Source: Alphaproteobacteria bacterium (GTDB lineage: Bacteria > Pseudomonadota > Alphaproteobacteria > Micavibrionales > Micavibrionaceae). From it: 64,000 nucleotides of DNA. The position numbers and the translations under genes are program-made. The notes under the pieces were generated by a model. The model searched no databases and was not told the origin of the DNA. It saw only the letters and a program-made list of their open reading frames with translations. The stretch covers positions 1 through 64,000 of the forward strand of contig JANQFU010000009.1 in NCBI GenBank assembly GCA_028277665.1. Reading direction: 5' to 3'. Positions 1 to 64,000 of the stretch are shown here, in pieces (position 1 is the first letter of the stretch; the number at the start of each line of letters is the position of its first letter).

Positions 1-360
1 GGTTCTCGGCAGTCCACATCAGCAGCCCCTCCTTCATGGCTACCTACAAGTGAATCACAACCGATTCCTTTGAATCAACTTGTTTTCGGACGGACACTAA
101 AAAGAGAAAGAAATAAGATTGGAGGGAAAGGTGGGGATATCTTACATATTGAGGCAAAAGCGAATTATCTGCTCGATGATGAGTTTTCAGATCCGGCGAG
201 TGTGAGGGTATTATTAATTGGAACGTCGAGTTCTAAAACGTTGAATGAAACTGCGATTGGGAGGGCAACGCTGTATATCACAGAAGCTGGAAACAAACCG
301 TACTCTATTACGGGCGCGTGGATTACAAGTGTGACGGGCTCCATCTTTTCAGCACACTAG
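1..360 (+). CDS. Hypothetical protein, C-terminal fragment cut by window edge
   Basis: The frame is open from base 1 to a TAG at 358-360, so about 119 C-terminal residues are visible and the true start lies outside the window. A TTG at position 70 could be read as a start but has no clear ribosome-binding site, so I treat the gene as partial. The visible part is hydrophilic, begins with a Ser/Pro-rich stretch and contains alternating beta-like segments; no motif is recognisable. It converges with the membrane protein on the other strand and overlaps its end by 12 bases. Composition is more AT-rich than the metabolic genes downstream, which may indicate a more recent acquisition. Function unknown. 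Confidence 0.5.
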   Translation, partial: GSRQSTSAAPPSWLPTSESQPIPLNQLVFGRTLKRERNKIGGKGGDILHIEAKANYLLDDEFSDPASVRVLLIGTSSSKTLNETAIGRATLYITEAGNKPYSITGAWITSVTGSIFSAH

Positions 361-849
361 TGGGATAATGTTTTTGTATACAATTTCTTGAGCGGTTATG
401 GCTGGCCACAACACAGCAAGGCCACAGAATTTACACCCTGCAAGGGTCAGAATTAACCACAGAGATATGAGGACGGAAATGGCGATGATGGTGTTGCTTA
501 CCAGACCGCATTTCAGATTTTTTTTAAAATCTAAAAATATTTTTTTGTCACGAAAACGACGGGCGCATTCCCACCAGCCGACATAGACTATCGATATGCA
601 TAATAGCAAACAAAAGAAATAAAAATTGTATATCCAGCATGTATGTATCTGGATAGGCACGTTTTCCAGAGTTTGTGTTCGCGCATGGTCCAAAGGAAGG
701 GCAAATATCGGAAGGATAATAACTGAGAACAAAAGGCTCGTTGATTCAATTCTGGGGGAGGCTTCTTTTCTTATAGAGAGAATGACGATTGGAACAAGCA
801 AAAGATAAAGCCAGTACCATATATTCAAATATATCAACCAGATATTCAT
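349..849 (-). CDS. Hypothetical integral membrane protein
   Basis: A 166-residue product starting MNIWLIYLN. The open frame extends further upstream, but the upstream part overlaps the preceding gene and reads as basic non-membrane sequence, so I place the start at 849. At least four hydrophobic segments are visible (about residues 3-27, 37-55, 70-95 and 117-140), with a fifth weaker one at the C-terminus, and several Cys residues near the end. No family is recognised. It lies 28 bases downstream of the small membrane protein that is coupled to the YejA-like gene, so it may be the last gene of that transcript, although its AT-rich, Ile/Leu/Trp-rich composition differs from the genes before it. 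A membrane location is supported; any function is unknown. Confidence 0.5.
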   Translation of the reverse strand: MNIWLIYLNIWYWLYLLLVPIVILSIRKEASPRIESTSLLFSVIILPIFALPLDHARTQTLENVPIQIHTCWIYNFYFFCLLLCISIVYVGWWECARRFRDKKIFLDFKKNLKCGLVSNTIIAISVLISLWLILTLAGCKFCGLAVLWPAITAQEIVYKNIIPLVC

Positions 850-877
850 TGGGAAAAACTGTCGGTAAGGAAGGTTG

Positions 878-1069
878 TCAATGATTTTTGGGCTTTCTTC
901 TGTCTTTCGCGTATTCGTGAAGCGGGTAGCCGAGTTGCCACCGACGAACGAGGATATACGCGGCAAAGCCCCAGTCCACAAGCATAAAATAGGTTCCGTA
1001 TCGTGTCGCGGCCAGCGCGATGGCCGCGCCTGCAAAAAAAGAATACTGATTGATGATGTCGCCGATCAT
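878..1069 (-). CDS. Small two-helix membrane protein coupled to YejA-like gene
   Basis: A 63-residue protein whose ATG overlaps the stop codon of the upstream substrate-binding-protein gene in an ATGA arrangement (1066-1069), which argues for translational coupling and decides the start. The open frame continues upstream, but that part only mirrors the preceding gene in another frame. Residues about 8-24 and 26-42 are hydrophobic (FFAGAAIALAATRYG, then FMLVDWGFAAYILV), followed by a basic cytoplasmic-type tail ending KDRRKPKNH. It looks like an inner-membrane hairpin. No family is recognised. Its coupling to a periplasmic binding protein suggests, without proving, a related envelope role. Confidence 0.55.
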   Translation of the reverse strand: MIGDIINQYSFFAGAAIALAATRYGTYFMLVDWGFAAYILVRRWQLGYPLHEYAKDRRKPKNH

Positions 1070-2928
1070 GGCTTTGTCGGCTCCTGTTTTTGCTCCTGGT
1101 TCCGGTCCTGCTCCGGCCCCTTTTCCCACCATGTTTCGAGGACATAGCCGTAGATGGGTGTGGTGTCCGGGCGGGCGAGGGACGTCCGGGCGGCGGTCAG
1201 GCTTTTGCCGAGATAATCGAGCGGGACGAGATACCAGCCCCATGTCAGGATCCGGTCGAGCGCGCGGACATGCGCGATCAGGTCTGCGCGGTCCCGGGAA
1301 TCGGCGATTTGCAGGGCGATCGCGTCAACGGCCGGGTTGCAGATCCCTGCATAGTTCCAGCGTCCCGGCTGGTCTGCCGCCGCGCATCCGTAATAAAGAA
1401 TTTGTTCCGTTCCCGGGGAGAGGGTCGAGAGCCAGTAATGGAGCACGACATCGTAGTCGTAGCGGGTCAGGCGGGCCGTGAAGCCGGCACTGTCGAGTGT
1501 GCGGATCAGGGCGTGGATCCCGAGTTTTTTCAGGTTTCTTTGCCATGAGAGCGCGATTTTCTCATCATCCGGCGTGCCGACCAGAATTTCGAATGAGAAC
1601 GGTTTGCCGGTTTCTTTATGGCGGAGTGTGCCGTCCTGAATGTCCCAGCCGGCTTCTGTGAGGAGATCCCGCGCGCGGCGGAGATGATCGCGCATCAGGG
1701 CGCGCGTGCCGGTTTTGGGCGGGGTCCATGCCGGGCCGAAGACCTCCGGCGGGAGAGTTTCGCGGTACGGGGCGAGGATGGCGGTTTCCGCCCCGGACGG
1801 TGTGCCGTGCGCGGCGAGTTCCGCGTTCGGGTAGAAGCTGTCGACTTGCCGGGTCATGCCGGCCAGAAGGTTTTCATTGATCCATGAAAAATCGAGCGCG
1901 CGGGCGAGGGCCTCCCTGACCCGGATATCGTCGAACGGGGCGCGGCGCGTGTTGTAGATGAAGCCGCGGACCTTTTCCGGGCGTTTATGGGGGATGACGT
2001 CGCGGCGGACTTCGCCGGAGCGCATGGCCGGGAAATTGTAGCCCTGCGTCCAGTTCGAGAGGTCTGTCTCGTCGCGCAGATCGAGGTCTCCGGCCTTGAA
2101 GGCTTCGAAGGCGACGCTGTCGTCGCGGTACGTGTCGTAGACGATCCGCTCGAAATTATGATGGTTCCGGTTGACGAGAAGATTTTCCGCCCAGTAATCC
2201 GCAACGCGGCGATAGACGATTCGCCGGCCGGGCGAGATTTCCGAGATGTGATACGGGCCGCTTCCGGGCGGGATGTCGAGTGTTGTCGCGCTGAAATCCC
2301 GGCCGGACCACCAGGCTTTCGAGAGCACGGGCATCATGGCGATGATCATGACGCTTTCGCGGTCGTAGCCTGCGCCGAAGCGGAACAAGACAGACAGGGG
2401 GCCCGTCTTGCGCGTTTCTGTGACGAGGCCGTAGACCCGGCGCATATTCGGGCGGCCTTCGCGTTTGAAGGTTTCGAACGAGAACAGGACATCATCGGCG
2501 GTGATCGGCGTGCCGTCGTGAAAGCGGGCGGCGGGATTGATATGGATCTCGACGGCCGAGCGGTCTTCGGCGATCTCCGCGCGTTCGGCGATGAGGGGGT
2601 AGAGCGTGAACGGCTCGTCCCAGACGCGGCCCATCAGACGGTCGTAAAAATTGCTTAGCCCCGGTGCGGCACTGCCCTTCAGGGCGTACGGATTGAGCGT
2701 GTCGAAATTTCCGAAGGCCGCGAGGTGCAGCGTCCCGCCCTTGCGGGCTTGCGCCGATGCGTAGTCCAGCCGGACGGAATCCGGTCCGTATTTCGCTTCT
2801 CCGTGCATTGCCAGCCCGTAGACGGGCGACAGGTGCGGCGGCACCTGTCCGCTATCCGCGGAAGAGGGGAGCGACAAAAAGATGAGCAGGAGCGATGTGA
2901 CGCATAATCTAATCCACAAGCGTTGCAT
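1066..2928 (-). CDS. ABC transporter substrate-binding protein, family 5 (YejA-like)
   Basis: A 620-residue periplasmic oligopeptide-type solute-binding protein (SBP_bac_5 family), most like YejA, which feeds peptides or microcin C to the YejBEF importer. I start it at MQRLWIRLC because a typical signal peptide follows (hydrophobic core SLLLIFLSLP, cleavage near SSADS); the longer open frame upstream lies inside the kinase gene. Family-type features are a Tyr/Gly-rich N-terminal block (LDYASAQARKGG, NFDTLNPYALKG), IHINPAARFHDGTPITADDVLFSFETFK near residues 155-185, and a C-terminal half rich in Arg-Asp helices. Its start overlaps the end of the adenosine-kinase gene by 20 bases and its end overlaps the small membrane gene by 4. 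No permease or ATPase gene is nearby, so it is either an orphan binding protein or works with a transporter encoded elsewhere. Confidence 0.85.
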   Translation of the reverse strand: MQRLWIRLCVTSLLLIFLSLPSSADSGQVPPHLSPVYGLAMHGEAKYGPDSVRLDYASAQARKGGTLHLAAFGNFDTLNPYALKGSAAPGLSNFYDRLMGRVWDEPFTLYPLIAERAEIAEDRSAVEIHINPAARFHDGTPITADDVLFSFETFKREGRPNMRRVYGLVTETRKTGPLSVLFRFGAGYDRESVMIIAMMPVLSKAWWSGRDFSATTLDIPPGSGPYHISEISPGRRIVYRRVADYWAENLLVNRNHHNFERIVYDTYRDDSVAFEAFKAGDLDLRDETDLSNWTQGYNFPAMRSGEVRRDVIPHKRPEKVRGFIYNTRRAPFDDIRVREALARALDFSWINENLLAGMTRQVDSFYPNAELAAHGTPSGAETAILAPYRETLPPEVFGPAWTPPKTGTRALMRDHLRRARDLLTEAGWDIQDGTLRHKETGKPFSFEILVGTPDDEKIALSWQRNLKKLGIHALIRTLDSAGFTARLTRYDYDVVLHYWLSTLSPGTEQILYYGCAAADQPGRWNYAGICNPAVDAIALQIADSRDRADLIAHVRALDRILTWGWYLVPLDYLGKSLTAARTSLARPDTTPIYGYVLETWWEKGPEQDRNQEQKQEPTKP

Positions 2929-3904
2929 AGGAGATTTCCGGGCGGGGGCCGATATGGGAGATGATTTCGGCGGCGGCGCGGGCCCCGAGGCGTCCGCAGA
3001 CATCCGCCGGCATGTTCCGGGTATAGCCGAACAGGAATCCTGCGGCGAACTGGTCGCCGGCGCCGGTCGTGTCGACGACCCGGGCAACGGGCTCCGCCGG
3101 AATTTCATAGATTTGTTCGTTATGAACGATCACGGCGCCCTTTTCGCTGCGCGTCAGAACGGCGGTTTCGCAGGCTTTGGCGACAAGACGGACGGCAGCG
3201 TCAAAATCCCCGACCTTGAACAGGGATTTGATCTCGTCCTCATTTGCGAACAGAATATCGGTATGCCCGTGGACGAGGTTCAGGAAATCGGCGCGGTGCC
3301 GCTCGACGCAGAACGGATCGGAGAGCGTCAGAGAGACTTTGCGTCCGGCGTCATGGGCGATTTTTCCGGCTTCGCGGAAGGCGTCTTTTGCCGCCGGTTT
3401 GTCAAACAGATATCCTTCCAGATAGGTCACGCGGCCGGAGCCGATCAGGTCTTCGTCGATGTCGGCCGGGCAAAGCTCAACTGCGGCGCCGAGATAGGTA
3501 TTCATCGTGCGCTCTGCGTCCGGCGTGACGAGAATCAGGCAGCGGCCCGTTTTCGGCCCCAGGATGAGCGGTTGCGTCCGGTAAACCGTACCGTTGGTTC
3601 GCATATCATGCGTGAAGACCTGTCCGAGCTGGTCGTCGGCGACTTTGCCGATAAATCCGCCCTTGCCGCCGAAAGAGGCCAAACCGGCCAGCGTATTCGC
3701 GGCCGATCCGCCGGAGACCTCAGTTCCCTGTCCCATAAGGCCGTACAGTTCGACTGCGCGCCGTTCATCGATCAAATTCATTGTGCCGCGCTTCATGCCG
3801 GAGGCGGCCTCCTGTTCGGCGATAAAGGCGTCGTCGGTATGGGTGAGCACGTCAACAAGGGCATTGCCTACGCCGACAACGTCGAGTTCGGAAGAAATTG
3901 TCAT
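2909..3904 (-). CDS. PfkB-family carbohydrate kinase, adenosine kinase type
   Basis: A 331-residue PfkB/ribokinase-fold kinase. The start at MTISSELDVVGVGNALVDVL is preceded by an AAGGA ribosome-binding site about ten bases upstream. The substrate-binding GGSAANT motif lies at residues 65-71, and the anion-hole/catalytic motif DTTGAGD, with Asp284 as the likely base, at 278-284. GGSAANT and the N-terminal VVGVGNALVD pattern are typical of the alphaproteobacterial proteins annotated as adenosine kinase, which would phosphorylate adenosine to AMP with ATP in the cytoplasm. A ribokinase or fructokinase specificity cannot be excluded from sequence alone. The YejA-like gene starts within its last codons. 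It is divergent from the TetR-fold gene, with only 70 bases between the start codons, so the two promoters probably overlap. Confidence 0.8.
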   Translation of the reverse strand: MTISSELDVVGVGNALVDVLTHTDDAFIAEQEAASGMKRGTMNLIDERRAVELYGLMGQGTEVSGGSAANTLAGLASFGGKGGFIGKVADDQLGQVFTHDMRTNGTVYRTQPLILGPKTGRCLILVTPDAERTMNTYLGAAVELCPADIDEDLIGSGRVTYLEGYLFDKPAAKDAFREAGKIAHDAGRKVSLTLSDPFCVERHRADFLNLVHGHTDILFANEDEIKSLFKVGDFDAAVRLVAKACETAVLTRSEKGAVIVHNEQIYEIPAEPVARVVDTTGAGDQFAAGFLFGYTRNMPADVCGRLGARAAAEIISHIGPRPEISYATLVD

Positions 3905-3974
3905 TTTTATGAGGTCCTTTATAGTATGCAAAAACACAGATTATACTGTAACCCAATCCGCAGGAGAGGCAAAT

Positions 3975-4640
3975 ATGCCGGAGACGGAAAATATGCGGGA
4001 AGAAAAGAGCGATCCCCTGGAAGAGCGCATCCTGTTCGCCGCGCTGGACGAGGCAAGCGGGCGGTCGTGGCCGGAGATCCGCCTGACGGCCATAGCCGCG
4101 CGGGCGGAGGTCAGTATGTCTGTGCTGTATCGTTATATCGGAGGGAAGCATGATATTCCCGCGTTGCTCGACCGCCATATTGATTCGAAGCTTCTGGCGC
4201 AGCCGTTTTCGCTTGCCGACGATCTTTCTCCGCGCGACCGTCTGTTCGATCTTGTGATGGCGCGTTTTGATCTTCTGAACGAACACCGCGCGTCCGTATG
4301 CGCGCTTTATAAGGGGATTATGAAGGATCCGGCGCAGGTTCTTCTCGGCTTCCCGCATGTGACCCGCTCGATGGCGTGGCTTCTTGAGGCGGCGGGGTTG
4401 TCTCCGGAAGGGTGGCGCGGCGCGGCGCGGATGGCGGGGCTGAGCGCTCTTTACCTGCGTGTTTTGAAGGTCTGGATGTCGGATGACAGTCCGGACATGG
4501 CGGCGACAATGGCCGAGCTCGACCGGTGGCTCGCGCGGGCCGAAAATCTGGCAATCTCTTTCGGTTTTCCTGAAGAAGCCTGCGCGGGGCAAGGTTTTGA
4601 GATCACGCCTGACAAAATCCGCCGCGGCGATTTTGGATGA
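3975..4640 (+). CDS. TetR-fold protein with COQ9-like C-terminal half
   Basis: A 221-residue protein. The ATG at 3975 has an AGGAGAGG ribosome-binding site at 3962-3969. Residues about 18-65 form a TetR-type helix-turn-helix (ILFAALDEASG, LTAIAARAEVSMSVLYRYIGGK, DIPALLDRHID). The C-terminal part (YLRVLKVWMSDDSPDMAATM followed by ELDRWLARAEN) resembles the ligand domain of alphaproteobacterial COQ9/TetR-like proteins, which bind lipids and support ubiquinone synthesis in the better-studied members. It may therefore be a regulator, possibly of the divergent adenosine-kinase/YejA transcript, or a COQ9-type accessory protein. The TetR fold is clear; the choice between the two roles is inference. 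Confidence 0.7.
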   Translation: MPETENMREEKSDPLEERILFAALDEASGRSWPEIRLTAIAARAEVSMSVLYRYIGGKHDIPALLDRHIDSKLLAQPFSLADDLSPRDRLFDLVMARFDLLNEHRASVCALYKGIMKDPAQVLLGFPHVTRSMAWLLEAAGLSPEGWRGAARMAGLSALYLRVLKVWMSDDSPDMAATMAELDRWLARAENLAISFGFPEEACAGQGFEITPDKIRRGDFG

Positions 4641-4897
4641 GGCGGATCGGGGGATCGCATATGAAGAAGATAACCTCTCCCGGCGGGTGAGGGATATAAA
4701 ACAAATGAATCGTGAAGACGCAAAGACGCGAAGAGATTTTGCGAAAACTTCGCGCCTTCGTGCCTTCGAGATTCAAAAACGGTCTATACATCCCCACAGG
4801 GGTGAGGCTTTTTAAAAGTAACTTTTTATATGCGGTTTTCCTATGAGGCGGATTATCCCCGTATCTTTGGGTGGCTTTTTGAAGTACTATATGTCTC
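4641..4897. repeat. Intergenic palindromic repeat region, copy A of the GAAGACGCAAAGACGCGAAG family
   Basis: This gap holds no gene. Its core at about 4703-4787 is an inverted repeat: GAAGACGCAAAGACGCGAAG pairs with CTTCGCGCCTTCGTGCCTTC. A similar core (about 80 percent identical by eye over 75 bases) recurs at 25984-26057 between obg and waaA. Weak outer complementarity (CTCTCCCGGCGGGTGAGGG on the left, CCCACAGGGGTGAGG on the right) suggests a larger hairpin of roughly 200 bases. It may also end transcription of the upstream gene, but no textbook U-run terminator is visible. Confidence 0.6.
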
Positions 4898-5833
4898 ATG
4901 ATTATCGTTTTTGGCTCAATCAATATGGATATGCTCTACGGTGTCGACCGGCTGCCCCGGCCGGGAGAGACGCTGTTGGCCAAGCATTTTGAAATTACTC
5001 CCGGGGGAAAGGGCGCCAATCAGGCGCTTGCCGCGCTGCGCGCCGGCGCGAGAGCGGTGCTCGTTGGCCGGACGGGGGAGGATGCCTATTCCAAGCGTAT
5101 GCTCTCCGATTTGCGCCAGAGCGGCGTCATTACGTCCGGCGTGACATTTTCGGACAAACCGACCGGGACGGCGACGATTATTCTCGACGACCACGGCGAA
5201 AACCAGATTGTCGTTGCGCCGGGGGCTAACATGGATTCTGTGGCGGAGCAGGTGCCAGAAGAAATCCTGAACGACAAGGCGATGGTTCTGCTTCAGATGG
5301 AAGTCGATCCGGAGCAAAATTTAGAGCTTGCCGAAAAAGCCAAAAAATGCGGGGCGCGGGTGATGCTGAATCTCGCGCCGGTGACGACGATCCCCCGGCG
5401 TATGGTCGAACTCGTGGATGACCTCATCGTCAATCATGTCGAGGCCGAAGAAATCGCCGGGATCATGAAAATCCGCGTCGGGGATGACGCCATCCGGATC
5501 GCGCAGGCTCTTGCGCTTGAAGGCGGTTTGAATTGTATCGTGACGCTTGGCGGGAACGGGGCGGTCGCTGTGACAAAAGAAGGTCATGGGTGGCGCGTAC
5601 CCGGATATCCGCTTGATGAGGTGATCGATACCGCCGGGGCAGGGGATTGTTATTGCGGGACACTGGCCGCAGGCCTTAATGACGGCATGCCTTTGCATGA
5701 GGCCATGCAGCGGGCGGGTGTTGCGGCGTCTTTGGCCTGCCTGAAGAAAGGGTGCCAGACATCCTATGTTTATATGGGGGATGTTGAAAAGGCGCTGGAG
5801 AATGCTCCGGCGCCTGAGACGGTGTCTTTGTAA
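4898..5833 (+). CDS. rbsK: Ribokinase
   Basis: A 311-residue PfkB-family kinase expected to phosphorylate D-ribose to ribose 5-phosphate with ATP. It has the ribokinase signature GGKGANQ at residues 36-42 within FEITPGGKGANQALAALRAG, the GENQIVVAPGANM segment, and the catalytic DTAGAGD at 244-250. Length matches typical RbsK (about 305-310). It is a second PfkB enzyme close to the adenosine-kinase-type gene, but the two differ in substrate motif and share little sequence. No ribose transporter or rbs operon accompanies it, so it may salvage ribose from nucleosides together with its neighbour. The palindromic repeat region lies immediately upstream. Confidence 0.88.
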   Translation: MIIVFGSINMDMLYGVDRLPRPGETLLAKHFEITPGGKGANQALAALRAGARAVLVGRTGEDAYSKRMLSDLRQSGVITSGVTFSDKPTGTATIILDDHGENQIVVAPGANMDSVAEQVPEEILNDKAMVLLQMEVDPEQNLELAEKAKKCGARVMLNLAPVTTIPRRMVELVDDLIVNHVEAEEIAGIMKIRVGDDAIRIAQALALEGGLNCIVTLGGNGAVAVTKEGHGWRVPGYPLDEVIDTAGAGDCYCGTLAAGLNDGMPLHEAMQRAGVAASLACLKKGCQTSYVYMGDVEKALENAPAPETVSL

Positions 5834-5835
5834 AG

Positions 5836-5848
5836 TCCTGACCCTAAG
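5836..5848. repeat. Short repeated motif GTCCTGACCCTAA at convergent gene ends
   Basis: The motif lies just after the rbsK stop codon and contains the stop codon (TAG on the minus strand) of the small YjfB-like gene. Close copies occur at the right end of the inverted-repeat element near 30866-30879 and at the end of gloB (35900-35912). It looks like a remnant or end sequence of that element family. Confidence 0.4.
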
Positions 5849-6026
5849 TCTGAAGATCGACGATTCGGCCGCGGGATGCGGTACCGGCGTCCGCGATGCT
5901 TTCGGCCGCTTCGGCGATGATATTCGCGGCTTTCGCTTCCGCGTCAGCGTTTTGTTTGATTACGGACAGCCCGACGGCCTGACGGGTCATGGCGGCTTCG
6001 GCGGCGATTCCTGCTGGGATGTTCAT
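5844..6026 (-). CDS. Small YjfB-like putative motility protein
   Basis: A 60-residue protein beginning MNIPAGIAAEAAMTRQAVGL, with AAGAGGA as ribosome-binding site about eight bases upstream of the ATG. The layout, a short N-terminal helix with AVGLSVIKQNADAEAKAAN and then a second amphipathic helix, resembles the short YjfB family (PF14070, called putative motility protein; function poorly known). It is rich in Ala and lacks hydrophobic segments, so it is probably cytoplasmic or exported with flagellar parts. It lies 89 bases downstream of rodA in the same direction, but no flagellar gene is in the window, so any motility link is family knowledge only. Confidence 0.5.
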   Translation of the reverse strand: MNIPAGIAAEAAMTRQAVGLSVIKQNADAEAKAANIIAEAAESIADAGTASRGRIVDLQT

Positions 6027-6115
6027 CTGAAGATCCTCTTCATCTCATTCCGGTCACTCTATCATTTTACCGGATGTATCTTAACATTTTCTTTCTGTAT
6101 GGGAAGAGAGAAAAC

Positions 6116-7252
6116 TCACATTTTCGGGAGTTTCGCGTCCCGGTGAATATGTGCGGACATCATCAATCCAAAACCGACACATGCCGCGAGCATGGCCGTT
6201 CCTCCGTAAGAGACGAGCGGGAGCGGCGCGCCGACAACGGGGATGAGGCCCATGACCATTCCGATGTTGATGAAGACGTAAAGAGAAAAATTTACGCTCA
6301 ATCCCATCGTCAGAAAGCGTCCGAAGGCATGCCGGCATCGGAACGCGATCCATAATCCGTAGCCGAAAACCATCGCGAACAGCAGCAATAGAAACAGGCC
6401 GCCGAACAGGCCGAATTCTTCGGCCCAGAGCGTAAAGATAAAATCCGTCTGCTTTTCCGGCAAAAAGTTCAGGTGGCTTTGCGTGCCCTGCATGAAGCCT
6501 TTCCCTTCCAGCCCTCCTGACCCGAGTGCGATCTTCGATTGTGTGATGTGATATCCCGCACCGAGCGGATCGGATGAAGGATCCAGAAAGGTCAGGACCC
6601 TCTGCTTCTGATAGTCATGCAAAAAATGCCAGATTACGGGGAGGCTGAGCAGTCCGGCGGCGCCGACGGCGCCGAAGATCCAGAGGGAGACTCCGCCCAG
6701 AAGGAACATCGCACCGCCTGCCATGACCATCATCAGAGAGGTCCCGAGGTCCGGCTGAAGAAGGACGAGGCATACGGGTGCTGCAATGACGCATACAGGC
6801 ACGGCAAGAAATGAGAGGCGTTTGACGTCTTCCGGAGCGGCGGCATGAAACGCGCGTGCAAGTACCATGATCAAGGCGATTTTCATGAGTTCGGAAGGCT
6901 GGAGCTGGATAATCCCGAGATTGATCCAGCGCTGTGCGCCCATGCCGATATGTCCCATCACTTCAACGGCAATAAGGAGGAGCATTCCGGCGGCGTAGGC
7001 CGGCCAGGCCAGACGGTACCACCAGCGAATATCAATAAGGGCAATGCCGACGGCCAGACCAAGGCAAACAACAAACCGGACGATCTGCCGGTAGGCCCAG
7101 GGTTCGAAGCTTCCGTTTGCCGCGGAATACAGAGCGGTAAATCCGACACAGGCGATTGCGAAAACGAGCGCGAGCAGCCCGAGATTGAGCCGCTGAAGCT
7201 TGGATTTCAGGGAGAGATCGGCCGTATGCAGACGCAGAGAATCGAGACTCAT
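6116..7252 (-). CDS. rodA: Rod shape-determining glycosyltransferase RodA
   Basis: A 378-residue SEDS-family protein of the inner membrane that polymerises lipid II into glycan strands for side-wall growth with its partner PBP2. About ten hydrophobic segments are visible. Family motifs include the GAQRWINLG segment, LLQPDLGTSLMMV, the loop region FLDPSSDPLGAGYHITQSKIALGSGG..GKGFMQGTQSHLNFLPEKQTDFIF, and the terminal PLVSYGGTAMLAACVGFGL. The acidic residue of the SEDS catalytic loop is probably the Asp in FLPEKQTDF. Length fits RodA (about 370) rather than FtsW. Its start codon overlaps the end of mrdA by four bases, indicating co-translation. It is the last recognised mre/mrd gene in the operon. 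Confidence 0.93.
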   Translation of the reverse strand: MSLDSLRLHTADLSLKSKLQRLNLGLLALVFAIACVGFTALYSAANGSFEPWAYRQIVRFVVCLGLAVGIALIDIRWWYRLAWPAYAAGMLLLIAVEVMGHIGMGAQRWINLGIIQLQPSELMKIALIMVLARAFHAAAPEDVKRLSFLAVPVCVIAAPVCLVLLQPDLGTSLMMVMAGGAMFLLGGVSLWIFGAVGAAGLLSLPVIWHFLHDYQKQRVLTFLDPSSDPLGAGYHITQSKIALGSGGLEGKGFMQGTQSHLNFLPEKQTDFIFTLWAEEFGLFGGLFLLLLFAMVFGYGLWIAFRCRHAFGRFLTMGLSVNFSLYVFINIGMVMGLIPVVGAPLPLVSYGGTAMLAACVGFGLMMSAHIHRDAKLPKM

Positions 7253-9174
7253 GATCCATCCTCCTCGTTGTTTTTTTCAGGCTTCCCGGGTTTGCGCGGC
7301 GGGATGACCGGCCCGCCGTCCCGTGCAGGCTTATCGGGGCGCATGACCCGTGCGGCCGGATGGCGCTGCATTGTCATGGCCAGAAGATCCCGGGCGATCG
7401 GCGCCGCTGCCGAAGAGCCGCCGCCGCCGTGCTCGACGACGATCGCGCAGGCATAACGCGGCGCGTCCGCGGGCGCATATCCGACAAACAGGGCATGATC
7501 CCGGTATTTCCACGGAAGATCTTCATTCCGGACGCCTTGCAGGCGCTGCTCCGTTGTAATTCGCCGGACCTGAGAGGTTCCGGTTTTGCCGCCGAATGTC
7601 ATTTCACCGCTCTGAAAGCGCGAGTCGTAGGCGGTTCCTTTCGGATGATTGACAACGGAATTCATGCCTTTGAGTACAAGCCCGAGATGCTCGTTCGAAA
7701 TGTTCATTGACGGCCAGTCGTTTTGATGCATCGGGATATCGCCGACATATCCTGTGACCCATGGCCGGACGGCGCGGCCGCCGTTTACGAGACGCGCCGT
7801 CATGACGGCGAGCTGGAGCGGCGTCGCCAGAATATAGCCCTGGCCAATACTGGCAACAATGGTTTCTCCGCCGCGCCACGGCTGGCCGAAATAGCCCATT
7901 TTCCAGGCTTTATCCGGCATCAGGCCGGAATTTTCTTCCTTAAGTTCGAAACCTGTTTTGTGTCCGAGCCCAAAGCGGCGGGCCATATCTGCGATTTTTT
8001 CAATCCCGATTTCACTGGAGAGCTTGTAAAAATAAGTATCGCAGGACTCGCGTAACGCTTCCTCCAGATTCATATGCCCGTGTCCGCTGTATTTCCAGCA
8101 CCGGAATTTATCTCCGCCGTACAGAAAATAACCGGGGCAATGCACGGTCGTATATTTGTTTGCGGTGCCGTCTTCCAGCGTGGCAAGCGCTGTGATCATT
8201 TTGAACGTCGATCCTGGCGGGTACTGGCCGGAAATGGCTTTGTTATTGAGCGGATAGGCGGGGTCGGATAGAAGCTCTTCCCATTTTTCAGCGCTCAGTC
8301 CGCTCGTAAACAGATTCGGATCGAAACTCGGCGAAGAGCACAGGGCATAGACGGCGCCGGTCTTGACATCCATGATCACGGCCGAGGCGGATTTCACGGC
8401 CGCAAGGCGTTCCTGAACGCGGCGCTGGAGGTCGGCGTCGATCGTGAGCATGACCCGTGCGCCTTGACGTCCCGGCTGGCGGGTCAGTTCACGGACTTCG
8501 CGGCCGCGGACATTGACCTCGATTTGTGCGGCGCCGGCCGTCCCGCGGAGATCTTTATCGTAGAGTTTCTCGATGCCGGATTTTCCGATCTTGAATGCAG
8601 GCAGGCGCAGGACGGGATCGTCTTCCGCAAGATCCGTTTTACTGACTGCACCGACATAACCGGCCAGATGCGCGGCGGCATCCGCGAACGGATAAATCCG
8701 GCGTTCGCCGACGTCGATCGAAATTCCGGGGAGATCTGTCATATGGACTTCAAGTCGTGCGACGTCCGTCCAGCTTAAATTGTCCCGGACCTCGACCGGG
8801 ACGAACGCGGGGACTTTTCCGGCTTTTTCGATGGCGGCTTCTATCTGTCGGTCGCTGAGCGTGATCATACGGCGCAGGATTTTCAGGACCGCGGGCACGT
8901 CTCCTGCCTGTTCGGGGGTCAGAAGAACGCGAAAATCCTGCTGATTGACGGCGAGCGGCACGCCGAATCGGTCGACGATCTGTCCGCGCGAGGGGGCGAG
9001 AATCTTCAGGTTGATCCGGTTTTTGTCGGACAGGGTTTTGTATTTCTGTCCTTCGGCGACCTGGAGATAGGCAAGCCGCACGCCGAGTACGCCGAGCAAT
9101 GCCGCTTGTCCCGCGCCAACGAGCAGGGCCCGGCGGGTGAATGTTCTTGATTTCTCGGTGTCCTTTTCGAGCAT
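7249..9174 (-). CDS. mrdA: Penicillin-binding protein 2 (peptidoglycan DD-transpeptidase)
   Basis: A 641-residue class B penicillin-binding protein that cross-links peptidoglycan during elongation. It has an N-terminal membrane anchor (residues about 15-38, RALLVGAGQAALLGVLGVRL), a dimerisation/pedestal domain beginning SRGQIVDRFGVPLAVN, and a C-terminal transpeptidase domain with the active-site serine in PPGSTFK near residue 327 and the KTGTS motif near 555. The sequence SCDTYFYKLSSEIG is the usual block around the second (SxN-type) motif. The C-terminal tail is Lys/Pro/Glu-rich and probably disordered. It overlaps rodA by four bases and begins directly where mreD ends, consistent with the conserved mreBCD-mrdA-rodA order. 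Confidence 0.94.
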   Translation of the reverse strand: MLEKDTEKSRTFTRRALLVGAGQAALLGVLGVRLAYLQVAEGQKYKTLSDKNRINLKILAPSRGQIVDRFGVPLAVNQQDFRVLLTPEQAGDVPAVLKILRRMITLSDRQIEAAIEKAGKVPAFVPVEVRDNLSWTDVARLEVHMTDLPGISIDVGERRIYPFADAAAHLAGYVGAVSKTDLAEDDPVLRLPAFKIGKSGIEKLYDKDLRGTAGAAQIEVNVRGREVRELTRQPGRQGARVMLTIDADLQRRVQERLAAVKSASAVIMDVKTGAVYALCSSPSFDPNLFTSGLSAEKWEELLSDPAYPLNNKAISGQYPPGSTFKMITALATLEDGTANKYTTVHCPGYFLYGGDKFRCWKYSGHGHMNLEEALRESCDTYFYKLSSEIGIEKIADMARRFGLGHKTGFELKEENSGLMPDKAWKMGYFGQPWRGGETIVASIGQGYILATPLQLAVMTARLVNGGRAVRPWVTGYVGDIPMHQNDWPSMNISNEHLGLVLKGMNSVVNHPKGTAYDSRFQSGEMTFGGKTGTSQVRRITTEQRLQGVRNEDLPWKYRDHALFVGYAPADAPRYACAIVVEHGGGGSSAAAPIARDLLAMTMQRHPAARVMRPDKPARDGGPVIPPRKPGKPEKNNEEDGS

Positions 9175-9720
9175 TCAGATTGTTCCTGTCTCTGCAGACG
9201 ACGCGCGGCGCGGCAGGATGCGGTGCGTCAGAAAGAGCAGGATAGCAATGAGCGGAAAAATAACAATGCTCAGAATGGCTGTTGCCAGAACGGGCTCGAC
9301 CGGCGGCCATGCGCGGGCGTTTATGAAGCCGAAGAGAATCCATTTTGCAAGACTGGCGCCCAGACAGACAAAAGCAAACCCGGTCCAGAGTGTGATGAAA
9401 GGTTGTCCGAAAAAGGCGCGGCGCTGATCGCGGATGATCCACTGCGTCGCGACAAGAATAAAAGCGTTTAATCCGGTCGGCATGCCGCATAGAAAATCCA
9501 TCAGTAATCCGAGCAAAAAAACATAAGCCGGAGAGATCAGGGTCGGCCGGTAGACGGCCCAGTAAAACACGGCCATCAGCAGGAAATAGGGGCGGTCCGG
9601 TCCGCCGACCGGAATCGGCAAGAGAACGAGATTCAGCAGGAATAGTCCTGCGATCAAAAGATGCGGGACGAGCATTCGGCCATACCAGTCGAGCCATTCT
9701 GAAATATTCGGCGCGGACAT
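9175..9720 (-). CDS. mreD: Rod shape-determining membrane protein MreD
   Basis: A 181-residue multi-pass inner-membrane protein lying between mreC and mrdA. About five to six hydrophobic segments are visible (for example LLIAGLFLLNLVLLPI, FLLMAVFYWAVYRP, FLLGLLMDFLCGMPTGLNAF, ILSIVIFPLIAILLFL). The segment YRPTLISPAYVFLLGLLMDFLCGMPTG is the family-typical centre. MreD interacts with MreC and helps organise the elongation complex. Its stop codon abuts the mrdA start. The product is poorly conserved in general, so identification relies on topology plus position. Confidence 0.9.
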   Translation of the reverse strand: MSAPNISEWLDWYGRMLVPHLLIAGLFLLNLVLLPIPVGGPDRPYFLLMAVFYWAVYRPTLISPAYVFLLGLLMDFLCGMPTGLNAFILVATQWIIRDQRRAFFGQPFITLWTGFAFVCLGASLAKWILFGFINARAWPPVEPVLATAILSIVIFPLIAILLFLTHRILPRRASSAETGTI

Positions 9721-9753
9721 CCGTTTGTCACAGTTTTTGATATTGGAGAGAGT

Positions 9754-10635
9754 TTACTGCGCCAGAACCCCGCGCTGCAAGTTCGGATCTATTTGCGAAT
9801 TTACTATTCGTACAAATCCGGCACGGTCCGTCCCCGCGAACGGTGCGATTACCGGGACGCCATATTCGGTGGACACGATTTTTCCGACCGGAAGGCCGGG
9901 CGGAAAAACGCCGCCGTCTCCCGATGTCAGAATACGCATGCCGTTATGAAGTTCCGTGTCATCCGGGAGGAGAGCCAGAACGGGGAAGGGGCTGTTATCG
10001 CCACGCAGGACAGCTTTGATCCGGCTGTTTTCAATCATGACCGGGATGCGTGAGTTCAGGTCGGTAATCAAAAGGACGCGGGATGTTTCCCGGCCCGTTT
10101 CAATGATCCGTCCGAGCAGGCCGTGGCCGTTGATGACGGCCTGGCCCTTTCCCACGCCGTCCTGCTTTCCGGCCTTGACCAGAAGGGAATGGACGAAACT
10201 GTTTCCGGAATCTGAAATTGTGCGCGCCGTTACAAAACGATAATGAGGCTCGATTTTGACGTTCAGGAGGTCTCCCAGAGATTTGTTCTCGGCCTCAAGT
10301 TGAAGCGCAGTCTGATACCAGGTTTTCAGGCGGGCGTTCTCGGCTTTCAGGCGGGCGTTCTCGGCCTGGAGATCTCCTATTCCCGTTCCTTCGGAAATCG
10401 CGTTCGACACCGCGTTAAACGGCGTTGCCGCAGCGCTCAGGAGCGGCGCAAAACTATCTGAGATATCGGTTCTTGCGCCTTCGACAAAAGAGGGGCGCAG
10501 GGCGTGAACAAAAAGGAATGTCAGGGAAGCGACCAGAAAAATGAGAGACATCGTCCGTCCGCCGACATATGTCCATGTGGCGGTCCCGGCCAGCGACCCA
10601 TTGAATGTGCCGTATCGTTTCTGACGGCTTCTCAA
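9754..10635 (-). CDS. mreC: Rod shape-determining protein MreC
   Basis: A 293-residue bitopic periplasmic protein that bridges MreB/MreD and PBP2. It has a short basic cytoplasmic N-terminus, a membrane segment (about residues 30-47, LIFLVASLTFLFVHAL), a coiled coil (about 85-120, with the near-repeat LQAENARLKAENARLKTWY and LEAENKSL), and the beta-domain region (VTARTISDSGNSFVHSLLVKAGKQDGV, GLLGRIIETGRETSRVLLITDLNSRIPV). The start is a TTG at 10633-10635, with AAGGA about eight bases before it; no ATG start fits better. The gene is separated from mreB by 327 bases that hold a repeat, an unusually wide gap for this operon. Confidence 0.92.
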   Translation of the reverse strand: MRSRQKRYGTFNGSLAGTATWTYVGGRTMSLIFLVASLTFLFVHALRPSFVEGARTDISDSFAPLLSAAATPFNAVSNAISEGTGIGDLQAENARLKAENARLKTWYQTALQLEAENKSLGDLLNVKIEPHYRFVTARTISDSGNSFVHSLLVKAGKQDGVGKGQAVINGHGLLGRIIETGRETSRVLLITDLNSRIPVMIENSRIKAVLRGDNSPFPVLALLPDDTELHNGMRILTSGDGGVFPPGLPVGKIVSTEYGVPVIAPFAGTDRAGFVRIVNSQIDPNLQRGVLAQ

Positions 10636-10962
10636 ACGATATCCTTCGCTTTACGTTTCGTTCTGTGTCTGGAGGCTTGATCTGCACCTTAATAAAAAAA
10701 GGCAACGAATCAAGCCCCGTACACCTGAAAGTTTAAAACGTTCCCAGGTTTCAGGCAATACGCCTAATTTTGGCGGAGAAAAGTTTCTAAAATCTTACTA
10801 AAGCCGGATCACACACGTCGGTATGGTGTTTCCTGACAGTCTGATAAAAAACCCGTAAAATCCTTTTTTTCATCATTCCCGCGAAGGCGGGAATCTTTCG
10901 GATCAGCGAGCAGGAAGATCCCCGTTTTCACGGGGATGACGGCGTAGGAAGGCGGGAAACGC
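10636..10962. other. mreC-mreB intergenic region
   Basis: No coding potential is seen in these 327 bases. They contain a two-hairpin palindromic element (10872-10940, listed separately) and, closer to mreC, a small inverted repeat CCTGAAA/TTTCAGG (10724-10730 with 10749-10755). mreC probably has its own promoter here or is read through from mreB; I cannot identify promoter boxes with confidence. Confidence 0.5.
10872..10940 (+). repeat. Two-hairpin palindromic repeat element, intergenic copy
   Basis: The element consists of hairpin ATTCCCGCGAAGGCGGGAAT, a variable spacer of about 19 bases, and hairpin ATCCCCGTTTTCACGGGGAT, ending GAC. The same two hairpins in the same order, with an unrelated spacer, lie inside rnhB on the minus strand (20651-20720). 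Such sequences resemble short REP-like elements known from many proteobacteria. Confidence 0.8.
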
Positions 10963-12054
<1,092 letters not shown>

Positions 12055-12124
12055 TTATAGCAGACAGACTGCGGGTGTGCACGTCCGAATTGTCATCTTT
12101 TCCCCAATAAGAGACAAAAGAAAC

Positions 12125-12151
12125 GAAAAAACCCGCCGGAGGGCGGGTTTC
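12125..12151 (-). terminator. Rho-independent terminator of rpmJ
   Basis: On the minus strand AAACCCGCC-CTCC-GGCGGGTTT is followed by more T residues (TTTTTTCG). The stem is strong and lies about 47 bases after the rpmJ stop, in the gap before mreB. Confidence 0.85.
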
Positions 12152-12197
12152 GAATTTCGGAAGGGCTCATTGCCGCTTTCCCGTGTTCTTTTTTGCT

Positions 12198-12323
12198 CTA
12201 CCCTTGACGGGCCTTAAAGCGGGGGTTCGTTTTGTTGATCACATAGACCCGGCCGCGGCGACGGATGACGCGGCAGTTGCGGTCGCGGGTTTTCAGTGTC
12301 TTGAGTGAATTAACGACTTTCAT
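12198..12323 (-). CDS. rpmJ: 50S ribosomal protein L36
   Basis: A 41-residue protein beginning [16 protein letters not shown] and ending NPRFKARQG. It is a component of the large ribosomal subunit. It is the zinc-free form: three of the four zinc-ligand cysteines of classical L36 are absent and only the Cys in [12 protein letters not shown] remains; the length of 41 fits this form, which is common in alphaproteobacteria. The start is ATG at 12321-12323 with AAGGA about eight bases upstream. A strong terminator follows, so it is probably monocistronic. Zinc-free L36 paralogues can be induced by zinc limitation in some bacteria, but in many alphaproteobacteria this is the only copy. Confidence 0.95.
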
Positions 12324-12390
12324 GTCTTTATTCCTTTAATCAATCTTAAATCCGGATCGGCCGGAAAATATCGCCTTGCAGGGTTCTTTG

Positions 12391-12786
12391 TCAAGCAATA
12401 ATTCCACCGGCATGAAAAACGATCGCAACGATATAGGCAAGGTGCGTAAGATTATGGGCCTCCTGATCCAGTCCGAAACTCCACCAGAACAGCGTGTTTT
12501 TGTGGGACCATCCTTTTGTCCATGTCAGGGCGCCTTTGATCCTGTCGATTGTGGAATGAATCAGAAAATCGAGCGGCGCCAGCCACCATAGTGCCGGGGC
12601 GGCGACCATAACGACAAGGAACGTTCCGGTTGCATGGGTCAGTGTATGTGAGAGAAGTGCCGACCAGCCTTCCCGCCCGGGGCGGCCCTTCATGCCCGCC
12701 ATCCAGCCGTTTTGCAACAGGAAATCGCAACAGAAATGCTTGAGGCGGAAAGCGAGATAAAGGAAAAAAAGGCCGAGCGGCGTCAT
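12391..12786 (-). CDS. DUF3307-family membrane protein
   Basis: A 131-residue inner-membrane protein. I start it at MTPLGLFFLYLAFRLKHFCC because the earlier part of the open frame is basic and non-membrane. The FRLKHFCCDFLLQNGWMA block, the LLSHTLTHATGTFL histidine segment and ALWWLAPLDFLIHSTIDRIK are features of the DUF3307 family. About four hydrophobic segments are visible. Conserved His and Asp residues in the membrane could bind metal, but function is not known. The gene lies just upstream of rpmJ on the same strand and is divergent from the EAL-domain gene. Confidence 0.75.
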   Translation of the reverse strand: MTPLGLFFLYLAFRLKHFCCDFLLQNGWMAGMKGRPGREGWSALLSHTLTHATGTFLVVMVAAPALWWLAPLDFLIHSTIDRIKGALTWTKGWSHKNTLFWWSFGLDQEAHNLTHLAYIVAIVFHAGGIIA

Positions 12787-12927
12787 CGGAAAACCTGAAA
12801 CAACAAAAAAATGGATAACCCTTTGCGAAACAGTTTCCCGCAAGATATTCTTAATGGCAAGATATTGATAAAGGAATTGTTCCTTTTTTACGGCGTCTGC
12901 ATTCTTATTATATCCGGATAGATCTCC

Positions 12928-14145
12928 ATGCCTGTAAATACATCTGAAAATAAAAAGAAATTTCTCGCCGGCGATGTCATTATGCGTCAGGGGACACAAG
13001 GGGATTGCGCCTATGTTATCGAACATGGAAAGGTGGAAATTCTGATTGAAAAAGACGGTGACCGCGTCTTTCGTGTCGGAACGCGGGGAGAAGGATCTAT
13101 TGTCGGTGAAATGGCGATGATTGACGATGCTCCCAGAACGGCAACAGTCCGGGCTCTTGAAGATTGTGAAATGCTTGAGATTTCCCGTGAAGATTTCTCC
13201 CGCCGCCTGACCGGGAGCGATCCGGTCGTTCAGATGTTTACGCAGGTTATTCTGATGCGCTACCGGGATATGCTTATGCGCGCTGAGATTTTGCACGATG
13301 CGGGCGTTAATCCTCCGGCTGAAGAACTGGAGAAAGAATATTCCCTTCAAAGCGGCGCATTCGAATCAATCAAAATAGCCAATGAGTTGAAAGACGCACT
13401 CCGAAACGATGAGCTTGAGCTTTATTACCAGCCGATTGTCGATTTGTCGACGGGGTTGCCGCGCGGTTTTGAGGCTTTGATGCGCTGGAATCATCCTGAG
13501 CGCGGGAGGATCTCTCCGGCCCTGTTTATTCCTGTCGCCGAAGATACGGGACTGATTGTTGAGGCGAGCAACTGGGCGCTGCGGGAGGCCTGCCGGGCTT
13601 TGACCCGGATTGAAGGGCAGTGTGGCGGCAACGATCTGTACATGAGCGTGAATTTTTCCAGCACGGATTTTGCCGCAGACAATTTTGTCGAAGGTGTCTA
13701 TGAAACCCTGTCGATGACGGATGTTCCTGCTGAAAAAATCAAGCTGGAAATTACAGAGCGCCTTTTGATGGGACAGCCCGAGAACGCAAAAGAAACACTC
13801 CGGCTTTGCCGAAAAGCCGGGATGGGAATTGCGATTGATGATTTTGGAACCGGTTATTCGTCTTTGTCGTACCTTCATTATTTTCCGATCAATACGTTGA
13901 AAATCGACCGGAGCTTTATCGCCGATATGCTTGAGGAAGAAGGTTCTGTCAGTCTCGTGGAATCAATTGTTCAACTCGCCCGGAATATGAAGATGACTGT
14001 CGTTGCCGAAGGTGTTGAAAACAGATCGCAGGCACTGAAATTGAAGGAGCTTGGCTGTGACCAGGGGCAAGGTTATCTCTTTGCGCGGCCGTGCCGGGAG
14101 AAAGATCTGATTGAGATGCTCAGAAACTGGACGCCGTTTTCCTGA
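12928..14145 (+). CDS. Cyclic-nucleotide-binding domain / EAL c-di-GMP phosphodiesterase
   Basis: A 405-residue cytoplasmic protein with an N-terminal cNMP-binding (CRP-like) domain at about residues 8-115 and an EAL domain at about 150-400. The phosphate-binding cassette GEMAMIDDAPRTATVRA is intact in general form. In the EAL domain the signature is FEALMRW (Glu180), followed by SVNFSS, LEITERLL, DDFGTGYSSLSYL (Asp pair near 303), LKIDRSF, VAEGVE and GQGYLFARP. All metal and catalytic residues known for active phosphodiesterases therefore appear present, so it should hydrolyse c-di-GMP to pGpG. No GGDEF or helix-turn-helix domain is present. The pairing suggests a cyclic nucleotide signal gating c-di-GMP breakdown. 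Its position before a large surface-type protein is suggestive of control of adhesion, which is inference. Confidence 0.9.
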   Translation: MPVNTSENKKKFLAGDVIMRQGTQGDCAYVIEHGKVEILIEKDGDRVFRVGTRGEGSIVGEMAMIDDAPRTATVRALEDCEMLEISREDFSRRLTGSDPVVQMFTQVILMRYRDMLMRAEILHDAGVNPPAEELEKEYSLQSGAFESIKIANELKDALRNDELELYYQPIVDLSTGLPRGFEALMRWNHPERGRISPALFIPVAEDTGLIVEASNWALREACRALTRIEGQCGGNDLYMSVNFSSTDFAADNFVEGVYETLSMTDVPAEKIKLEITERLLMGQPENAKETLRLCRKAGMGIAIDDFGTGYSSLSYLHYFPINTLKIDRSFIADMLEEEGSVSLVESIVQLARNMKMTVVAEGVENRSQALKLKELGCDQGQGYLFARPCREKDLIEMLRNWTPFS

Positions 14146-14243
14146 CCCGGATAGATAAAATCCAAGACAAAAGTTACGTCTTTTTAAAAGGATGCCTGAT
14201 AGAATTAATGTGGATTACAAATATAATCAGGGGATTCCAGGCC

Positions 14244-14257
14244 TTCGAATATTCGAA
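14244..14257. promoter_or_regulatory. Perfect 14-bp palindrome upstream of FecR/FG-GAP gene
   Basis: TTCGAATATTCGAA lies about 50 bases before the start of the large FecR/FG-GAP gene. It has the size and symmetry of an operator for a dimeric regulator, but could occur by chance; no second copy was noticed. Confidence 0.3.
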
Positions 14258-14306
14258 ATCAAACCGACAGCCGACATATTAAAACATATTTCAGGGAGAC
14301 GACGGG

Positions 14307-17300
14307 ATGGCGCGCATTCTTGATGGGGACATTCAGGCGGATTATTCTTCCCCCGCTTCGGCTTCAATTCTTTCCAGTGGCGGTTCGACCGTCGCGCTTC
14401 CGGATCCGGCTCTGGTCCGGGATGCGGATCTCTCCCGGGACGGGCAGGATCTTGTTCTGACTCTACCGGACGGCAGTGTAACGGTGATCGAAGGTTATTT
14501 TCTGGCCGATCCGCCGCCGATGCTGACGGCGCCGGACGGGCAGACCCTGACGCCGGATCTGGTTAAGGCGTTTCTGACATCCGGGGATATGCCGCAATAC
14601 GCGCAGAGCGCGGCGTTGAATGACGCCTCTCCCGTCGGAGAGGTCGGAGAGATTTCCGGATCGGCCACGGTCACGCGTCCGGACGGCACGACGGAGACGA
14701 TCACGCTCGGCACAAAAATCTATGAAGGCGATATTGTCGAGACGGAAGGCGACGGCGCACTGAACATCGTGTTCGTCGATGAGACAAGTTTTTCTGTCTC
14801 CGAAAATGCGCGGCTTTCAATTGACGAATATATTTTCGATCCGGCGAGCGAGAGCGGACAAACGAGCTTTTCCGTATTGCGTGGTCTGTTTGTGTTCACG
14901 TCCGGCCTGATCGGCCGGGACGATCCGGACGATGTCGAGATCGAGACGCCGATGGGATCGATCGGGATCCGGGGAACGACGATTGCCGGGAACGTCGATA
15001 CCGGGGAAATCACGGTTATGGAGGGGGCCATCGTCCTGCGGGATTTCGGCGGGCGGGAGATGACTCTTTCCGGGCAGTTCGAAACGGCGAAATTCAATCC
15101 GGCCGGCGGCGGCATCGTCAATATGGGGACGATGAGCGCGGCGGATGTCGGCGCGCGTTTTGCCGCGATCGGAAATGTGAATCCAACCTTGTTCAGCGCT
15201 TTGAACAGGAATGCGGAAAGCAACACGGACGGACAAGGCGAGTCCGGTTCGGATGAAACAAACGAGACAAACGAGACAGGCGAAACGAACGAAGACGCGC
15301 CTGATGAGGCGGTAGCGGATGATTCTGCGGAGCCGGGTGAGCCGGACGCCGAGGCAAAGACTGATGCGAAGGCTGAAACAAAAACTGTCGAAAACGGGAA
15401 TCAAGGCACTCGGGACGGAGAGTCTTCTGCTTCCGATTCGTCCGGCGCCAATTCCCGGGCAGCGTCCGAGGGGCGAAATGCTCCTTCCGCAAGCGGCCAA
15501 TTCGTTGACGGTTCCCTGAGTTTCGACGGCGAGGGAGACGGCGGTCTCGCAGGCAGATTGCGGGGAAACGGATCGTCTCCGGGCATTGGAGACAACCTGC
15601 CAGGGGCCGGAAAAAATGCTGGAACGGGTGCGGGAGACGCGCTCGCGGGTCAGGACACAACGGGTTCGGACGGGAGCGAGTCATCTTCCGGCGCCGGTGC
15701 GGACAACGACGCGGGAAACAACAATTCGGACAGTACGTCGACAAGCACCGATCCGGACGTGCTCGCGGAGAATGTCGAGACTCCGTTCGAATTGTTTTCT
15801 TTCCGGAACTGGGACCTGAAAGAGGTGACGGATTACGGCAGCGGCGGAACGTCGGATCAGGTTGTTGCGACGGTGATGCTTGACCGGCCTCTATCGTCCG
15901 ATGTGAGTTTTACTGTCGCAAGTCCTTCGGCGCTGGTCAGAAACGCCCTGACAGTCGAAAGAAACGGTCAGGTTTTGACTGTGAAGCTGAACGGTTCGAA
16001 TGCGGCGCAGGCTTTGATAGATGACGATGCGACCGATCTTGAAATTATCCATTTCCGCTTGAAAGCAATCAACGGGAGCGGTGACGTTCGCGTGTCGCCT
16101 TTGATCGAAACGGAAATTTTTGACCCGGACGTTCTGGATCTCGGGATGGCCGGGACCTCTTCGGCGGCCGCAGACGGCTTGCAGATCCTGAGCAACGTCA
16201 ACGGGGTCACGGATCTGACGCTGGTTAGCGGGCCGGATGAAGGTCATGGATACAGAATTCTTGCGGTTCGGAACGGCGGGCAGAATATCGTGTTCTCGCA
16301 AGGCGGGGGTGCGGCGGCGGCGCCTTCGGAGGCATTAATGAGTGCGGCCTGGGCCGGAGATGTCGACGGTGACGGAACGGAAGATTTTATTGCGGGCGTC
16401 GATGCCGGACTCGCGGGCGGTGCGGCTCTGTATACGGACGGGACGGATGTTCATCTCACGGATACAGGGGCCACGATACAAGACGGGGACAACTGGGGAT
16501 ATGAAGTCGCAGGGGCGGGAGACGTCAACAATGACGGCTTTTCCGATTTCCTCATATCCGCGCCGGATTCCGGATCGAAAGACGGCACGGTTCTTCTCGT
16601 CTACGGTAGCGAGACGATCGATGCCGCAAATCTGGATGTTGAGGATCTGGCTGTTACAAATAACGATGCCGTGCTGATCACCGGACTTACAGCAGCTGAT
16701 ATGCTGGGCCGGTCCGTCTCTGCGGCCGGGGATTTCAACAATGACGGTTACGCCGATTTCATCATCGGCGCGCCGGGCGTGGACGCGGACAGCGATACGA
16801 CCTTGGAAGGGACGGCTTATCTCGTCTACGGGGGCGAGGGCATTTCGAACGTGGACCTTGGAAATGCTTCTCAGGCGCTCAAAATATACGGGGCCAGTAT
16901 TGACGATAATGCGCAACTCGGCGATGCGGTCCTCGGGGGGGCGGATTTCAACGGCGACGGGATCAGCGATGTGATGGTCTATGCCGACGGGGCGCTGAAC
17001 GGCAAAGGCGTTGCGCATATCATTTATGGCGGGATGGGATTTTCCGGCGATATTGACGTTTTTGCAACAACCGCCGACAACTCGCACGGTTACCTGATTG
17101 AAGGCGGAGACGGCACGGCGCTTCTGAATGGCGGGGCCGCCGGAGATTTCAACGGCGACGGGTTTGACGATATGGTCGTCGTTGCCGGAGAAAACGGAAT
17201 TAACGACATTTATGTGATCTATGGCGGGGATACGACGCTCGGGCGCGGTGTAAACCGGAGCATTTCGGATTTCTCGGATCAGGAAGGCCTCGCCTTTGAG

Positions 17301-18047
17301 ATGATCTGGGACGGTATCGACGGCAAGGAGATCGACGTGATCGGCGCGGGCGATATTAATGGCGACGGGTTTGACGACCTTGTTTTTTCTCATCCGGATG
17401 TCGGTATATTGACGGTTTACGGTCGGGCGAATGAGGACGCTCTCGATGCGGGAGCCCAGAAAGTCATGGCTGCAGGCGAGAGTTTCCTGGCGGCGGATCA
17501 GGCCGGGCAGGCACTCGTTGGGCGTGAAGGAAATGCGCAGACGATCTCTGACGGCGGGTTTGGCGATGTCTCCATGCGGGCGGGAAATGCCGAGACGACG
17601 TTTGAGATTCATAGCGACAATTTCCGCAAAATTACCGGCGGGGAACAGGAAGACAAGCTCCTGATCGATTACGACGGGGCGCTGGATCTCGGCTCTTTTG
17701 GTGATCAGGCCCTTTCCGGAGTTGAGAAGCTCGAGATGGCAAGCGGGACGACGCTCAGTCTGACGATCGGCCTTGACGATATTTACCGTCTTTTGCAGCA
17801 AAGCGCGAATGGCGAATTGATCATCAGCGGCGGATCGAATAACACGCTCCTGATCGACGATCCGGGGTATGGGGCAACGGCGATGACGCTCGACAACACG
17901 AATGCGGATTCATATCTCGGTCTGGACGGTGATGCGGGGAACGTGACGCTCGGGACCGGCTCGGACGGAAACTATAACGTCTACGATTTCGGCAGCGGCT
18001 ATACGCTTCTGATCGAGCGGGATATCGGCACGGTCCAGATTGTTTAG
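14307..18047 (+). CDS. Large FecR-domain plus FG-GAP repeat surface/secreted protein
   Basis: A 1246-residue protein with GGGAGA before the ATG. Residues about 25-95 carry a segment like those at the start of large type I-secreted adhesins (LSRDGQDLVLTLPDGSVTVI). Residues about 108-265 form a FecR domain (GEISGSATVTRPDGT, FVDETSFSVSENARL, SVLRGLFVFTSG, IETPMGSIGIRGTTIAG). Residues about 300-482 are a low-complexity Asp/Glu/Ser/Gly/Asn linker. Six FG-GAP (integrin-like) calcium-loop repeats start near residues 682, 735, 806, 877, 944 and 1013, each of the type GDFNNDGYADFIIGAP, and imply a beta-propeller. The C-terminus (1036-1246) resembles the end of type I substrates. There is no Sec signal peptide, so type I export is likely but unproved; no type I exporter gene is adjacent. 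The MFS gene follows by 58 bases. Confidence 0.8.
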   Translation: MARILDGDIQADYSSPASASILSSGGSTVALPDPALVRDADLSRDGQDLVLTLPDGSVTVIEGYFLADPPPMLTAPDGQTLTPDLVKAFLTSGDMPQYAQSAALNDASPVGEVGEISGSATVTRPDGTTETITLGTKIYEGDIVETEGDGALNIVFVDETSFSVSENARLSIDEYIFDPASESGQTSFSVLRGLFVFTSGLIGRDDPDDVEIETPMGSIGIRGTTIAGNVDTGEITVMEGAIVLRDFGGREMTLSGQFETAKFNPAGGGIVNMGTMSAADVGARFAAIGNVNPTLFSALNRNAESNTDGQGESGSDETNETNETGETNEDAPDEAVADDSAEPGEPDAEAKTDAKAETKTVENGNQGTRDGESSASDSSGANSRAASEGRNAPSASGQFVDGSLSFDGEGDGGLAGRLRGNGSSPGIGDNLPGAGKNAGTGAGDALAGQDTTGSDGSESSSGAGADNDAGNNNSDSTSTSTDPDVLAENVETPFELFSFRNWDLKEVTDYGSGGTSDQVVATVMLDRPLSSDVSFTVASPSALVRNALTVERNGQVLTVKLNGSNAAQALIDDDATDLEIIHFRLKAINGSGDVRVSPLIETEIFDPDVLDLGMAGTSSAAADGLQILSNVNGVTDLTLVSGPDEGHGYRILAVRNGGQNIVFSQGGGAAAAPSEALMSAAWAGDVDGDGTEDFIAGVDAGLAGGAALYTDGTDVHLTDTGATIQDGDNWGYEVAGAGDVNNDGFSDFLISAPDSGSKDGTVLLVYGSETIDAANLDVEDLAVTNNDAVLITGLTAADMLGRSVSAAGDFNNDGYADFIIGAPGVDADSDTTLEGTAYLVYGGEGISNVDLGNASQALKIYGASIDDNAQLGDAVLGGADFNGDGISDVMVYADGALNGKGVAHIIYGGMGFSGDIDVFATTADNSHGYLIEGGDGTALLNGGAAGDFNGDGFDDMVVVAGENGINDIYVIYGGDTTLGRGVNRSISDFSDQEGLAFEMIWDGIDGKEIDVIGAGDINGDGFDDLVFSHPDVGILTVYGRANEDALDAGAQKVMAAGESFLAADQAGQALVGREGNAQTISDGGFGDVSMRAGNAETTFEIHSDNFRKITGGEQEDKLLIDYDGALDLGSFGDQALSGVEKLEMASGTTLSLTIGLDDIYRLLQQSANGELIISGGSNNTLLIDDPGYGATAMTLDNTNADSYLGLDGDAGNVTLGTGSDGNYNVYDFGSGYTLLIERDIGTVQIV

Positions 18048-18105
18048 GGACGAGGTCTAATAATACATAAAGAAGAAGTGCGATTTTAGGGGCAAGGCTT
18101 ATAAC

Positions 18106-19290
18106 ATGTTTTCTGAAATTTCAGATATCCTGAAAGGGGATCTGAAACGGTACTATCTGTACCGCTTTCTTTCTGATATCGCGGCGTCCGGGAATGCCCG
18201 GTTTACGATGGCGTATTTCTTTTTTAACGGGGTTTCGGCACTGGAGATTGCTCTTGTGATCTCGGTTTATGGGGCTTCATGTCTTTTGGCGGTAAAGCCG
18301 GTGGCGATGATTACCGGACGTCTTGGCATTCACAAAACCTTTTTGCTTCACATGATTCCGCTGGTGATCGTTTATGCGATCGTATGGAAGATCCATGATA
18401 TGGGGGCGGAAGTCAGTTTGTGGTTTTATGCGTGGCAGTTTTTTCACGCGTGGAACGTCATGTTGATGCGCATTCCCCTGACTGCTTATTTTTCTCATTA
18501 TGGCCGCCCGGAGCTCCGCGGGCGGGAGCTAGGGCTCGCCGGCGTTATTCAGCGCGCGGCGGCCCTTGCCGCGCCTGTGATTTTCGGGGCTCTTGTCGAT
18601 GAGACGGGACTGATGCTGTATTATACGCTTCAGACCTTGATCCTTCTTGGGGCGGCTTTTTCTCTCGGTATTCGGGATGACAAGCACATCAAGGTCGATC
18701 TTCGCCCGTACCGGTTTTACCGGATCGTTCCCGGCAATGTGAGCAAGACGTTTTTCTTTAGCCGGACATCCTACATCTTTACCGATGATTTGTTCTTTAT
18801 CTGGGTCGCGGTGAGCTTTGGCGGCATGATGTTCGCCGGAGTTTTTACGGCTGCGCGGCTCGGGTGCGAGATGCTCTTGTCCTGGTGGGTGGGCGATCGC
18901 GTCGACAGGGGACGGGTCCGGAGCCTCTTTTTCGGATGTGTGGCTTTGAGTGCGTTGTTCTGGCTTGTCGTTCCGTTTGCGGCGAATGCCGTTGAGATTT
19001 TTGCGCTTCAGTTTACGGTCGGTCTTGCCGGATTGATCGTCGATATTCCCGCGGAGCAGCAATATCATAACCGGGCCAAAGAAAGCGGGCAGGAGTTAAA
19101 CTACGCCGTCTGGAAGGAGATTTGTATCCATGCGGGTATTGTGGTCAGTGGCGTTTTTGCCGTTCTGATTTTGTCTTTTGTCGAAGACTGGCGCTGGGGG
19201 ATTATGCTCGGCGCGCCCGCCATGCTGGCGTATCTCTGGATGACCCCGGGGATGACTCCGGCGCGCGGGCCGGGGAGTGCACGGGCGTGA
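18106..19290 (+). CDS. MFS-type membrane transporter
   Basis: A 394-residue protein with about 11-12 hydrophobic segments, typical of the major facilitator superfamily. Family traits are the loop between helices 2 and 3 (KPVAMITGRLGIHKT), the glycine-rich helix 5 region (GLAGVIQRAAALAAPVIFGALVDETG), the central cytoplasmic loop (DDKHIKVDLRPYRFYRIVPG) and a second loop-like WWVGDRVDRGRVRS in the C-terminal half. Substrate is unknown. It follows the FecR/FG-GAP gene on the same strand and may be read with it. The C-terminal tail is short. A drug/sugar exporter role would be a guess. Confidence 0.75.
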   Translation: MFSEISDILKGDLKRYYLYRFLSDIAASGNARFTMAYFFFNGVSALEIALVISVYGASCLLAVKPVAMITGRLGIHKTFLLHMIPLVIVYAIVWKIHDMGAEVSLWFYAWQFFHAWNVMLMRIPLTAYFSHYGRPELRGRELGLAGVIQRAAALAAPVIFGALVDETGLMLYYTLQTLILLGAAFSLGIRDDKHIKVDLRPYRFYRIVPGNVSKTFFFSRTSYIFTDDLFFIWVAVSFGGMMFAGVFTAARLGCEMLLSWWVGDRVDRGRVRSLFFGCVALSALFWLVVPFAANAVEIFALQFTVGLAGLIVDIPAEQQYHNRAKESGQELNYAVWKEICIHAGIVVSGVFAVLILSFVEDWRWGIMLGAPAMLAYLWMTPGMTPARGPGSARA

Positions 19291-19301
19291 AGAGGATTTT
19301 T

Positions 19302-19550
19302 TTATTCAGCTTTCTTCCAGCCGAGCAATTTGTGCGGTGATGTATTCAGGGCCTTGGCAATTGCAACCAGCTCGATGTCGCGGATTGTGCGCTCACCGCT
19401 TTCAATGCGGGAAATAATGTCGGGCGCGAGATCTATCTGAAAATCAACACGGAGAGCCGCCGAGAGATCGGCTTGTGTCATATCAGTCCCCCGCCGCGCG
19501 TTTCGTATGGCGGGCCCGGCGATATTTCCTGTGATTTTCGGGTTTGGCAT
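19302..19550 (-). CDS. XRE-family helix-turn-helix regulator
   Basis: An 82-residue DNA-binding protein starting at MPNPKITGNIAG; a GTG two codons earlier is also possible and neither has a strong ribosome-binding site. Residues about 12-75 form a Cro/C1-type helix-turn-helix (IRNARRGTDMTQADLSAAL, LAPDIISRIESGERTIRDIEL, IAKALNTSPHKLLG). It lies divergent from a second small XRE gene, and the 92 bases between them hold a perfect palindrome. This suggests auto- or cross-regulation. Target genes beyond this pair are unknown. Confidence 0.75.
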   Translation of the reverse strand: MPNPKITGNIAGPAIRNARRGTDMTQADLSAALRVDFQIDLAPDIISRIESGERTIRDIELVAIAKALNTSPHKLLGWKKAE

Positions 19551-19605
19551 TACATTCACAAGGCTATTGATTTCTTTTCTTATAGCATGTAGGTTTTTTA
19601 AGAAT

Positions 19606-19620
19606 TTGGCACCGTGCCAA
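19606..19620. promoter_or_regulatory. Palindromic operator TTGGCACCGTGCCAA between two XRE genes
   Basis: Seven-base arms surround a single C, with A/T bases beyond them that are partly symmetric. It lies between the two divergent XRE regulator genes, 22 bases before the rightward start codon, where a repressor could block both promoters. Binding is inferred from position and symmetry. Confidence 0.55.
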
Positions 19621-19642
19621 TTTTTTAAAAACAGCAAGGGTT

Positions 19643-19888
19643 ATGCACATGGTCTCGCTCCAAACGCAGGAATACAGACACCTTCGAGAACAAATCGGGA
19701 AGAATATTCATAGGATTCGCTCCAAGCGACGATTGCGACTGGAAAAACTCGCGGGGAAAACGGGGATAAACGCCCGGAGGCTCGATTCTTATGAATTGGG
19801 CTGTGGAGAAATCACTCTTGGAGAGCTTCTTCGGATTTCCCGTGTGTTCGGTGTTGATATTTGTGATTTGATGTTTGGGGATGGTTGA
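19643..19888 (+). CDS. XRE-family helix-turn-helix regulator
   Basis: An 81-residue protein starting MHMVSLQTQEYRHLREQIG, with AAGGG close upstream. The helix-turn-helix spans about residues 16-72 (IGKNIHRIRSKRRLRLEKLA, GINARRLDSYELGCGEITLG, LLRISRVFGVDICDLMFG). It is similar in size and fold to, but not closely alike in sequence with, the divergent XRE gene on its left. The shared intergenic palindrome is the likely binding site for one or both. Immediately downstream lies a long palindromic repeat that may stop transcription toward rnhB. Confidence 0.75.
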   Translation: MHMVSLQTQEYRHLREQIGKNIHRIRSKRRLRLEKLAGKTGINARRLDSYELGCGEITLGELLRISRVFGVDICDLMFGDG

Positions 19889-19902
19889 GTCATTAACCTG
19901 AA

Positions 19903-20273
19903 CTATGGATAAGAATAAGTTATAAAACCAACAAAACCAACGTCATTCCGGCGAAAGCCGGGATCCAGAGAAAACGTTTTTCTTATTTTACGCGGCGGTC
20001 CGCAGAAACGGAGTTCTCCTCCGAAACTCCGGACCTTCGCGTTTAAACAACTCTATAGTCATTTTGAATAAGAATTACACACCCTATCTGCCATTGCGAG
20101 AAGGCAACGCCGACGAAGCAATCCAGAGTTTTGCTGGATTGCCGCGCTCCCTCCGGTCGCTCGCAATGACAATTAAGGTGTATAATTTTTATCGCGAAAG
20201 ACTATATGACTGGATCCCGGCTTTCGCCGGGATGACGTTGGTTTATAAGATTTTAAAGCCCTCTTATCCATAG
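19903..20273. repeat. Nested long palindromic repeat element (371 bp)
   Basis: The outer ends are perfect inverted copies, CTATGGATAAG (19903-19913) and CTTATCCATAG (20263-20273). Moving inward, CCAACGTCATTCCGGCGAAA...GGGATCCAG (19937-19967) pairs with CTGGATCCCGGCTTTCGCCG...GACGTTGG (20211-20242). Further inward TATAGTCATTTT..AATTACACACC pairs with GGTGTATAATT...GACTATA. The centre is a CATTGCGAG...CTCGCAATGAC element with its own stem (GCAATCCAG/CTGGATTGC). An extra hairpin (about 20008-20042, GGTCCGCAGAAACGGA/TCCGAAACTCCGGACC) sits only in the left arm, as if inserted. The 430-base gap between the XRE gene and rnhB holds nothing else. Confidence 0.8.
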
Positions 20274-20320
20274 CTGAGGTAAATTAAATTGTATCAAGGC
20301 TTTATGGTTCGTACATTTTT

Positions 20321-21085
20321 TTAGCGCTTCCCTCTGTCTGCGAGGGCGTGTTTGATGGGGGCGAAGGAGGTTCTGTGGTGCGGGGTCGGACCGTGGAGGC
20401 GCAGAGCTTCGAGATGTGCGGGGGCGGGATAGCCCATATTCTTTTCCCAGCCATATGCGGGGTAGTCTTTCGCGAGGGTGATCATGAGGCGGTCTCGCGT
20501 GACTTTTGCGAGGATCGAGGCGGCGGCGATGCTGCGGCTTTTGCTGTCGCCCTTTACGATACATTGTGTAGGGCAGGGCAGGTCTTTGGGGCTTTGGTTG
20601 CCGTCGATGAGGGCGGTCGCCATGCGGGGTGCCGATATCAAAACATTGTTGTCATCCCCGTGAAAACGGGGATCTTCGGGGGGCATTGCGCTGAAAGATT
20701 CCCGCCTTCGCGGGAATGACGATTCTCTTCTGGTCGTCATCGCCGCATAGGCCCGGGTCATGGCATGCAGGGAGGCTTGCAGGATATTCATGCGGTCGAT
20801 TTCGGCAACGGAGCATTCCGCGATTCCGTAGCTGGCATGTGCCCGGATCAGGTCGAAGAGGCGGTCTCTTGCCTTGGGGGAGAGCTTTTTGCTGTCTTTT
20901 ACCTCTTGCCAGAAGGGCAGGTCTTGTGCGCTCTCCGGGATATGAACGCAGGCCGCGACGACCGGTCCCGCAAGCGGACCGCGGCCGACTTCATCCAGGC
21001 CGCAGACCGGGCCCGGAAATCCGGGATCAAAATCGGGATCGGGGTCAGACTTATGCGAGATATTTGCTGAGCGTTTCGTAGACAT
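20321..21085 (-). CDS. rnhB: Ribonuclease HII with in-frame repeat insertion
   Basis: A 254-residue endonuclease that removes ribonucleotides and RNA primers from DNA-RNA hybrids. The active-site carboxylates appear intact: Asp31 and Glu32 in GLDEVGRGPLAGP, Asp161 in ALIDGNQSP and Asp180 in VKGDSKSRSIAAASILAKVTRD. Residues about 119-147 (TRRESSFPRRRES through FHGDDNN) have no counterpart in the family and are encoded by a 70-base palindromic repeat also found between mreC and mreB. Without this segment the length would be close to the normal 200-225. The insertion lies in a loop between the helix AMTRAYAAM and the strand ATALIDG, so activity may survive. Its first codons overlap the end of pepN by 35 bases; it is the last gene of obg-proB-pepN-rnhB. 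Confidence 0.93.
   Translation of the reverse strand: MSTKRSANISHKSDPDPDFDPGFPGPVCGLDEVGRGPLAGPVVAACVHIPESAQDLPFWQEVKDSKKLSPKARDRLFDLIRAHASYGIAECSVAEIDRMNILQASLHAMTRAYAAMTTRRESSFPRRRESFSAMPPEDPRFHGDDNNVLISAPRMATALIDGNQSPKDLPCPTQCIVKGDSKSRSIAAASILAKVTRDRLMITLAKDYPAYGWEKNMGYPAPAHLEALRLHGPTPHHRTSFAPIKHALADRGKR
20651..20720 (-). repeat. Two-hairpin palindromic repeat element inside rnhB
   Basis: Read on the minus strand it begins GTCATTCCCGCGAAGGCGGG, has a spacer of about 20 bases, and ends ATCCCCGTTTTCACGGGGAT plus GAC, matching the intergenic copy at 10872-10940 except for the spacer. It is translated as the insert SSFPRRRES...PRFHGDD in RNase HII and keeps the frame. Confidence 0.85.
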
Positions 21086-23717
21086 GCGCGGATAATCCCG
21101 GCGTAGATTGCAGGTCTTCCAGATATTTGCGGATCATGGCCTGACGGTTTTGGGACAGGTTTTTCCAGTTGCGGAACGGCCAGAGCATCATGCCCGCCAT
21201 TTGCGGGTTGATGGCGTTCATGGTTTTGATCGCGTCTATCAGGAAGGCGTAGCCTTCGCCGTCGGCTCTGTGGAAGACGTACGGGTTGTTCATGGCAAGC
21301 TGGATGTAGACGGCCCGGGCTCTGTTCGGATTGGATATCTTGAAATCCGGGTGCGTGCACAGGTCTTTCGCCTTGTCGAGCGTATCGTCCCTTGTGCGTT
21401 GAACCTGCCAGGCGAACCACTTGTCGATGACGACCGGGTGGTTGCGGAAGCGTTCGTAGAAGTCGGTCAGGGCATCTTCGCGGGCCGGACCGTCGCAATT
21501 GGTCAGGACGGCCATCGCGCCTGCGCGCTCGGTCATCAGGCGTGCGTCCTGATATTGCACGCTCGCGAGGGCTTGCCCTTCCTGCGGGAAGGCCTTGAAG
21601 ATGATTTGAAGGAGGAGGTTCGCAATGGCGCGGTTTGCAATTCCCTGCGGGGTCATGTCCTGATCCCCGTGGACGGCTGTGTAGACCTCTTTCAGGAGAT
21701 CGCGGCCGGCGGCGTAACCGAGGCCGGAGATGAGGCGTTCCCGCGATTCGAATATCGTGACGGGATCGGCGTCCTGCGTCGTTTCGATCAGGCTGTGCAG
21801 GAGGGGCGGCTCCATGAGTTTTGAGAGGAGGACGCGGTCTGCGTGCGGATTTTTTGCATCATTCAGGAGCCTCAGCCATGCATCTTTTGCAAAGTCCGGA
21901 ATGTTTTGCGCGCCGTCCCGGACGATTTTTCCGAGGAGGTTCTGCGCGGCGTCCCATCTGTTGAAGCCGTCCGTGTCGTGGGCCATCAGGAAGGCATGTT
22001 CTTCGGGCGTCAGGTCTGTGTTGAGATAGACCGGTGCGCTGAGGCCGCGCAGGATTGAGGGAACCGGCTCTTGCCCGTCTTCTGTTTCGATGTTTTCGAA
22101 CGTGAATTCTGCCTGTGTTTCGCGGAGCTCCAGAACCGTGCTTGTTTGTCCCTGCGTATCCAGTGCGATTTCCTTACCGGTGCGCCGATCCAGAAGGCCG
22201 ACGGCAAGGGGCATATGCAGCGGCGGTTTTTTATCGCTCTGGCCCGGCGTCGGGGGGCTGGATTGCGTGAAGGTGAGGCGATAGGTCTTCGCTTGCGGAT
22301 CCCGGTGTCTTTTGACTGTCAGCGTGGGCGTTCCGGCCTGTACGTACCATTGCCAGAATTGCGAGAGATCCCGGCCGGAGGCGTCTTCCATGCATTTGAG
22401 GAAGTCCTCGCAGGTGACGGCCTGTCCGTCATGGCGGGAGAAATAGAGATCCGTCGCCTTGCGGTATGTTTGCGGGCCGAGGAGGGTGTGGATCATCCGG
22501 ATGATTTCCGCCCCTTTTTCATAGATCGTCATCGTGTAGAAATTGTCGATCTCGATATAGCTGTCCGGGCGGACGGGGTGAGCCATCGGTCCGGCGTCTT
22601 CCGGGAACTGGATGCGGCGCAGGAGCGCGACGTCGTCGATTCTCTGGACGTCGCGGGATCGCAGATCTCCGCCAAAGCTCTGGTGGCGGAAGACGGTCAG
22701 CCCTTCTTTCAGGGAGAGCTGGAACCAGTCGCGGCAGGTGACGCGGTTCCCGGACCAGTTGTGGAAATATTCGTGGCCGATGGTCGTATCCACGCGCTCG
22801 ACGTCGAGGTCGCTTGAGAGCTCCGGGTCGGCCAGAACGGCGGCGGTGTTGAAGACGTTCAGCGATTTGTTCTCCATCGCGGCCATGTTGAAATCGGGGA
22901 TGGCGACGATGTTGTACTGGTCGAGGTCGTATTCGAGGCCGTAGACTTTTTCGTCCCATTCCATCGCTTTTTTCAGGGCGTCCATGGCCTGACGGGTGAA
23001 GGGGAGGTCTGCGTCCCTGACGAAGATCCGCAGGTCGATCGTCCGACCGCTTGGGGTTGTGTGCGTGTCGATCAGGGGAACGAGGTCGCCGCAGACGACC
23101 GCGAAGAGGTAACACGGCTTCAGGGACGGATCTTCCCAGACGGCGTAGTGGCGTCCGTCGGTTTCCGCCGGGCCGCAATCGACCATATTGCCGTTGGAGA
23201 GCAGAACCGGATATTCGCACGCGGCCTCTATGCGGACCTTGTAGCGGGACATGACGTCCGGGCGGTCCGGGAACAGTGTGATCCTGCGAAAGCCTTCGGC
23301 TTCGCATTGTGTGCACCATGTGCCGCCGGAGCGGTACAGGCCGCTCAACTCCGTATTTTTGTCGGGATAGATTCTCGTCACCGCGGAAAATGTGAGTTCA
23401 TCCGGCAGGTTTTCTTTTGTGATGGTGACGCCTTTGGGCTTTTTTGTGTAGTCCCGCCCCTCTGTGAGCGGGGCGCCGTCGATCGCGGTCGCCTCAATGT
23501 CGAGCTTGATTCCGTCGAGCCATATTGTCGCCTGCGGATTTTCCGGATTGCGGCGCAGCTTCAGCGAGGAGGTGACGCGCGTATAGTCCTCAAAAATGTT
23601 GAAATCAAGCTCGACCGTCTCGATCAGCCAGGCGGGCGGGCGGTAGTCCTTGAGGTATACGGGGGCGTGCTCGGGAGCGGTCTGTTCTGTATTTTGATTC
23701 GCAGCTGTGTATGTCAT
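21051..23717 (-). CDS. pepN: Aminopeptidase N (M1 family)
   Basis: An 888-residue zinc metallo-aminopeptidase that removes N-terminal residues from peptides in the cytoplasm. The exopeptidase motif is AAMEN near residue 277, a variant of GAMEN. The zinc site is HEYFHNWSG near 313 with the second Glu in SLKEGLTVFRHQSF. An N-terminal beta domain (WLIETVELDFNIFEDYTRVTS, LSGLYRSGGTWCTQCEAEGF) and the helical C-terminal DUF3458-type region typical of proteobacterial PepN are present, and length fits the family (about 870-890). It begins three bases after the proB stop and overlaps rnhB by 35 bases at its end. Confidence 0.95.
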   Translation of the reverse strand: MTYTAANQNTEQTAPEHAPVYLKDYRPPAWLIETVELDFNIFEDYTRVTSSLKLRRNPENPQATIWLDGIKLDIEATAIDGAPLTEGRDYTKKPKGVTITKENLPDELTFSAVTRIYPDKNTELSGLYRSGGTWCTQCEAEGFRRITLFPDRPDVMSRYKVRIEAACEYPVLLSNGNMVDCGPAETDGRHYAVWEDPSLKPCYLFAVVCGDLVPLIDTHTTPSGRTIDLRIFVRDADLPFTRQAMDALKKAMEWDEKVYGLEYDLDQYNIVAIPDFNMAAMENKSLNVFNTAAVLADPELSSDLDVERVDTTIGHEYFHNWSGNRVTCRDWFQLSLKEGLTVFRHQSFGGDLRSRDVQRIDDVALLRRIQFPEDAGPMAHPVRPDSYIEIDNFYTMTIYEKGAEIIRMIHTLLGPQTYRKATDLYFSRHDGQAVTCEDFLKCMEDASGRDLSQFWQWYVQAGTPTLTVKRHRDPQAKTYRLTFTQSSPPTPGQSDKKPPLHMPLAVGLLDRRTGKEIALDTQGQTSTVLELRETQAEFTFENIETEDGQEPVPSILRGLSAPVYLNTDLTPEEHAFLMAHDTDGFNRWDAAQNLLGKIVRDGAQNIPDFAKDAWLRLLNDAKNPHADRVLLSKLMEPPLLHSLIETTQDADPVTIFESRERLISGLGYAAGRDLLKEVYTAVHGDQDMTPQGIANRAIANLLLQIIFKAFPQEGQALASVQYQDARLMTERAGAMAVLTNCDGPAREDALTDFYERFRNHPVVIDKWFAWQVQRTRDDTLDKAKDLCTHPDFKISNPNRARAVYIQLAMNNPYVFHRADGEGYAFLIDAIKTMNAINPQMAGMMLWPFRNWKNLSQNRQAMIRKYLEDLQSTPGLSAHVYETLSKYLA

Positions 23718-23720
23718 GGC

Positions 23721-26165
<2,445 letters not shown>

Positions 26166-27503
26166 TTACGAAGTTCCGCTCGCCCGGCCGAGGCGATTCA
26201 GATAGGGACCGATGGAGATGATGACCTGATCGAGGACATGGCTTTGCGCCTTGGCGAATTTTCGCGCGGCGTTGTATTTGTCGGCCAGAAGGTCGGGGTT
26301 CCCGAGCAGTTCATAAAGAACGGCGTACAGGCCGTCCGCGTCCGGGATTTCCTCGGCAACGTGATGTTCGTTCATCAGATCGTAGATTTCCTGAAGGTTC
26401 TGGATGTTCGGGCCGTGCAGGACGTAACAGTCAAGGAGTGCGGCCTCCAGCGGATTATGACCGCCGCCGCCGTCCAGGCTGAGCGAACGGCCGATGCAGG
26501 CGATCTTGACGAGACGGTAAAACAGGCCGAGTTCGCCGAGCGTATCGGCGATATAGATATCCGTTTCGGCGTCGGGAAGGATGAACGGGGCGTCATTCGC
26601 ACCCGTGTCCGTATTCACGTCCGGTTTGCGGCGGCGCGTTTTCAAAGGAGATTGGCGGATCAGGGTTTTATAAATCTCCGGGCCGCGTTCCGGATGGCGG
26701 GGGACGATCACGGTCAGAAGATCCGGAAAGTCGCGTTTCAGGCGTTCGTGAACGTCTGTTGCGATTTCCTCTTCTCCCGCATGGGTGCTCGCGTACAGCC
26801 AGCACGGGCGATCCCGGACGACGGCCACCATTTTATCGAGATCGGCTTTCCGGCAGGGCAGAGGATCGGCGCTGAATTTCAGGTTGCCGACACACTGGAC
26901 GTTCCGCGCGCCGCGCGCGGCAAGGTTGCGCGCATCCGCCTCCGTCTGGGCGAGAATGAGATCGAAGGCGCCGAGCATTTTCCGGATCAAGAACGGGGCC
27001 AGCCGCCATTTCCGGATGGAACGGGGCGACATGCGCCCGTTCAGAAGAATGGCGGGAATGTGCCGGGTGTGGAGCGCGTCCAGAAGGTTCGGCCAAAGCT
27101 CGGACTCCGTCCAGAACGCCAGATCCGGCGACCAGTGCGCGAGGAATGTCTCGACCCAGTCCGGATGATCGAGCGGAATGAATTGATGAATGACCCGCTC
27201 CGGGTCCGGAATGCGGGTTTTCAGATATCCGGCCGAGGTCAGGGTTCCGGTTGTCATCAGGATCTTCAGATCCGGATAATTCTCGACGAGGTAGCGGACG
27301 AGGATCATGGCCGACTGCGCTTCCCCGACGCTCGCGCCGTGGATCCAGATAAGCGGGCCGTCCGGACGCCGGCGCGAAGGCGTTCCCATGCGCTCTTTCA
27401 GGCGGTCCGGATCTTCCTTTCCGGCGGCGCGCCGGCGCTCGAGGAGGATTTCGAGCAGCGGGGTACAGGCCCGGAGCAATATTCTATAGATTTTCAGCGT
27501 CAT
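26166..27503 (-). CDS. waaA: 3-deoxy-D-manno-octulosonic acid (Kdo) transferase
   Basis: A 445-residue GT30-family enzyme that adds Kdo from CMP-Kdo to lipid IVA at the cytoplasmic face of the inner membrane. Recognisable blocks are the N-terminal membrane-associated helix (KIYRILLRACTPLLEILL), the acceptor-domain WIHGASVGEAQSA with the catalytic Glu, MTTGTLTSAGYLKTRIP, FWTESELWPNLLDAL, LLNGRMSPRSIRKW, GNLKFSADPL and IACIGRSLSLDGGGGHNPLE in the CMP-Kdo-binding domain. It is slightly longer than usual because of an Arg/Asp-rich insertion near residues 285-305 (KTRRRKPDVNTDTGAND). It shows the organism makes lipopolysaccharide. The palindromic region separates it from obg. Confidence 0.93.
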   Translation of the reverse strand: MTLKIYRILLRACTPLLEILLERRRAAGKEDPDRLKERMGTPSRRRPDGPLIWIHGASVGEAQSAMILVRYLVENYPDLKILMTTGTLTSAGYLKTRIPDPERVIHQFIPLDHPDWVETFLAHWSPDLAFWTESELWPNLLDALHTRHIPAILLNGRMSPRSIRKWRLAPFLIRKMLGAFDLILAQTEADARNLAARGARNVQCVGNLKFSADPLPCRKADLDKMVAVVRDRPCWLYASTHAGEEEIATDVHERLKRDFPDLLTVIVPRHPERGPEIYKTLIRQSPLKTRRRKPDVNTDTGANDAPFILPDAETDIYIADTLGELGLFYRLVKIACIGRSLSLDGGGGHNPLEAALLDCYVLHGPNIQNLQEIYDLMNEHHVAEEIPDADGLYAVLYELLGNPDLLADKYNAARKFAKAQSHVLDQVIISIGPYLNRLGRASGTS

Positions 27504-27587
27504 GACCCCGGATGCTAACGTATTATTAGGAGTTTGGCGATACGCTTATAGCAATTCTCATTTATTGAATGCAAAGAGGCCTCCTTC

Positions 27588-27959
27588 ATGAAGACCGTTT
27601 ACACGAAGAACATCAAGCGCCGGAAGAATGACAAATCGTTATCCGGGCCGCTATCCGGGGCGAAGGCGCAGGCGATGCATGCCTATCGCGAGACGCGGGC
27701 GCGGATCGATCCCGAATTGCTTTCACGGGCGCAGGAACTGGCCGAGCGGGCGTTTTTGACGCCGGACGGGTATAATCCTGATAATACTCACAACAAGGCC
27801 GTTCAGGGAAAAGAGCCGGTCAGCCGCCGGAAAAATCTGGAGACGGTGCTGCATCTGTTCGAAAAACGGACGCATTCACCGGAATTTTACCGGGACGTCG
27901 CCAGGCTCGTCGCGCAGGTCCAATCCAATCCGCCCTCCCGCCCGCTTGGGGACGTGTAA
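27588..27959 (+). CDS. Hypothetical protein
   Basis: A 123-residue, strongly basic and hydrophilic protein starting MKTVYTKNIKRRKND, with a GAGG sequence about ten bases before the ATG. It has no membrane segment or signal peptide. Predicted helices (AQAMHAYRETRARIDPELLS, KNLETVLHLFEKRT, FYRDVARLVAQV) dominate. It is divergent from waaA and convergent with the secreted-protein gene on the minus strand. GC-rich third positions and the ribosome-binding site support real coding. No family is recognised. Confidence 0.6.
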   Translation: MKTVYTKNIKRRKNDKSLSGPLSGAKAQAMHAYRETRARIDPELLSRAQELAERAFLTPDGYNPDNTHNKAVQGKEPVSRRKNLETVLHLFEKRTHSPEFYRDVARLVAQVQSNPPSRPLGDV

Positions 27960-28007
27960 AATATCTCAGTCAGGGGCAGGCCCTGGGAAAGAAGTCTATC
28001 CAGCGGA

Positions 28008-28955
28008 TTACTCATTAACACATATCTCGCTTTTCCTGTCGTAGGAGCAGTTGTTGCTACATGTGTACTTGGGTTCCCCATTCTCGTATTTCAGAGAAGT
28101 TTTAATCGGGGCTGTACAGCTGTCTCTGTTTGTGCGTTCGCTGACAGCCTTGTAGACGTCTTTATTCCTTTCTCTTGTTTCTTCTTCCGCAGTTTTCACG
28201 GTATCCCGGGCTATTCCCTGGCGTTCTTCATCTTTTACGCATTCCAGGCCGCCGGTCCGCAGATCGCTTTCGGCATTTGCAAGTTCGTCGAGGGAATAAT
28301 ATTGTTCCTCCGGCCGGGTTCCCGGATTCCAGCATTTTGAGGCATGCCAGACCTGAGACATCATGGAACAGTTATAGCCGCCTTCCTTCGATATGTCCGA
28401 ATCTCCCTTATACCCGGGGACAAGAGACTTTCCGCCCATCATGGGTTCGTCTCCGACAGTTTGCACCAGATAGTTTCTGATCCCTTTCCCAACAGTGTCC
28501 GTAAGAGCGGCTTCTAAAGTCTCGGGCGATGTTTGTCCTGCAAGCCACTCTTCTGCTTCTTCCAGCGTGATTCCGTTTGCTTCTACGAGTTCTTCCGGTG
28601 TGGGTAGAATTCCGTCTTCGCTTGTCCACTCTGGGTTGTCGGAGAAAATCTTTGCAGCGTCAGCGGCGACGTCCATACTCTGGTCGAGGCAGGTCAAGGC
28701 CATTGTCGAGTCCGGTCTCGGGATCATGTCAATCGCAAGATAGGCTCGGGATTCTTCCAGATAAGCCTTTTTTTTCTGGGCTTCCTGTACCCTGCAATCG
28801 CAGGCGCTCGTGGCGATATCGCCGCCGGCGTCGTCACAGGCCGCGAGAGCCGGTCCAGAAAGAAAAAGACAAAAGAAGCATGCCGACAGAAAAAAAGCGC
28901 TTCCGGAAAGCATAATATTTCGGAAGGCTCGACCTGCGGTTCTGAAATGATCCAT
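28008..28955 (-). CDS. Secreted cysteine-containing protein, paralogue 1
   Basis: A 315-residue protein. Start MDHFRTAGRAF at 28955 is chosen over an ATG eight codons upstream because GAGGGG lies just before it. A signal peptide follows (LSGSAFFLSACFFCLFLSG, cleavage after PALA). The mature part shares a set of blocks in the same order with the next gene upstream: MIPRPDST, LDQSMDVAADAAKIFSDNPEW, IRNYLVQTV..MMGGKSLVPG, GGYNCSMMSQVWHASKCWNP, YYSLDELANAES, and a C-terminal cysteine motif (TCSNNCSYDRKSEICVNE). The central part is Glu-rich. It is probably periplasmic or exported, with disulphides. Family and function are not recognised. The gene lies 95 bases downstream of its paralogue. Confidence 0.7.
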   Translation of the reverse strand: MDHFRTAGRAFRNIMLSGSAFFLSACFFCLFLSGPALAACDDAGGDIATSACDCRVQEAQKKKAYLEESRAYLAIDMIPRPDSTMALTCLDQSMDVAADAAKIFSDNPEWTSEDGILPTPEELVEANGITLEEAEEWLAGQTSPETLEAALTDTVGKGIRNYLVQTVGDEPMMGGKSLVPGYKGDSDISKEGGYNCSMMSQVWHASKCWNPGTRPEEQYYSLDELANAESDLRTGGLECVKDEERQGIARDTVKTAEEETRERNKDVYKAVSERTNRDSCTAPIKTSLKYENGEPKYTCSNNCSYDRKSEICVNE

Positions 28956-29050
28956 ATTCCCCTCATTTGATAACATCATTTAACTTTACTCTTTTTCAGG
29001 GTGTAAAAGCAAATACGTACGCGGCATCCAATGCCGGGCAGGCGCCGGTA

Positions 29051-30076
29051 TTATTCGCATTTTCCTTCTCCGTTCTCGTCAAGGACAAAAGCGCAGCCCA
29101 TATTTAAGCAGACTCCGGCAGCATATTCCGTTCGGTCAATGTCGACGACTCGTCCGCCGTCCAGAACGGGATCGTCCCTGACACCGGTGCTTCCCATCTG
29201 CACGATTTTTGAATTTTCGCAATCTCCCCATTTAACGTTTCCGGCCAGAAGCTGGAGCCGGTCCATATCGTGATAGGCAAAACGGTTGCCGTCGGCGTCC
29301 TGATTGTTTATTTGCGCAAGCATGTCTTCCGTTACGCCGGTCCCGTTTTTGCAGCCCGCCGTTGTCGGGCGGTTGCGGGGATCTGCGCTTGCCAGATCTT
29401 CAAAGCTGTATGAAGTCGGGTCGGAATCTGTGCCCGGCGCCCAGAAAGCAGACGAGGGATTGCGGCATTTTGTGGCTTGCCAGACCAGGCTCATCAGAGA
29501 GTTGTTGTATCCTTCGGGCCGGATTTTTGCTTCGATTTTCGGATCAAGAACGCCGCCGGGCAGAAGTTCCCCCCCCATGAGTGCCGGCAGGTAATTGTTT
29601 TTTATATATTTTCTGAGCGTTTTTAACGTGTGCTCCTGAATAGCCGCATCAAGAGGTTCGACTCCCAGAGAGGAGCTTGTGTTTGCGCTATCGTCCCCGG
29701 ATTCTGTGCTGACATCGTAATTTATGCTGTTATATTCCGGATTTTCAATAAAAATCAGACCGATGGTGTTGGCGATGTTTGCAAGAGACTGATCATATCT
29801 CATGATTTCGAACACGCTGTCCGGCGGCGGCACCATCGTTTGCAGATTGGTGGCATCCTGTGCGCGGTTTACATGCGCACGGGTCTTGATTGCGCTCATG
29901 ACATTCGGGTCGCATGTCGGCGGCGCCGATGTTGTTTCCGCGTAAGAGGGAAAAGGAAAAGAAGACAGAGCGGCCAAAACCGAAAGAACGAGGACGTAAA
30001 CGCACATGACGCAGCGCGGTTTGCACGGAGACCTCCGTTCCGTCAAATATTCAGACTGGGTTCTTGTGTTTTTCAC
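29051..30076 (-). CDS. Secreted cysteine-containing protein, paralogue 2
   Basis: A 341-residue protein with a GTG start at 30076 (a later ATG at 30007 would still leave a full signal peptide, VYVLVLSVLAALSSFPFPSYA). Shared blocks with the downstream paralogue are MVPPPDSV, YDQSLANIANTIGLIFIENPEY, LRKYIKNNYLPALMGGELLPGG, EGYNNSLMSLVWQATKCRNP, TSYSFEDLASADP, and a C-terminal CLNMGCAFVLDENGEGKCE that matches the cysteine spacing of the paralogue. Identity outside these blocks is low, so the duplication is old. Acidic Asn/Asp/Ser-rich loops suggest an extracytoplasmic protein. Function is unknown. Confidence 0.7.
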   Translation of the reverse strand: MKNTRTQSEYLTERRSPCKPRCVMCVYVLVLSVLAALSSFPFPSYAETTSAPPTCDPNVMSAIKTRAHVNRAQDATNLQTMVPPPDSVFEIMRYDQSLANIANTIGLIFIENPEYNSINYDVSTESGDDSANTSSSLGVEPLDAAIQEHTLKTLRKYIKNNYLPALMGGELLPGGVLDPKIEAKIRPEGYNNSLMSLVWQATKCRNPSSAFWAPGTDSDPTSYSFEDLASADPRNRPTTAGCKNGTGVTEDMLAQINNQDADGNRFAYHDMDRLQLLAGNVKWGDCENSKIVQMGSTGVRDDPVLDGGRVVDIDRTEYAAGVCLNMGCAFVLDENGEGKCE

Positions 30077-30446
30077 GACCTGATTCGCCTTCCGCCCGTC
30101 CGAACGGGTGTCTATCCTTAACTTAACCAGTTTATCAGGAAAAATCCGGAGATGCCAAATTTTAGAAATACGGATTCACCACCCGTCAAAATTTTGTTAC
30201 CCCTGTGAAAACGCATGACTGTCCGGGAAAAGGTTAATATCCCCAAAACCCGCAACCCCTAGGTCTCGCCAAATGAAAACCTCCCGGTTTTCAAGGCTCG
30301 ACCCCCGCTTTTTGCGGGGGTAAACTACGGTTCCGGGATTGCGCGTTAACTTTTTTCCGGACCGTCGTGCGTGAAAACGGGGATGACAAGTTGGTTTTGG
30401 CTTTTTGACGGGTGGTGAGAAATACGGACGATTGCCCTGAATTTCC
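30077..30446. repeat. Long imperfect palindrome upstream of secreted paralogue 2
   Basis: The 370-base gap between the secreted paralogue and the DUF3126 gene holds no gene. Its left arm (30165-30238) is the reverse complement of the right arm (30345-30427) with about three quarters identity by eye: AAATACGG...CACCACCCGTCAAAA pairs with TTTTGACGGGTGGTG..AAATACGG. The centre contains two clean hairpins, GAAAACCTCCCGGTTTTC and ACCCCCGCTTTTTGCGGGGGT (30301-30321). Confidence 0.75.
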
Positions 30447-30662
30447 TCAGGCGTCGTCGAGATCAATGTCGAGGATCGCCATCGTGAAGGTGTAGGATGT
30501 ATCGTCGTCTTCGTCGTCTTTGTAGATGATTCCGATAAACTCTCCGGCAAGAAGGACTTCAACCGAATCTTCCGTTTGCTTGCGCATGCGCAGGCTGATT
30601 TGCCGGTTTCCAAATTTTTTCTGGAGATAGGATTCAATTTTGCGTGTTTCGTCCTGTGTCAT
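30447..30662 (-). CDS. DUF3126-family protein
   Basis: A 71-residue protein starting MTQDETRKIESYLQKKFGN. The block LLAGEFIGIIYKDDEDDDTS followed by YTFTMAILDIDLDDA is characteristic of the alphaproteobacterial DUF3126 family. It is acidic at the C-terminus and has no signal peptide, so it is cytoplasmic. A purine-rich stretch (AGAAAGAGAG) lies before the ATG. Function is unknown in the family. It is flanked on both sides by repeat elements and is therefore likely transcribed alone. Confidence 0.85.
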   Translation of the reverse strand: MTQDETRKIESYLQKKFGNRQISLRMRKQTEDSVEVLLAGEFIGIIYKDDEDDDTSYTFTMAILDIDLDDA

Positions 30663-30688
30663 AAAAACTCTCTTTCTGCCTGTAGGTG

Positions 30689-30872
30689 TCAGGACCTAAT
30701 AAATAATAGACTTCTTTCCTAACTGGCTGTTTTGGCACCAAATCGGCATGAAAACGCCTTCTCACATGCTTATGTATCTCATATACACTGCGCTGTTCGT
30801 CGATGTTTTCATACCACCTTGCCACAAAATATCTCATCAGTTACGAAAGAAGTCTATTATTTATAGGTCCTG
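30689..30872. repeat. Inverted-repeat-bounded element, copy 1
   Basis: Ends TCAGGACCTAATAAATAATA...CTTCTTTCCTAACTG (30689-30725) and CAGTTACGAAAGAAG...TTATAGGTCCTGA (30838-30872) are inverted copies with one mismatch and one one-base gap over about 36 bases. The interior of about 110 bases (GGCTGTTTTGGCACCAAATC...ACCTTGCCACAAAAT) is shared with copy 2 at 36635-36802 in the same orientation. No transposase is encoded, so it resembles a miniature inverted-repeat element. Confidence 0.8.
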
Positions 30873-30907
30873 ATCCTAAGTCTCATATTTAAGGCCGTGT
30901 TGCGTTG

Positions 30908-32074
30908 TTATGATGCTCTGGCGAGGATCATGTCCCGGAAGCGGTCGAAGAGGTAGTGGCTGTCCTGTGGCCCCGGGGAGGCTTCCGGGTGGTACTGGAC
31001 GGAGAAGGCCGGGCGGTCTTTGACGCGCAGGCCTTCGTTCGATCCGTCAAACAGGCTTTTGTGGGAAATTTCCACATTTTCGGGCAGGCTTTCCGGGATG
31101 ACGACAAAGCCGTGATTTTGTGACGTGATCTCGACTTTCCCCGTTTCAAGATCTTTGACCGGGTGATTCGCGCCGCGGTGGCCGAGATGCATTTTTTGTG
31201 TTTTTCCGCCCAGAGCCAGCGCAAGAAGCTGGTGGCCGAGGCAAATCCCAAACAAGGGGATGTTTTTATCCAGCAATTCCCGAATCATCGGAACGGCATA
31301 TGTTCCTGTGGCCGAAGGGTCTCCCGGGCCGTTTGACAAAAACACGCCGTCGGGGTTTTTGGCGAGGATTTCTTCTGCGCTTGTGTTCCCGGGGACGACA
31401 GTTACGTGTGCGCCGCTATTGGTCAGACAGCGCAAGATGTTCGTTTTTGCGCCGAAATTGACGGCGACGACATGGAAAGAGGGGGCGTTTTGCTGTGCGT
31501 AGCCTTTGCCCGGTTGCCATGTTTTTTCTGTCCATTCATAGCTCTGGCGGCAGGTGACGTCCTTGGCCAGATCCATGCCTTCTAGGCCGGGCCACGCGGC
31601 GACGTCGGCGCGCAGGCGTTCGAGGTCAAAATCGCCGTTTTCGTTGCAGGCAATCAGGCCGTTCGGGGCTCCGATATCCCTGATTCTGCGGGTGAGAGCG
31701 CGCGTGTCGACGCCGCAGATCCCCGGAAGGTTTTGCATCTCCAGCCAGCGATCGAATGCGTTTTCGCTGCGCCAGTTTGACGGGGCGGTCGGTTTCTCCC
31801 GGCAAATCAGACCGCAGGCCGCCGGATTGGTCGTTTCAAAATCTTCCGTGTTGGTCCCGACATTGCCGATATGTGGAAACGTAAAGGTGATGATCTGGGC
31901 TGCGTAGGACGGATCGGTCAGGATTTCCTGATATCCTGTCATGGATGTGTTGAAACAGATTTCCCCCATGCGCTCTGTCTGTGCACCAAAGCCTTTTCCG
32001 GGAATGACGGATCCGTCCGCCAGAACGATGACGGCGGTTGTGCCTTCGGGAAGTGCCGGGGGATTTTGTGGCAT
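30908..32074 (-). CDS. carA: Carbamoyl-phosphate synthase small subunit
   Basis: A 388-residue glutamine amidotransferase subunit that releases ammonia from glutamine for the large subunit CarB, feeding pyrimidine and arginine synthesis. The N-terminal domain has the family blocks GEICFNTSMTGYQEILTDPS and YAAQIITFTFPHIGNVGTN. The class I GATase domain has the nucleophile Cys near residue 276 in GICLGHQLLALALGG, and the His-Glu pair in QYHPEASPGP. Length fits CarA (about 380-400). carB lies about 19 kb away, so the two are unlinked. It is divergent from the NDUFS4-like gene. Confidence 0.96.
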   Translation of the reverse strand: MPQNPPALPEGTTAVIVLADGSVIPGKGFGAQTERMGEICFNTSMTGYQEILTDPSYAAQIITFTFPHIGNVGTNTEDFETTNPAACGLICREKPTAPSNWRSENAFDRWLEMQNLPGICGVDTRALTRRIRDIGAPNGLIACNENGDFDLERLRADVAAWPGLEGMDLAKDVTCRQSYEWTEKTWQPGKGYAQQNAPSFHVVAVNFGAKTNILRCLTNSGAHVTVVPGNTSAEEILAKNPDGVFLSNGPGDPSATGTYAVPMIRELLDKNIPLFGICLGHQLLALALGGKTQKMHLGHRGANHPVKDLETGKVEITSQNHGFVVIPESLPENVEISHKSLFDGSNEGLRVKDRPAFSVQYHPEASPGPQDSHYLFDRFRDMILARAS

Positions 32075-32238
32075 GGTGCGTTTCTCCAGAACAAGTGGCT
32101 CTGGAGACCAGTTTTCTACAGGGTTTTTCGAAAAATGTGAAGAAAAATAACCGGTCCGGAAAATCTTATTAACATCTGGTCAACTTTTCTGTGAGAGGCT
32201 ATTCTTCAGAATGAGCAAAAAGAAGGTGGGGAGGACCT

Positions 32239-32598
32239 ATGGAAGCCTATATCTTCAAGGCCGAAAAAACGGCGATGCAATCCGGGCGCGGCGCTCAGAC
32301 CGGGCGGTGCTGGTGTCTTGAACTCCGCTATTGCGTCGGGGCCCCGAGCGAGCCGCTGATGGGCTGGACGTCCGGGAAAGATACGAACAATCAGGTTCGC
32401 CTCCGTTTTTCGACACAAAAAGAGGCGCAAGCGTTTGCAAACGCCAGGGGATGGCGGTATAAGGTGCTCCCGCCGCAGGAACGGAAAATCATTCCGCGGA
32501 ATTACGCCGATAATTTTCGGTACCAGTCTCCGGAGCTTGCAGAGAAAGAGAAAAAGACGGAAAAAAAACGCAAACGGCCCCGTAGCTCAACTGGATAG
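32239..32598 (+). CDS. NDUFS4-like complex I accessory subunit (ETC complex I subunit family)
   Basis: A 119-residue protein starting MEAYIFKAEKTAMQSGRG, with GGGGAGG before the ATG. It matches PF04800 (mitochondrial NDUFS4/18 kDa subunit and alphaproteobacterial homologues): WCLELRY, the PLMGWTSGKDTNNQVRLRF block, STQKEAQAFANARGWRYKV and PRNYADNFRY. In characterised enzymes this subunit stabilises the NADH-oxidising arm. The last residues (KKRKRPRSSTG) are encoded inside the following tRNA gene, and the TAG stop at 32596-32598 is part of the tRNA D-loop; the conserved domain is complete before this. The rest of complex I is elsewhere, with nuoJ-N from 55369. Confidence 0.88.
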   Translation: MEAYIFKAEKTAMQSGRGAQTGRCWCLELRYCVGAPSEPLMGWTSGKDTNNQVRLRFSTQKEAQAFANARGWRYKVLPPQERKIIPRNYADNFRYQSPELAEKEKKTEKKRKRPRSSTG

Positions 32599-32652
32599 AG
32601 CGCTCGCCTTCTAAGCGAATGGTTGCAGGTTCGAGCCCTGCCGGGGTCGCCA
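32576..32652 (+). tRNA. tRNA-Arg (anticodon TCT)
   Basis: A 77-base cloverleaf including an encoded CCA. The acceptor GGCCCCG (32576-32582) pairs with CGGGGTC (32642-32648). The D-arm is GCTC/GAGC, the anticodon loop CTTCTAA has TCT at 32610-32612, the T-arm is GCAGG-TTCGAGC-CCTGC, and CCA lies at 32650-32652. The lowest anticodon-stem pair is a C-A mismatch. It reads AGA/AGG codons. Its first 23 bases overlap the coding end of the NDUFS4-like gene. Confidence 0.95.
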
Positions 32653-32674
32653 TTGTCTTTTGGTCTTGTTTTTT

Positions 32675-33742
32675 TTAGCTCGGAGTAAGCCCCCAGTCTG
32701 TCGGGTCATAGTGGACTTCTGCGAGAGGGGAATCGGCACCCCAATCGAATGAATCGCTGTCGCCGGAGAGTGGCTGGCGCGGCGGCGGCTCGGGATCGTC
32801 GTTATTATCAGCACGGCGGGTGTCTAATCGGATCGTGTCCCTGATGAAGCTCCTGATGTAAGCCGTGACCGAACCTCTTGCGCCTACATGTTCAAGAATA
32901 TTATCGTGTGTGATTGTGTCTTCTACAGGCGGCGCGAGTCTTGCGTGTCCGCCGGCGCCCTGGACGTCATCCACAAATTTTTGCATGTCTCCTTCATTTC
33001 CGGCTGTTCGATCACTGGAAGAGATCAGCAAAATTGGAGGGTCGTCTTCACTGATGTGTGTTCTCGGGGACAGGTTTTCCCAGGCTTCAGGGTCTCTACC
33101 GTGCGCGTTTATAAGCATTTGATGACGGATCCAATTTCCAGAACTTTGAGCGTCTGCGATTTCTTGGGGGATATCCAGGGCGTCGCTGTCGAGTCCGATA
33201 ATCCCGCTAATTTTTCCTGTAAATCCTGCTTTAGCAAGATAGTTCGGATCCATTCCGGCCAGAAGCGATATATGTGCGCCAGCGGAGTGCCCCATAAAAT
33301 AAACTGAAGAAGGGGCGTCCCCGAATTCCTCTGTAAACCGGGCGCAAAAATGTGCGGTTGCGTCAGCGACGTCTTGTGCGGCGTCTTCCGGGGTGGTCGT
33401 ATCAGAAACAAGGCGGTAGTTTGTGACGACGACGTTAGATCCGGAATCACGGAGTTGCATTGCGGCCTGTGTGACGTCATCGTTGCTTTTGTCTCCGGTC
33501 GTCCATCCTCCGCCGTGAACGAGAACGACTGTCGGGGCACTTTCCGGGGCCTCAGCGGCGTAATAGACATCGTATGTCTGAAGCGGGTCATCGCCGAATC
33601 TGATGTCTGTTTCGTCAGGCGTCGGTTCGGGAGGGTCTTGTTGACGGAATGCCCTCCGAAGCCCCGGTTCCGCCAGGCCGTCGAAATGCAGAGTTCCGTC
33701 ATCCTCCGGCAACCTGAATGATGTGTTGTCTTCTTTCCACAT
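32675..33742 (-). CDS. Alpha/beta-hydrolase (esterase/lipase-like)
   Basis: A 355-residue protein. Start MWKEDNTSFRLPEDD at 33742 has GGGGAGG about nine bases upstream. The hydrolase core spans about residues 45-290: oxyanion-hole motif HGGGW, nucleophile Ser in the GHSAGA elbow (FMGHSAGAHISLLAG), an acidic residue probably in the SSSDRTAGNEGD loop, and a catalytic His probably in EDTITHDNILEH. The pattern fits the BD-FAE/kynurenine-formamidase-like esterases. There is no signal peptide, so it is cytoplasmic. The last 60 residues are Asp/Pro/Ser-rich and probably disordered. Substrate unknown. A strong terminator-like hairpin at 33884-33914 stands in front of it. Confidence 0.8.
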   Translation of the reverse strand: MWKEDNTSFRLPEDDGTLHFDGLAEPGLRRAFRQQDPPEPTPDETDIRFGDDPLQTYDVYYAAEAPESAPTVVLVHGGGWTTGDKSNDDVTQAAMQLRDSGSNVVVTNYRLVSDTTTPEDAAQDVADATAHFCARFTEEFGDAPSSVYFMGHSAGAHISLLAGMDPNYLAKAGFTGKISGIIGLDSDALDIPQEIADAQSSGNWIRHQMLINAHGRDPEAWENLSPRTHISEDDPPILLISSSDRTAGNEGDMQKFVDDVQGAGGHARLAPPVEDTITHDNILEHVGARGSVTAYIRSFIRDTIRLDTRRADNNDDPEPPPRQPLSGDSDSFDWGADSPLAEVHYDPTDWGLTPS

Positions 33743-34341
33743 TTTGCTGTGCCTCCCCAAAATTGTTTTAGGCGTATACAAAAATACTAGAAATCATACA
33801 CAAACACGAGGGGTTATGCAAATATAATGAGCGTTTCATTAAGTGCAGGGGCTCTGCATGAATTACGAAAAATGTTTTCGGTCAAAAAAAGTCCGGAGAC
33901 TGACGTCTCCGGACAAAACGGCGGTAATAGAGGGTGTGTAATTATGTTTGTATACCAATTCCGAACCTTTTGCAATAGAAAAACGAAAAAATTTTTTGAA
34001 ATTTTATATCCTAAGGATAGAATGTGTTTTTCTTTTGTTGTGTCTTGGCTCTTTTATTTTTCTCTTTGTGTAAATATGGTGTTGTATTTTTGTTTATTAA
34101 ATTTTATTGATCGTTTTCTGTGTACAATTAATGTAATTGATTGTATTTAATTCTTGAGAGGACAACTGGAAGTTATGTTTCTGGGTTCAGAAAAAATTTT
34201 TTGTATTGTCTGTTCGATTTTATTAATGAAATATTTTAAAAAATATTTTTATTTTTTCGATATAAAGTTTCAAGAATTTGGACTTGAAAGCTGCCGGTCC
34301 CTGTCGTCAAATGGCATGACTTTTTTGCAGAAAGGTATGCG
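33743..34341. other. AT-rich intergenic region before guaC
   Basis: This 599-base stretch between the divergent esterase and guaC genes is markedly AT-rich (especially 33940-34300) and has no convincing gene. Open frames at 33827-34150 and 34154-34387 lack family resemblance and reflect low-complexity AT sequence. A textbook terminator pointing left (33884-33914) lies inside. The region could hold promoters for both flanking genes, a small RNA, or a leader with conditional termination. Confidence 0.5.
33884..33914 (-). terminator. Rho-independent terminator or attenuator (minus strand)
   Basis: GTCCGGAGAC-TGAC-GTCTCCGGAC is a perfect ten-base stem (33891-33914). On the minus strand it is followed by seven T residues. 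No annotated gene lies upstream of it on that strand, while the esterase gene starts 142 bases downstream, so it may end an unannotated transcript or act as a leader attenuator. Confidence 0.75.
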
Positions 34342-35391
34342 ATGCGCATTGAAGAGGATATCAAGCTTGATTTCAAGGACGTTTTGATCCGTCCGAAACG
34401 TTCGACACTGTCAAGCCGCCGGGAGGTGGATATTTTCAGGCAGTTTACTTTTAAATGGTCCGGGCTGGTTTATGACGGCGTACCGGTTATTGCGGCAAAT
34501 ATGGACGGGGTCGGCACGATGGCGATGGCCCGGGCCTTTTCTGCGCATGGAAACGGCCTTAGCGTTGCTCTGCACAAGCATTATCCTCTTGAGGCGCTCC
34601 TTGATTTTTACGGGAAAGACGAATCCTCTTCGGGAGCCTGGTACAGTATCGGTGTGAGTGACGCAGACCGGGAAAAGCTGGAGGCCTTTGTTGAGAAGGG
34701 CGGTAAGATTGACAAACTCTGCATCGATGTTGCAAACGGATATAGCGAGCCGTTTGTCGGCTTTGTCCGGAAAATCCGGGACCGCTTTCCGGAGGTGACA
34801 ATTATGGCCGGCAATGTTGTGACCGGGGAAATGACGGAAGAACTGGTCTTAAGCGGCGCCGACGTGGTCAAGGTCGGAATTGGACCGGGAAGTGTTTGCA
34901 CCACACGAAAAATGACGGGGGTCGGTTACCCGCAGCTTTCGGCGATTATTGAGTGCGCGGACGCGGCGCATGGGCTCGGCGGGCTCGTTTGTTCTGACGG
35001 CGGATGTACGGTACCGGGCGATCTCGCCAAAGCCTTCGGCGCCGGCGCGGATTTTGTGATGTTGGGCGGTATGCTGGCCGGGCACGATCAGGGGGAAAGC
35101 GATATCGTTGAACGAGAGGGCAAGAAATATCTGCGCTTTTACGGCATGAGCAGTTCGACGGCAATGGAGAAACATGCGGGCGGCGTTGCCGAGTATCGCG
35201 CCAGTGAAGGCAAGACCGTTGAAATTCCTTACCGGGGCGATGTTTCTCTTGCGTTGCAGGATATTCTCGGCGGTGTACGTTCGGCCTGTACCTATGTCGG
35301 CGCGCGCCGCCTGAAAGAATTATCCAAGCGGACGACGTTCGTGCGGGTTACGCAGCAGATCAACAATGTTTTTTCGGGTCACGAGACCTGA
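34342..35391 (+). CDS. guaC: GMP reductase
   Basis: A 349-residue TIM-barrel enzyme that converts GMP to IMP and ammonia with NADPH, in purine salvage. [18 protein letters not shown] places the catalytic Cys at residue 186, the same number as in the E. coli enzyme. Other blocks are [55 protein letters not shown] and [14 protein letters not shown]. There is no CBS pair, which distinguishes it from IMP dehydrogenase. A long AT-rich leader precedes it; no known purine riboswitch was recognised. Confidence 0.94.
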
Positions 35392-35484
35392 TGATTTTTC
35401 CGATTTTCCATTTCTCCCGTCATCCTGCCCTTGCCAGATGCGAGACCTCGCGATATGTTAGGTGCCTGATTAGTGGAGGTGCCT

Positions 35485-35892
35485 ATGGACGAGATTGAAA
35501 CAAGATTGCGCGAGACAACCCAGGAATGTCTGGAGCGTTATCAGGCTTGGCGCACAGACGAAAATGCCGGTACGGCGCGCGAGTCCTTGCAGGAAGCTGT
35601 TCATGAGCTTCGGAAAGTTGCCTCCCGCCTTGAAATCGAAATTGCGATCAGCGAGCGCAATGAAATGGCGCAAAAGCCGATACCGATCCCGACGCACCGT
35701 GCCTCGCGCCGGCGCGGCGCTTCGGATAACGGGGACCCCGAGAGTGCCGATTATGAGGACCTTCCGCAGGATAACGGCGGCCCTTCAGGCAACGCGATGT
35801 CTTCCGGCTCTGGCGTCCCGTCCCAGGGCGTCGTCAGGGAAACGCGTCGCCGCAGAGGGGCGCGCCGGCCGAACACGAACAGGGAATCCTGA
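35485..35892 (+). CDS. Hypothetical protein with basic, low-complexity tail
   Basis: A 135-residue protein; start MDEIETRLRETTQECLERY at 35485, placed by GGAGG at 35475-35479. The first 70 residues are helical and probably form a coiled-coil-like bundle (ESLQEAVHELRKVASRLEIEIA). The rest is disordered, with an acidic middle (DNGDPESADYEDLPQDNGG) and Arg-rich clusters (THRASRRRG near 70 and RETRRRRGARRPNTN at the end), which would suit nucleic-acid or membrane-surface contact. No family is recognised. It follows guaC by 93 bases and ends 17 bases before the gloB stop, convergently. Confidence 0.65.
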   Translation: MDEIETRLRETTQECLERYQAWRTDENAGTARESLQEAVHELRKVASRLEIEIAISERNEMAQKPIPIPTHRASRRRGASDNGDPESADYEDLPQDNGGPSGNAMSSGSGVPSQGVVRETRRRRGARRPNTNRES

Positions 35893-35912
35893 TTTATAGA
35901 TCCTGACCCTAA
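35893..35912. repeat. Repeat-end motif at gloB 3' end
   Basis: The sequence TTTATAGATCCTGACCCTAA matches the right end of the element at 30860-30880 (TTTATAGGTCCTGATCCTAA) in all but two bases. The gloB stop codon (minus-strand TAG) is inside the motif. It looks like a solo element end. Confidence 0.5.
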
Positions 35913-36631
35913 AACCGGTCTTTTCGCGTGCGCAAGGCCGCGAAGGATTCCGTATCCCGTGTCTGCAGGAACGGGTTTGTGTCCATCTCCTCTTGTAACG
36001 TGGACGGAATTGTCGGTATGCCCGAATTGCGCTTCCTCTTTATGTCTTTGAACCGTTTTTCTATGGCCGGATTACCCGGCGCAATAGATTTGCAGAATGC
36101 GGCGTTCTGAAGCGTATATTCATGGCCGCAGTAAAGTTTTGTATTATGGGGCAATGTTTTGAGTTTTTCCAGAGAGTCCCGCATCTGTCCGGCGGTGCCT
36201 TCGAACAGGCGTCCGCACCCCATGCAAAACAATGTATCTCCTGAGAAAAGAGCGTTTGCGGCGGGGATGTGATAGCAAAGATGTCCTTTGGTGTGCCCGG
36301 GTGTCTCCAGAATATTTATTTTTGTTGTGCTGCCAAGTATCAGGGGCGATGTTTCTTTAAGGGGCAGGTCTGTTGGGAACGGTATCTTCTTTACTTCGGC
36401 GGCAGGGGCTGCGATCTGCGCGCCGTAGCGTTGTTTCAGTTCAGGCGCGCCGGCGACATGGTCGCCGTGGTGGTGGGTGAGAAGGATGAGGTTCGGGACA
36501 ATATTTGCCTTTTCCAACGCATCGACAACCGGGTTTGCATCGCCCGGATCGATCACGGCGGAATGTCCATCCGGCGTTTCCAGAATGTAAGTGTAATTAT
36601 CCGCAAGCACGGGGACGGTCAGGATATTCAT
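35909..36631 (-). CDS. gloB: Hydroxyacylglutathione hydrolase (glyoxalase II)
   Basis: A 240-residue metallo-beta-lactamase-fold enzyme that hydrolyses S-lactoylglutathione to lactate and glutathione, the last step of methylglyoxal detoxification. The metal motif THHHGDH is at residues 52-58. ETPGHTKGHLCYH and FSGDTLFCMGCGRLFEGTAGQM supply further ligands, and YCGHEYTLQNAAF and KRKRNSGIPTIPSTL the glutathione-binding part. Length is slightly short of the usual 250-260. The only plausible ribosome-binding sequence (GAGGT about 12 bases before the ATG) lies inside a repeat element that begins a few bases upstream of the start codon. Confidence 0.93.
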   Translation of the reverse strand: MNILTVPVLADNYTYILETPDGHSAVIDPGDANPVVDALEKANIVPNLILLTHHHGDHVAGAPELKQRYGAQIAAPAAEVKKIPFPTDLPLKETSPLILGSTTKINILETPGHTKGHLCYHIPAANALFSGDTLFCMGCGRLFEGTAGQMRDSLEKLKTLPHNTKLYCGHEYTLQNAAFCKSIAPGNPAIEKRFKDIKRKRNSGIPTIPSTLQEEMDTNPFLQTRDTESFAALRTRKDRF

Positions 36632-36634
36632 GGT

Positions 36635-36802
36635 TAATAGACCTCATTTCCTGTAAGTATGGACCTTAAAAGGCTGTTTTGGCAGCAAATCGGCATGAAA
36701 ACGCCTTCTTCCATGCCCGTGTATTTTTTATACATTGCGCTGTTCGCCGTTGTTTTCATGTCACCTTGTCACAAAATTTCTCAGTTAGGAAAGAGGTCTA
36801 AT
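36635..36802. repeat. Inverted-repeat-bounded element, copy 2
   Basis: Ends TTAATAGACCTCATTTCCT (36635-36653) and AGGAAAGAGGTCTAA (36787-36801) are inverted. The interior (GGCTGTTTTGGCAGCAAATC...ACCTTGTCACAAAAT) matches copy 1 at 30689-30872 in the same orientation at about 80 percent by eye. It fills the whole gap between gloB and the NDUFAF5-like gene, and the stop codon of that gene (36798-36800) is inside the right end. Confidence 0.8.
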
Positions 36803-37613
36803 GTCTCCAGCCTATCAGGTAAATCATTTCAAAACTTGCGATTATACGGTCGTTTTCCGGTGATTGCGGGTCCGGGAAGCGTTTTTTGTATAAATTTTCG
36901 GCCAGGGGCCAGAATGATTTTCCGGGATAACGTTTGTCTCTGTCCGTAAGAATATTGGTCTCTCCCATGCTTCGCAGATCGTGCACGAGGCCGGACAGGC
37001 TTTCGTGGCTCATTTTGACCGTCTCGGAATCGACGACGGGTAGGCCGAAACCTGCACGCTGGAGGAGATTGCTCATTTGCTGTTTATCTGCAAAAGGATG
37101 TATACGCGGGCTCATTCCGTTTCTTAAATGCATTTCCGTTTCTGCGAGCACGTCTCTGAGTTCATGAAGCGTTTCGCCGCCGAATAAAACGCCAAGAAAA
37201 ACCCCTTCCGGTTTCAGGCTTCTGAGGATCTGGATCAAAGCGCCCGGCAAATCATCAATATTGTGAAGGGTTAGAAGAGACAGGACCAGATCCAGCGTTT
37301 TGTCTCCGAGAGGAAAGAGTTCTTCCTTTCCTGCGAGGACCGGAAAATTTGTACGTTCCGGGCAGAGATTCATTTCTATGAGGTCTTCGATTTTTTTATT
37401 CGCCTTGAAAGCGGGAGCCGGATATCCGGTTAAAAGCGCTCTCGGGAACGTTCGATGAATGTCGGCAAGGCGTTCCGCAAAATTCTTTGCGGCAAGTCTG
37501 TGGAGGGGGGAGAGGGGCGTATCGTCGTACAATGATGAGCGTTTACCGGCGTGCCGTAGACGCTGCAAGCGAATGTCAAAGAGACTTCCGGTGGCGGGCG
37601 CGGGCTCTGTCAT
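36798..37613 (-). CDS. NDUFAF5-like SAM-methyltransferase-fold protein (complex I assembly type)
   Basis: A 271-residue protein resembling alphaproteobacterial homologues of NDUFAF5, a complex I assembly factor with a class I methyltransferase fold. Family blocks are FDIRLQRLRH at the start, LDLVLSLLTLHNIDDLPGAL, LKPEGVFLGVLFGGETLHELRDVL, GMSPRIHPFADKQQMSNLLQRAGF and SGLVHDLRSMGETNILTDR. Motif I, normally a glycine-rich Asp-x-Gly loop, is here RALLTGYPAPAF, so SAM binding may be lost or altered. The reading frame ends inside repeat copy 2, which gives the terminal residues and stop. It lies in a conserved alphaproteobacterial neighbourhood with comF, grxC and a nitrilase-family gene. Confidence 0.75.
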   Translation of the reverse strand: MTEPAPATGSLFDIRLQRLRHAGKRSSLYDDTPLSPLHRLAAKNFAERLADIHRTFPRALLTGYPAPAFKANKKIEDLIEMNLCPERTNFPVLAGKEELFPLGDKTLDLVLSLLTLHNIDDLPGALIQILRSLKPEGVFLGVLFGGETLHELRDVLAETEMHLRNGMSPRIHPFADKQQMSNLLQRAGFGLPVVDSETVKMSHESLSGLVHDLRSMGETNILTDRDKRYPGKSFWPLAENLYKKRFPDPQSPENDRIIASFEMIYLIGWRH

Positions 37614-37651
37614 GGCGTCCTGCCTTCTATCTGTTCAATGCGGAGCGGAAT

Positions 37652-40399
37652 TTATTCGTTTCTCGGTGCGTCGGGATGAGGGTAGTTGTCTTCACGGTAA
37701 TCGTCAAACCTCTCTCCCTGGAATTCATCGCTATCCGTATTTTCCCAACCGTCGTTTTCGTTCCCTGAGGATTCCGAATTCCAGGAGTCCCGGGAATCTC
37801 TTTCGGCGGAATCTGTCGTTTTACTTTCCTGCTTTATATGATCTCGGCCATTTTCCGGTCCGGACGGTTGTGAAGGAGGCAGAACGACGGGCGTCCCGGG
37901 CATGATGCCTCCCCCGGAGTCTCCGCCCATCGGCGAGGACGGAATTCCCGGGACGAAGAGCGGCGCAGAGTAAGTCGGTGCTTCTTTTGCGTAATCGGCT
38001 TCGCGTGTTTCGTTGAATTGTGTGCCGATTGCCAGGTCTGTGTCATGACACATCACCTGCATGGTTCGGCAACACATTTTGTGATGATTGTCGTCTACGT
38101 CCCAATAGCGGAATTTCCAGAGCTTGTGGATAGGGGCCAGGGCATTCCAGCCGGAAAATTTTCCTTCCTTGAAATCTCCACCGCCTACGGCGCCTCCCCA
38201 CCGGGGGGCGACGGCGAAAGGAAAAATCTTTTGCGGAGTCATACCGAGATGGTTGAAATAACTTTCTCCGAGTTTGGCGACGCGGTCCGGTGTCACGTCG
38301 AATTTATCGGCGATATACTTTTTTGCCTGTTCCGTGTCGGTGATATTTTTGGGCAAATGGAGACTAGGGGCCCGGATGATGCGACCGCTGCCTTTGTGGC
38401 GCTGAGGAACGGGGAGGAACTCCTGGATGAATCCGGCCAGAACTTCGTTCGATTTGTTGCGCGCCAGAGGCAGGATAACCGCAGTGTTAATCGTATGATC
38501 GTCATGAATGACGAATTCGACGTCTTTTGCGGCAAGCCCGGCGACCGAGGAACGGATATAGCCCTCGTCTACGAAGCTGGAGCGAATGGTTCGCAGATGT
38601 CCTGCATATCCCCGTATTTCTTTGAAACGCTCGTCTTTTTCCGGGATATCGCGCAAAAGGGCGTCAAGATCGGTGATGTCTTCATCCGGGAATTCGTCAA
38701 GCTCCAGAGGCGATTCAAGCCAGCTTTCTGCAGATTGTCCGAGGGTTTCGAAAAGGGAGAGAATTTGTACTTCAAGCCGGGAGCTTGGAATATAGCCGAC
38801 ATAGATCGCGTTCAGGACGTGTTGGGCGTCATATTCCCGAATGGTGTCCTGCACCGAAAATCCTTCGGTTTCTTCAAGGCGTTTTCTGGGGACCGGTGGA
38901 GCGGTCGGTTCTTCGACGTTCAGGTACCATGTTTCAATGCGCTCATCCAGATAATCCGGAGCCGGGTAGAAGCAAGGGCCTTTTTCAAGTTCCTGCGCGA
39001 TTCCCGGTTTCATGCCCAGGTAATCCCGCGCGAGCATGACGGCGCCCTTGTATCCGTTTTCAACGGCCTCGCGCGCTTCATCCATGTTGACGGCGAAAGC
39101 CTCATACATATGGCCGGACCATTTTTTTCCATCGAGACTTTTGCCTTTGCGCGGGACGGCATTGACTAACGGGCGCGCGACGGATTCCCGAAGGTAAAGT
39201 TTGATCCGGCCGTTTTCGCCCAGACGGTACGGCAGGAGGTCGGAGAGCCGGACATCGCGGCTGACAATCTCTGTGATGCGTCCTGTTTTCTCATCCCGCA
39301 TAGCTTCGATATGCAGGGAGCCGCCGGTTTTGTTTGACGGACGGCGTTCGCTGATGAGAAGGCTTTTGCGTTCGCCGATCTTTTGCGCCAGAAAAATGTA
39401 GCTTGTCGGCGGGTGGCCGAGCGGCGTTCCATCCTCTTTGAACAGGCGGAAATGACCTTCCGAGCGTTCACGGATGAATTTTTCGTTCCATTGAGGCGCG
39501 CTATACAGAACGCGTGCGCCCATTGCGCGCATTTGTTTGCGGTATTCCCGGACCGTAAAGAAGGTATATTCTTTCGGGAGTTCCGTTTCCCAATGCTGGC
39601 GGTCGTCTTTGCGCATGATAAATTCATACGCCCATTTGTAAGGAACGCGGAACAGCCGCGTATCCGGGATGCGCGGCGGAAGTTCTTCGAGGAAAAATCC
39701 GCCGCATCCGATCCCTTCTCTCGGGCGGGCATGTTCCGAATACCAGATCAGCAGATCCGCTTCGGACAACTCGGGAAGGGTGTCTCCCATGCTTTCGGCA
39801 TCGGGCATTTCAATAAGAACAAATTCTTCCGGTGGCGGGCGGGCATAGTCCCGGATGAAGAGCATACCGCCGTCCTTGAGCATCGCGAATTCGTTCTTCA
39901 GCGTGTCGACGACCGGTTGTTCGTTGTAATAGGAGTTTGAGTAGATTTCATAAAGAATATAAGAATTGACGATCGCATCCATTGAGCCTTCGGGGAACGG
40001 GTGGTTCGTGGCATCTCCCTGAACGAATTCGAGGTTGGGCGCCTGCCATTTTTTTACGGAGCTTTTGATCGCTCTCTTATCCTTATCGACGCCGAATATC
40101 CGGTAATCCGGGTATAAGACGGCCATGGTGTAGGCGAGTGCGCCGTCATCACTTCCCATATCGGCAATTTTTGCGCCGGTCGGCAGAAGCAAATGTGCGA
40201 GGGTGAACCATGCCTTGCGGATTGTTGCGGCCGGGACGTCTTCCAGCATTTCGCACCGCTTTTCCAGTGCGGGCGGCAGATCGATGTCTTTGGCTTTAAG
40301 CGGGGAAGGCGCCGTACCGTCCGTGTGCTCGCTCGCCTGAGTAAGGGTTTCTTTCAGGTGATTACGGTGTTCGGACAGCCTATCCTCTTGTGTTATCAT
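37652..40399 (-). CDS. Methyltransferase-domain protein with large unknown C-terminal region
   Basis: A 915-residue cytoplasmic protein. Residues about 55-200 form a class I SAM-methyltransferase domain: motif I AKIADMGSDDGALAYTMAV (residues 76-94), an acidic residue after strand 2 in IFGVDKDKRA, then EFVQGDATNHPFPEGSMDAI and LKDGGMLFIRDYA. Residues about 320-480 and 590-730 each hold a segment that vaguely resembles Nudix-fold proteins (RLYLRESVARPLV-type and NTAVILPLARNKSNEVLAGF), without a clear Nudix box. The region around 700-790 includes LGMTPQKIFPFAVAPRWGG. The last 110 residues are Gly/Ser/Asp-rich and disordered. No whole-length family is recognised. It is divergent from comF. Confidence 0.7.
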   Translation of the reverse strand: MITQEDRLSEHRNHLKETLTQASEHTDGTAPSPLKAKDIDLPPALEKRCEMLEDVPAATIRKAWFTLAHLLLPTGAKIADMGSDDGALAYTMAVLYPDYRIFGVDKDKRAIKSSVKKWQAPNLEFVQGDATNHPFPEGSMDAIVNSYILYEIYSNSYYNEQPVVDTLKNEFAMLKDGGMLFIRDYARPPPEEFVLIEMPDAESMGDTLPELSEADLLIWYSEHARPREGIGCGGFFLEELPPRIPDTRLFRVPYKWAYEFIMRKDDRQHWETELPKEYTFFTVREYRKQMRAMGARVLYSAPQWNEKFIRERSEGHFRLFKEDGTPLGHPPTSYIFLAQKIGERKSLLISERRPSNKTGGSLHIEAMRDEKTGRITEIVSRDVRLSDLLPYRLGENGRIKLYLRESVARPLVNAVPRKGKSLDGKKWSGHMYEAFAVNMDEAREAVENGYKGAVMLARDYLGMKPGIAQELEKGPCFYPAPDYLDERIETWYLNVEEPTAPPVPRKRLEETEGFSVQDTIREYDAQHVLNAIYVGYIPSSRLEVQILSLFETLGQSAESWLESPLELDEFPDEDITDLDALLRDIPEKDERFKEIRGYAGHLRTIRSSFVDEGYIRSSVAGLAAKDVEFVIHDDHTINTAVILPLARNKSNEVLAGFIQEFLPVPQRHKGSGRIIRAPSLHLPKNITDTEQAKKYIADKFDVTPDRVAKLGESYFNHLGMTPQKIFPFAVAPRWGGAVGGGDFKEGKFSGWNALAPIHKLWKFRYWDVDDNHHKMCCRTMQVMCHDTDLAIGTQFNETREADYAKEAPTYSAPLFVPGIPSSPMGGDSGGGIMPGTPVVLPPSQPSGPENGRDHIKQESKTTDSAERDSRDSWNSESSGNENDGWENTDSDEFQGERFDDYREDNYPHPDAPRNE

Positions 40400-40519
40400 T
40401 TCAACCCGATTACGGGACTTCGCATTTATTTTGTATTTTTTGCCGGACTATCCGGCTCTTGCGTCTGTCCCGATTCTTCCTCTAAATACACACAGGATCA
40501 ACATACTAACGGGTATCGG

Positions 40520-41398
40520 ATGCTAATTGCAACTCCAAACGATAATAATCTTTCACAGACAGACTCTCCCTCGTCAAGAGCGCGGCGACGCAGGTCTGCC
40601 TTGCGTAAATTACAATGGCGCAATCTCCGGCGTCGGGTTTTCGGCCATGTCTGTTTTGCCGGACAGACATTTTTGAACGAAATTCTGCCGCCGGTATGCC
40701 CTGTAACTCTGGAGCCGGTCGAGCGGCAGGGAATGCTGGCGTCTCGGGCTTTTCAGGCTCTGGATCTTATCGCGCCCCCTTGTTGCCGGGTTTGCGGGCG
40801 TCCGTTCGCTTCGCAAACCCTTTTTGACAGCGAGGAGATCGGCGAGGATTTGTTATGTGCGGAATGCCTGAACCATCCGCCGCCGTTCGACAAGGCGCGC
40901 GCGGCTCTGGTTTACAATGACGGCAGCCGGCGCCTGATCCTTGCCTTCAAGCACGGCGATAAGACGTTTCTGACCAAAACGCTCGTTCCTTTTATGTATC
41001 AGGCCGGGCGTCAAATTCTCGATGAGTCGGATTATCTTGTTCCTGTCCCGTTGCATTATTTCCGCCTTTTACATCGGCGTTACAATCAATCGGCGCTTCT
41101 GTCCACGGTCCTCTCGCGCCTTTGCGGAAAAGAGACGCTTTTGGATGCTCTTATCCGGTTGCGCCATACGCCGATGCAGGGACGGCGCAGCGCGGAGCAG
41201 CGCAGGAAAAACGTTCGTGCAGCGTTCGCTCTTCGGCCCGGCGCGGCAGAAAAAATCAACGGGAAGGCGGTCTGTCTGATTGACGATGTGTATACGACAG
41301 GCGCGACAGTCCGTGAATGCGCCAAAGAGCTCAAGCGTATGGGGGCGTCCCGTGTGTTTGTTCTGACCTTGTCCCGGACGTCCCGTGAGGTAGGGTAA
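40520..41398 (+). CDS. comF: ComF family phosphoribosyltransferase-like protein
   Basis: A 292-residue protein. Start MLIATPNDNNLSQTDSPSS is the first plausible ATG after the divergent gene but has no strong ribosome-binding site, so the true start could be further in. Zinc-ribbon cysteines are in CPVTLEPV, CCRVCGRPF and CAECLNHPPPF. The C-terminal phosphoribosyltransferase fold has VCLIDDVYTTGATVRECAKEL, with YLVPVPLHYFRLLHRRYNQSA before it. ComF proteins take part in DNA uptake in naturally competent bacteria; in alphaproteobacteria the role is less clear. The N-terminus is longer and more basic than usual (RARRRRSALRKLQWRNLRRR). Its end overlaps the ubiH-type gene by 68 bases, tail to tail. 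Confidence 0.85.
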   Translation: MLIATPNDNNLSQTDSPSSRARRRRSALRKLQWRNLRRRVFGHVCFAGQTFLNEILPPVCPVTLEPVERQGMLASRAFQALDLIAPPCCRVCGRPFASQTLFDSEEIGEDLLCAECLNHPPPFDKARAALVYNDGSRRLILAFKHGDKTFLTKTLVPFMYQAGRQILDESDYLVPVPLHYFRLLHRRYNQSALLSTVLSRLCGKETLLDALIRLRHTPMQGRRSAEQRRKNVRAAFALRPGAAEKINGKAVCLIDDVYTTGATVRECAKELKRMGASRVFVLTLSRTSREVG

Positions 41399-42602
41399 GG
41401 ATACGGTCGATGACGGTTCGGCGCAGTGGGGCAGGGACCCGGTTCAATCCGGCAAATGCCGCCCGCCGGATCATGCGTGCCGGTTTTGACGGCGTGGCGA
41501 CACACCGGTTGAGACCGTCAACGCCTCGCGTCCGTATAAAAATGTCATTTTTTCTGCGTGATTCATAGCGGTCCAGAACGGATTTCGATCCGGGATCAAG
41601 TCCGAGCTGGAGACTTTCGGTCACTGTTTTCGCGAGATCGTCTGCATCGCGCAAACCGAGATTGAGTCCCTGCGCCGTAATCGGTGAGAGGACGTGCGCC
41701 GCTTCGGCCAGAATGGCCGTCCGGGCGCCGGTCAGGCGCGTGGCTGTGCGCGAAATAACGGGCCAGCCTTCCGGCGGCGTTTCAATCCGGATGTCACCGT
41801 ATATCCCGTTCAGGCGCTCTTGCAGGGCGGTTTCAAGACGTTTATGCGGAAGAGAGAGGAAGGCTCTGGCGTCCTCTGTTTTCTCAACCCAGACAATGCT
41901 GCTCGTGTTATCCGGAAGCGGAACGACGGCCAGCGGTCCGCCGGGACGGTGAAATTCTGTTGAGATGCCGTTATGCGCCGATGAGTGAGAGATCAGCATT
42001 GTCATGGCTGTCTGAGCGTAATCGCGATCGCGAACGGAGATCCCGGCTTGCTGGCGGACGGCAGAGTCGCGCCCGTCCGCGGCGGCCAGAAGAGGGGCCG
42101 AAAAAACCGCCCCGCCGGCAAGTCTGATTTCGGCGTCAGGCGCTCCCTGACGGAGGTTAATCTCTTCGATCTCTTCTTCAAACAGGCATGTAACGTTTTT
42201 ATTGTTTTTTAGAAATTCATAAAGGGCGCTATGAAGAACGGCGTTGGGAATGTTGAGGCCGAATTCTTCTCTTCCGGCTTCCCGTGCCCGAAATAACGTT
42301 TCAAAAGGCGGCTTGAAACCGTGCGCGCTGTCGTCGATGATGCGCATGGCTTCGATCCTTTCCGCATGCGGACGGCAAAGCGCCAGAACACCTGCTTTCT
42401 CAAGGATGTCCAGAGAGCGGCCCAGCATCGCGACGGTGCGGCCTTCGGGGCTGATCTCCCTGAGAGGGGGCGGCGGTGCTTTCTTGTCGATCAGGAGGGT
42501 TTTAACGTCGTTCTTCCCGAGAAGCGCGGCGAGGGCAAGGCCTGCCGGTCCGCCGCCGGCAATCAGAACATCCGCATCACGATCATGTCTTTTTTTGTTC
42601 AT
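41331..42602 (-). CDS. UbiH/UbiF/COQ6-family FAD-dependent hydroxylase
   Basis: A 423-residue flavoprotein monooxygenase of ubiquinone biosynthesis. Start MNKKRHDRDADVLIAG is preferred, with a ribosome-binding-like GGCAAGG just before; an ATG seven codons earlier has none. Motifs are the FAD Rossmann loop IAGGGPAGLALAALLG, the second FAD motif in SPEGRTVAMLG.., the DG motif AAADGRDSAVRQQAGI, and AEAAHVLSPITAQGLNLGLRDADDLA. The usual GD motif (GDAAH) is here AEAAH, losing the Asp that contacts FAD ribityl oxygens in the family. The hydroxylated ring position cannot be told from sequence. It ends inside the comF 3' end and is divergent from grxC. Confidence 0.85.
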   Translation of the reverse strand: MNKKRHDRDADVLIAGGGPAGLALAALLGKNDVKTLLIDKKAPPPPLREISPEGRTVAMLGRSLDILEKAGVLALCRPHAERIEAMRIIDDSAHGFKPPFETLFRAREAGREEFGLNIPNAVLHSALYEFLKNNKNVTCLFEEEIEEINLRQGAPDAEIRLAGGAVFSAPLLAAADGRDSAVRQQAGISVRDRDYAQTAMTMLISHSSAHNGISTEFHRPGGPLAVVPLPDNTSSIVWVEKTEDARAFLSLPHKRLETALQERLNGIYGDIRIETPPEGWPVISRTATRLTGARTAILAEAAHVLSPITAQGLNLGLRDADDLAKTVTESLQLGLDPGSKSVLDRYESRRKNDIFIRTRGVDGLNRCVATPSKPARMIRRAAFAGLNRVPAPLRRTVIDRILTLPHGTSGTRSEQTHGTPPYA

Positions 42603-42677
42603 CGCCTTGCCCGCCGTTTGCATTTTCTATGTTATCTGGCATGATGAGGGAAACAAGGCAAGCAGCGGATTTTTAAA

Positions 42678-42953
42678 ATGGCTCAAGTTGAAATTTATAC
42701 GCGTCCCGGCTGCCCGTTTTGCGTCCGCGCAAAAGCGCTTTTGGACCGAAAGGGGGCTGCATACACGGAGATTGATATCACGGGAGATCCCGATCTCCGT
42801 ACGCAGATGATTCGCCGTGCTGACAAACGGCGTACCGTGCCGCAGATTTTTATTCACGGCGAAGGGATCGGCGGCTGTGATGAATTGTATGCGCTTGATT
42901 CCCGCGGAGAGCTCGACGACCTTCTGACCGGAAGACACGAACGGGCCGTTTGA
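42678..42953 (+). CDS. grxC: Glutaredoxin 3
   Basis: A 91-residue dithiol glutaredoxin with the active site CPFC at residues 12-15 (YTRPGCPFCVRAKALLDRKG), the TVPQIFI cis-Pro loop and GGCDELYALD for glutathione binding. It reduces protein disulphides and glutathione mixed disulphides in the cytoplasm. Length is typical (85-90). It ends directly before the nitrilase-family gene; the grxC-nitrilase pair is conserved in alphaproteobacteria. The start at 42678 begins MAQVEIYTRPG, as usual for the family. Confidence 0.93.
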   Translation: MAQVEIYTRPGCPFCVRAKALLDRKGAAYTEIDITGDPDLRTQMIRRADKRRTVPQIFIHGEGIGGCDELYALDSRGELDDLLTGRHERAV

Positions 42954-42994
42954 ATAAAAAGAAAAATCAAAAAACGAATAAAAGCAAAACCATC

Positions 42995-43834
42995 ATGATG
43001 AAAACTGCGTGTATCCAGATGAGCTCCGGGCCGGAGATTCTCGAAAATCTGCGTGTTGCTGAAGAGTTGATCCGCGAGGCGGCTCAGAGCGGGGCCGAAT
43101 TCGTCCTGACACCGGAAAATACATGCCATATCCGGTCTCCAATGAGCGCAAAGCTTGAAAGCGCTCCTCTTGTTGAAGATCATCCCGCCGTCCCTTTTTT
43201 CTCCAGGCTTGCGGCGGAGTTGAATATTCACCTTCTGATCGGCTCGATCTCCGTTCGTGATCCGGATAGGGAAATGTTATGGAACCGTTCTCTCTTTTTT
43301 ACGCCGGACGGTTTCCTGTCCGCGACATATAACAAAATTCATTTGTTCGATTCTGTGATTGACGGCGTTCACCGTTACATGGAAAGCGATGTTTTTCTGC
43401 CCGGGGAAGATGCCGTGAGCGTACGTACACCGGATATTCATCTCGGTATGACGATTTGTTATGACCTGCGCTTTGCGCATTTGTACAGGGCCCTCGCGAA
43501 AGCCGGAGCCTGGGTGATGTCCGCTCCGTCTGCATATACCGTCCAGACCGGCCGGGCGCACTGGGAAACCCTGATCCGGGCGCGGGCGATTGAGACGGGC
43601 AGCTATATTCTTGCTCCCGGGCAAACCGGGGAACATCAGGGTGGACGTTTGACTTACGGTCATTCGATGATTGTCGGCCCGTGGGGGAATATCCTCGCCC
43701 AGGCCGGGGAAGAAGAAGGATTCATCCTTGCGGATATAGACGCCGGCGAGTCGGAACGCGCCCGCGAATCCGTTCCGGCTCTTGCAAACGACCGGCCTTT
43801 TACGCTCCGTCAGCTTGAGGCCGAAGGGTCTTGA
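42995..43834 (+). CDS. Carbon-nitrogen hydrolase (Nit2/omega-amidase-like)
   Basis: A 279-residue nitrilase-superfamily amidase. The catalytic triad is Glu41 (VLTPENTC), Lys114 (ATYNKIHLFD) and Cys155 (GMTICYDLRF). Starts: a TTG at 42950 touching the grxC stop would add a Lys/Asn-rich stretch atypical for the family, so I use the ATG at 42995 just before MKTACIQMSSG. Related enzymes hydrolyse alpha-ketoglutaramate or deaminated glutathione; the link with grxC would suit the latter, as inference. Its last 35 bases overlap the coaBC end, tail to tail. Confidence 0.88.
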   Translation: MMKTACIQMSSGPEILENLRVAEELIREAAQSGAEFVLTPENTCHIRSPMSAKLESAPLVEDHPAVPFFSRLAAELNIHLLIGSISVRDPDREMLWNRSLFFTPDGFLSATYNKIHLFDSVIDGVHRYMESDVFLPGEDAVSVRTPDIHLGMTICYDLRFAHLYRALAKAGAWVMSAPSAYTVQTGRAHWETLIRARAIETGSYILAPGQTGEHQGGRLTYGHSMIVGPWGNILAQAGEEEGFILADIDAGESERARESVPALANDRPFTLRQLEAEGS

Positions 43835-45029
43835 TCATCCGTGCAACGAGCGCTTCGGCAATTTTTGTTTTCGACATTTCCGGCCAGAGCTCCTGATTCG
43901 TTTCAGTGATCAGATAAACCGTATTGGAATCGGCGCCGAAGACAGGCGTGTCGTTCGTATCCGCATTTGCGTGGACGCTGTTGGCCAAAATCCAGTCACA
44001 GCCTTTTCGGCGGCGCTTTATGTTCGCGTTTTCGACAAGATCCTGCGTTTCCAGAGAAAAACCGATGACAAGCTTCGGACGGTTTTTTGATCGGGAAATT
44101 TCGGCAAGGATGTCCGGGTTTTCTGTGAGTGTAACAGGCGCAGGCGGTTCACCCTCTGTTTTTTTGATTTTCTGATTTGCGCTATGCTCGGGCCGCCAGT
44201 CGGCAACCGCGGCGGCGCAGACGGCGATATCGCAGGGCATGGCGGCGCAGACGGCGTTTTTCATCTCGGCGGCCGTTTCGATATGCACTGTTGCGCATCC
44301 GGCTGGATCCGGAAGAGAGACCGGTCCCGTGACCAGCGTGACGGCGGCGCCTTGTGTGGCCAGGGCGGCAGCCAGAGCATGGCCTTGCTTCCCCGATGCC
44401 CGGTTGCCGATAAAACGAACGGGGTCGATCGGCTCGAATGTCGGCCCGCTTGTGACAATGGCAGAGAGGCCGCGCAAGGGGCCGGATCCAAGAAGGGCAT
44501 TCAGGGCCTTGAGAAGGGTTTCCGGTTCACTCATGCGGCCCGGACCCGATTCTCCGCAAGCCATATCGCCCGTCTCCGGACCGATCATGCGTATGCCTCG
44601 GGCTTTGAGCTTTTCTATATTTTCCTGGGTTACCGGATTTTCCCACATGGCCGTGTTCATGGCCGGGGCGAAGAGAACGGGCGTATCTTTCCGGGTGGCA
44701 AGCAGGAGTGTGCTGGCAAGATCGTCTGCGATCCCGCAGGCGGTTTTTGCGATCAGATTGGCGGTTGCGGGGGCGACGATTATTGCATCCGCTTCCCGTG
44801 TCAGGCGGATATGTCCCATTTCAGTTTCGTCTTTCAAGGACCACATATCCGTATAAGCTGCCGTGCCGCTGAGTGCAGAGACGCTTAAAGGGGTGACGAA
44901 TTTCTCTCCGCCTGCGGTCAGGACGACGCGGACGCAGTCGCCTTGTTTGCGCAGGTTCCGGATCAGGTCCAGTGATTTATACGCGGCAATCCCGCCGCTG
45001 ACGATCAGGAGGATGTTTCTTTGCGGCAT
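43800..45029 (-). CDS. coaBC: Phosphopantothenoylcysteine decarboxylase / phosphopantothenate-cysteine ligase
   Basis: A 409-residue bifunctional coenzyme A enzyme. The N-terminal CoaC flavodoxin-like domain (residues about 1-185) has ILLIVSGGIAAYKSLDLIRNL, the active-site His in EMGHIRLTREAD, FAPAMNTAMWENP and ACGESGPGRM with the reducing Cys. The CoaB ligase domain (about 190-400) has AIVTSGPTFEPIDPVRFIGNRASGKQG, AVCAAAVADWRP and KKTEGEPPAPVTLTENPDIL with the conserved Asn-Pro-Asp. It makes 4'-phosphopantetheine from 4'-phosphopantothenate, Cys and nucleotide triphosphate. coaX, the first step of the pathway, is at 62055 in the window. It begins 12 bases after phaR ends. Confidence 0.95.
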   Translation of the reverse strand: MPQRNILLIVSGGIAAYKSLDLIRNLRKQGDCVRVVLTAGGEKFVTPLSVSALSGTAAYTDMWSLKDETEMGHIRLTREADAIIVAPATANLIAKTACGIADDLASTLLLATRKDTPVLFAPAMNTAMWENPVTQENIEKLKARGIRMIGPETGDMACGESGPGRMSEPETLLKALNALLGSGPLRGLSAIVTSGPTFEPIDPVRFIGNRASGKQGHALAAALATQGAAVTLVTGPVSLPDPAGCATVHIETAAEMKNAVCAAMPCDIAVCAAAVADWRPEHSANQKIKKTEGEPPAPVTLTENPDILAEISRSKNRPKLVIGFSLETQDLVENANIKRRRKGCDWILANSVHANADTNDTPVFGADSNTVYLITETNQELWPEMSKTKIAEALVARMIKTLRPQADGA

Positions 45030-45041
45030 AAGGTTCGGGTC

Positions 45042-45659
45042 CTAGTTTTTAAAAAGCCCGTCGATGTCATCCTCAAGCTCACGGAGCCGGGCTTTCATTT
45101 TCTCTCGCTGTCCGTTTCTTGCCGTTTCGGGCAGGTCCTGATCGACGCCGATCTCTCTGGCAAGGTCTTCAAGAGCCGAAAAGCTTTCGTACAGAGCTTC
45201 CATTGCTTTTGCACCCTGTCTTTGAATCTCCATAGCCGCTTTGAACTGCGTTTGCATCTGGCGGACGATTTCGCTTTGAATGCGCTCCCGGACATACGGC
45301 GCAGGGGATTGGGTTTGCTGTTCTTTTTTCGGCGGCGTTTGTGTCGCCCGTGCGATGGCGGGCGGGGGATCCCGTTCCGGCTTTGCCGGCGTTGGCGCCG
45401 GCTCGGGCTTCGGGTCCGGTTTTGCCGGAATTATCTTTGCTGTTTGTGTCTGCGGGTTCGGTGAAATGGCGGCAAGAACGGTTTCGGTAATATCTTCTCC
45501 GGTTTTTGCGTCCAGAACAACAAAAGATGCGCCTGTCTGCAGCATGTTATTGAGATCGTCCAGCGTGACGTACGAACTGCGGTTCGTGTCGTAGAGCCGT
45601 CTGTTCGCATATTTTTTGACAATGACAGGGTCTTGTGTGTCAGCGGAGTCGATCGACAT
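45042..45659 (-). CDS. phaR: Polyhydroxyalkanoate synthesis repressor PhaR-like protein
   Basis: A 205-residue DNA-binding protein. Start MSIDSADTQDPVIVKKYANR at 45659 is chosen over a Met seven codons upstream because AAGGA lies about ten bases before it. The N-terminal PHB/PHA accumulation regulator domain (VIVKKYANRRLYDTNRSSYV, TLDDLNNMLQTGASFVVLDA, TGEDITETVL) covers about residues 10-65. A Pro/Glu/Lys-rich linker (about 70-120) and a helical C-terminal half (QTQFKAAMEIQRQGAKAMEA) follow; the latter is phasin-like. PhaR proteins repress phasin and polymer genes until they bind polyhydroxybutyrate. No polymer synthase gene is in the window. The gene lies upstream of coaBC on the same strand. 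Confidence 0.85.
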   Translation of the reverse strand: MSIDSADTQDPVIVKKYANRRLYDTNRSSYVTLDDLNNMLQTGASFVVLDAKTGEDITETVLAAISPNPQTQTAKIIPAKPDPKPEPAPTPAKPERDPPPAIARATQTPPKKEQQTQSPAPYVRERIQSEIVRQMQTQFKAAMEIQRQGAKAMEALYESFSALEDLAREIGVDQDLPETARNGQREKMKARLRELEDDIDGLFKN

Positions 45660-45870
45660 CACGCACTTTTCCTTAATCATTCTGAATCTGCATATCTTTG
45701 CAATATAGTGGTAAGTGACCGAAATGTAAATAAAAACACACTGCTTATACCCGGTTTCTTTTTCTGTCTGTTGTGTTGTTGCGCCCGTGTTGCTCTATGG
45801 CGTCTTTCGGGAAAGCATGCTAATTTCTTATCTCATATTTTGACGGCTCGAGCATAAATGGAGGGCGGAT

Positions 45871-46431
45871 TTGGGATCTGGCAATGGTGCGATCATTCTG
45901 GAACGGCGTTTCCTTCCCGAAGGAACCTCCATTGTACGCCAGGAGGAAGACGGAACTTGCGCTTTTCTTATCCAGTCAGGGAAAGTCCGTATTTACAGCA
46001 CGTCACCGGAAGGACAGGAGATTGATCTTGCTTTTCTGGGGGCCGGCGAAATTTTTGGAGAAACGGCTTTAATTTTTGACATCAAGCGCTCGGCAAGCGC
46101 CGTTGCCGAGACGGACTGTAATCTCGTTCTTATATCCCGCCAGACTTTTCGTAAAAAGTTGGAGAACAGTGATCCGACGGTGCAGGCTATTGTTGAGATG
46201 CTGACCCGACGGGTTATGGATGCCAATGCCGTTCTAACAAACAAAAAAACGGATTTTAAGGATCTAACGGAAACCGTGCGTGTCATTTATGAGAACATTC
46301 AGGCGGGTCTTTCACGTGAGAATCGCCGAACGTTTGAAAATATTGTGTTACCACGTCTTGATGATTTTATGTCGGCAGTCCGGGATTTTCAGGCGCGCTG
46401 CCCGGTCGTTTCCAAAAATCCGCAAAAATGA
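45871..46431 (+). CDS. Cyclic-nucleotide-binding-domain protein
   Basis: A 186-residue protein with a TTG start at 45871 and GGAGGG close upstream; no ATG fits the frame better. Residues about 8-120 form a cNMP-binding (CRP-like) domain with phosphate cassette GEIFGETALIFDIKRSASA. The C-terminus is helical (FKDLTETVRVIYENIQAGLS, RTFENIVLPRLDDFMSAVRD), without a helix-turn-helix, so it is not a transcription factor of the CRP type. Its arrangement is like the N-terminal half of the cNMP-EAL protein at 12928. It is probably a stand-alone sensor or partner. The AsmA gene follows in the same direction. Confidence 0.8.
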   Translation: MGSGNGAIILERRFLPEGTSIVRQEEDGTCAFLIQSGKVRIYSTSPEGQEIDLAFLGAGEIFGETALIFDIKRSASAVAETDCNLVLISRQTFRKKLENSDPTVQAIVEMLTRRVMDANAVLTNKKTDFKDLTETVRVIYENIQAGLSRENRRTFENIVLPRLDDFMSAVRDFQARCPVVSKNPQK

Positions 46432-46517
46432 ATTATGGCGTCTGAGGGCTTGCGTTTGAAATGTCCGGCACTAAATACAAAGAGCTATTCTTGTCTTGCC
46501 ATTAGGAGAACTTGTTC

Positions 46518-49500
46518 GTGAAACGTCTGTTTATTATTCCGGGATCCGCCTTTCTATTGCTTCTGGGGGGGCTTGTTGTTGTTCCCGGGCTGATCGACTG
46601 GTCGGCATACCGGGAAGAAATCGAACATCAGGCGGAGAAAGCGACGGGACTGGATTTCGCGCTTGACGGAGAAATTTCTCTTGCGTTTCTGCCTTCGCCG
46701 CGTCTGGCTGTCGGTGGCTTGAGGATTTCCCAGAATTCCGCTTTCTGGCCCGGAGCCGAAACGGAAAGCGAACGCCGGATGCGCCCCCTTGCCAATCTGG
46801 AACGCGCGGAAATTCTCCTGTCTTTCCCGGATTTATTCGCCGGTAAGCTTCGGATTCGAACGATACGTTTTCTTTCTCCTCAAATTTTTGTGGCACAAAA
46901 CGCCTCAGGACGCTGGAACTGGCAAACGGACGAGATCGATCGCCTGATGAACGGTGAAGAACTCCCGCCAATCGAATCCGCAGAGCCGTCTTCCCGGGAA
47001 CAAGCTTCCACGAAATCACAGTTGAACAAGGCTGGGGCGTCCTCGTTTGATATCGCGATTGACCGTTTTGAAATTTCAGGCGGAGAAATTCATTATCTTT
47101 CTCTTGAAAACGGTGAGGAAACCTCGATCACCGATGCAAATCTGAGGCTTCGCGCAGATTCTTTTTCTTCCGGCCCGTTTTCTGTGCAGGGCGGGTTTAT
47201 TTACGATAAGGAAAAAATTTCATTCTCTGTTTCAACCGGACGCCTTGATCCGCAAACAAAGGACCTGAAAATTCAAACAGAGATCGCTTTAGGCGCGCGG
47301 AACCTTACCCTGTCCTATAACGGTCTTCTCCGGACGGCTCCTGCTCTTGATTTACAAGGCCCTTTCGTTCTTCGTGCTGGATTGCCGGATGATTTTCCGG
47401 GATTGAAGGGCCATGTTGACATGCGCGGGGTTCTGACTTACGCGCAAGATGAAGATGTTCTGGCTTTACGGGACCTTGATTTCAGCCTTGGAGGACATAA
47501 AGGTCACGGAGCAGTGACGCTCAAAGGTTTGGCCGTTCGAAATCCTTTGCATTTTGAGGCCGCTCTGGACTGTCCGGATGTCTTAAAGGTTTCGCTTCCG
47601 GATTTTTCCGTTTTTCCGGGCGCTCCGGGGCAACATCAGGGAGAGAAGACAAAAACGTCTCCTGGAGAAGGTGCGGAAGCATCTTCCTCTCAAACAGTTT
47701 TTCTTCCTGATCCTCTGGTGCTTCCGTTCCCTGTTGAGGGGGCCGCCTCTTTGACATTTGGAGGACTGGCCGTTGTTTCGGAAGACGAGGTGCTTGACAG
47801 CGGTCCTTTGATATTCCGTTTTTCTGCTAAAGACAAATCTTTCAGCGCCGGCATTCAGGCCCGGTCTTTCTTGTCCGGCGGCTCGTTTGATCTTTCTGCC
47901 GACATCGTTTATGCCGCGGATTCCAGGAATACCGGAAACGGCACTCTCGTCCTTTCCGAACCGGAGTTAAGCTGGAAAGTTGAGGCGCCGCGTTTGCCTC
48001 TGGCGCGTCTTGTTTCTCTGTCCTCCGCTTTTTCAAAAGACGATGCGCCGCTTGTTCCGGAAGATATCGCGCGTCTTTTTTCGATGAGCGGTTTTCAAAC
48101 GGCCGCTTTTTCGCTTTCCGGTCTTCATGACGGACAGGATTTCATCCTTTCCGAAGGATCGTATCTGATCTGGCCCAAATCTCCCCTTCGATTGTCCGGA
48201 AGGATCTCAGGACTTATGAATTCGGGTGCGCGCCCTGCCATTTCGGCACGTCTTTATTCCGAATATTTTGATGCCGATTCACTCCTTAAGGCGCTTGAGC
48301 CGGAATATACCGCGCCATCGTCCCGGACGGACGCCGGAACATCCTCTGTCGCTTTGCCTGCGCAGACAGCGGGGCAAATCGGGGAATCTGTCCGCCGGTC
48401 TTTTGATTTGCCTGTTGATCTGGATCTTTCCCTTAAAATCGACGAGCTTTTATACGATACGCAACATTTTCGCGACTTGGCCTTGCGTGCAAGTCTAAAA
48501 GGAAAGAGCTTCACATTGTCCTCTCTACAGGCTTCCGGATTCTATGATGCGTCTTTTTCGGCGCAAGGGATTGTTTCTGATATCACTACCTTATCAGGGG
48601 TCGATTTGAATTTTGCAGCCAGAAGCAAGAATACCGGCGCGCTTGCTGCTGCGGCCGGTCTGGATTTTTCGGCTTTGCCCGCCTCTCTCGGCGCGGCGGA
48701 AGGCGCGTTGTCTGTGCGCGGAGACTCTGAGCGCATGGGATTCGTTCTGAATGCAAAAGCTTTTAACGGGCAGGCTGCCGTTGAAGGGGCAATATCCGCT
48801 CTCCTTTCCGATTCGCCTGCCGTCAGTGAAATTGTCGCACGGATTACGCACCCTGATTTATCGGAAGCAATTCGCGTTATTTCTCCCGGTCTGTCTCCGG
48901 GGAAGGCCCTTTCAAAACCTGTGGACATATATACGAAGGCACGCAAGGACGGGGATCTCTATCGTTTTGACCCCGTGACAGGCCAAATCGGCCCAACGCA
49001 GGCAGACGGTTTGCTCAATGTGGATTTCTCCGGTCCCGTGCCTGCCGTTTCCGGGGAAGTGGCGCTTGGCAAACTTCCGTTGAGTGCGTTTTTGGGCAAA
49101 GCGGAAAGTAAATCAGCCTCCGCATCTCTTTCGGGAAGCGCCCCCGGCCCGTCAACGCCATCTTCGCAGGCAGGTACGGCGGGCGGGTCGCACTGGTCGC
49201 GTAACGCGATTGACACGGCGCCTTTTCATGCCATTGCTCTCGATCTGGCGCTTAAGGCCGAGCAAATTACGCATGACGGCTGGAGTCTGGATTATCCTGC
49301 GCTGAATCTTGATCTTTCAAACGGGCATTTAAAAATCCAGGATTTAACGGCAGGACTTTTTGGCGGCACTCTTACAGGAAACGCCGATCTTATTGCCTCC
49401 GGAAATCCGGAACAACTTGAGGTTTCCTGTCAGGCGGCTTTGGATTCCGTTGGACTGGAGTCGTTTGTCAAAGCCTTTTCCGGCACGTCTCTTGTCCGTT

Positions 49501-50174
49501 CGGATGGGGATATCACAGGTGATTTTTCCTTAAACAGCCGGGGGGTTTCACCGGCTGCACTGATGTTTGCTCTTGCCGGGGAAGGACAGGCGGAGGGCAG
49601 TGACCTGACCCTGAAAGGGTTCGATCTCGGGCGTCTGTCAAACACACTGGATGCGGCGAGCGGTTTTGAAGAAAAAGCGTCAGCCTTGTTCAAGAGTTCT
49701 ATGAGCGGCGGCGCAACGCGTTTCGACCGGTTTGAGATGGAGACGACGATTGAGGAAGGAATTGCAAGTTTTTCAAAACTCAATCTAACCGGAAACGTGG
49801 CCGATATTTCAACAACGGGAAAGCTTCATCTTCCCCAATGGGCTCTGGATCTCGAAAGCACGGTTGCTCTTAAGGTGCCCGATGACGCGCCTTCTTTTTC
49901 CCTGCGCTTTACCGGACCGATCAATAATCCCGGGCGCACTTTCGGCGCCTCGGCGCTTGAGAATTATCTTAAGAAAGAATTGAGCCGCAAAATTCAGGAT
50001 ATTGTCGAAAAAGAGGATATCAACTCAGCTATCGGCGATGTTCTGAACCGCGCGCTTGGCGCTGCCGGAGAAAATGGAAAATCTTCCGATACGGCAACGA
50101 AAACCGAGGAAAACCCTCCCTCCCGAAAGATTGAAGATGATGTCAAAAGTCTTTTGAAAGGGCTTCTTCAGTAA
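46518..50174 (+). CDS. AsmA-family envelope protein
   Basis: A 1218-residue protein. I use the GTG at 46518, which leaves proper spacing from AGGAGA at 46504-46509; a TTG two codons before is too close. One N-terminal membrane helix (LFIIPGSAFLLLLGGLVVVPG) anchors a large periplasmic part. The N-terminal AsmA domain (IDWSAYREEIEHQAEKATGLDFALDGEISLAFLPSPRLAVGGLRIS) and the C-terminal region (LDLALKAEQITHDGWSLD, FGGTLTGNADLIASGNPEQL, LAGEGQAEGSDLTLKG) match the AsmA/TamB-like beta-helical bridge proteins that move phospholipids toward the outer membrane. The last 80 residues are Lys/Asp-rich. It follows the cNMP-domain gene by about 86 bases. Confidence 0.88.
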   Translation: MKRLFIIPGSAFLLLLGGLVVVPGLIDWSAYREEIEHQAEKATGLDFALDGEISLAFLPSPRLAVGGLRISQNSAFWPGAETESERRMRPLANLERAEILLSFPDLFAGKLRIRTIRFLSPQIFVAQNASGRWNWQTDEIDRLMNGEELPPIESAEPSSREQASTKSQLNKAGASSFDIAIDRFEISGGEIHYLSLENGEETSITDANLRLRADSFSSGPFSVQGGFIYDKEKISFSVSTGRLDPQTKDLKIQTEIALGARNLTLSYNGLLRTAPALDLQGPFVLRAGLPDDFPGLKGHVDMRGVLTYAQDEDVLALRDLDFSLGGHKGHGAVTLKGLAVRNPLHFEAALDCPDVLKVSLPDFSVFPGAPGQHQGEKTKTSPGEGAEASSSQTVFLPDPLVLPFPVEGAASLTFGGLAVVSEDEVLDSGPLIFRFSAKDKSFSAGIQARSFLSGGSFDLSADIVYAADSRNTGNGTLVLSEPELSWKVEAPRLPLARLVSLSSAFSKDDAPLVPEDIARLFSMSGFQTAAFSLSGLHDGQDFILSEGSYLIWPKSPLRLSGRISGLMNSGARPAISARLYSEYFDADSLLKALEPEYTAPSSRTDAGTSSVALPAQTAGQIGESVRRSFDLPVDLDLSLKIDELLYDTQHFRDLALRASLKGKSFTLSSLQASGFYDASFSAQGIVSDITTLSGVDLNFAARSKNTGALAAAAGLDFSALPASLGAAEGALSVRGDSERMGFVLNAKAFNGQAAVEGAISALLSDSPAVSEIVARITHPDLSEAIRVISPGLSPGKALSKPVDIYTKARKDGDLYRFDPVTGQIGPTQADGLLNVDFSGPVPAVSGEVALGKLPLSAFLGKAESKSASASLSGSAPGPSTPSSQAGTAGGSHWSRNAIDTAPFHAIALDLALKAEQITHDGWSLDYPALNLDLSNGHLKIQDLTAGLFGGTLTGNADLIASGNPEQLEVSCQAALDSVGLESFVKAFSGTSLVRSDGDITGDFSLNSRGVSPAALMFALAGEGQAEGSDLTLKGFDLGRLSNTLDAASGFEEKASALFKSSMSGGATRFDRFEMETTIEEGIASFSKLNLTGNVADISTTGKLHLPQWALDLESTVALKVPDDAPSFSLRFTGPINNPGRTFGASALENYLKKELSRKIQDIVEKEDINSAIGDVLNRALGAAGENGKSSDTATKTEENPPSRKIEDDVKSLLKGLLQ

Positions 50175-50219
50175 TGGTTTCGATCCTCTCCCCGGCGCGG
50201 GGGAAGGGCCAAGCCTAAC

Positions 50220-51179
50220 CTATGCTGCGCTGAAAATATAATGCACGGACAGGACCAGGGAAACGGAGACGGCGAGGCCGATCATCATTTTCAGAAAGTC
50301 CTTTCCGACGAGCGGAAAAACATATCCGAGCTTGTAATGGGCGCGGTGCGCTGTCGCGATGGCGAGTTCCCGCCCGGTCAGGAGCCCCACAAAAACCCAT
50401 GTTGTCGACATCGGAATGTCGTTCAGTTCCTTGAAAAAAAGAAGCAGGAGCGCGTAGACAAGGTCGATGATGGTCGCCGAACGCATAAACCGCGATCCGG
50501 TCTTTTCAAGGACGATTTTCTGAATTTTTCCTCCCTGGGCCTGAAAGATATAGCCGAGCCAGGCAACGAGAACGGCGATCGACAAAACAAGAAGGGGAAG
50601 GGGCATTTCGCGCGGGAGATAAACGGCAATATTCGCCATATCGTGCGATAGCCATGTGAACCAGAGGAAACCGGTCGAAAGCCATTGGAAGCTGCGCCAG
50701 TATGCCCGGTGCTCTTTTTTTACCATATTCCGTTTTTCATTGATAAAATGCGCCAGCACAATCCAGACGCCATAGGCGACGATGGCCGCGAGCCCATAAC
50801 CGACGACGCTTTTGACCAGCATTTTTTCGAGCACGACGGTAGAGGCAAAAACGGAAAGCACAAGAAACGTCGTGGAAACGGGGATCCCGGCACGGGTCAA
50901 AAGGACGAGCACCGCAGGGGCTGCCGCGTGATACCATTCGATTTGAACGGGTGGAATCTGGGCCAGCCGCCCGTATGAGATATCTCCGTCATTAACCACC
51001 CAGCTATATGTCAGCGTCACAGCCAGAACGGCCGAGGCTGCAAGCCACAGCCAGTACCATTTGAAAACCCTGCTGTTCGACGCGATAAACGTTCCGAGTG
51101 TCTGGACCGAATCGTTTCCGATCACGGCATAGGCGGCGAGCATAAAGCCGATTGCGGCATAGACGGTGTGATAATCCAT
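50220..51179 (-). CDS. PiT-like (phosphate transporter-type) membrane protein
   Basis: A 319-residue protein with about eight hydrophobic segments. Two short segments match the inverted signature of PiT family carriers: YAVIGNDSVQTLGTFIASN near residue 17 (family usual GANDVANA) and a PVSTT sequence (AGIPVSTTFLVLS near 118). A second STT block, NDIPMSTTWVFVGLLTGRELA, is near 258, as expected for the two repeats. It probably carries phosphate or a related anion. It is smaller than typical PiT (about 420-500) and its first signature is degenerate, so the substrate is uncertain. It is convergent with AsmA, and carB lies just upstream on the same strand with 37 bases between. Confidence 0.65.
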   Translation of the reverse strand: MDYHTVYAAIGFMLAAYAVIGNDSVQTLGTFIASNSRVFKWYWLWLAASAVLAVTLTYSWVVNDGDISYGRLAQIPPVQIEWYHAAAPAVLVLLTRAGIPVSTTFLVLSVFASTVVLEKMLVKSVVGYGLAAIVAYGVWIVLAHFINEKRNMVKKEHRAYWRSFQWLSTGFLWFTWLSHDMANIAVYLPREMPLPLLVLSIAVLVAWLGYIFQAQGGKIQKIVLEKTGSRFMRSATIIDLVYALLLLFFKELNDIPMSTTWVFVGLLTGRELAIATAHRAHYKLGYVFPLVGKDFLKMMIGLAVSVSLVLSVHYIFSAA

Positions 51180-51216
51180 AAGTCCATTCGTTCGTTGCCA
51201 ATTCTACCAGGGAACC

Positions 51217-54200
51217 CTATGCCGCTTCGTCTCTGGCATCAAGGCCGAGCCAGTTCTGGATTGCGGTTACGTCGAGATCATGCGCCCGCAAGGCCCGGAT
51301 GGCCTGTACGCCCGCCGCAGCCGCCGTTAAAAGCGTATAATACGGAATTTTGTGCATCAAGGCCTGACGGCGGATGGATGTCGCGTCGGCAACGGCCTGC
51401 GCCCCGCGCGTCGTATTGATCATGAAGTCGATCTCGCCGTTAATGATGGCGTCGACGACATGCGGCTGGCCTTCCATGACCTTGTTGATCCGGTCGACAT
51501 TCAGCCCTGCATCCTGAAGGAAACGGCAGGTCCCGCCCGTCGCGATCAGGCGGAAGCCCATCTCGGCAAGGTCCCTGGCAATTGGCACAAGGGCCTCTTT
51601 GTCGTCGTCCTTGACGGACAGAAAGACCGTGCCGTCCCGGGGCAGGATCGTCCCCGCGCCGATCTGGGATTTGGCGAAGGCGCGGGCGACATCGCGGTCG
51701 ATCCCCATGACTTCGCCGGTCGATTTCATTTCCGGCCCGAGAATCGGATCGACGCCCGGGAAACGGGTAAACGGGAAGACGGGGGCTTTCACGGCCGTGT
51801 GATCGTTCGACATGCCGGTCAATTGATCCATAAACGTAGAAAGCGGCTCCTCAGCCATGACCCGCGCCGCGATCTTGGCCACCGGAACCCCGGTCGCCTT
51901 GGCGACAAACGGCACGGTCCGCGACGCGCGCGGATTAACCTCAATCAGGAAAATATCATTTTCGCCGGTATTGCGGTTGCGCTTGACGGCAAACTGGACG
52001 TTCATCAGGCCCTTGACCTTAAGGGTTTTGGCGAGCTGGATCGTCTGACGTTCAATTTCACGGACGGTCTTGAAGGTGAGCGAGTGCGGCGGCATCACGC
52101 ACGCCGAATCGCCGGAGTGAACCCCGGCCTCCTCGATATGTTCCATAATCCCGGACACGTACACGTTCTTTCCATCGCAAAGCGCATCGACGTCAAGCTC
52201 GATCGCGCTTTTCAGATAACGGTCAAGCAGGACGGGCGTATCGCCCGATACATGGACAGCCGTTGAGATATAGTCTTCGAGTTCGCCCTGTGTCTGGACG
52301 ATCCGCATGGCCTGTCCGCCGAGGACATAAGACGGGCGGATGACAAGGGGAAAGCCGATTCTCTTCGCGATCTCAACCGCTTCTTCGCGGGAATGTGCGA
52401 TCCCGTTATCAGGCTGGCGCAATTTGAGTTTACGGACGAGCGCCTGAAAACGGTCCCGGTCTTCGGCAAGGTCGATCGCGTCCGGATCTGTCCCCAGGAT
52501 GGGAATTCCGGCGTCCTGAAGCGGCCGCGCGAGCTTGAGCGGCGTTTGTCCGCCAAGCTGGACGATCACGCCGGCGAGATCGCCCTCGGTCTGTTCTGCG
52601 GTGATGATTTCGATGACGTCTTCGGCGGTCAGCGGCTCGAAATACAGACGGTCGGAGGTGTCATAATCCGTTGAGACGGTCTCCGGATTGCAATTGATCA
52701 TGATGGTCTCGATCCCGGCCTCGCGCAGCGCATAGGCGGCATGGACGCAGCAATAATCAAACTCGATCCCCTGACCGATCCGGTTCGGTCCGCCGCCGAG
52801 AATAACGGCTTTCCTGCGCCCGGATGGTGCGCACTCGTTTTCAGGGGCCGCAATCCCCGGCTCATAGGTCGAATACATATAAGGCGTGGAAGAGGGGATT
52901 TCAGCCGCGCAGCTATCCACACGCTTGAAAACGGGATGGACACCGGCCGCATGGCGTGCCGCCCGGACGGATAATTCGTCCGAGCCCGCAAGCCGGGCGA
53001 TCCGGGCATCGGAAAAGCCCATGCCTTTGATCTCGCGCCAATGTGCGGCGTCCTGCGGAATGCCCTTGTCCTGAATATGTTTCTCGGTCTCGATGATCCG
53101 GGCGATCCGCTCCAGGAACCACGGATCGAACTTTGTGAGTTTATGGATCGTCTCCAGCGACATGCCCAGACGGAAGGCTTCGGCGATGTATAAAAGGCGT
53201 TGCGGCGTCGGGATCGACAAAGCCGCGCGAACCTGATCCTCTTCCGGCGGCGTGTCCTTGCGGATCCCGGGGATCGGAATGGAGGAGAGGCCGTCCAGTC
53301 CTTTTTCAAGAGAACGCAGAGCTTTTTGAAGAGATTCCTCAAAGCTCCGTCCGATGGCCATGACTTCCCCGACGGATTTCATGGAGGTCGTCAGAATATT
53401 GCGTGTTCCGTGGAATTTCTCAAACGCGAAGCGCGGGACTTTCGTAACGACATAATCGATTGTGGGTTCAAAGGACGCCGGGGTCTTGCCGCCGGTGATC
53501 TCATTGGCAAGCTCGTCGAGCGTATATCCGACCGCGAGCTTGGCGGCCACACGCGCAATCGGAAAGCCCGTCGCTTTCGACGCCAGCGCGGAGGAGCGCG
53601 AGACACGCGGATTCATCTCGATAACGACCATGCGCCCGTCGTCCGGATTGATCGCGAACTGCACGTTCGATCCGCCGGTCTCGACCCCGATCCCGCGCAA
53701 GACGGCGATCGAGGCGTTCCGCATGATCTGGTATTCCTTGTCCGTCAGGGTCAAAGCCGGGGCGACCGTCACCGAATCGCCCGTATGAACGCCCATCGGA
53801 TCGACGTTTTCAATAGAGCAGACGATAATGCAGTTATCCGCCTTGTCGCGGACGACCTCCATTTCATACTCTTTCCACCCAAGGACGGATTCCTCGATCA
53901 GGACTTCTTTCACGGGAGAGGCATCCAGCCCCTCACGGACGATATATTCGAATTCCTCCCGGTTATAGGCGATCCCGCCACCGGTCCCCCCAAGCGTGAA
54001 AGACGGGCGGATAATCGCCGGAAGGCCTGTAATCTTCAGGGCCTCAAGAGCCTCGTCAAAGGAATGAACCGCCCGGCTCATCGGGCTTTCAAGGCCGAGT
54101 TCATCCATGCAGCGGCGGAATTTCTCGCGGTCTTCCGCTTTTTCGATCGCCTCCTGATCGGCCCCGATCAACTCAATCCCCAGCCGCTCAAGCGTGCCGT

Positions 54201-54513
54201 CTTCGGCGAGAGCCAGGGCCGTATTCAGCGCGGTCTGCCCGCCCATCGTCGGGAGGAGAGCGTCCGGTTTCTCTTTTTCAAGGATTTTGGCGACAATCGC
54301 CGGCGTGATCGGCTCGATATAGGTCGCATCCGCGAGGCCCGGATCCGTCATGATCGTCGCTGGATTGGAGTTCACCAGAATAATCCGGTATCCCTCTTCC
54401 CTGAGGGCTTTACAGGCTTGCGCGCCGGAATAATCAAATTCGCAGGCTTGTCCGATAATGATCGGCCCTGCGCCGATAATACATATGGAGGAGAGGTCGT
54501 TACGTCTTGGCAT
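51217..54513 (-). CDS. carB: Carbamoyl-phosphate synthase large subunit
   Basis: A 1098-residue ATP-dependent synthase with two homologous ATP-grasp halves (about residues 1-400 and 560-940), an oligomerisation domain and a C-terminal MGS-like allosteric domain (about 950-1090, with [20 protein letters not shown] and [13 protein letters not shown]). Blocks are [90 protein letters not shown] and [19 protein letters not shown]. It combines bicarbonate, ammonia from CarA and two ATP. The longer than usual length (about 1070) is within range. The gene is unlinked from carA. Confidence 0.97.
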
Positions 54514-54620
54514 GTCGGATCCCGGCCCTTTCGTTGGTCCGAGAGCTATTAGATAGGGAAAACGCCCGTCATGCGCAAGTTTTTTTGACAGATTTCAACA
54601 GTTTTCCGCAGGAAAGGCGT

Positions 54621-55184
54621 TTAACGCCCCAACGGGAAATGATAGGCGAGGATGATTGCCTCCGCACCGGGGTTTTTGTTGCCGGTAGAGGCGTTCGAGA
54701 TGTGGCTGAGTCCAAAGGAAAGCCGCGATTGATCTTTGAATTCATAGGCAAGCTCAATTTGAGAGCGGAATTCCAGCCTGTGCCCGAGATCCTTTTCGTC
54801 GCCGTCTTCATAATACCCTGCGGCGATACTCGGAATCAGGTGAAAAGGAGAGGATTCGCTGAGTTTGAAATCTGCCCAGAGCCCCAGATTTGCGAAGACT
54901 GTCCCGTCGGTCGCAAGTTCAAGCCCGCCCATCGGCGCGATTTTCCAAAAGAAAGGGGTGTTATGACGGTATTCGATTCGCAGCTCCGGCCGGCTGTCCG
55001 GATCGAATGTGTACAGGGAGCCGATGCCGACATACAGAAAGGCCGAGGGCGATTCGAGATCGATCTCCGGGGATTCGGCTTTTTTTTCCGGTTCGGGGGT
55101 GTTCGCGTATGCAGGTACAAAAAAAGAAAAACATAAAATGCTTGCACCAGCGAGCAGTGCGAGCCGGGAGGCTTTGGCAGACAT
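54621..55184 (-). CDS. pagL: Lipid A 3-O-deacylase, PagL type
   Basis: A 187-residue outer-membrane beta-barrel protein. A signal peptide is visible (LALLAGASILCFSFFVPAYA, residues about 8-27). The C-terminal part SFGLSHISNASTGNKNPGAE has the PagL catalytic set with exactly the known spacing: His161, Ser163 and Glu175 (His126, Ser128 and Glu140 in the Pseudomonas enzyme). Alternating short amphipathic strands fill the rest. It would remove the 3-O acyl chain of lipid A and lower its endotoxic effect. Length fits the family (about 170-190). It lies upstream of carB on the same strand and divergent from the nuo genes. Confidence 0.82.
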   Translation of the reverse strand: MSAKASRLALLAGASILCFSFFVPAYANTPEPEKKAESPEIDLESPSAFLYVGIGSLYTFDPDSRPELRIEYRHNTPFFWKIAPMGGLELATDGTVFANLGLWADFKLSESSPFHLIPSIAAGYYEDGDEKDLGHRLEFRSQIELAYEFKDQSRLSFGLSHISNASTGNKNPGAEAIILAYHFPLGR

Positions 55185-55368
55185 CTTAACTTCCTTCGGG
55201 GTTTGGCGAATAATGGCCGGGATGTGTTTAATACCTCTGATATTCTTATTGAATTCAGAAAAAAATCAATCCCTAAAATGTTTCCTTTTTCCGGGCTTGC
55301 GGGGCCCGGCCATAAAGATTAAAAAAAGGCAGGATGTTTTTTCGCATTTATCCGGTTGGTGCTCTGTC

Positions 55369-55968
55369 ATGTTCGAGGCTCTCGCCTTTTATCTTTTCGC
55401 CGGACTTCTGCTCTTCAGCGCGGCGGTTGTGATCACGGCCCGCAATCCTGTGCACGGGGTCCTGTTTCTGATTCTGGCGTTCTTTAACGCGGCGGGGCTG
55501 TTTGTCCTGATCGGCGCGGAATTCCTCGCCTTCATACTCCTGATCGTTTATGTGGGCGCGGTTGCGGTCTTGTTCCTGTTCGTCGTGATGATGCTCGATA
55601 TCGATTTTGCGGATCTGCGAAGCGGCGTGCGCAGACATGCATTGATCGGTGGCGGGGTCGGAGCCCTTTTGCTTGCCGAGCTTGTGTTTATGCTTGTCGG
55701 ACGTGAATTCGTTCCGGGCGAATCTCTTTCCGTGACACCTCCCGGCGCGCTCACAAATACGGAAGCTCTGGGCCGGGTTTTGTATACGGAATATGCCTTT
55801 CCGTTCCAGCTCGCCGGCCTCATTCTCCTTGTCGCAATGGTTGGCGCCATTACGCTGACCCTGCGCCGCCGGGATGACGTCCGTCGTCAGGATATCGCGG
55901 CCCAGCATGCCCGCCGCCGCGAAGACGTTGTCGAAATCCAGAAAGTCACACCCGGAACGGGGGTCTAG
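55369..55968 (+). CDS. nuoJ: NADH-quinone oxidoreductase subunit J
   Basis: A 199-residue membrane subunit of complex I. Start [18 protein letters not shown] at 55369 is the family-typical beginning; the open frame upstream only overlaps the pagL region in another sense. Five hydrophobic segments are visible, including the conserved pi-bulge helix ([25 protein letters not shown]). NuoJ helps connect the quinone site to the pumps. It heads the nuoJ-K-L-M-N block here; nuoA-I are not upstream, since the preceding gene is pagL on the opposite strand. nuoK starts two bases after its stop. Confidence 0.94.
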
Positions 55969-55970
55969 TC

Positions 55971-56282
55971 ATGATCATCGAATTGACACATTACCTGGTT
56001 CTCGCGGCGATATTGTTTACGATCGGCGTGTTCGGAATTTTTCTCAACCGCCGGAATCTGATCATCATCCTGATGTCGATCGAGTTGATGCTTCTGGCCG
56101 TGAACGTTAATTTCATTGCGTTTTCGCAAATGGCGTTTGCGGATCTGGCGGGGCAGGTGTTCTCGATGTTCGTTCTGACGGTTGCTGCGGCCGAATCCGC
56201 GATCGGCCTCGCGATCCTCGTGGTCTTCTTCCGCACGCGGGGCAGCATCGCCGTTGAAGATATTTCCACGCTGAAAGGGTAG
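55971..56282 (+). CDS. nuoK: NADH-quinone oxidoreductase subunit K
   Basis: A 103-residue, three-helix membrane subunit of complex I. Conserved acidic residues are in the second helix ([20 protein letters not shown]) and third helix ([19 protein letters not shown]), the Glu residues of the proton path. The start at 55971 ([16 protein letters not shown]) directly follows nuoJ, indicating coupling. Length is normal (about 100). Confidence 0.95.
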
Positions 56283-56294
56283 GGAGACGCCGTA

Positions 56295-58232
56295 ATGCTC
56301 ATGGACATTCTGCCCGTATTTCTCCCCTTGATCGGTTTTCTGGTCGCGTTTTTATTCGGCAGGCAACTCGGCGACAAAGGCGCGCAGTTTATCACATGCG
56401 CCTTGATGCTTGCCGCGGCAGGTCTGTCTTGTTGGCTGATGTCGGATATCTTCTTCTCCGGAAATGCGCGGCAAATTCATCTCGGAAGCTGGATCCGCGT
56501 CGAGCCGTTGAACATCGACTGGGCACTGCGTCTGGACCAGCTTTCAGTCGTCATGATCTGGGTCGTGAACGTGATATCGGCCTGCGTCCATATATATTCG
56601 GTCGGATATATGAGCCATGACCCGCACAAAGCCCGGTTTATGGCCTATCTGAGCCTGTTTACCTTTGCGATGCTGATGCTTGTCAGTGCGGATAACCTCG
56701 TCCAGCTTTTCTTCGGATGGGAAGGCGTTGGACTGGCCTCTTATCTGCTGATCGGGTTCTGGACTCATAAGGATACGGCGAACGCCGCCGCCGTCAAAGC
56801 CTTCGTCGTGAACAGGATCGGCGATTTCGGTCTGACCCTTGCGATCCTGTTATGTTTTGTCGTGTTTGGCTCCGTATCCTTCTCGACGATTTTTGAGCTT
56901 GCGCCGGACAAAGCCGCGCAGACTTTCCTGTTCTTCGGTTATGAGGTCCATGCCTTGACGGTCATCGCGCTCCTGCTCTTCATGGGCGCAATCGGAAAAT
57001 CGGCACAGCTCGGCCTGCATACGTGGTTGCCGGACGCGATGGAAGGGCCGACGCCGGTCTCCGCGCTGATCCATGCGGCGACAATGGTCACAGCCGGCGT
57101 CTTTCTCGTCGCCCGGTTCTCGCCGGTATTCGAATACGCTCCGGCGGCCCTTGAGGTCGTCTGTATTCTCGGGGCCCTGACGGCGGTCGTCGCGGCGACG
57201 ATCGGCCTGACGCAGTTTGATATCAAACGGGTCATCGCCTATTCGACGATGAGCCAGCTCGGCTACATGTTTTTTGCGCTTGGCGTTTCGGCCTACGGCG
57301 CGGCGATGTTTCACCTCGTCACGCACGCATTTTTCAAAGCCCTCCTGTTCCTCGGCGCCGGATCGGTGATCCATGCGCTCTCGGACGAGCAGGATATGCG
57401 CAAAATGGGCGGAGTCTGGCGGGCCATTCCGCTGACTTATGCGTTTATGTGGATCGGATCACTTGCTCTTGCCGGTATTCCCCTCTTTTCCGGATATTAT
57501 TCCAAGGACATGATTTTAGAGGCGGCATTCGCGGATCATAGCGCATTCGGGGCCTTTGCCTATTGGGCGGGGATCGCGGCCGCGTTTATGACGGCGTTCT
57601 ATTCCTGGCGGTTGATCCTGATGACGTTCCACGGCACGCCCAGGGCGGATGAGAAAGTCATGGCGCATCTGCACGAATCGCCGATGATCATGCATATCCC
57701 TCTGGCTGTGCTCGCATGCGGCGCGGTGGCGGCGGGGGCCTTGCTTTACGCGCCGTTTGTCGGCGGCCACGGTCATATGCTCTGGGGCGAGTCGCTGCTC
57801 GTCCTGCCGGGTAACGACACGATTGAGGCTGCGCATCACGTTCCGCACTGGGTGAAATATCTGCCGACGGGCATCGCTCTGGCCGGGATTCTGCTGGCTG
57901 TGCTGTTCTACACCGGAAAACGGCGCGCGCCGGAAATCGTCTCCGATCTCCTCGGCCCGCTTTATACGTTCGTCTACCGGAAATATTATTTTGACGAGCT
58001 ATACCGGAAAATCTTCGTGCGCGGGGCCGAACGTCTCGGGCGGGCCTTTTACCTGAAAGGCGACAAGGCGACGATCGATGGAGCCGGGCCGGACGGGACG
58101 GCAGAAATCTCCCGCCGGATCGGGGCGGCCTTCAGCCGCTTCCAAAGCGGGTTCGTCTACCATTACGCCTTTATCATGATGATCGGCCTGCTCGGGCTGT
58201 TGAGCTGGATTTTATACGGGATGGTGTCCTGA
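56295..58232 (+). CDS. nuoL: NADH-quinone oxidoreductase subunit L
   Basis: A 645-residue antiporter-like proton-pumping subunit of complex I. GGGAGA precedes the ATG. Proton-path signatures are the Glu in FFGWEGVGLASYLLIGFW, the Lys in GAIGKSAQLGLHTWLPDAMEGPTPVSALIHAATM and the downstream KRVIAYSTMSQLGYM. The last 100 residues hold the amphipathic lateral helix (PLYTFVYRKYYFDELYRKIF and RAFYLKGDKATIDG) and the terminal anchor. The stop overlaps the nuoM start (ATGA-type). Confidence 0.96.
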   Translation: MLMDILPVFLPLIGFLVAFLFGRQLGDKGAQFITCALMLAAAGLSCWLMSDIFFSGNARQIHLGSWIRVEPLNIDWALRLDQLSVVMIWVVNVISACVHIYSVGYMSHDPHKARFMAYLSLFTFAMLMLVSADNLVQLFFGWEGVGLASYLLIGFWTHKDTANAAAVKAFVVNRIGDFGLTLAILLCFVVFGSVSFSTIFELAPDKAAQTFLFFGYEVHALTVIALLLFMGAIGKSAQLGLHTWLPDAMEGPTPVSALIHAATMVTAGVFLVARFSPVFEYAPAALEVVCILGALTAVVAATIGLTQFDIKRVIAYSTMSQLGYMFFALGVSAYGAAMFHLVTHAFFKALLFLGAGSVIHALSDEQDMRKMGGVWRAIPLTYAFMWIGSLALAGIPLFSGYYSKDMILEAAFADHSAFGAFAYWAGIAAAFMTAFYSWRLILMTFHGTPRADEKVMAHLHESPMIMHIPLAVLACGAVAAGALLYAPFVGGHGHMLWGESLLVLPGNDTIEAAHHVPHWVKYLPTGIALAGILLAVLFYTGKRRAPEIVSDLLGPLYTFVYRKYYFDELYRKIFVRGAERLGRAFYLKGDKATIDGAGPDGTAEISRRIGAAFSRFQSGFVYHYAFIMMIGLLGLLSWILYGMVS

Positions 58233-59803
58233 TGACCGATTTTCCTCTTTTATCCCTCCTGACCTTTTTGCCGCTCTTCGGCGTGGCTTTTCTGCTCGGC
58301 ATTCGCGGGGATCAGGATGTCGTGGAGCGCAACGCGCGCTATGTCGCGCTCTACACGTCGTTCTTCACATTCGCGCTTTCGGTCTACATGCTGATGCGGT
58401 TCAATCCGTATGACGACGGCTTTCAGTTCGTCGAGCGTTATGAATGGCTGCCCTCCCTGAATATCGTCTATCAGCTCGGGATCGACGGGATTTCTCTCTT
58501 CTTCATCCTGCTTTCAACGTTCCTGACGATGACCTGTATTCTGATGAGCTGGCAGTCCGTCAAGACCCGCGTCCGCGAATATATGGTGGCCTTTCTGATC
58601 CTTGAATCCTTTATGCTCGGGACGTTCTGTGCGCTCGATGCCGTTCTTTTCTACGTCTTTTTCGAAGGCGTGCTGATTCCGATGTTCCTGATTATCGGAA
58701 TCTGGGGCGGGGCGCGCCGGGTTTATGCGTCCTACAAATTTTTCCTGTATACGCTGCTGGGCTCGGTTCTGATGCTGCTGGCCCTGATCGTGCTGTATTT
58801 CCAGAACGGGACGAGCGATTTGCTGACCTTGCTCGAAAACCCCGTCTCTCCCTCGCTTCAGTTCTGGCTCTGGCTGGCGTTCTTCGCGAGCTTCGCGGTT
58901 AAAATGCCGATGTGGCCGGTTCACACATGGCTGCCGGATGCGCACGTCGAGGCCCCGACCGGCGGCTCGGTCATCCTGGCCGGGGTGCTCCTGAAAATGG
59001 GCGGTTACGGCTTTTTGCGGTTCTCTTTGCCGATGTTCCCGGACGCAAGCACGTTTTTCATGCCGCTTGTCATGTCCCTGAGCGTTGTCGCGATCATCTA
59101 TACGTCTCTCGTCGCGCTCGTTCAGGACGACATGAAAAAGATGATTGCCTATTCGTCGGTAGCCCATATGGGATTTGTGACGCTCGGCATTTTTTCCGCA
59201 ACGGCGCAGGGCATTCAGGGCGGCATTTTCCAGATGCTGTCTCACGGATTAATCTCGGCGGCCCTCTTTCTGATCGTCGGCGTGCTCTATGATCGCCTGC
59301 ATTCCCGCGAGATTGCGAAATATGGCGGGCTCGTGAAAAACATGCCCAAATACGCGACGTTATTCATGATCTTTATGCTCGGTTCCGTCGGCCTTCCGGG
59401 GACGAGCGGCTTTGTCGGCGAGTTTTTATCCTTGCTGGGCACATTCACGGCGGCACCGGTCTTCGCCGTTCTCGGGGCCAGCGGCATTGTCCTCGGGGCG
59501 GCCTATATGCTCTGGCTGTACCGCCGGGTTGTTTTCGGCACACCGAATACGGAAGAAGCGGCAGGCCTCAAGGACGTAAACTGGCGGGAGATGACGGTCC
59601 TCGTTCCGCTCGCGGGGCTTGTTCTCTTTCTGGGGATTTTCCCGAACGCGGTGCTCTCCCGCACGGAGCCGTCCGTCCAGCGTGTGATCTCGCAATATCA
59701 AAACGGTCTGGAGAGATATGCCGGCCCGAAAGATCCTCTTTCCCGAGGGCATGACGAGACAGGGCATGGCAAGACAAGAGTAGAGGAAGGGGCGCCAGAA
59801 TGA
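58232..59803 (+). CDS. nuoM: NADH-quinone oxidoreductase subunit M
   Basis: A 523-residue antiporter-like subunit of complex I. Key residues are the Glu in FYVFFEGVLIPMFLIIGIWGG, the Lys in FAVKMPMWPVHTWLPDAHVEAP and the Lys pair in QDDMKKMIAYSSVAHMGFV. About 14 hydrophobic segments are visible. The C-terminal tail (GPKDPLSRGHDETGHGKTRV) is hydrophilic. It is coupled to nuoL and nuoN through short overlaps at both ends. Confidence 0.96.
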   Translation: MTDFPLLSLLTFLPLFGVAFLLGIRGDQDVVERNARYVALYTSFFTFALSVYMLMRFNPYDDGFQFVERYEWLPSLNIVYQLGIDGISLFFILLSTFLTMTCILMSWQSVKTRVREYMVAFLILESFMLGTFCALDAVLFYVFFEGVLIPMFLIIGIWGGARRVYASYKFFLYTLLGSVLMLLALIVLYFQNGTSDLLTLLENPVSPSLQFWLWLAFFASFAVKMPMWPVHTWLPDAHVEAPTGGSVILAGVLLKMGGYGFLRFSLPMFPDASTFFMPLVMSLSVVAIIYTSLVALVQDDMKKMIAYSSVAHMGFVTLGIFSATAQGIQGGIFQMLSHGLISAALFLIVGVLYDRLHSREIAKYGGLVKNMPKYATLFMIFMLGSVGLPGTSGFVGEFLSLLGTFTAAPVFAVLGASGIVLGAAYMLWLYRRVVFGTPNTEEAAGLKDVNWREMTVLVPLAGLVLFLGIFPNAVLSRTEPSVQRVISQYQNGLERYAGPKDPLSRGHDETGHGKTRVEEGAPE

Positions 59804-61269
59804 ACGGATTTGAATGGGCCCAAATGTATCCGATGATCCCGGAGGCGTTTCTGGCACTTTCCGCGATGGTCCTGCTGGTCTCGGGGACGTTTCCGGCGGT
59901 TGTGCGCTCGGGGTTGATTCCCGTTCTGGGGATCCTTGCGGCGTTTACATCCTGCATCTTTATTCTGGGGATGGACTGGGGCCTTGCAGGCGGGGGCGGA
60001 GAAACCACGTTCTTCGTTCTCGACAGCTTCGCCGCGATCGTCAAGCTCATGCTGCTGGTCGGGGTGATGGCCTCGCTGGCGATCTCGACGGGCTATCTGC
60101 GTCTTGAGAACCTCAGAGAGCCGGAATACACGGCCCTCATTCTTCTGGCGGCGGCCGGAATGATGATCATGGTCTCGGCATCCAACCTCCTGATCCTGTA
60201 TATGGGGATCGAGCTACAGGCACTCAGCCTCTATATCCTGGCCGCATTTTACCGCGACTCGCCCCGCTCGGCGGAGGCCGGGATCAAGTATTTCGTCCTC
60301 GGGGCCTTGTCATCCGGGCTGCTGCTCTATGGGTGTTCCCTGATTTACGGCGTGAGCGGCACACTCGATTTCGCGGGGATCGGCACCTACACCGATCAAA
60401 ATCCCGGGGATCTGCTGCTCCTGACCGGTCTGGTTTTCCTGATCGCCGGGCTTGCGTTTAAAATTTCGGTCGTGCCGTTTCACATGTGGACGCCGGACGT
60501 CTATGACGGCGCGCCGACTCCGGTCACGGCGTATTTCTCGATCGTCCCGAAGCTGGCGGCGATTGCGCTGCTCGCCCGCGTTCTGTTCGATCCGTTCGCC
60601 GCGGTTGAAGATCAATGGCGTCCGATTCTCTGGTTCCTGTCTGCGTCGAGCATGATACTGGCTTCCTTCGCGGCCCTGCGGCAGGATAACCTGAAACGCC
60701 TTCTGGCCTATAGCTCGATCGGAAACATGGGTTACGCATTGTTGGGGATAACGGCGGGCAGCGTCACCGGCCTCGGCACGGCCCTGTTCTATGTCCTGAT
60801 CTATATGGTCATGACGGCCGGGACGTTCGGCTGCGTCCTTGCCCTGCGTCGTGACGAACGGGAAATCACGGATATCCCGGACCTCGCGGGTTTATCGCGC
60901 ACCAACCCGTATATGGCATGGGCTCTTGCCCTCCTGATGTTCTCTCTGGCGGGGATCCCGCCGCTCGCCGGCTTTTTCGGGAAGTTGCTCGTCTTTCAGG
61001 CGGCGATAGCCGAAGGCATGATCGTCCTCGCGGTGATCGGCGTTTTGACCTCCGTTGTCGCGGCGTATTATTACCTGCGCGTGATCAAAGTCATGTTCTT
61101 CGACGCCCCCAAAGATCCGCTGGATCCGTCGCCGGAATTCGCGCGGCGGGCCGTTGTGCTGGTTTCCGTGCTTTTCGTGCTCTTTTTCCTGATCAAGCCT
61201 GCGCCTGTTCTGGAAATGACCGATATGGCATCGGACACATTCTTCTATGAAGCGGCGAATGATGGTTAG
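59800..61269 (+). CDS. nuoN: NADH-quinone oxidoreductase subunit N
   Basis: A 489-residue antiporter-like subunit of complex I. The conserved carboxylate is in LYMGIELQALSLYILAAFYR, the proton-path Lys in FKISVVPFHMWTPDVYDGAPTPV and a further Lys in QDNLKRLLAYSSIGNMGYA. About 14 hydrophobic segments are visible and length fits the family. It overlaps nuoM by four bases, and its last 23 bases overlap the first codons of birA. It completes the J-N membrane block. Confidence 0.96.
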   Translation: MNGFEWAQMYPMIPEAFLALSAMVLLVSGTFPAVVRSGLIPVLGILAAFTSCIFILGMDWGLAGGGGETTFFVLDSFAAIVKLMLLVGVMASLAISTGYLRLENLREPEYTALILLAAAGMMIMVSASNLLILYMGIELQALSLYILAAFYRDSPRSAEAGIKYFVLGALSSGLLLYGCSLIYGVSGTLDFAGIGTYTDQNPGDLLLLTGLVFLIAGLAFKISVVPFHMWTPDVYDGAPTPVTAYFSIVPKLAAIALLARVLFDPFAAVEDQWRPILWFLSASSMILASFAALRQDNLKRLLAYSSIGNMGYALLGITAGSVTGLGTALFYVLIYMVMTAGTFGCVLALRRDEREITDIPDLAGLSRTNPYMAWALALLMFSLAGIPPLAGFFGKLLVFQAAIAEGMIVLAVIGVLTSVVAAYYYLRVIKVMFFDAPKDPLDPSPEFARRAVVLVSVLFVLFFLIKPAPVLEMTDMASDTFFYEAANDG

Positions 61270-62071
61270 CCCCGTTTCGTGGCAGATCGAAAAAATCCAT
61301 ACAACGTCCAGCACGCAGGAGGAAATTCGCGCGCGCTTGCGCGAAGGAGATTCCAGATCCACCTCCCCGCCGCAAAGCGGCTTGCTCATTCAGGCCGAAG
61401 AGCAGACCGGCGGGCGGGGCAGGGGGGCGCATCGCTGGTCCTCTCCGCCCGGAAACCTTTATATGTCGTTCCTGCTTTGCCCGGATCCGGATGACGTTCC
61501 GCCCGCCCGCCTTGGTGAACTGGCTTTTGTATGCGGTCTGGCGCTATACCGGGCGGTCAAAGCCTGCCGGCCCGGGACATCATATGACCTCAGGCTGAAA
61601 TGGCCGAATGATCTTCTGGTCTCGGGCAAAAAGCTCTCCGGCTTTCTGATTGAAAACGAACCCGGCCCGGACGGCGCGCCGCGTCTTATCTGCGGGGCGG
61701 GTGTCAATGTGCACGCCCCGCCACAGGACGCCGCCAGCCTTTCGATGCTGTCCGATTCTCCTGCGGCGAATACGGACTCGAAGGCGGATATCGATGCGCT
61801 CCGCGATGCGTTTTTGAATATCTTCGGGGATTTGTATCGGGCATGGCCCTCGGATTTCACCGCGATCCTTGATGAATGGCGCGCGCATGCCTTTGGTATA
61901 GGACAGAAAATGACCTTGCGCCTGCCCGGGGAAACATCGGAAGGGATCTTCAAAGGTTTGACGCCGCGCGGTGAACTGGTTATGACTTGTCCCGGCGGCG
62001 CGGACCGTATTGTCAGTGCCGGAGATGTTTTCTTTGGAAAGGAAAGAACAACAGATGCTTCTGGCGATTGA
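61247..62071 (+). CDS. birA: Biotin-[acetyl-CoA-carboxylase] ligase
   Basis: A 274-residue enzyme that activates biotin as biotinyl-AMP and transfers it to the carboxyl carrier protein. Motifs are GGRGRGAHRWSSPPGNLYMS (biotin/AMP loop), LRLKWPNDLLVSGKKLSGFL (catalytic Lys region) and GAGVNVHAPP. The C-terminal cap domain (FKGLTPRGELVMTCPGGADR) follows. It lacks the N-terminal helix-turn-helix of the bifunctional BirA repressor, so it should not regulate transcription. Starts at 61247 or, equally possible, at one of the two Mets at 61259 and 61262 near SPVSWQIEKIHTT. It overlaps nuoN at its start and coaX at its end. Confidence 0.92.
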   Translation: MKRRMMVSPVSWQIEKIHTTSSTQEEIRARLREGDSRSTSPPQSGLLIQAEEQTGGRGRGAHRWSSPPGNLYMSFLLCPDPDDVPPARLGELAFVCGLALYRAVKACRPGTSYDLRLKWPNDLLVSGKKLSGFLIENEPGPDGAPRLICGAGVNVHAPPQDAASLSMLSDSPAANTDSKADIDALRDAFLNIFGDLYRAWPSDFTAILDEWRAHAFGIGQKMTLRLPGETSEGIFKGLTPRGELVMTCPGGADRIVSAGDVFFGKERTTDASGD

Positions 62072-62852
62072 TGCGGGAAACACAAATGTGGTCTTTGCGG
62101 TCTATAACGGAACGGAAAGGCTCGCCGTCTGGCGGTGCCAGACCGAATCCGGACGCACCAGCGACGAATACGGCTGTTTGCTCGGGATTCTGTTTGTCGG
62201 AAGCCAGCTTGATTTTTCCATGATCAAAAACGTGATCATCAGCTCTGTCGTCCCGGCGGCGAATGAGAATCTCCGCCGGTTCTGCCGGACATATCTCAAT
62301 GCCGAGCCGGTCTTTATCGGCAAGGATTGCACGGCCTTGAATTTGATGACGAAGCTCGAACCGTCGGTCGCCGTCGGGGCGGACCGCCTTGTCAACGCTC
62401 TGGCCGTCCGCGATCTTTACCGGACGCCGGCCGTCGTCGTGGACTTCGGGACGGCAACGACGTTTGACGTCGTCGATACCGAGGGGGCCTATTGCGGCGG
62501 CGTCATTGCGCCGGGGATAAATCTCTCGGTCAAGGCCCTTCACCAGGCGGCGGCAATGCTGCCTCATATTTCGGTGCGCAAGCCGGAAAAGGTCATAGGA
62601 ACGAATACGATCGATGCGATGCAGTCGGGACTGTTCTACGGATATATCGGGCTGGTCGAAGGCCTGATCCGCCGCATCGCGGACGAGATGAAAGTCACAT
62701 CGCCTTTTGTCCTCGCCACAGGCGGGCTGGCGTCTCTGTTTGCGGGGGCGACGCCTGAAATTCACGATGTTGACGAAGATCTGACCCTGCGGGGATTGTA
62801 TCACATCTTCACGATGTCCCGGTTCGAAGGAAAAATTCATGGACGCGCGTAA
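62055..62852 (+). CDS. coaX: Type III pantothenate kinase
   Basis: A 265-residue enzyme of the acetate-kinase/Hsp70 fold that phosphorylates pantothenate, the first step of coenzyme A synthesis. Start MLLAIDAGNTNVVFAVYNG at 62055 lies inside the birA end and has GGAAAG before it. Motifs are DAGNTN (residues 6-11), the VGADRLVNALAV segment with its catalytic Asp, and DFGTATTFDVVDTEGAYCGGVIAPG. Type III kinases are not feedback-inhibited by CoA in known members. Together with coaBC (43800) it covers several steps of the pathway. Its last codons overlap the RNase J start. Confidence 0.94.
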   Translation: MLLAIDAGNTNVVFAVYNGTERLAVWRCQTESGRTSDEYGCLLGILFVGSQLDFSMIKNVIISSVVPAANENLRRFCRTYLNAEPVFIGKDCTALNLMTKLEPSVAVGADRLVNALAVRDLYRTPAVVVDFGTATTFDVVDTEGAYCGGVIAPGINLSVKALHQAAAMLPHISVRKPEKVIGTNTIDAMQSGLFYGYIGLVEGLIRRIADEMKVTSPFVLATGGLASLFAGATPEIHDVDEDLTLRGLYHIFTMSRFEGKIHGRA

Positions 62853-64000
62853 TCTCGATCCCGGTCTCTATTTCGTCCCCCTTGGCGGGTGCGAAGAGTT
62901 CGGGGTGAATCTGAATGTATACATCTGCAACGGGCGGATTCTGATCGCCGATTGCGGGATCGGCTTCGCCGGAGACCGCTTCCCGGGCGTGGATATCCTT
63001 CTGCCAGACCCGGCCTTCCTTGTTGAAAACAAGAAAAATATCGACGCGATGGTGATCACGCACGCTCATGAGGATCACGTCGGAGCCGTCGCGCATCTCT
63101 GGCCGCGCTTGCGCTGCCCCGTATATTGCTCGGCTTTTACGGCGCAGGTCCTCAAAGGAAAATGCCACGACGCCGGAATCCGGGACATGGAAATCCGGGT
63201 CGTCGATCCACAGCATGAACAGAACAGCCGCTTTTCCTGCGGGCCCTTTGCCCTGACGGCTTTGAGTGTCGCGCACTCGATCCCGCAGGCCTTCTCCCTG
63301 CAGATCGAAACGGAGCACGGACGGGTCATCCACAGTGGAGACTGGAATCTGGATCCGGCGCCGGTCGTCGGGACCCGCACGGACGCCGATGCCTTCCGCA
63401 AGGCGGGAGACGCCGGAGTTCTGGCCTATATCGGCGATTCGACCAATGCCTGCGTTGACGGCCGCACGGCCTCGGAATCCGAAGTCCGCGAAGGCCTTGA
63501 AGCTCTGTTCCGGGAATGTACGGGCCGGATCGCCGTAACGATCTTTGCCTCGAATGTCGGGCGGGTTCAGAGTGTCTGCCGCGCCGCGCAGGTCACAGAC
63601 CGGCATGTCGGTCTGATCGGCCGTTCCCTGCGCCGGATGGTTTCCTGCGCGCATGAATGCGGATATCTCTCCGACCTGCCGCCTTTCGTCTCCGAAGAAG
63701 AGCTGGGCTATCTCCCGAACGAGAAAGTCGTCATGATCGTGACAGGCTCCCAGGGCGAGCCGCAGGCGGCTCTGGCCCGGATCTCCCGTGGAGATCACCG
63801 CGAGATCAGCCTCTCGCGCGGAGATACCGTTATTTTTTCCTCCCGCCCGATTCCGGGGAACGACAAAGACATCAACGAGGTTAAAAATAATCTCAGCGCA
63901 TCGGGGATCCGGGTTATTGCGCCCTCTGATACCGCGCATACGATCCATGTGTCCGGGCACCCGCGCCGGGATGAAGTGCGGGACATGCTCGCATGGGTCC
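62839..64000 (+). CDS. rnj: Ribonuclease J (partial, cut at right edge)
   Basis: The frame from ATG 62839 is open to the window end, giving 387 of the expected roughly 550-560 residues. This metallo-beta-lactamase/beta-CASP nuclease matures and degrades RNA with 5'-exonuclease and endonuclease activity. The start MDARNLDPGLYFVPLGGCEEFG is typical. The metal motif is HAHEDH (residues 75-80), with VAHSIPQAFSLQIETEHGRV and the HSGDWNLDP ligand block next. The beta-CASP part is IFASNVGRVQSVCRAA and MIVTGSQGEPQAALARIS, with SGHPRRDE near the cut. It overlaps the coaX end by 14 bases, as in other alphaproteobacteria. Confidence 0.93.
   Translation, partial: MDARNLDPGLYFVPLGGCEEFGVNLNVYICNGRILIADCGIGFAGDRFPGVDILLPDPAFLVENKKNIDAMVITHAHEDHVGAVAHLWPRLRCPVYCSAFTAQVLKGKCHDAGIRDMEIRVVDPQHEQNSRFSCGPFALTALSVAHSIPQAFSLQIETEHGRVIHSGDWNLDPAPVVGTRTDADAFRKAGDAGVLAYIGDSTNACVDGRTASESEVREGLEALFRECTGRIAVTIFASNVGRVQSVCRAAQVTDRHVGLIGRSLRRMVSCAHECGYLSDLPPFVSEEELGYLPNEKVVMIVTGSQGEPQAALARISRGDHREISLSRGDTVIFSSRPIPGNDKDINEVKNNLSASGIRVIAPSDTAHTIHVSGHPRRDEVRDMLAWV

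Follow-up and report, generated by a model that had tools for sequence, protein, structure and literature searches.

How does a palindromic repeat come to lie in frame within a gene for ribonuclease HII, and which enzyme, if any, carries such repeats through a genome? In the window (the whole stretch of 64,000 nucleotides analysed here), the rnhB gene contains an element that reads, on the coding strand, as GTCATTCCCGCGAAGGCGGGAATC-TTTCAGCGCAATGCCCCCCGAA-GATCCCCGTTTTCACGGGGATGAC, that is, two 8-bp stems with 4-nt loops on either side of a 22-nt spacer. Folded as DNA, the element is predicted to form two hairpins with -17.9 kcal/mol, as compared to -9.5 for shuffles (z -3.65). Its arms are inverted repeats of ~26 bp, and its ends carry an unpaired tag, CGTC on one side and TGTC on the other. 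By these sequence characteristics, the element is a head-to-head dimer of CGTC-1 REPs, a family defined by a CGTC or TGTC tag, an 8-bp stem starting with AT, a 4-nt loop, and an arrangement in head-to-head heterodimers (Di Nocera, De Gregorio and Rocco 2013, PMC3733652). The family includes dRS3 of Neisseria and RPE-6 of Rickettsia (PMC3733652). The features of the window that are relevant here are the following:

20321..21085, minus strand: rnhB, ribonuclease HII, 254 aa including the insert, with catalytic D31, E32, D161 and D180 intact
20651..20720, minus strand: CGTC-1 REP head-to-head dimer, 70 bp, in frame within rnhB, residues ~122-145 (SSFPRRRESFSAMPPEDPRFHGDD)
20698..20720, minus strand: first REP of the dimer in rnhB, GTC head, 8-bp stem ATTCCCGC, loop GAAG
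20651..20673, plus strand: second REP of the dimer in rnhB, GTC head, 8-bp stem ATCCCCGT, loop GAAA, making the pair a heterodimer
10872..10940, plus strand: second CGTC-1 dimer of the window, 69 bp, outside any coding frame
19942..19964, plus strand: additional CGTC REP with a CCAG tail, left half of a head-to-head pair
20214..20236, minus strand: additional CGTC REP with a CCAG tail, right half of the same pair, downstream of rnhB

The initial annotation had already described a two-hairpin element that occurs twice in the window, and both copies, at 20651-20720 (minus) and 10872-10940 (plus), are present; they have both hairpins in common and differ in the spacer, as stated there. The pair of CCAG-tailed REPs at 19942-20236 surrounds nested longer hairpins (CATTGCGAG...GCAATCCAG and CTGGATTGC...CGCAATGAC), and the whole set lies within an AACCAAC/GTTGGTT inverted repeat, an arrangement that resembles stacked palindromic insertions. 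A further short element, which has GCATGACTGTCCGGGAAAAGGTTAA...TTAACTTTTTTCCGGAC as inverted ends, is found at ~30200-30386 of the window and on contigs C7, C15, C23, C32, C63 and C88. Half CGTC REPs are joined to it at both sides, suggesting that it is either a hybrid or an element that inserted at the centre of a dimer. We also considered an assignment of the rnhB element to an RNA family and rejected it, as the comparison yielded only a weak Rfam match to the Francisella sRNA FtrB (E 0.17). FtrB (RF02748, compared with window 20641-20740) bears the same hairpin and may itself be a transcribed CGTC repeat.

The repeat is abundant in the genome, a draft of 114 contigs and 2.27 Mb. A 24-nt half element matches 143 places with at most 3 mismatches (reversed control: 0), and 38 elements, 67-71 bp in length, show the exact two-hairpin pattern. 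With a covariance model based on 26 elements, at least 66 complete dimers are identified, as well as ~16 remnants; 150 candidates were scored on both strands, and the count of dimers is therefore a lower bound. Most dimers are heterodimers that combine an ATTCCC arm with an ATCCCC arm. Their tails are CTT, as opposed to the CCAG of the other REPs in the window (19942-20236). Beyond this genome, 398 Pseudomonadota genomes were sampled, and the half element with a degenerate loop occurs in 70 of them; the highest count in a single genome is 490 matches, and the control gives none. The flanks of the copies show no consistent target duplication next to the 70-bp core, and no base-exact empty site was found for the dimer. 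One copy (C82:14270-14338, L167) is surrounded, at some distance and unlike the other copies, by a direct duplication ACGACAAACGAGGAAAA. The copies at C34:60924, C35:4736 and C87:12265 have flanks and element in common and represent a duplicated genomic segment, within which the C35 element is slightly different.

CGTC-tagged REPs make up one of the two large superfamilies of REPs. They have a wide distribution among bacteria, Neisseria and Rickettsia among them, and the means of their spread has been in question since 2013 or earlier. They are described as lacking a dedicated transposase (PMC3733652). The genome analysed here contains a candidate for the enzyme. At C16:24955-25333, an intact gene for a GIY-YIG nuclease of ~99 aa is located between two head-to-head CGTC REPs, in place of the 20-bp spacer, and the tails of these REPs are those of the dimers (AATCTTT ... 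AAAGATCCCC). The genome holds only this one intact and one broken element of this kind; the second GIY-YIG gene (C1:10895-11098, L441) is interrupted by an insertion element of ~290 bp, whose TIR is GGGTCAGGACCTATAAATAAT.

The association of CGTC REPs with the GIY-YIG gene extends to other genomes. Among 90 small GIY-YIG genes (proteins of ~100 aa) that were found by HMM in related genomes, 22 are boxed by head-to-head CGTC hairpins within 300 bp, at a median distance of 19-22 bp from the gene, and 5 more have one hairpin. None of 20 UvrC GIY-YIG domains is boxed in this way, and none of 3000 positions drawn at random from other loci of these genomes is flanked by a head-to-head CGTC pair. If any inverted repeat is counted, 37 of the 61 genes of the boxed subfamily have matching ends, as compared to 11 of 182 mismatched pairs of left and right flanks, 0 of 28 other small GIY-YIG genes, and 0 of 20 UvrC; ~40% of the subfamily are without detectable matching ends. 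A second subfamily of small GIY-YIG genes in the same genomes is not boxed (L278-L288 and similar) and provides a natural negative control. The stem sequence varies widely between loci, and left and right stems covary: the two stems of a locus differ by 0.86 mismatches in six bases, those of different loci by 1.84 (0 of 5000 shuffles as low). In an independent draw of Pseudomonadota, 13 of 29 GIY-YIG genes are boxed head-to-head. Searching in the reverse direction, all 11 CGTC hairpin pairs that are 298-328 bp apart in 115 genomes enclose a GIY-YIG gene, where the spacing, not the content, was set from known cases. Across 58 genomes, the counts of GIY-YIG genes and of REPs are correlated (rho 0.56, P 6e-6).

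Boxed units are found in Shinella, Rhizobium CIAT894, Novosphingobium aromaticivorans (pNL2), Sphingobium, Aeromonas caviae and Azospirillum lipoferum. In the latter, the unit is located between sufB and sufC, and related species are without it. In Sphingobium relatives the unit is absent, or a solo symmetric hairpin is found at the site (2 of 4); these relatives are too diverged to provide a base-exact empty site. In N. gonorrhoeae and S. meliloti the hairpin heads around the GIY-YIG gene point inward. No relative of the GIY-YIG protein was found in phage records. Searches of the open literature found no paper that connects GIY-YIG genes with CGTC REPs, GIY-YIG is not mentioned in PMC3733652, and the partner gene of CGTC REPs appears to be new.

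We propose that CGTC REPs are the ends of an element whose sole gene encodes the ~100-aa GIY-YIG endonuclease, and that the dimers, including the dRS3-like and RPE-6-like repeats and the RNase HII insert, are its non-autonomous derivatives, a reading we consider likely. The boxed GIY-YIG genes would then be autonomous CGTC elements, with the nuclease gene located where the dimers have the ~20-bp spacer. The dimers would be internally deleted forms, in a relationship comparable to that of RAYT elements and GTAG REPs. The nuclease of the full-length element is probably the long-missing enzyme that spreads the repeat family. It would act on CGTC hairpins by cutting or nicking, after which the copy would be put in place through repair or single-strand insertion. 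Two variants are conceivable: a nick at the foot of the hairpin during single-stranded stages, or a cut of existing CGTC palindromes followed by repair that introduces a copy of the element. The second variant or, alternatively, a deletion between the arms would fit the solo hairpins seen in Sphingobium. We note that a nuclease by itself is unable to integrate DNA, which counts against this explanation. The single intact GIY-YIG element of this genome, the ~40% of the subfamily without detectable matching ends, the inward-pointing heads in N. gonorrhoeae and S. meliloti, the ~20 dimers within a larger TIR element, and the negative result for a target duplication or a base-exact empty site of the dimer count against it as well.

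The strongest competing explanation, which we regard as possible and clearly less probable, is that a different enzyme moves CGTC REPs, either a RAYT/IS200-type transposase or an IS acting through an outer TIR, and that the GIY-YIG gene is a frequent passenger. RAYTs are known to mobilise GTAG REPs (PMC3733652), and one Y1 transposase gene is located 5.5 kb from a dimer in this genome. As a partner gene this candidate was rejected: the genome contains a single IS200-like gene, which is not flanked by repeats, and the REP-rich relatives G005, G018, G021, G027 and G028 have no Y1 transposase. In favor of an IS, ~20 dimers lie within a larger element of ~130 bp with the TIR GGARCCTCTGCAAAA and TA at its ends, and for these dimers a route driven by an IS via the outer TIR is possible. 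The outer TIR is absent, however, from most dimers, including the copy in rnhB. A passenger role is also difficult to reconcile with the mutually matching ends that box the GIY-YIG gene at ~20 bp, and with the presence of this gene in each head-to-head pair at such spacing. One ~130-bp outer element (C114:36741-36796, L275; TIR GGARCCTCTGCAAAA) is without a CGTC dimer and may represent an empty site or a precise loss, since in filled copies AAAAA flanks the dimer on both sides.

Returning to rnhB, it is very likely that the insert is an in-frame, non-autonomous CGTC-1 palindrome whose copies would spread with the help of the GIY-YIG endonuclease of the full-length form. The 254-residue product is a good match to ribonuclease HII models. 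That relatives are without the insert is borne out by 58 related genomes: in all 52 that have the gene, the match to RnhB is split into two parts (~14-117 and ~155-248), and query residues ~118-154 are omitted. An alignment with the closest relative (64-70% identical) shows MTRAYAAMTTRRESSFPRRRESFSAMPPEDPRFHGDDNNVLISAPRMATALIDGN here and MSKAFDLAGGTADWLALVDGN there, so that the protein is 34 residues longer at this position; ~24 of these residues (~122-145) are derived from the element. The loop that holds the insert varies naturally in length among relatives. Asp31, Glu32, Asp161 and Asp180 are invariant across 50 sequences, in agreement with the initial annotation, according to which the active-site carboxylates are spared. 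AlphaFold2 predicts that the fold of RNase HII is kept (mean pLDDT 90.7, pTM 0.85) and that the insert forms a low-confidence coil (pLDDT 60-74) that links a helix to the strand bearing Asp161. The proposed in-frame, RPE-like palindrome that becomes a surface loop is supported. Neither of the conditions set for its refutation applies, since relatives are without the insert and dozens of further copies exist. The loop would be expressed and neutral for the enzyme.

To identify further intragenic cases, the flanks of 82 elements were read. In addition to rnhB, six genes contain an in-frame copy:

C1:6291-6358: alaS, alanyl-tRNA synthetase
C55:5079-5148: sufD (SufD), element in opposite orientation
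C100:27109-27178: gene for a ZnuA/AztC-like binding protein
C54:9426-9495: malQ (MalQ)
C46:3364-3433: dusA (DusA)
C100:4594-4663: gene for an AmgK-like kinase

A solute-binding protein has an eighth copy in its signal-peptide region (C25:9306). All 7 clear intragenic copies (rnhB included) keep the frame, within conserved genes and with long open frames on both sides; without selection, the chance of this outcome is ~1 in 2200 (one third to the seventh power). The peptides derived from the element are near-identical in unrelated proteins, and the alignment to solved structures or family models is interrupted at the element in RnhB, ZnuA/TroA, DusA and AlaRS. The insert in alaS is absent from relatives. 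A 474-aa ORF at C47:11680, at first sight another in-frame case, was left out because it matches no family and resembles an antisense frame. Also excluded were N-terminal open frames that run across elements, upstream of rpsA-, thyA- and uvrD-like genes among others, since these frames probably lie ahead of the true start. To avoid circularity, both 180-bp flanks were scored for coding potential without regard to the frame through the element. For 13 of 78 elements both flanks are coding-like, as compared to 85% of random segments of the window. In 10 of the 13 the coding strand is the same on both sides; 7 of these are the in-frame genes. Of the other three, one (C59, next to a remnant hairpin) is probably a junction between genes, and two have weak scores. 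The picture is one of insertion anywhere, followed by removal of harmful copies. Copies would land genome-wide, and selection would clear most hits in genes. The intragenic survivors would be those with a net length that keeps the frame, an open frame (mainly SFPRRRES...DPRLRGDD), and a position in a tolerant loop. Because surviving copies keep the frame, stay open and sit in tolerant loops, the element would be translated as a flexible, charged loop that affects the enzyme little.

Two other accounts of the intragenic copies are improbable. The insert in rnhB might have been selected because its loop or its RNA hairpins alter the activity, folding or expression of RNase HII. Such hairpins are able to act in mRNA and the insert stays open, but seven unrelated proteins are hit at unrelated places, the loop in RnhB is predicted to be unstructured, and the same pattern is observed over many genes in other bacteria (PMC3733652). 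Slightly less credible still is the suggestion that insertions mark decaying genes, such that rnhB and the others are incipient pseudogenes, or that they are assembly errors of a draft genome. All seven frames are open, and RNase HII keeps its catalytic residues. The alaS gene is essential and present as a single copy, and its conserved part is otherwise 66-78% identical to relatives. A chance resemblance of the second copy, with the RnhB loop as ordinary coding sequence of a kind that varies in length among relatives, is refuted by the genome census, since dozens of further copies (at least 66 dimers; 143 places of the half element versus 0 for the control) and near-identical peptides in unrelated proteins leave next to no room for it.

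As to its significance, the result that merits follow-up is the association of the GIY-YIG gene with CGTC REPs, the insertion in rnhB itself being known as a phenomenon. The boxed nuclease gene makes the spread of CGTC REPs directly testable, and the boxing suggests a function for a very common protein that is annotated merely as 'GIY-YIG nuclease family protein'. The in-frame copies represent a route by which mobile DNA may supply ready-made loops to essential proteins.

Compared to known systems, the repeats agree with the CGTC-1 REPs of PMC3733652 in the GTC/CGTC head, the 8-bp stem starting with AT, the 4-nt loop, the arrangement as heterodimers, the mainly intergenic location, and the lack of a nearby RAYT. 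They differ in the tail of the dimers, which is CTT instead of CCA (the commonest, not obligatory tail in PMC3733652), and in the GIY-YIG gene between the ends of the full-length elements, as PMC3733652 reports no enzyme. The same work lists CGTC-1 REPs across Alphaproteobacteria, with one family in Micavibrio, and tabulates intragenic copies that encode 20-30 residues in frame, many of them in repair genes and some in genes for tRNA synthetases. The in-frame insertion in rnhB is therefore another instance of a described phenomenon. The initial annotation, which considered this lineage to be without such a description, was not right in this respect; its reading of an in-frame, RPE-like loop was largely right, although the phenomenon as such was already known.

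The comparison made there with Rickettsia turns out to be one of kinship, since PMC3733652 assigns RPE-6 to the CGTC-1 family, and the kinship rests on that assignment. RPE-6, RPE-4 and RPE-1 likewise are palindromic in-frame inserts in conserved genes whose relatives are without them, as for rnhB and alaS here; some RPEs are longer (105-146 bp, PMC2229807). The dRS3 repeats (NIME) of Neisseria have an identical hairpin GTCATTCCCGCGAAAGCGGGAATC (as printed in PMC7593972). Unlike the repeats described here, they are organized in large clustered arrays with other repeats in between, and the hairpin heads that flank the GIY-YIG gene of N. gonorrhoeae point inward. Finally, REPtrons and REPINs (GTAG REPs and RAYT) share with the proposed element the short palindromic ends, a single enzyme gene, and the non-autonomous head-to-head pairs. 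The GTAG tag is absent from the repeats of this genome. The tag is CGTC instead, and the enzyme of the proposed system would be a GIY-YIG nuclease rather than a tyrosine HUH transposase.
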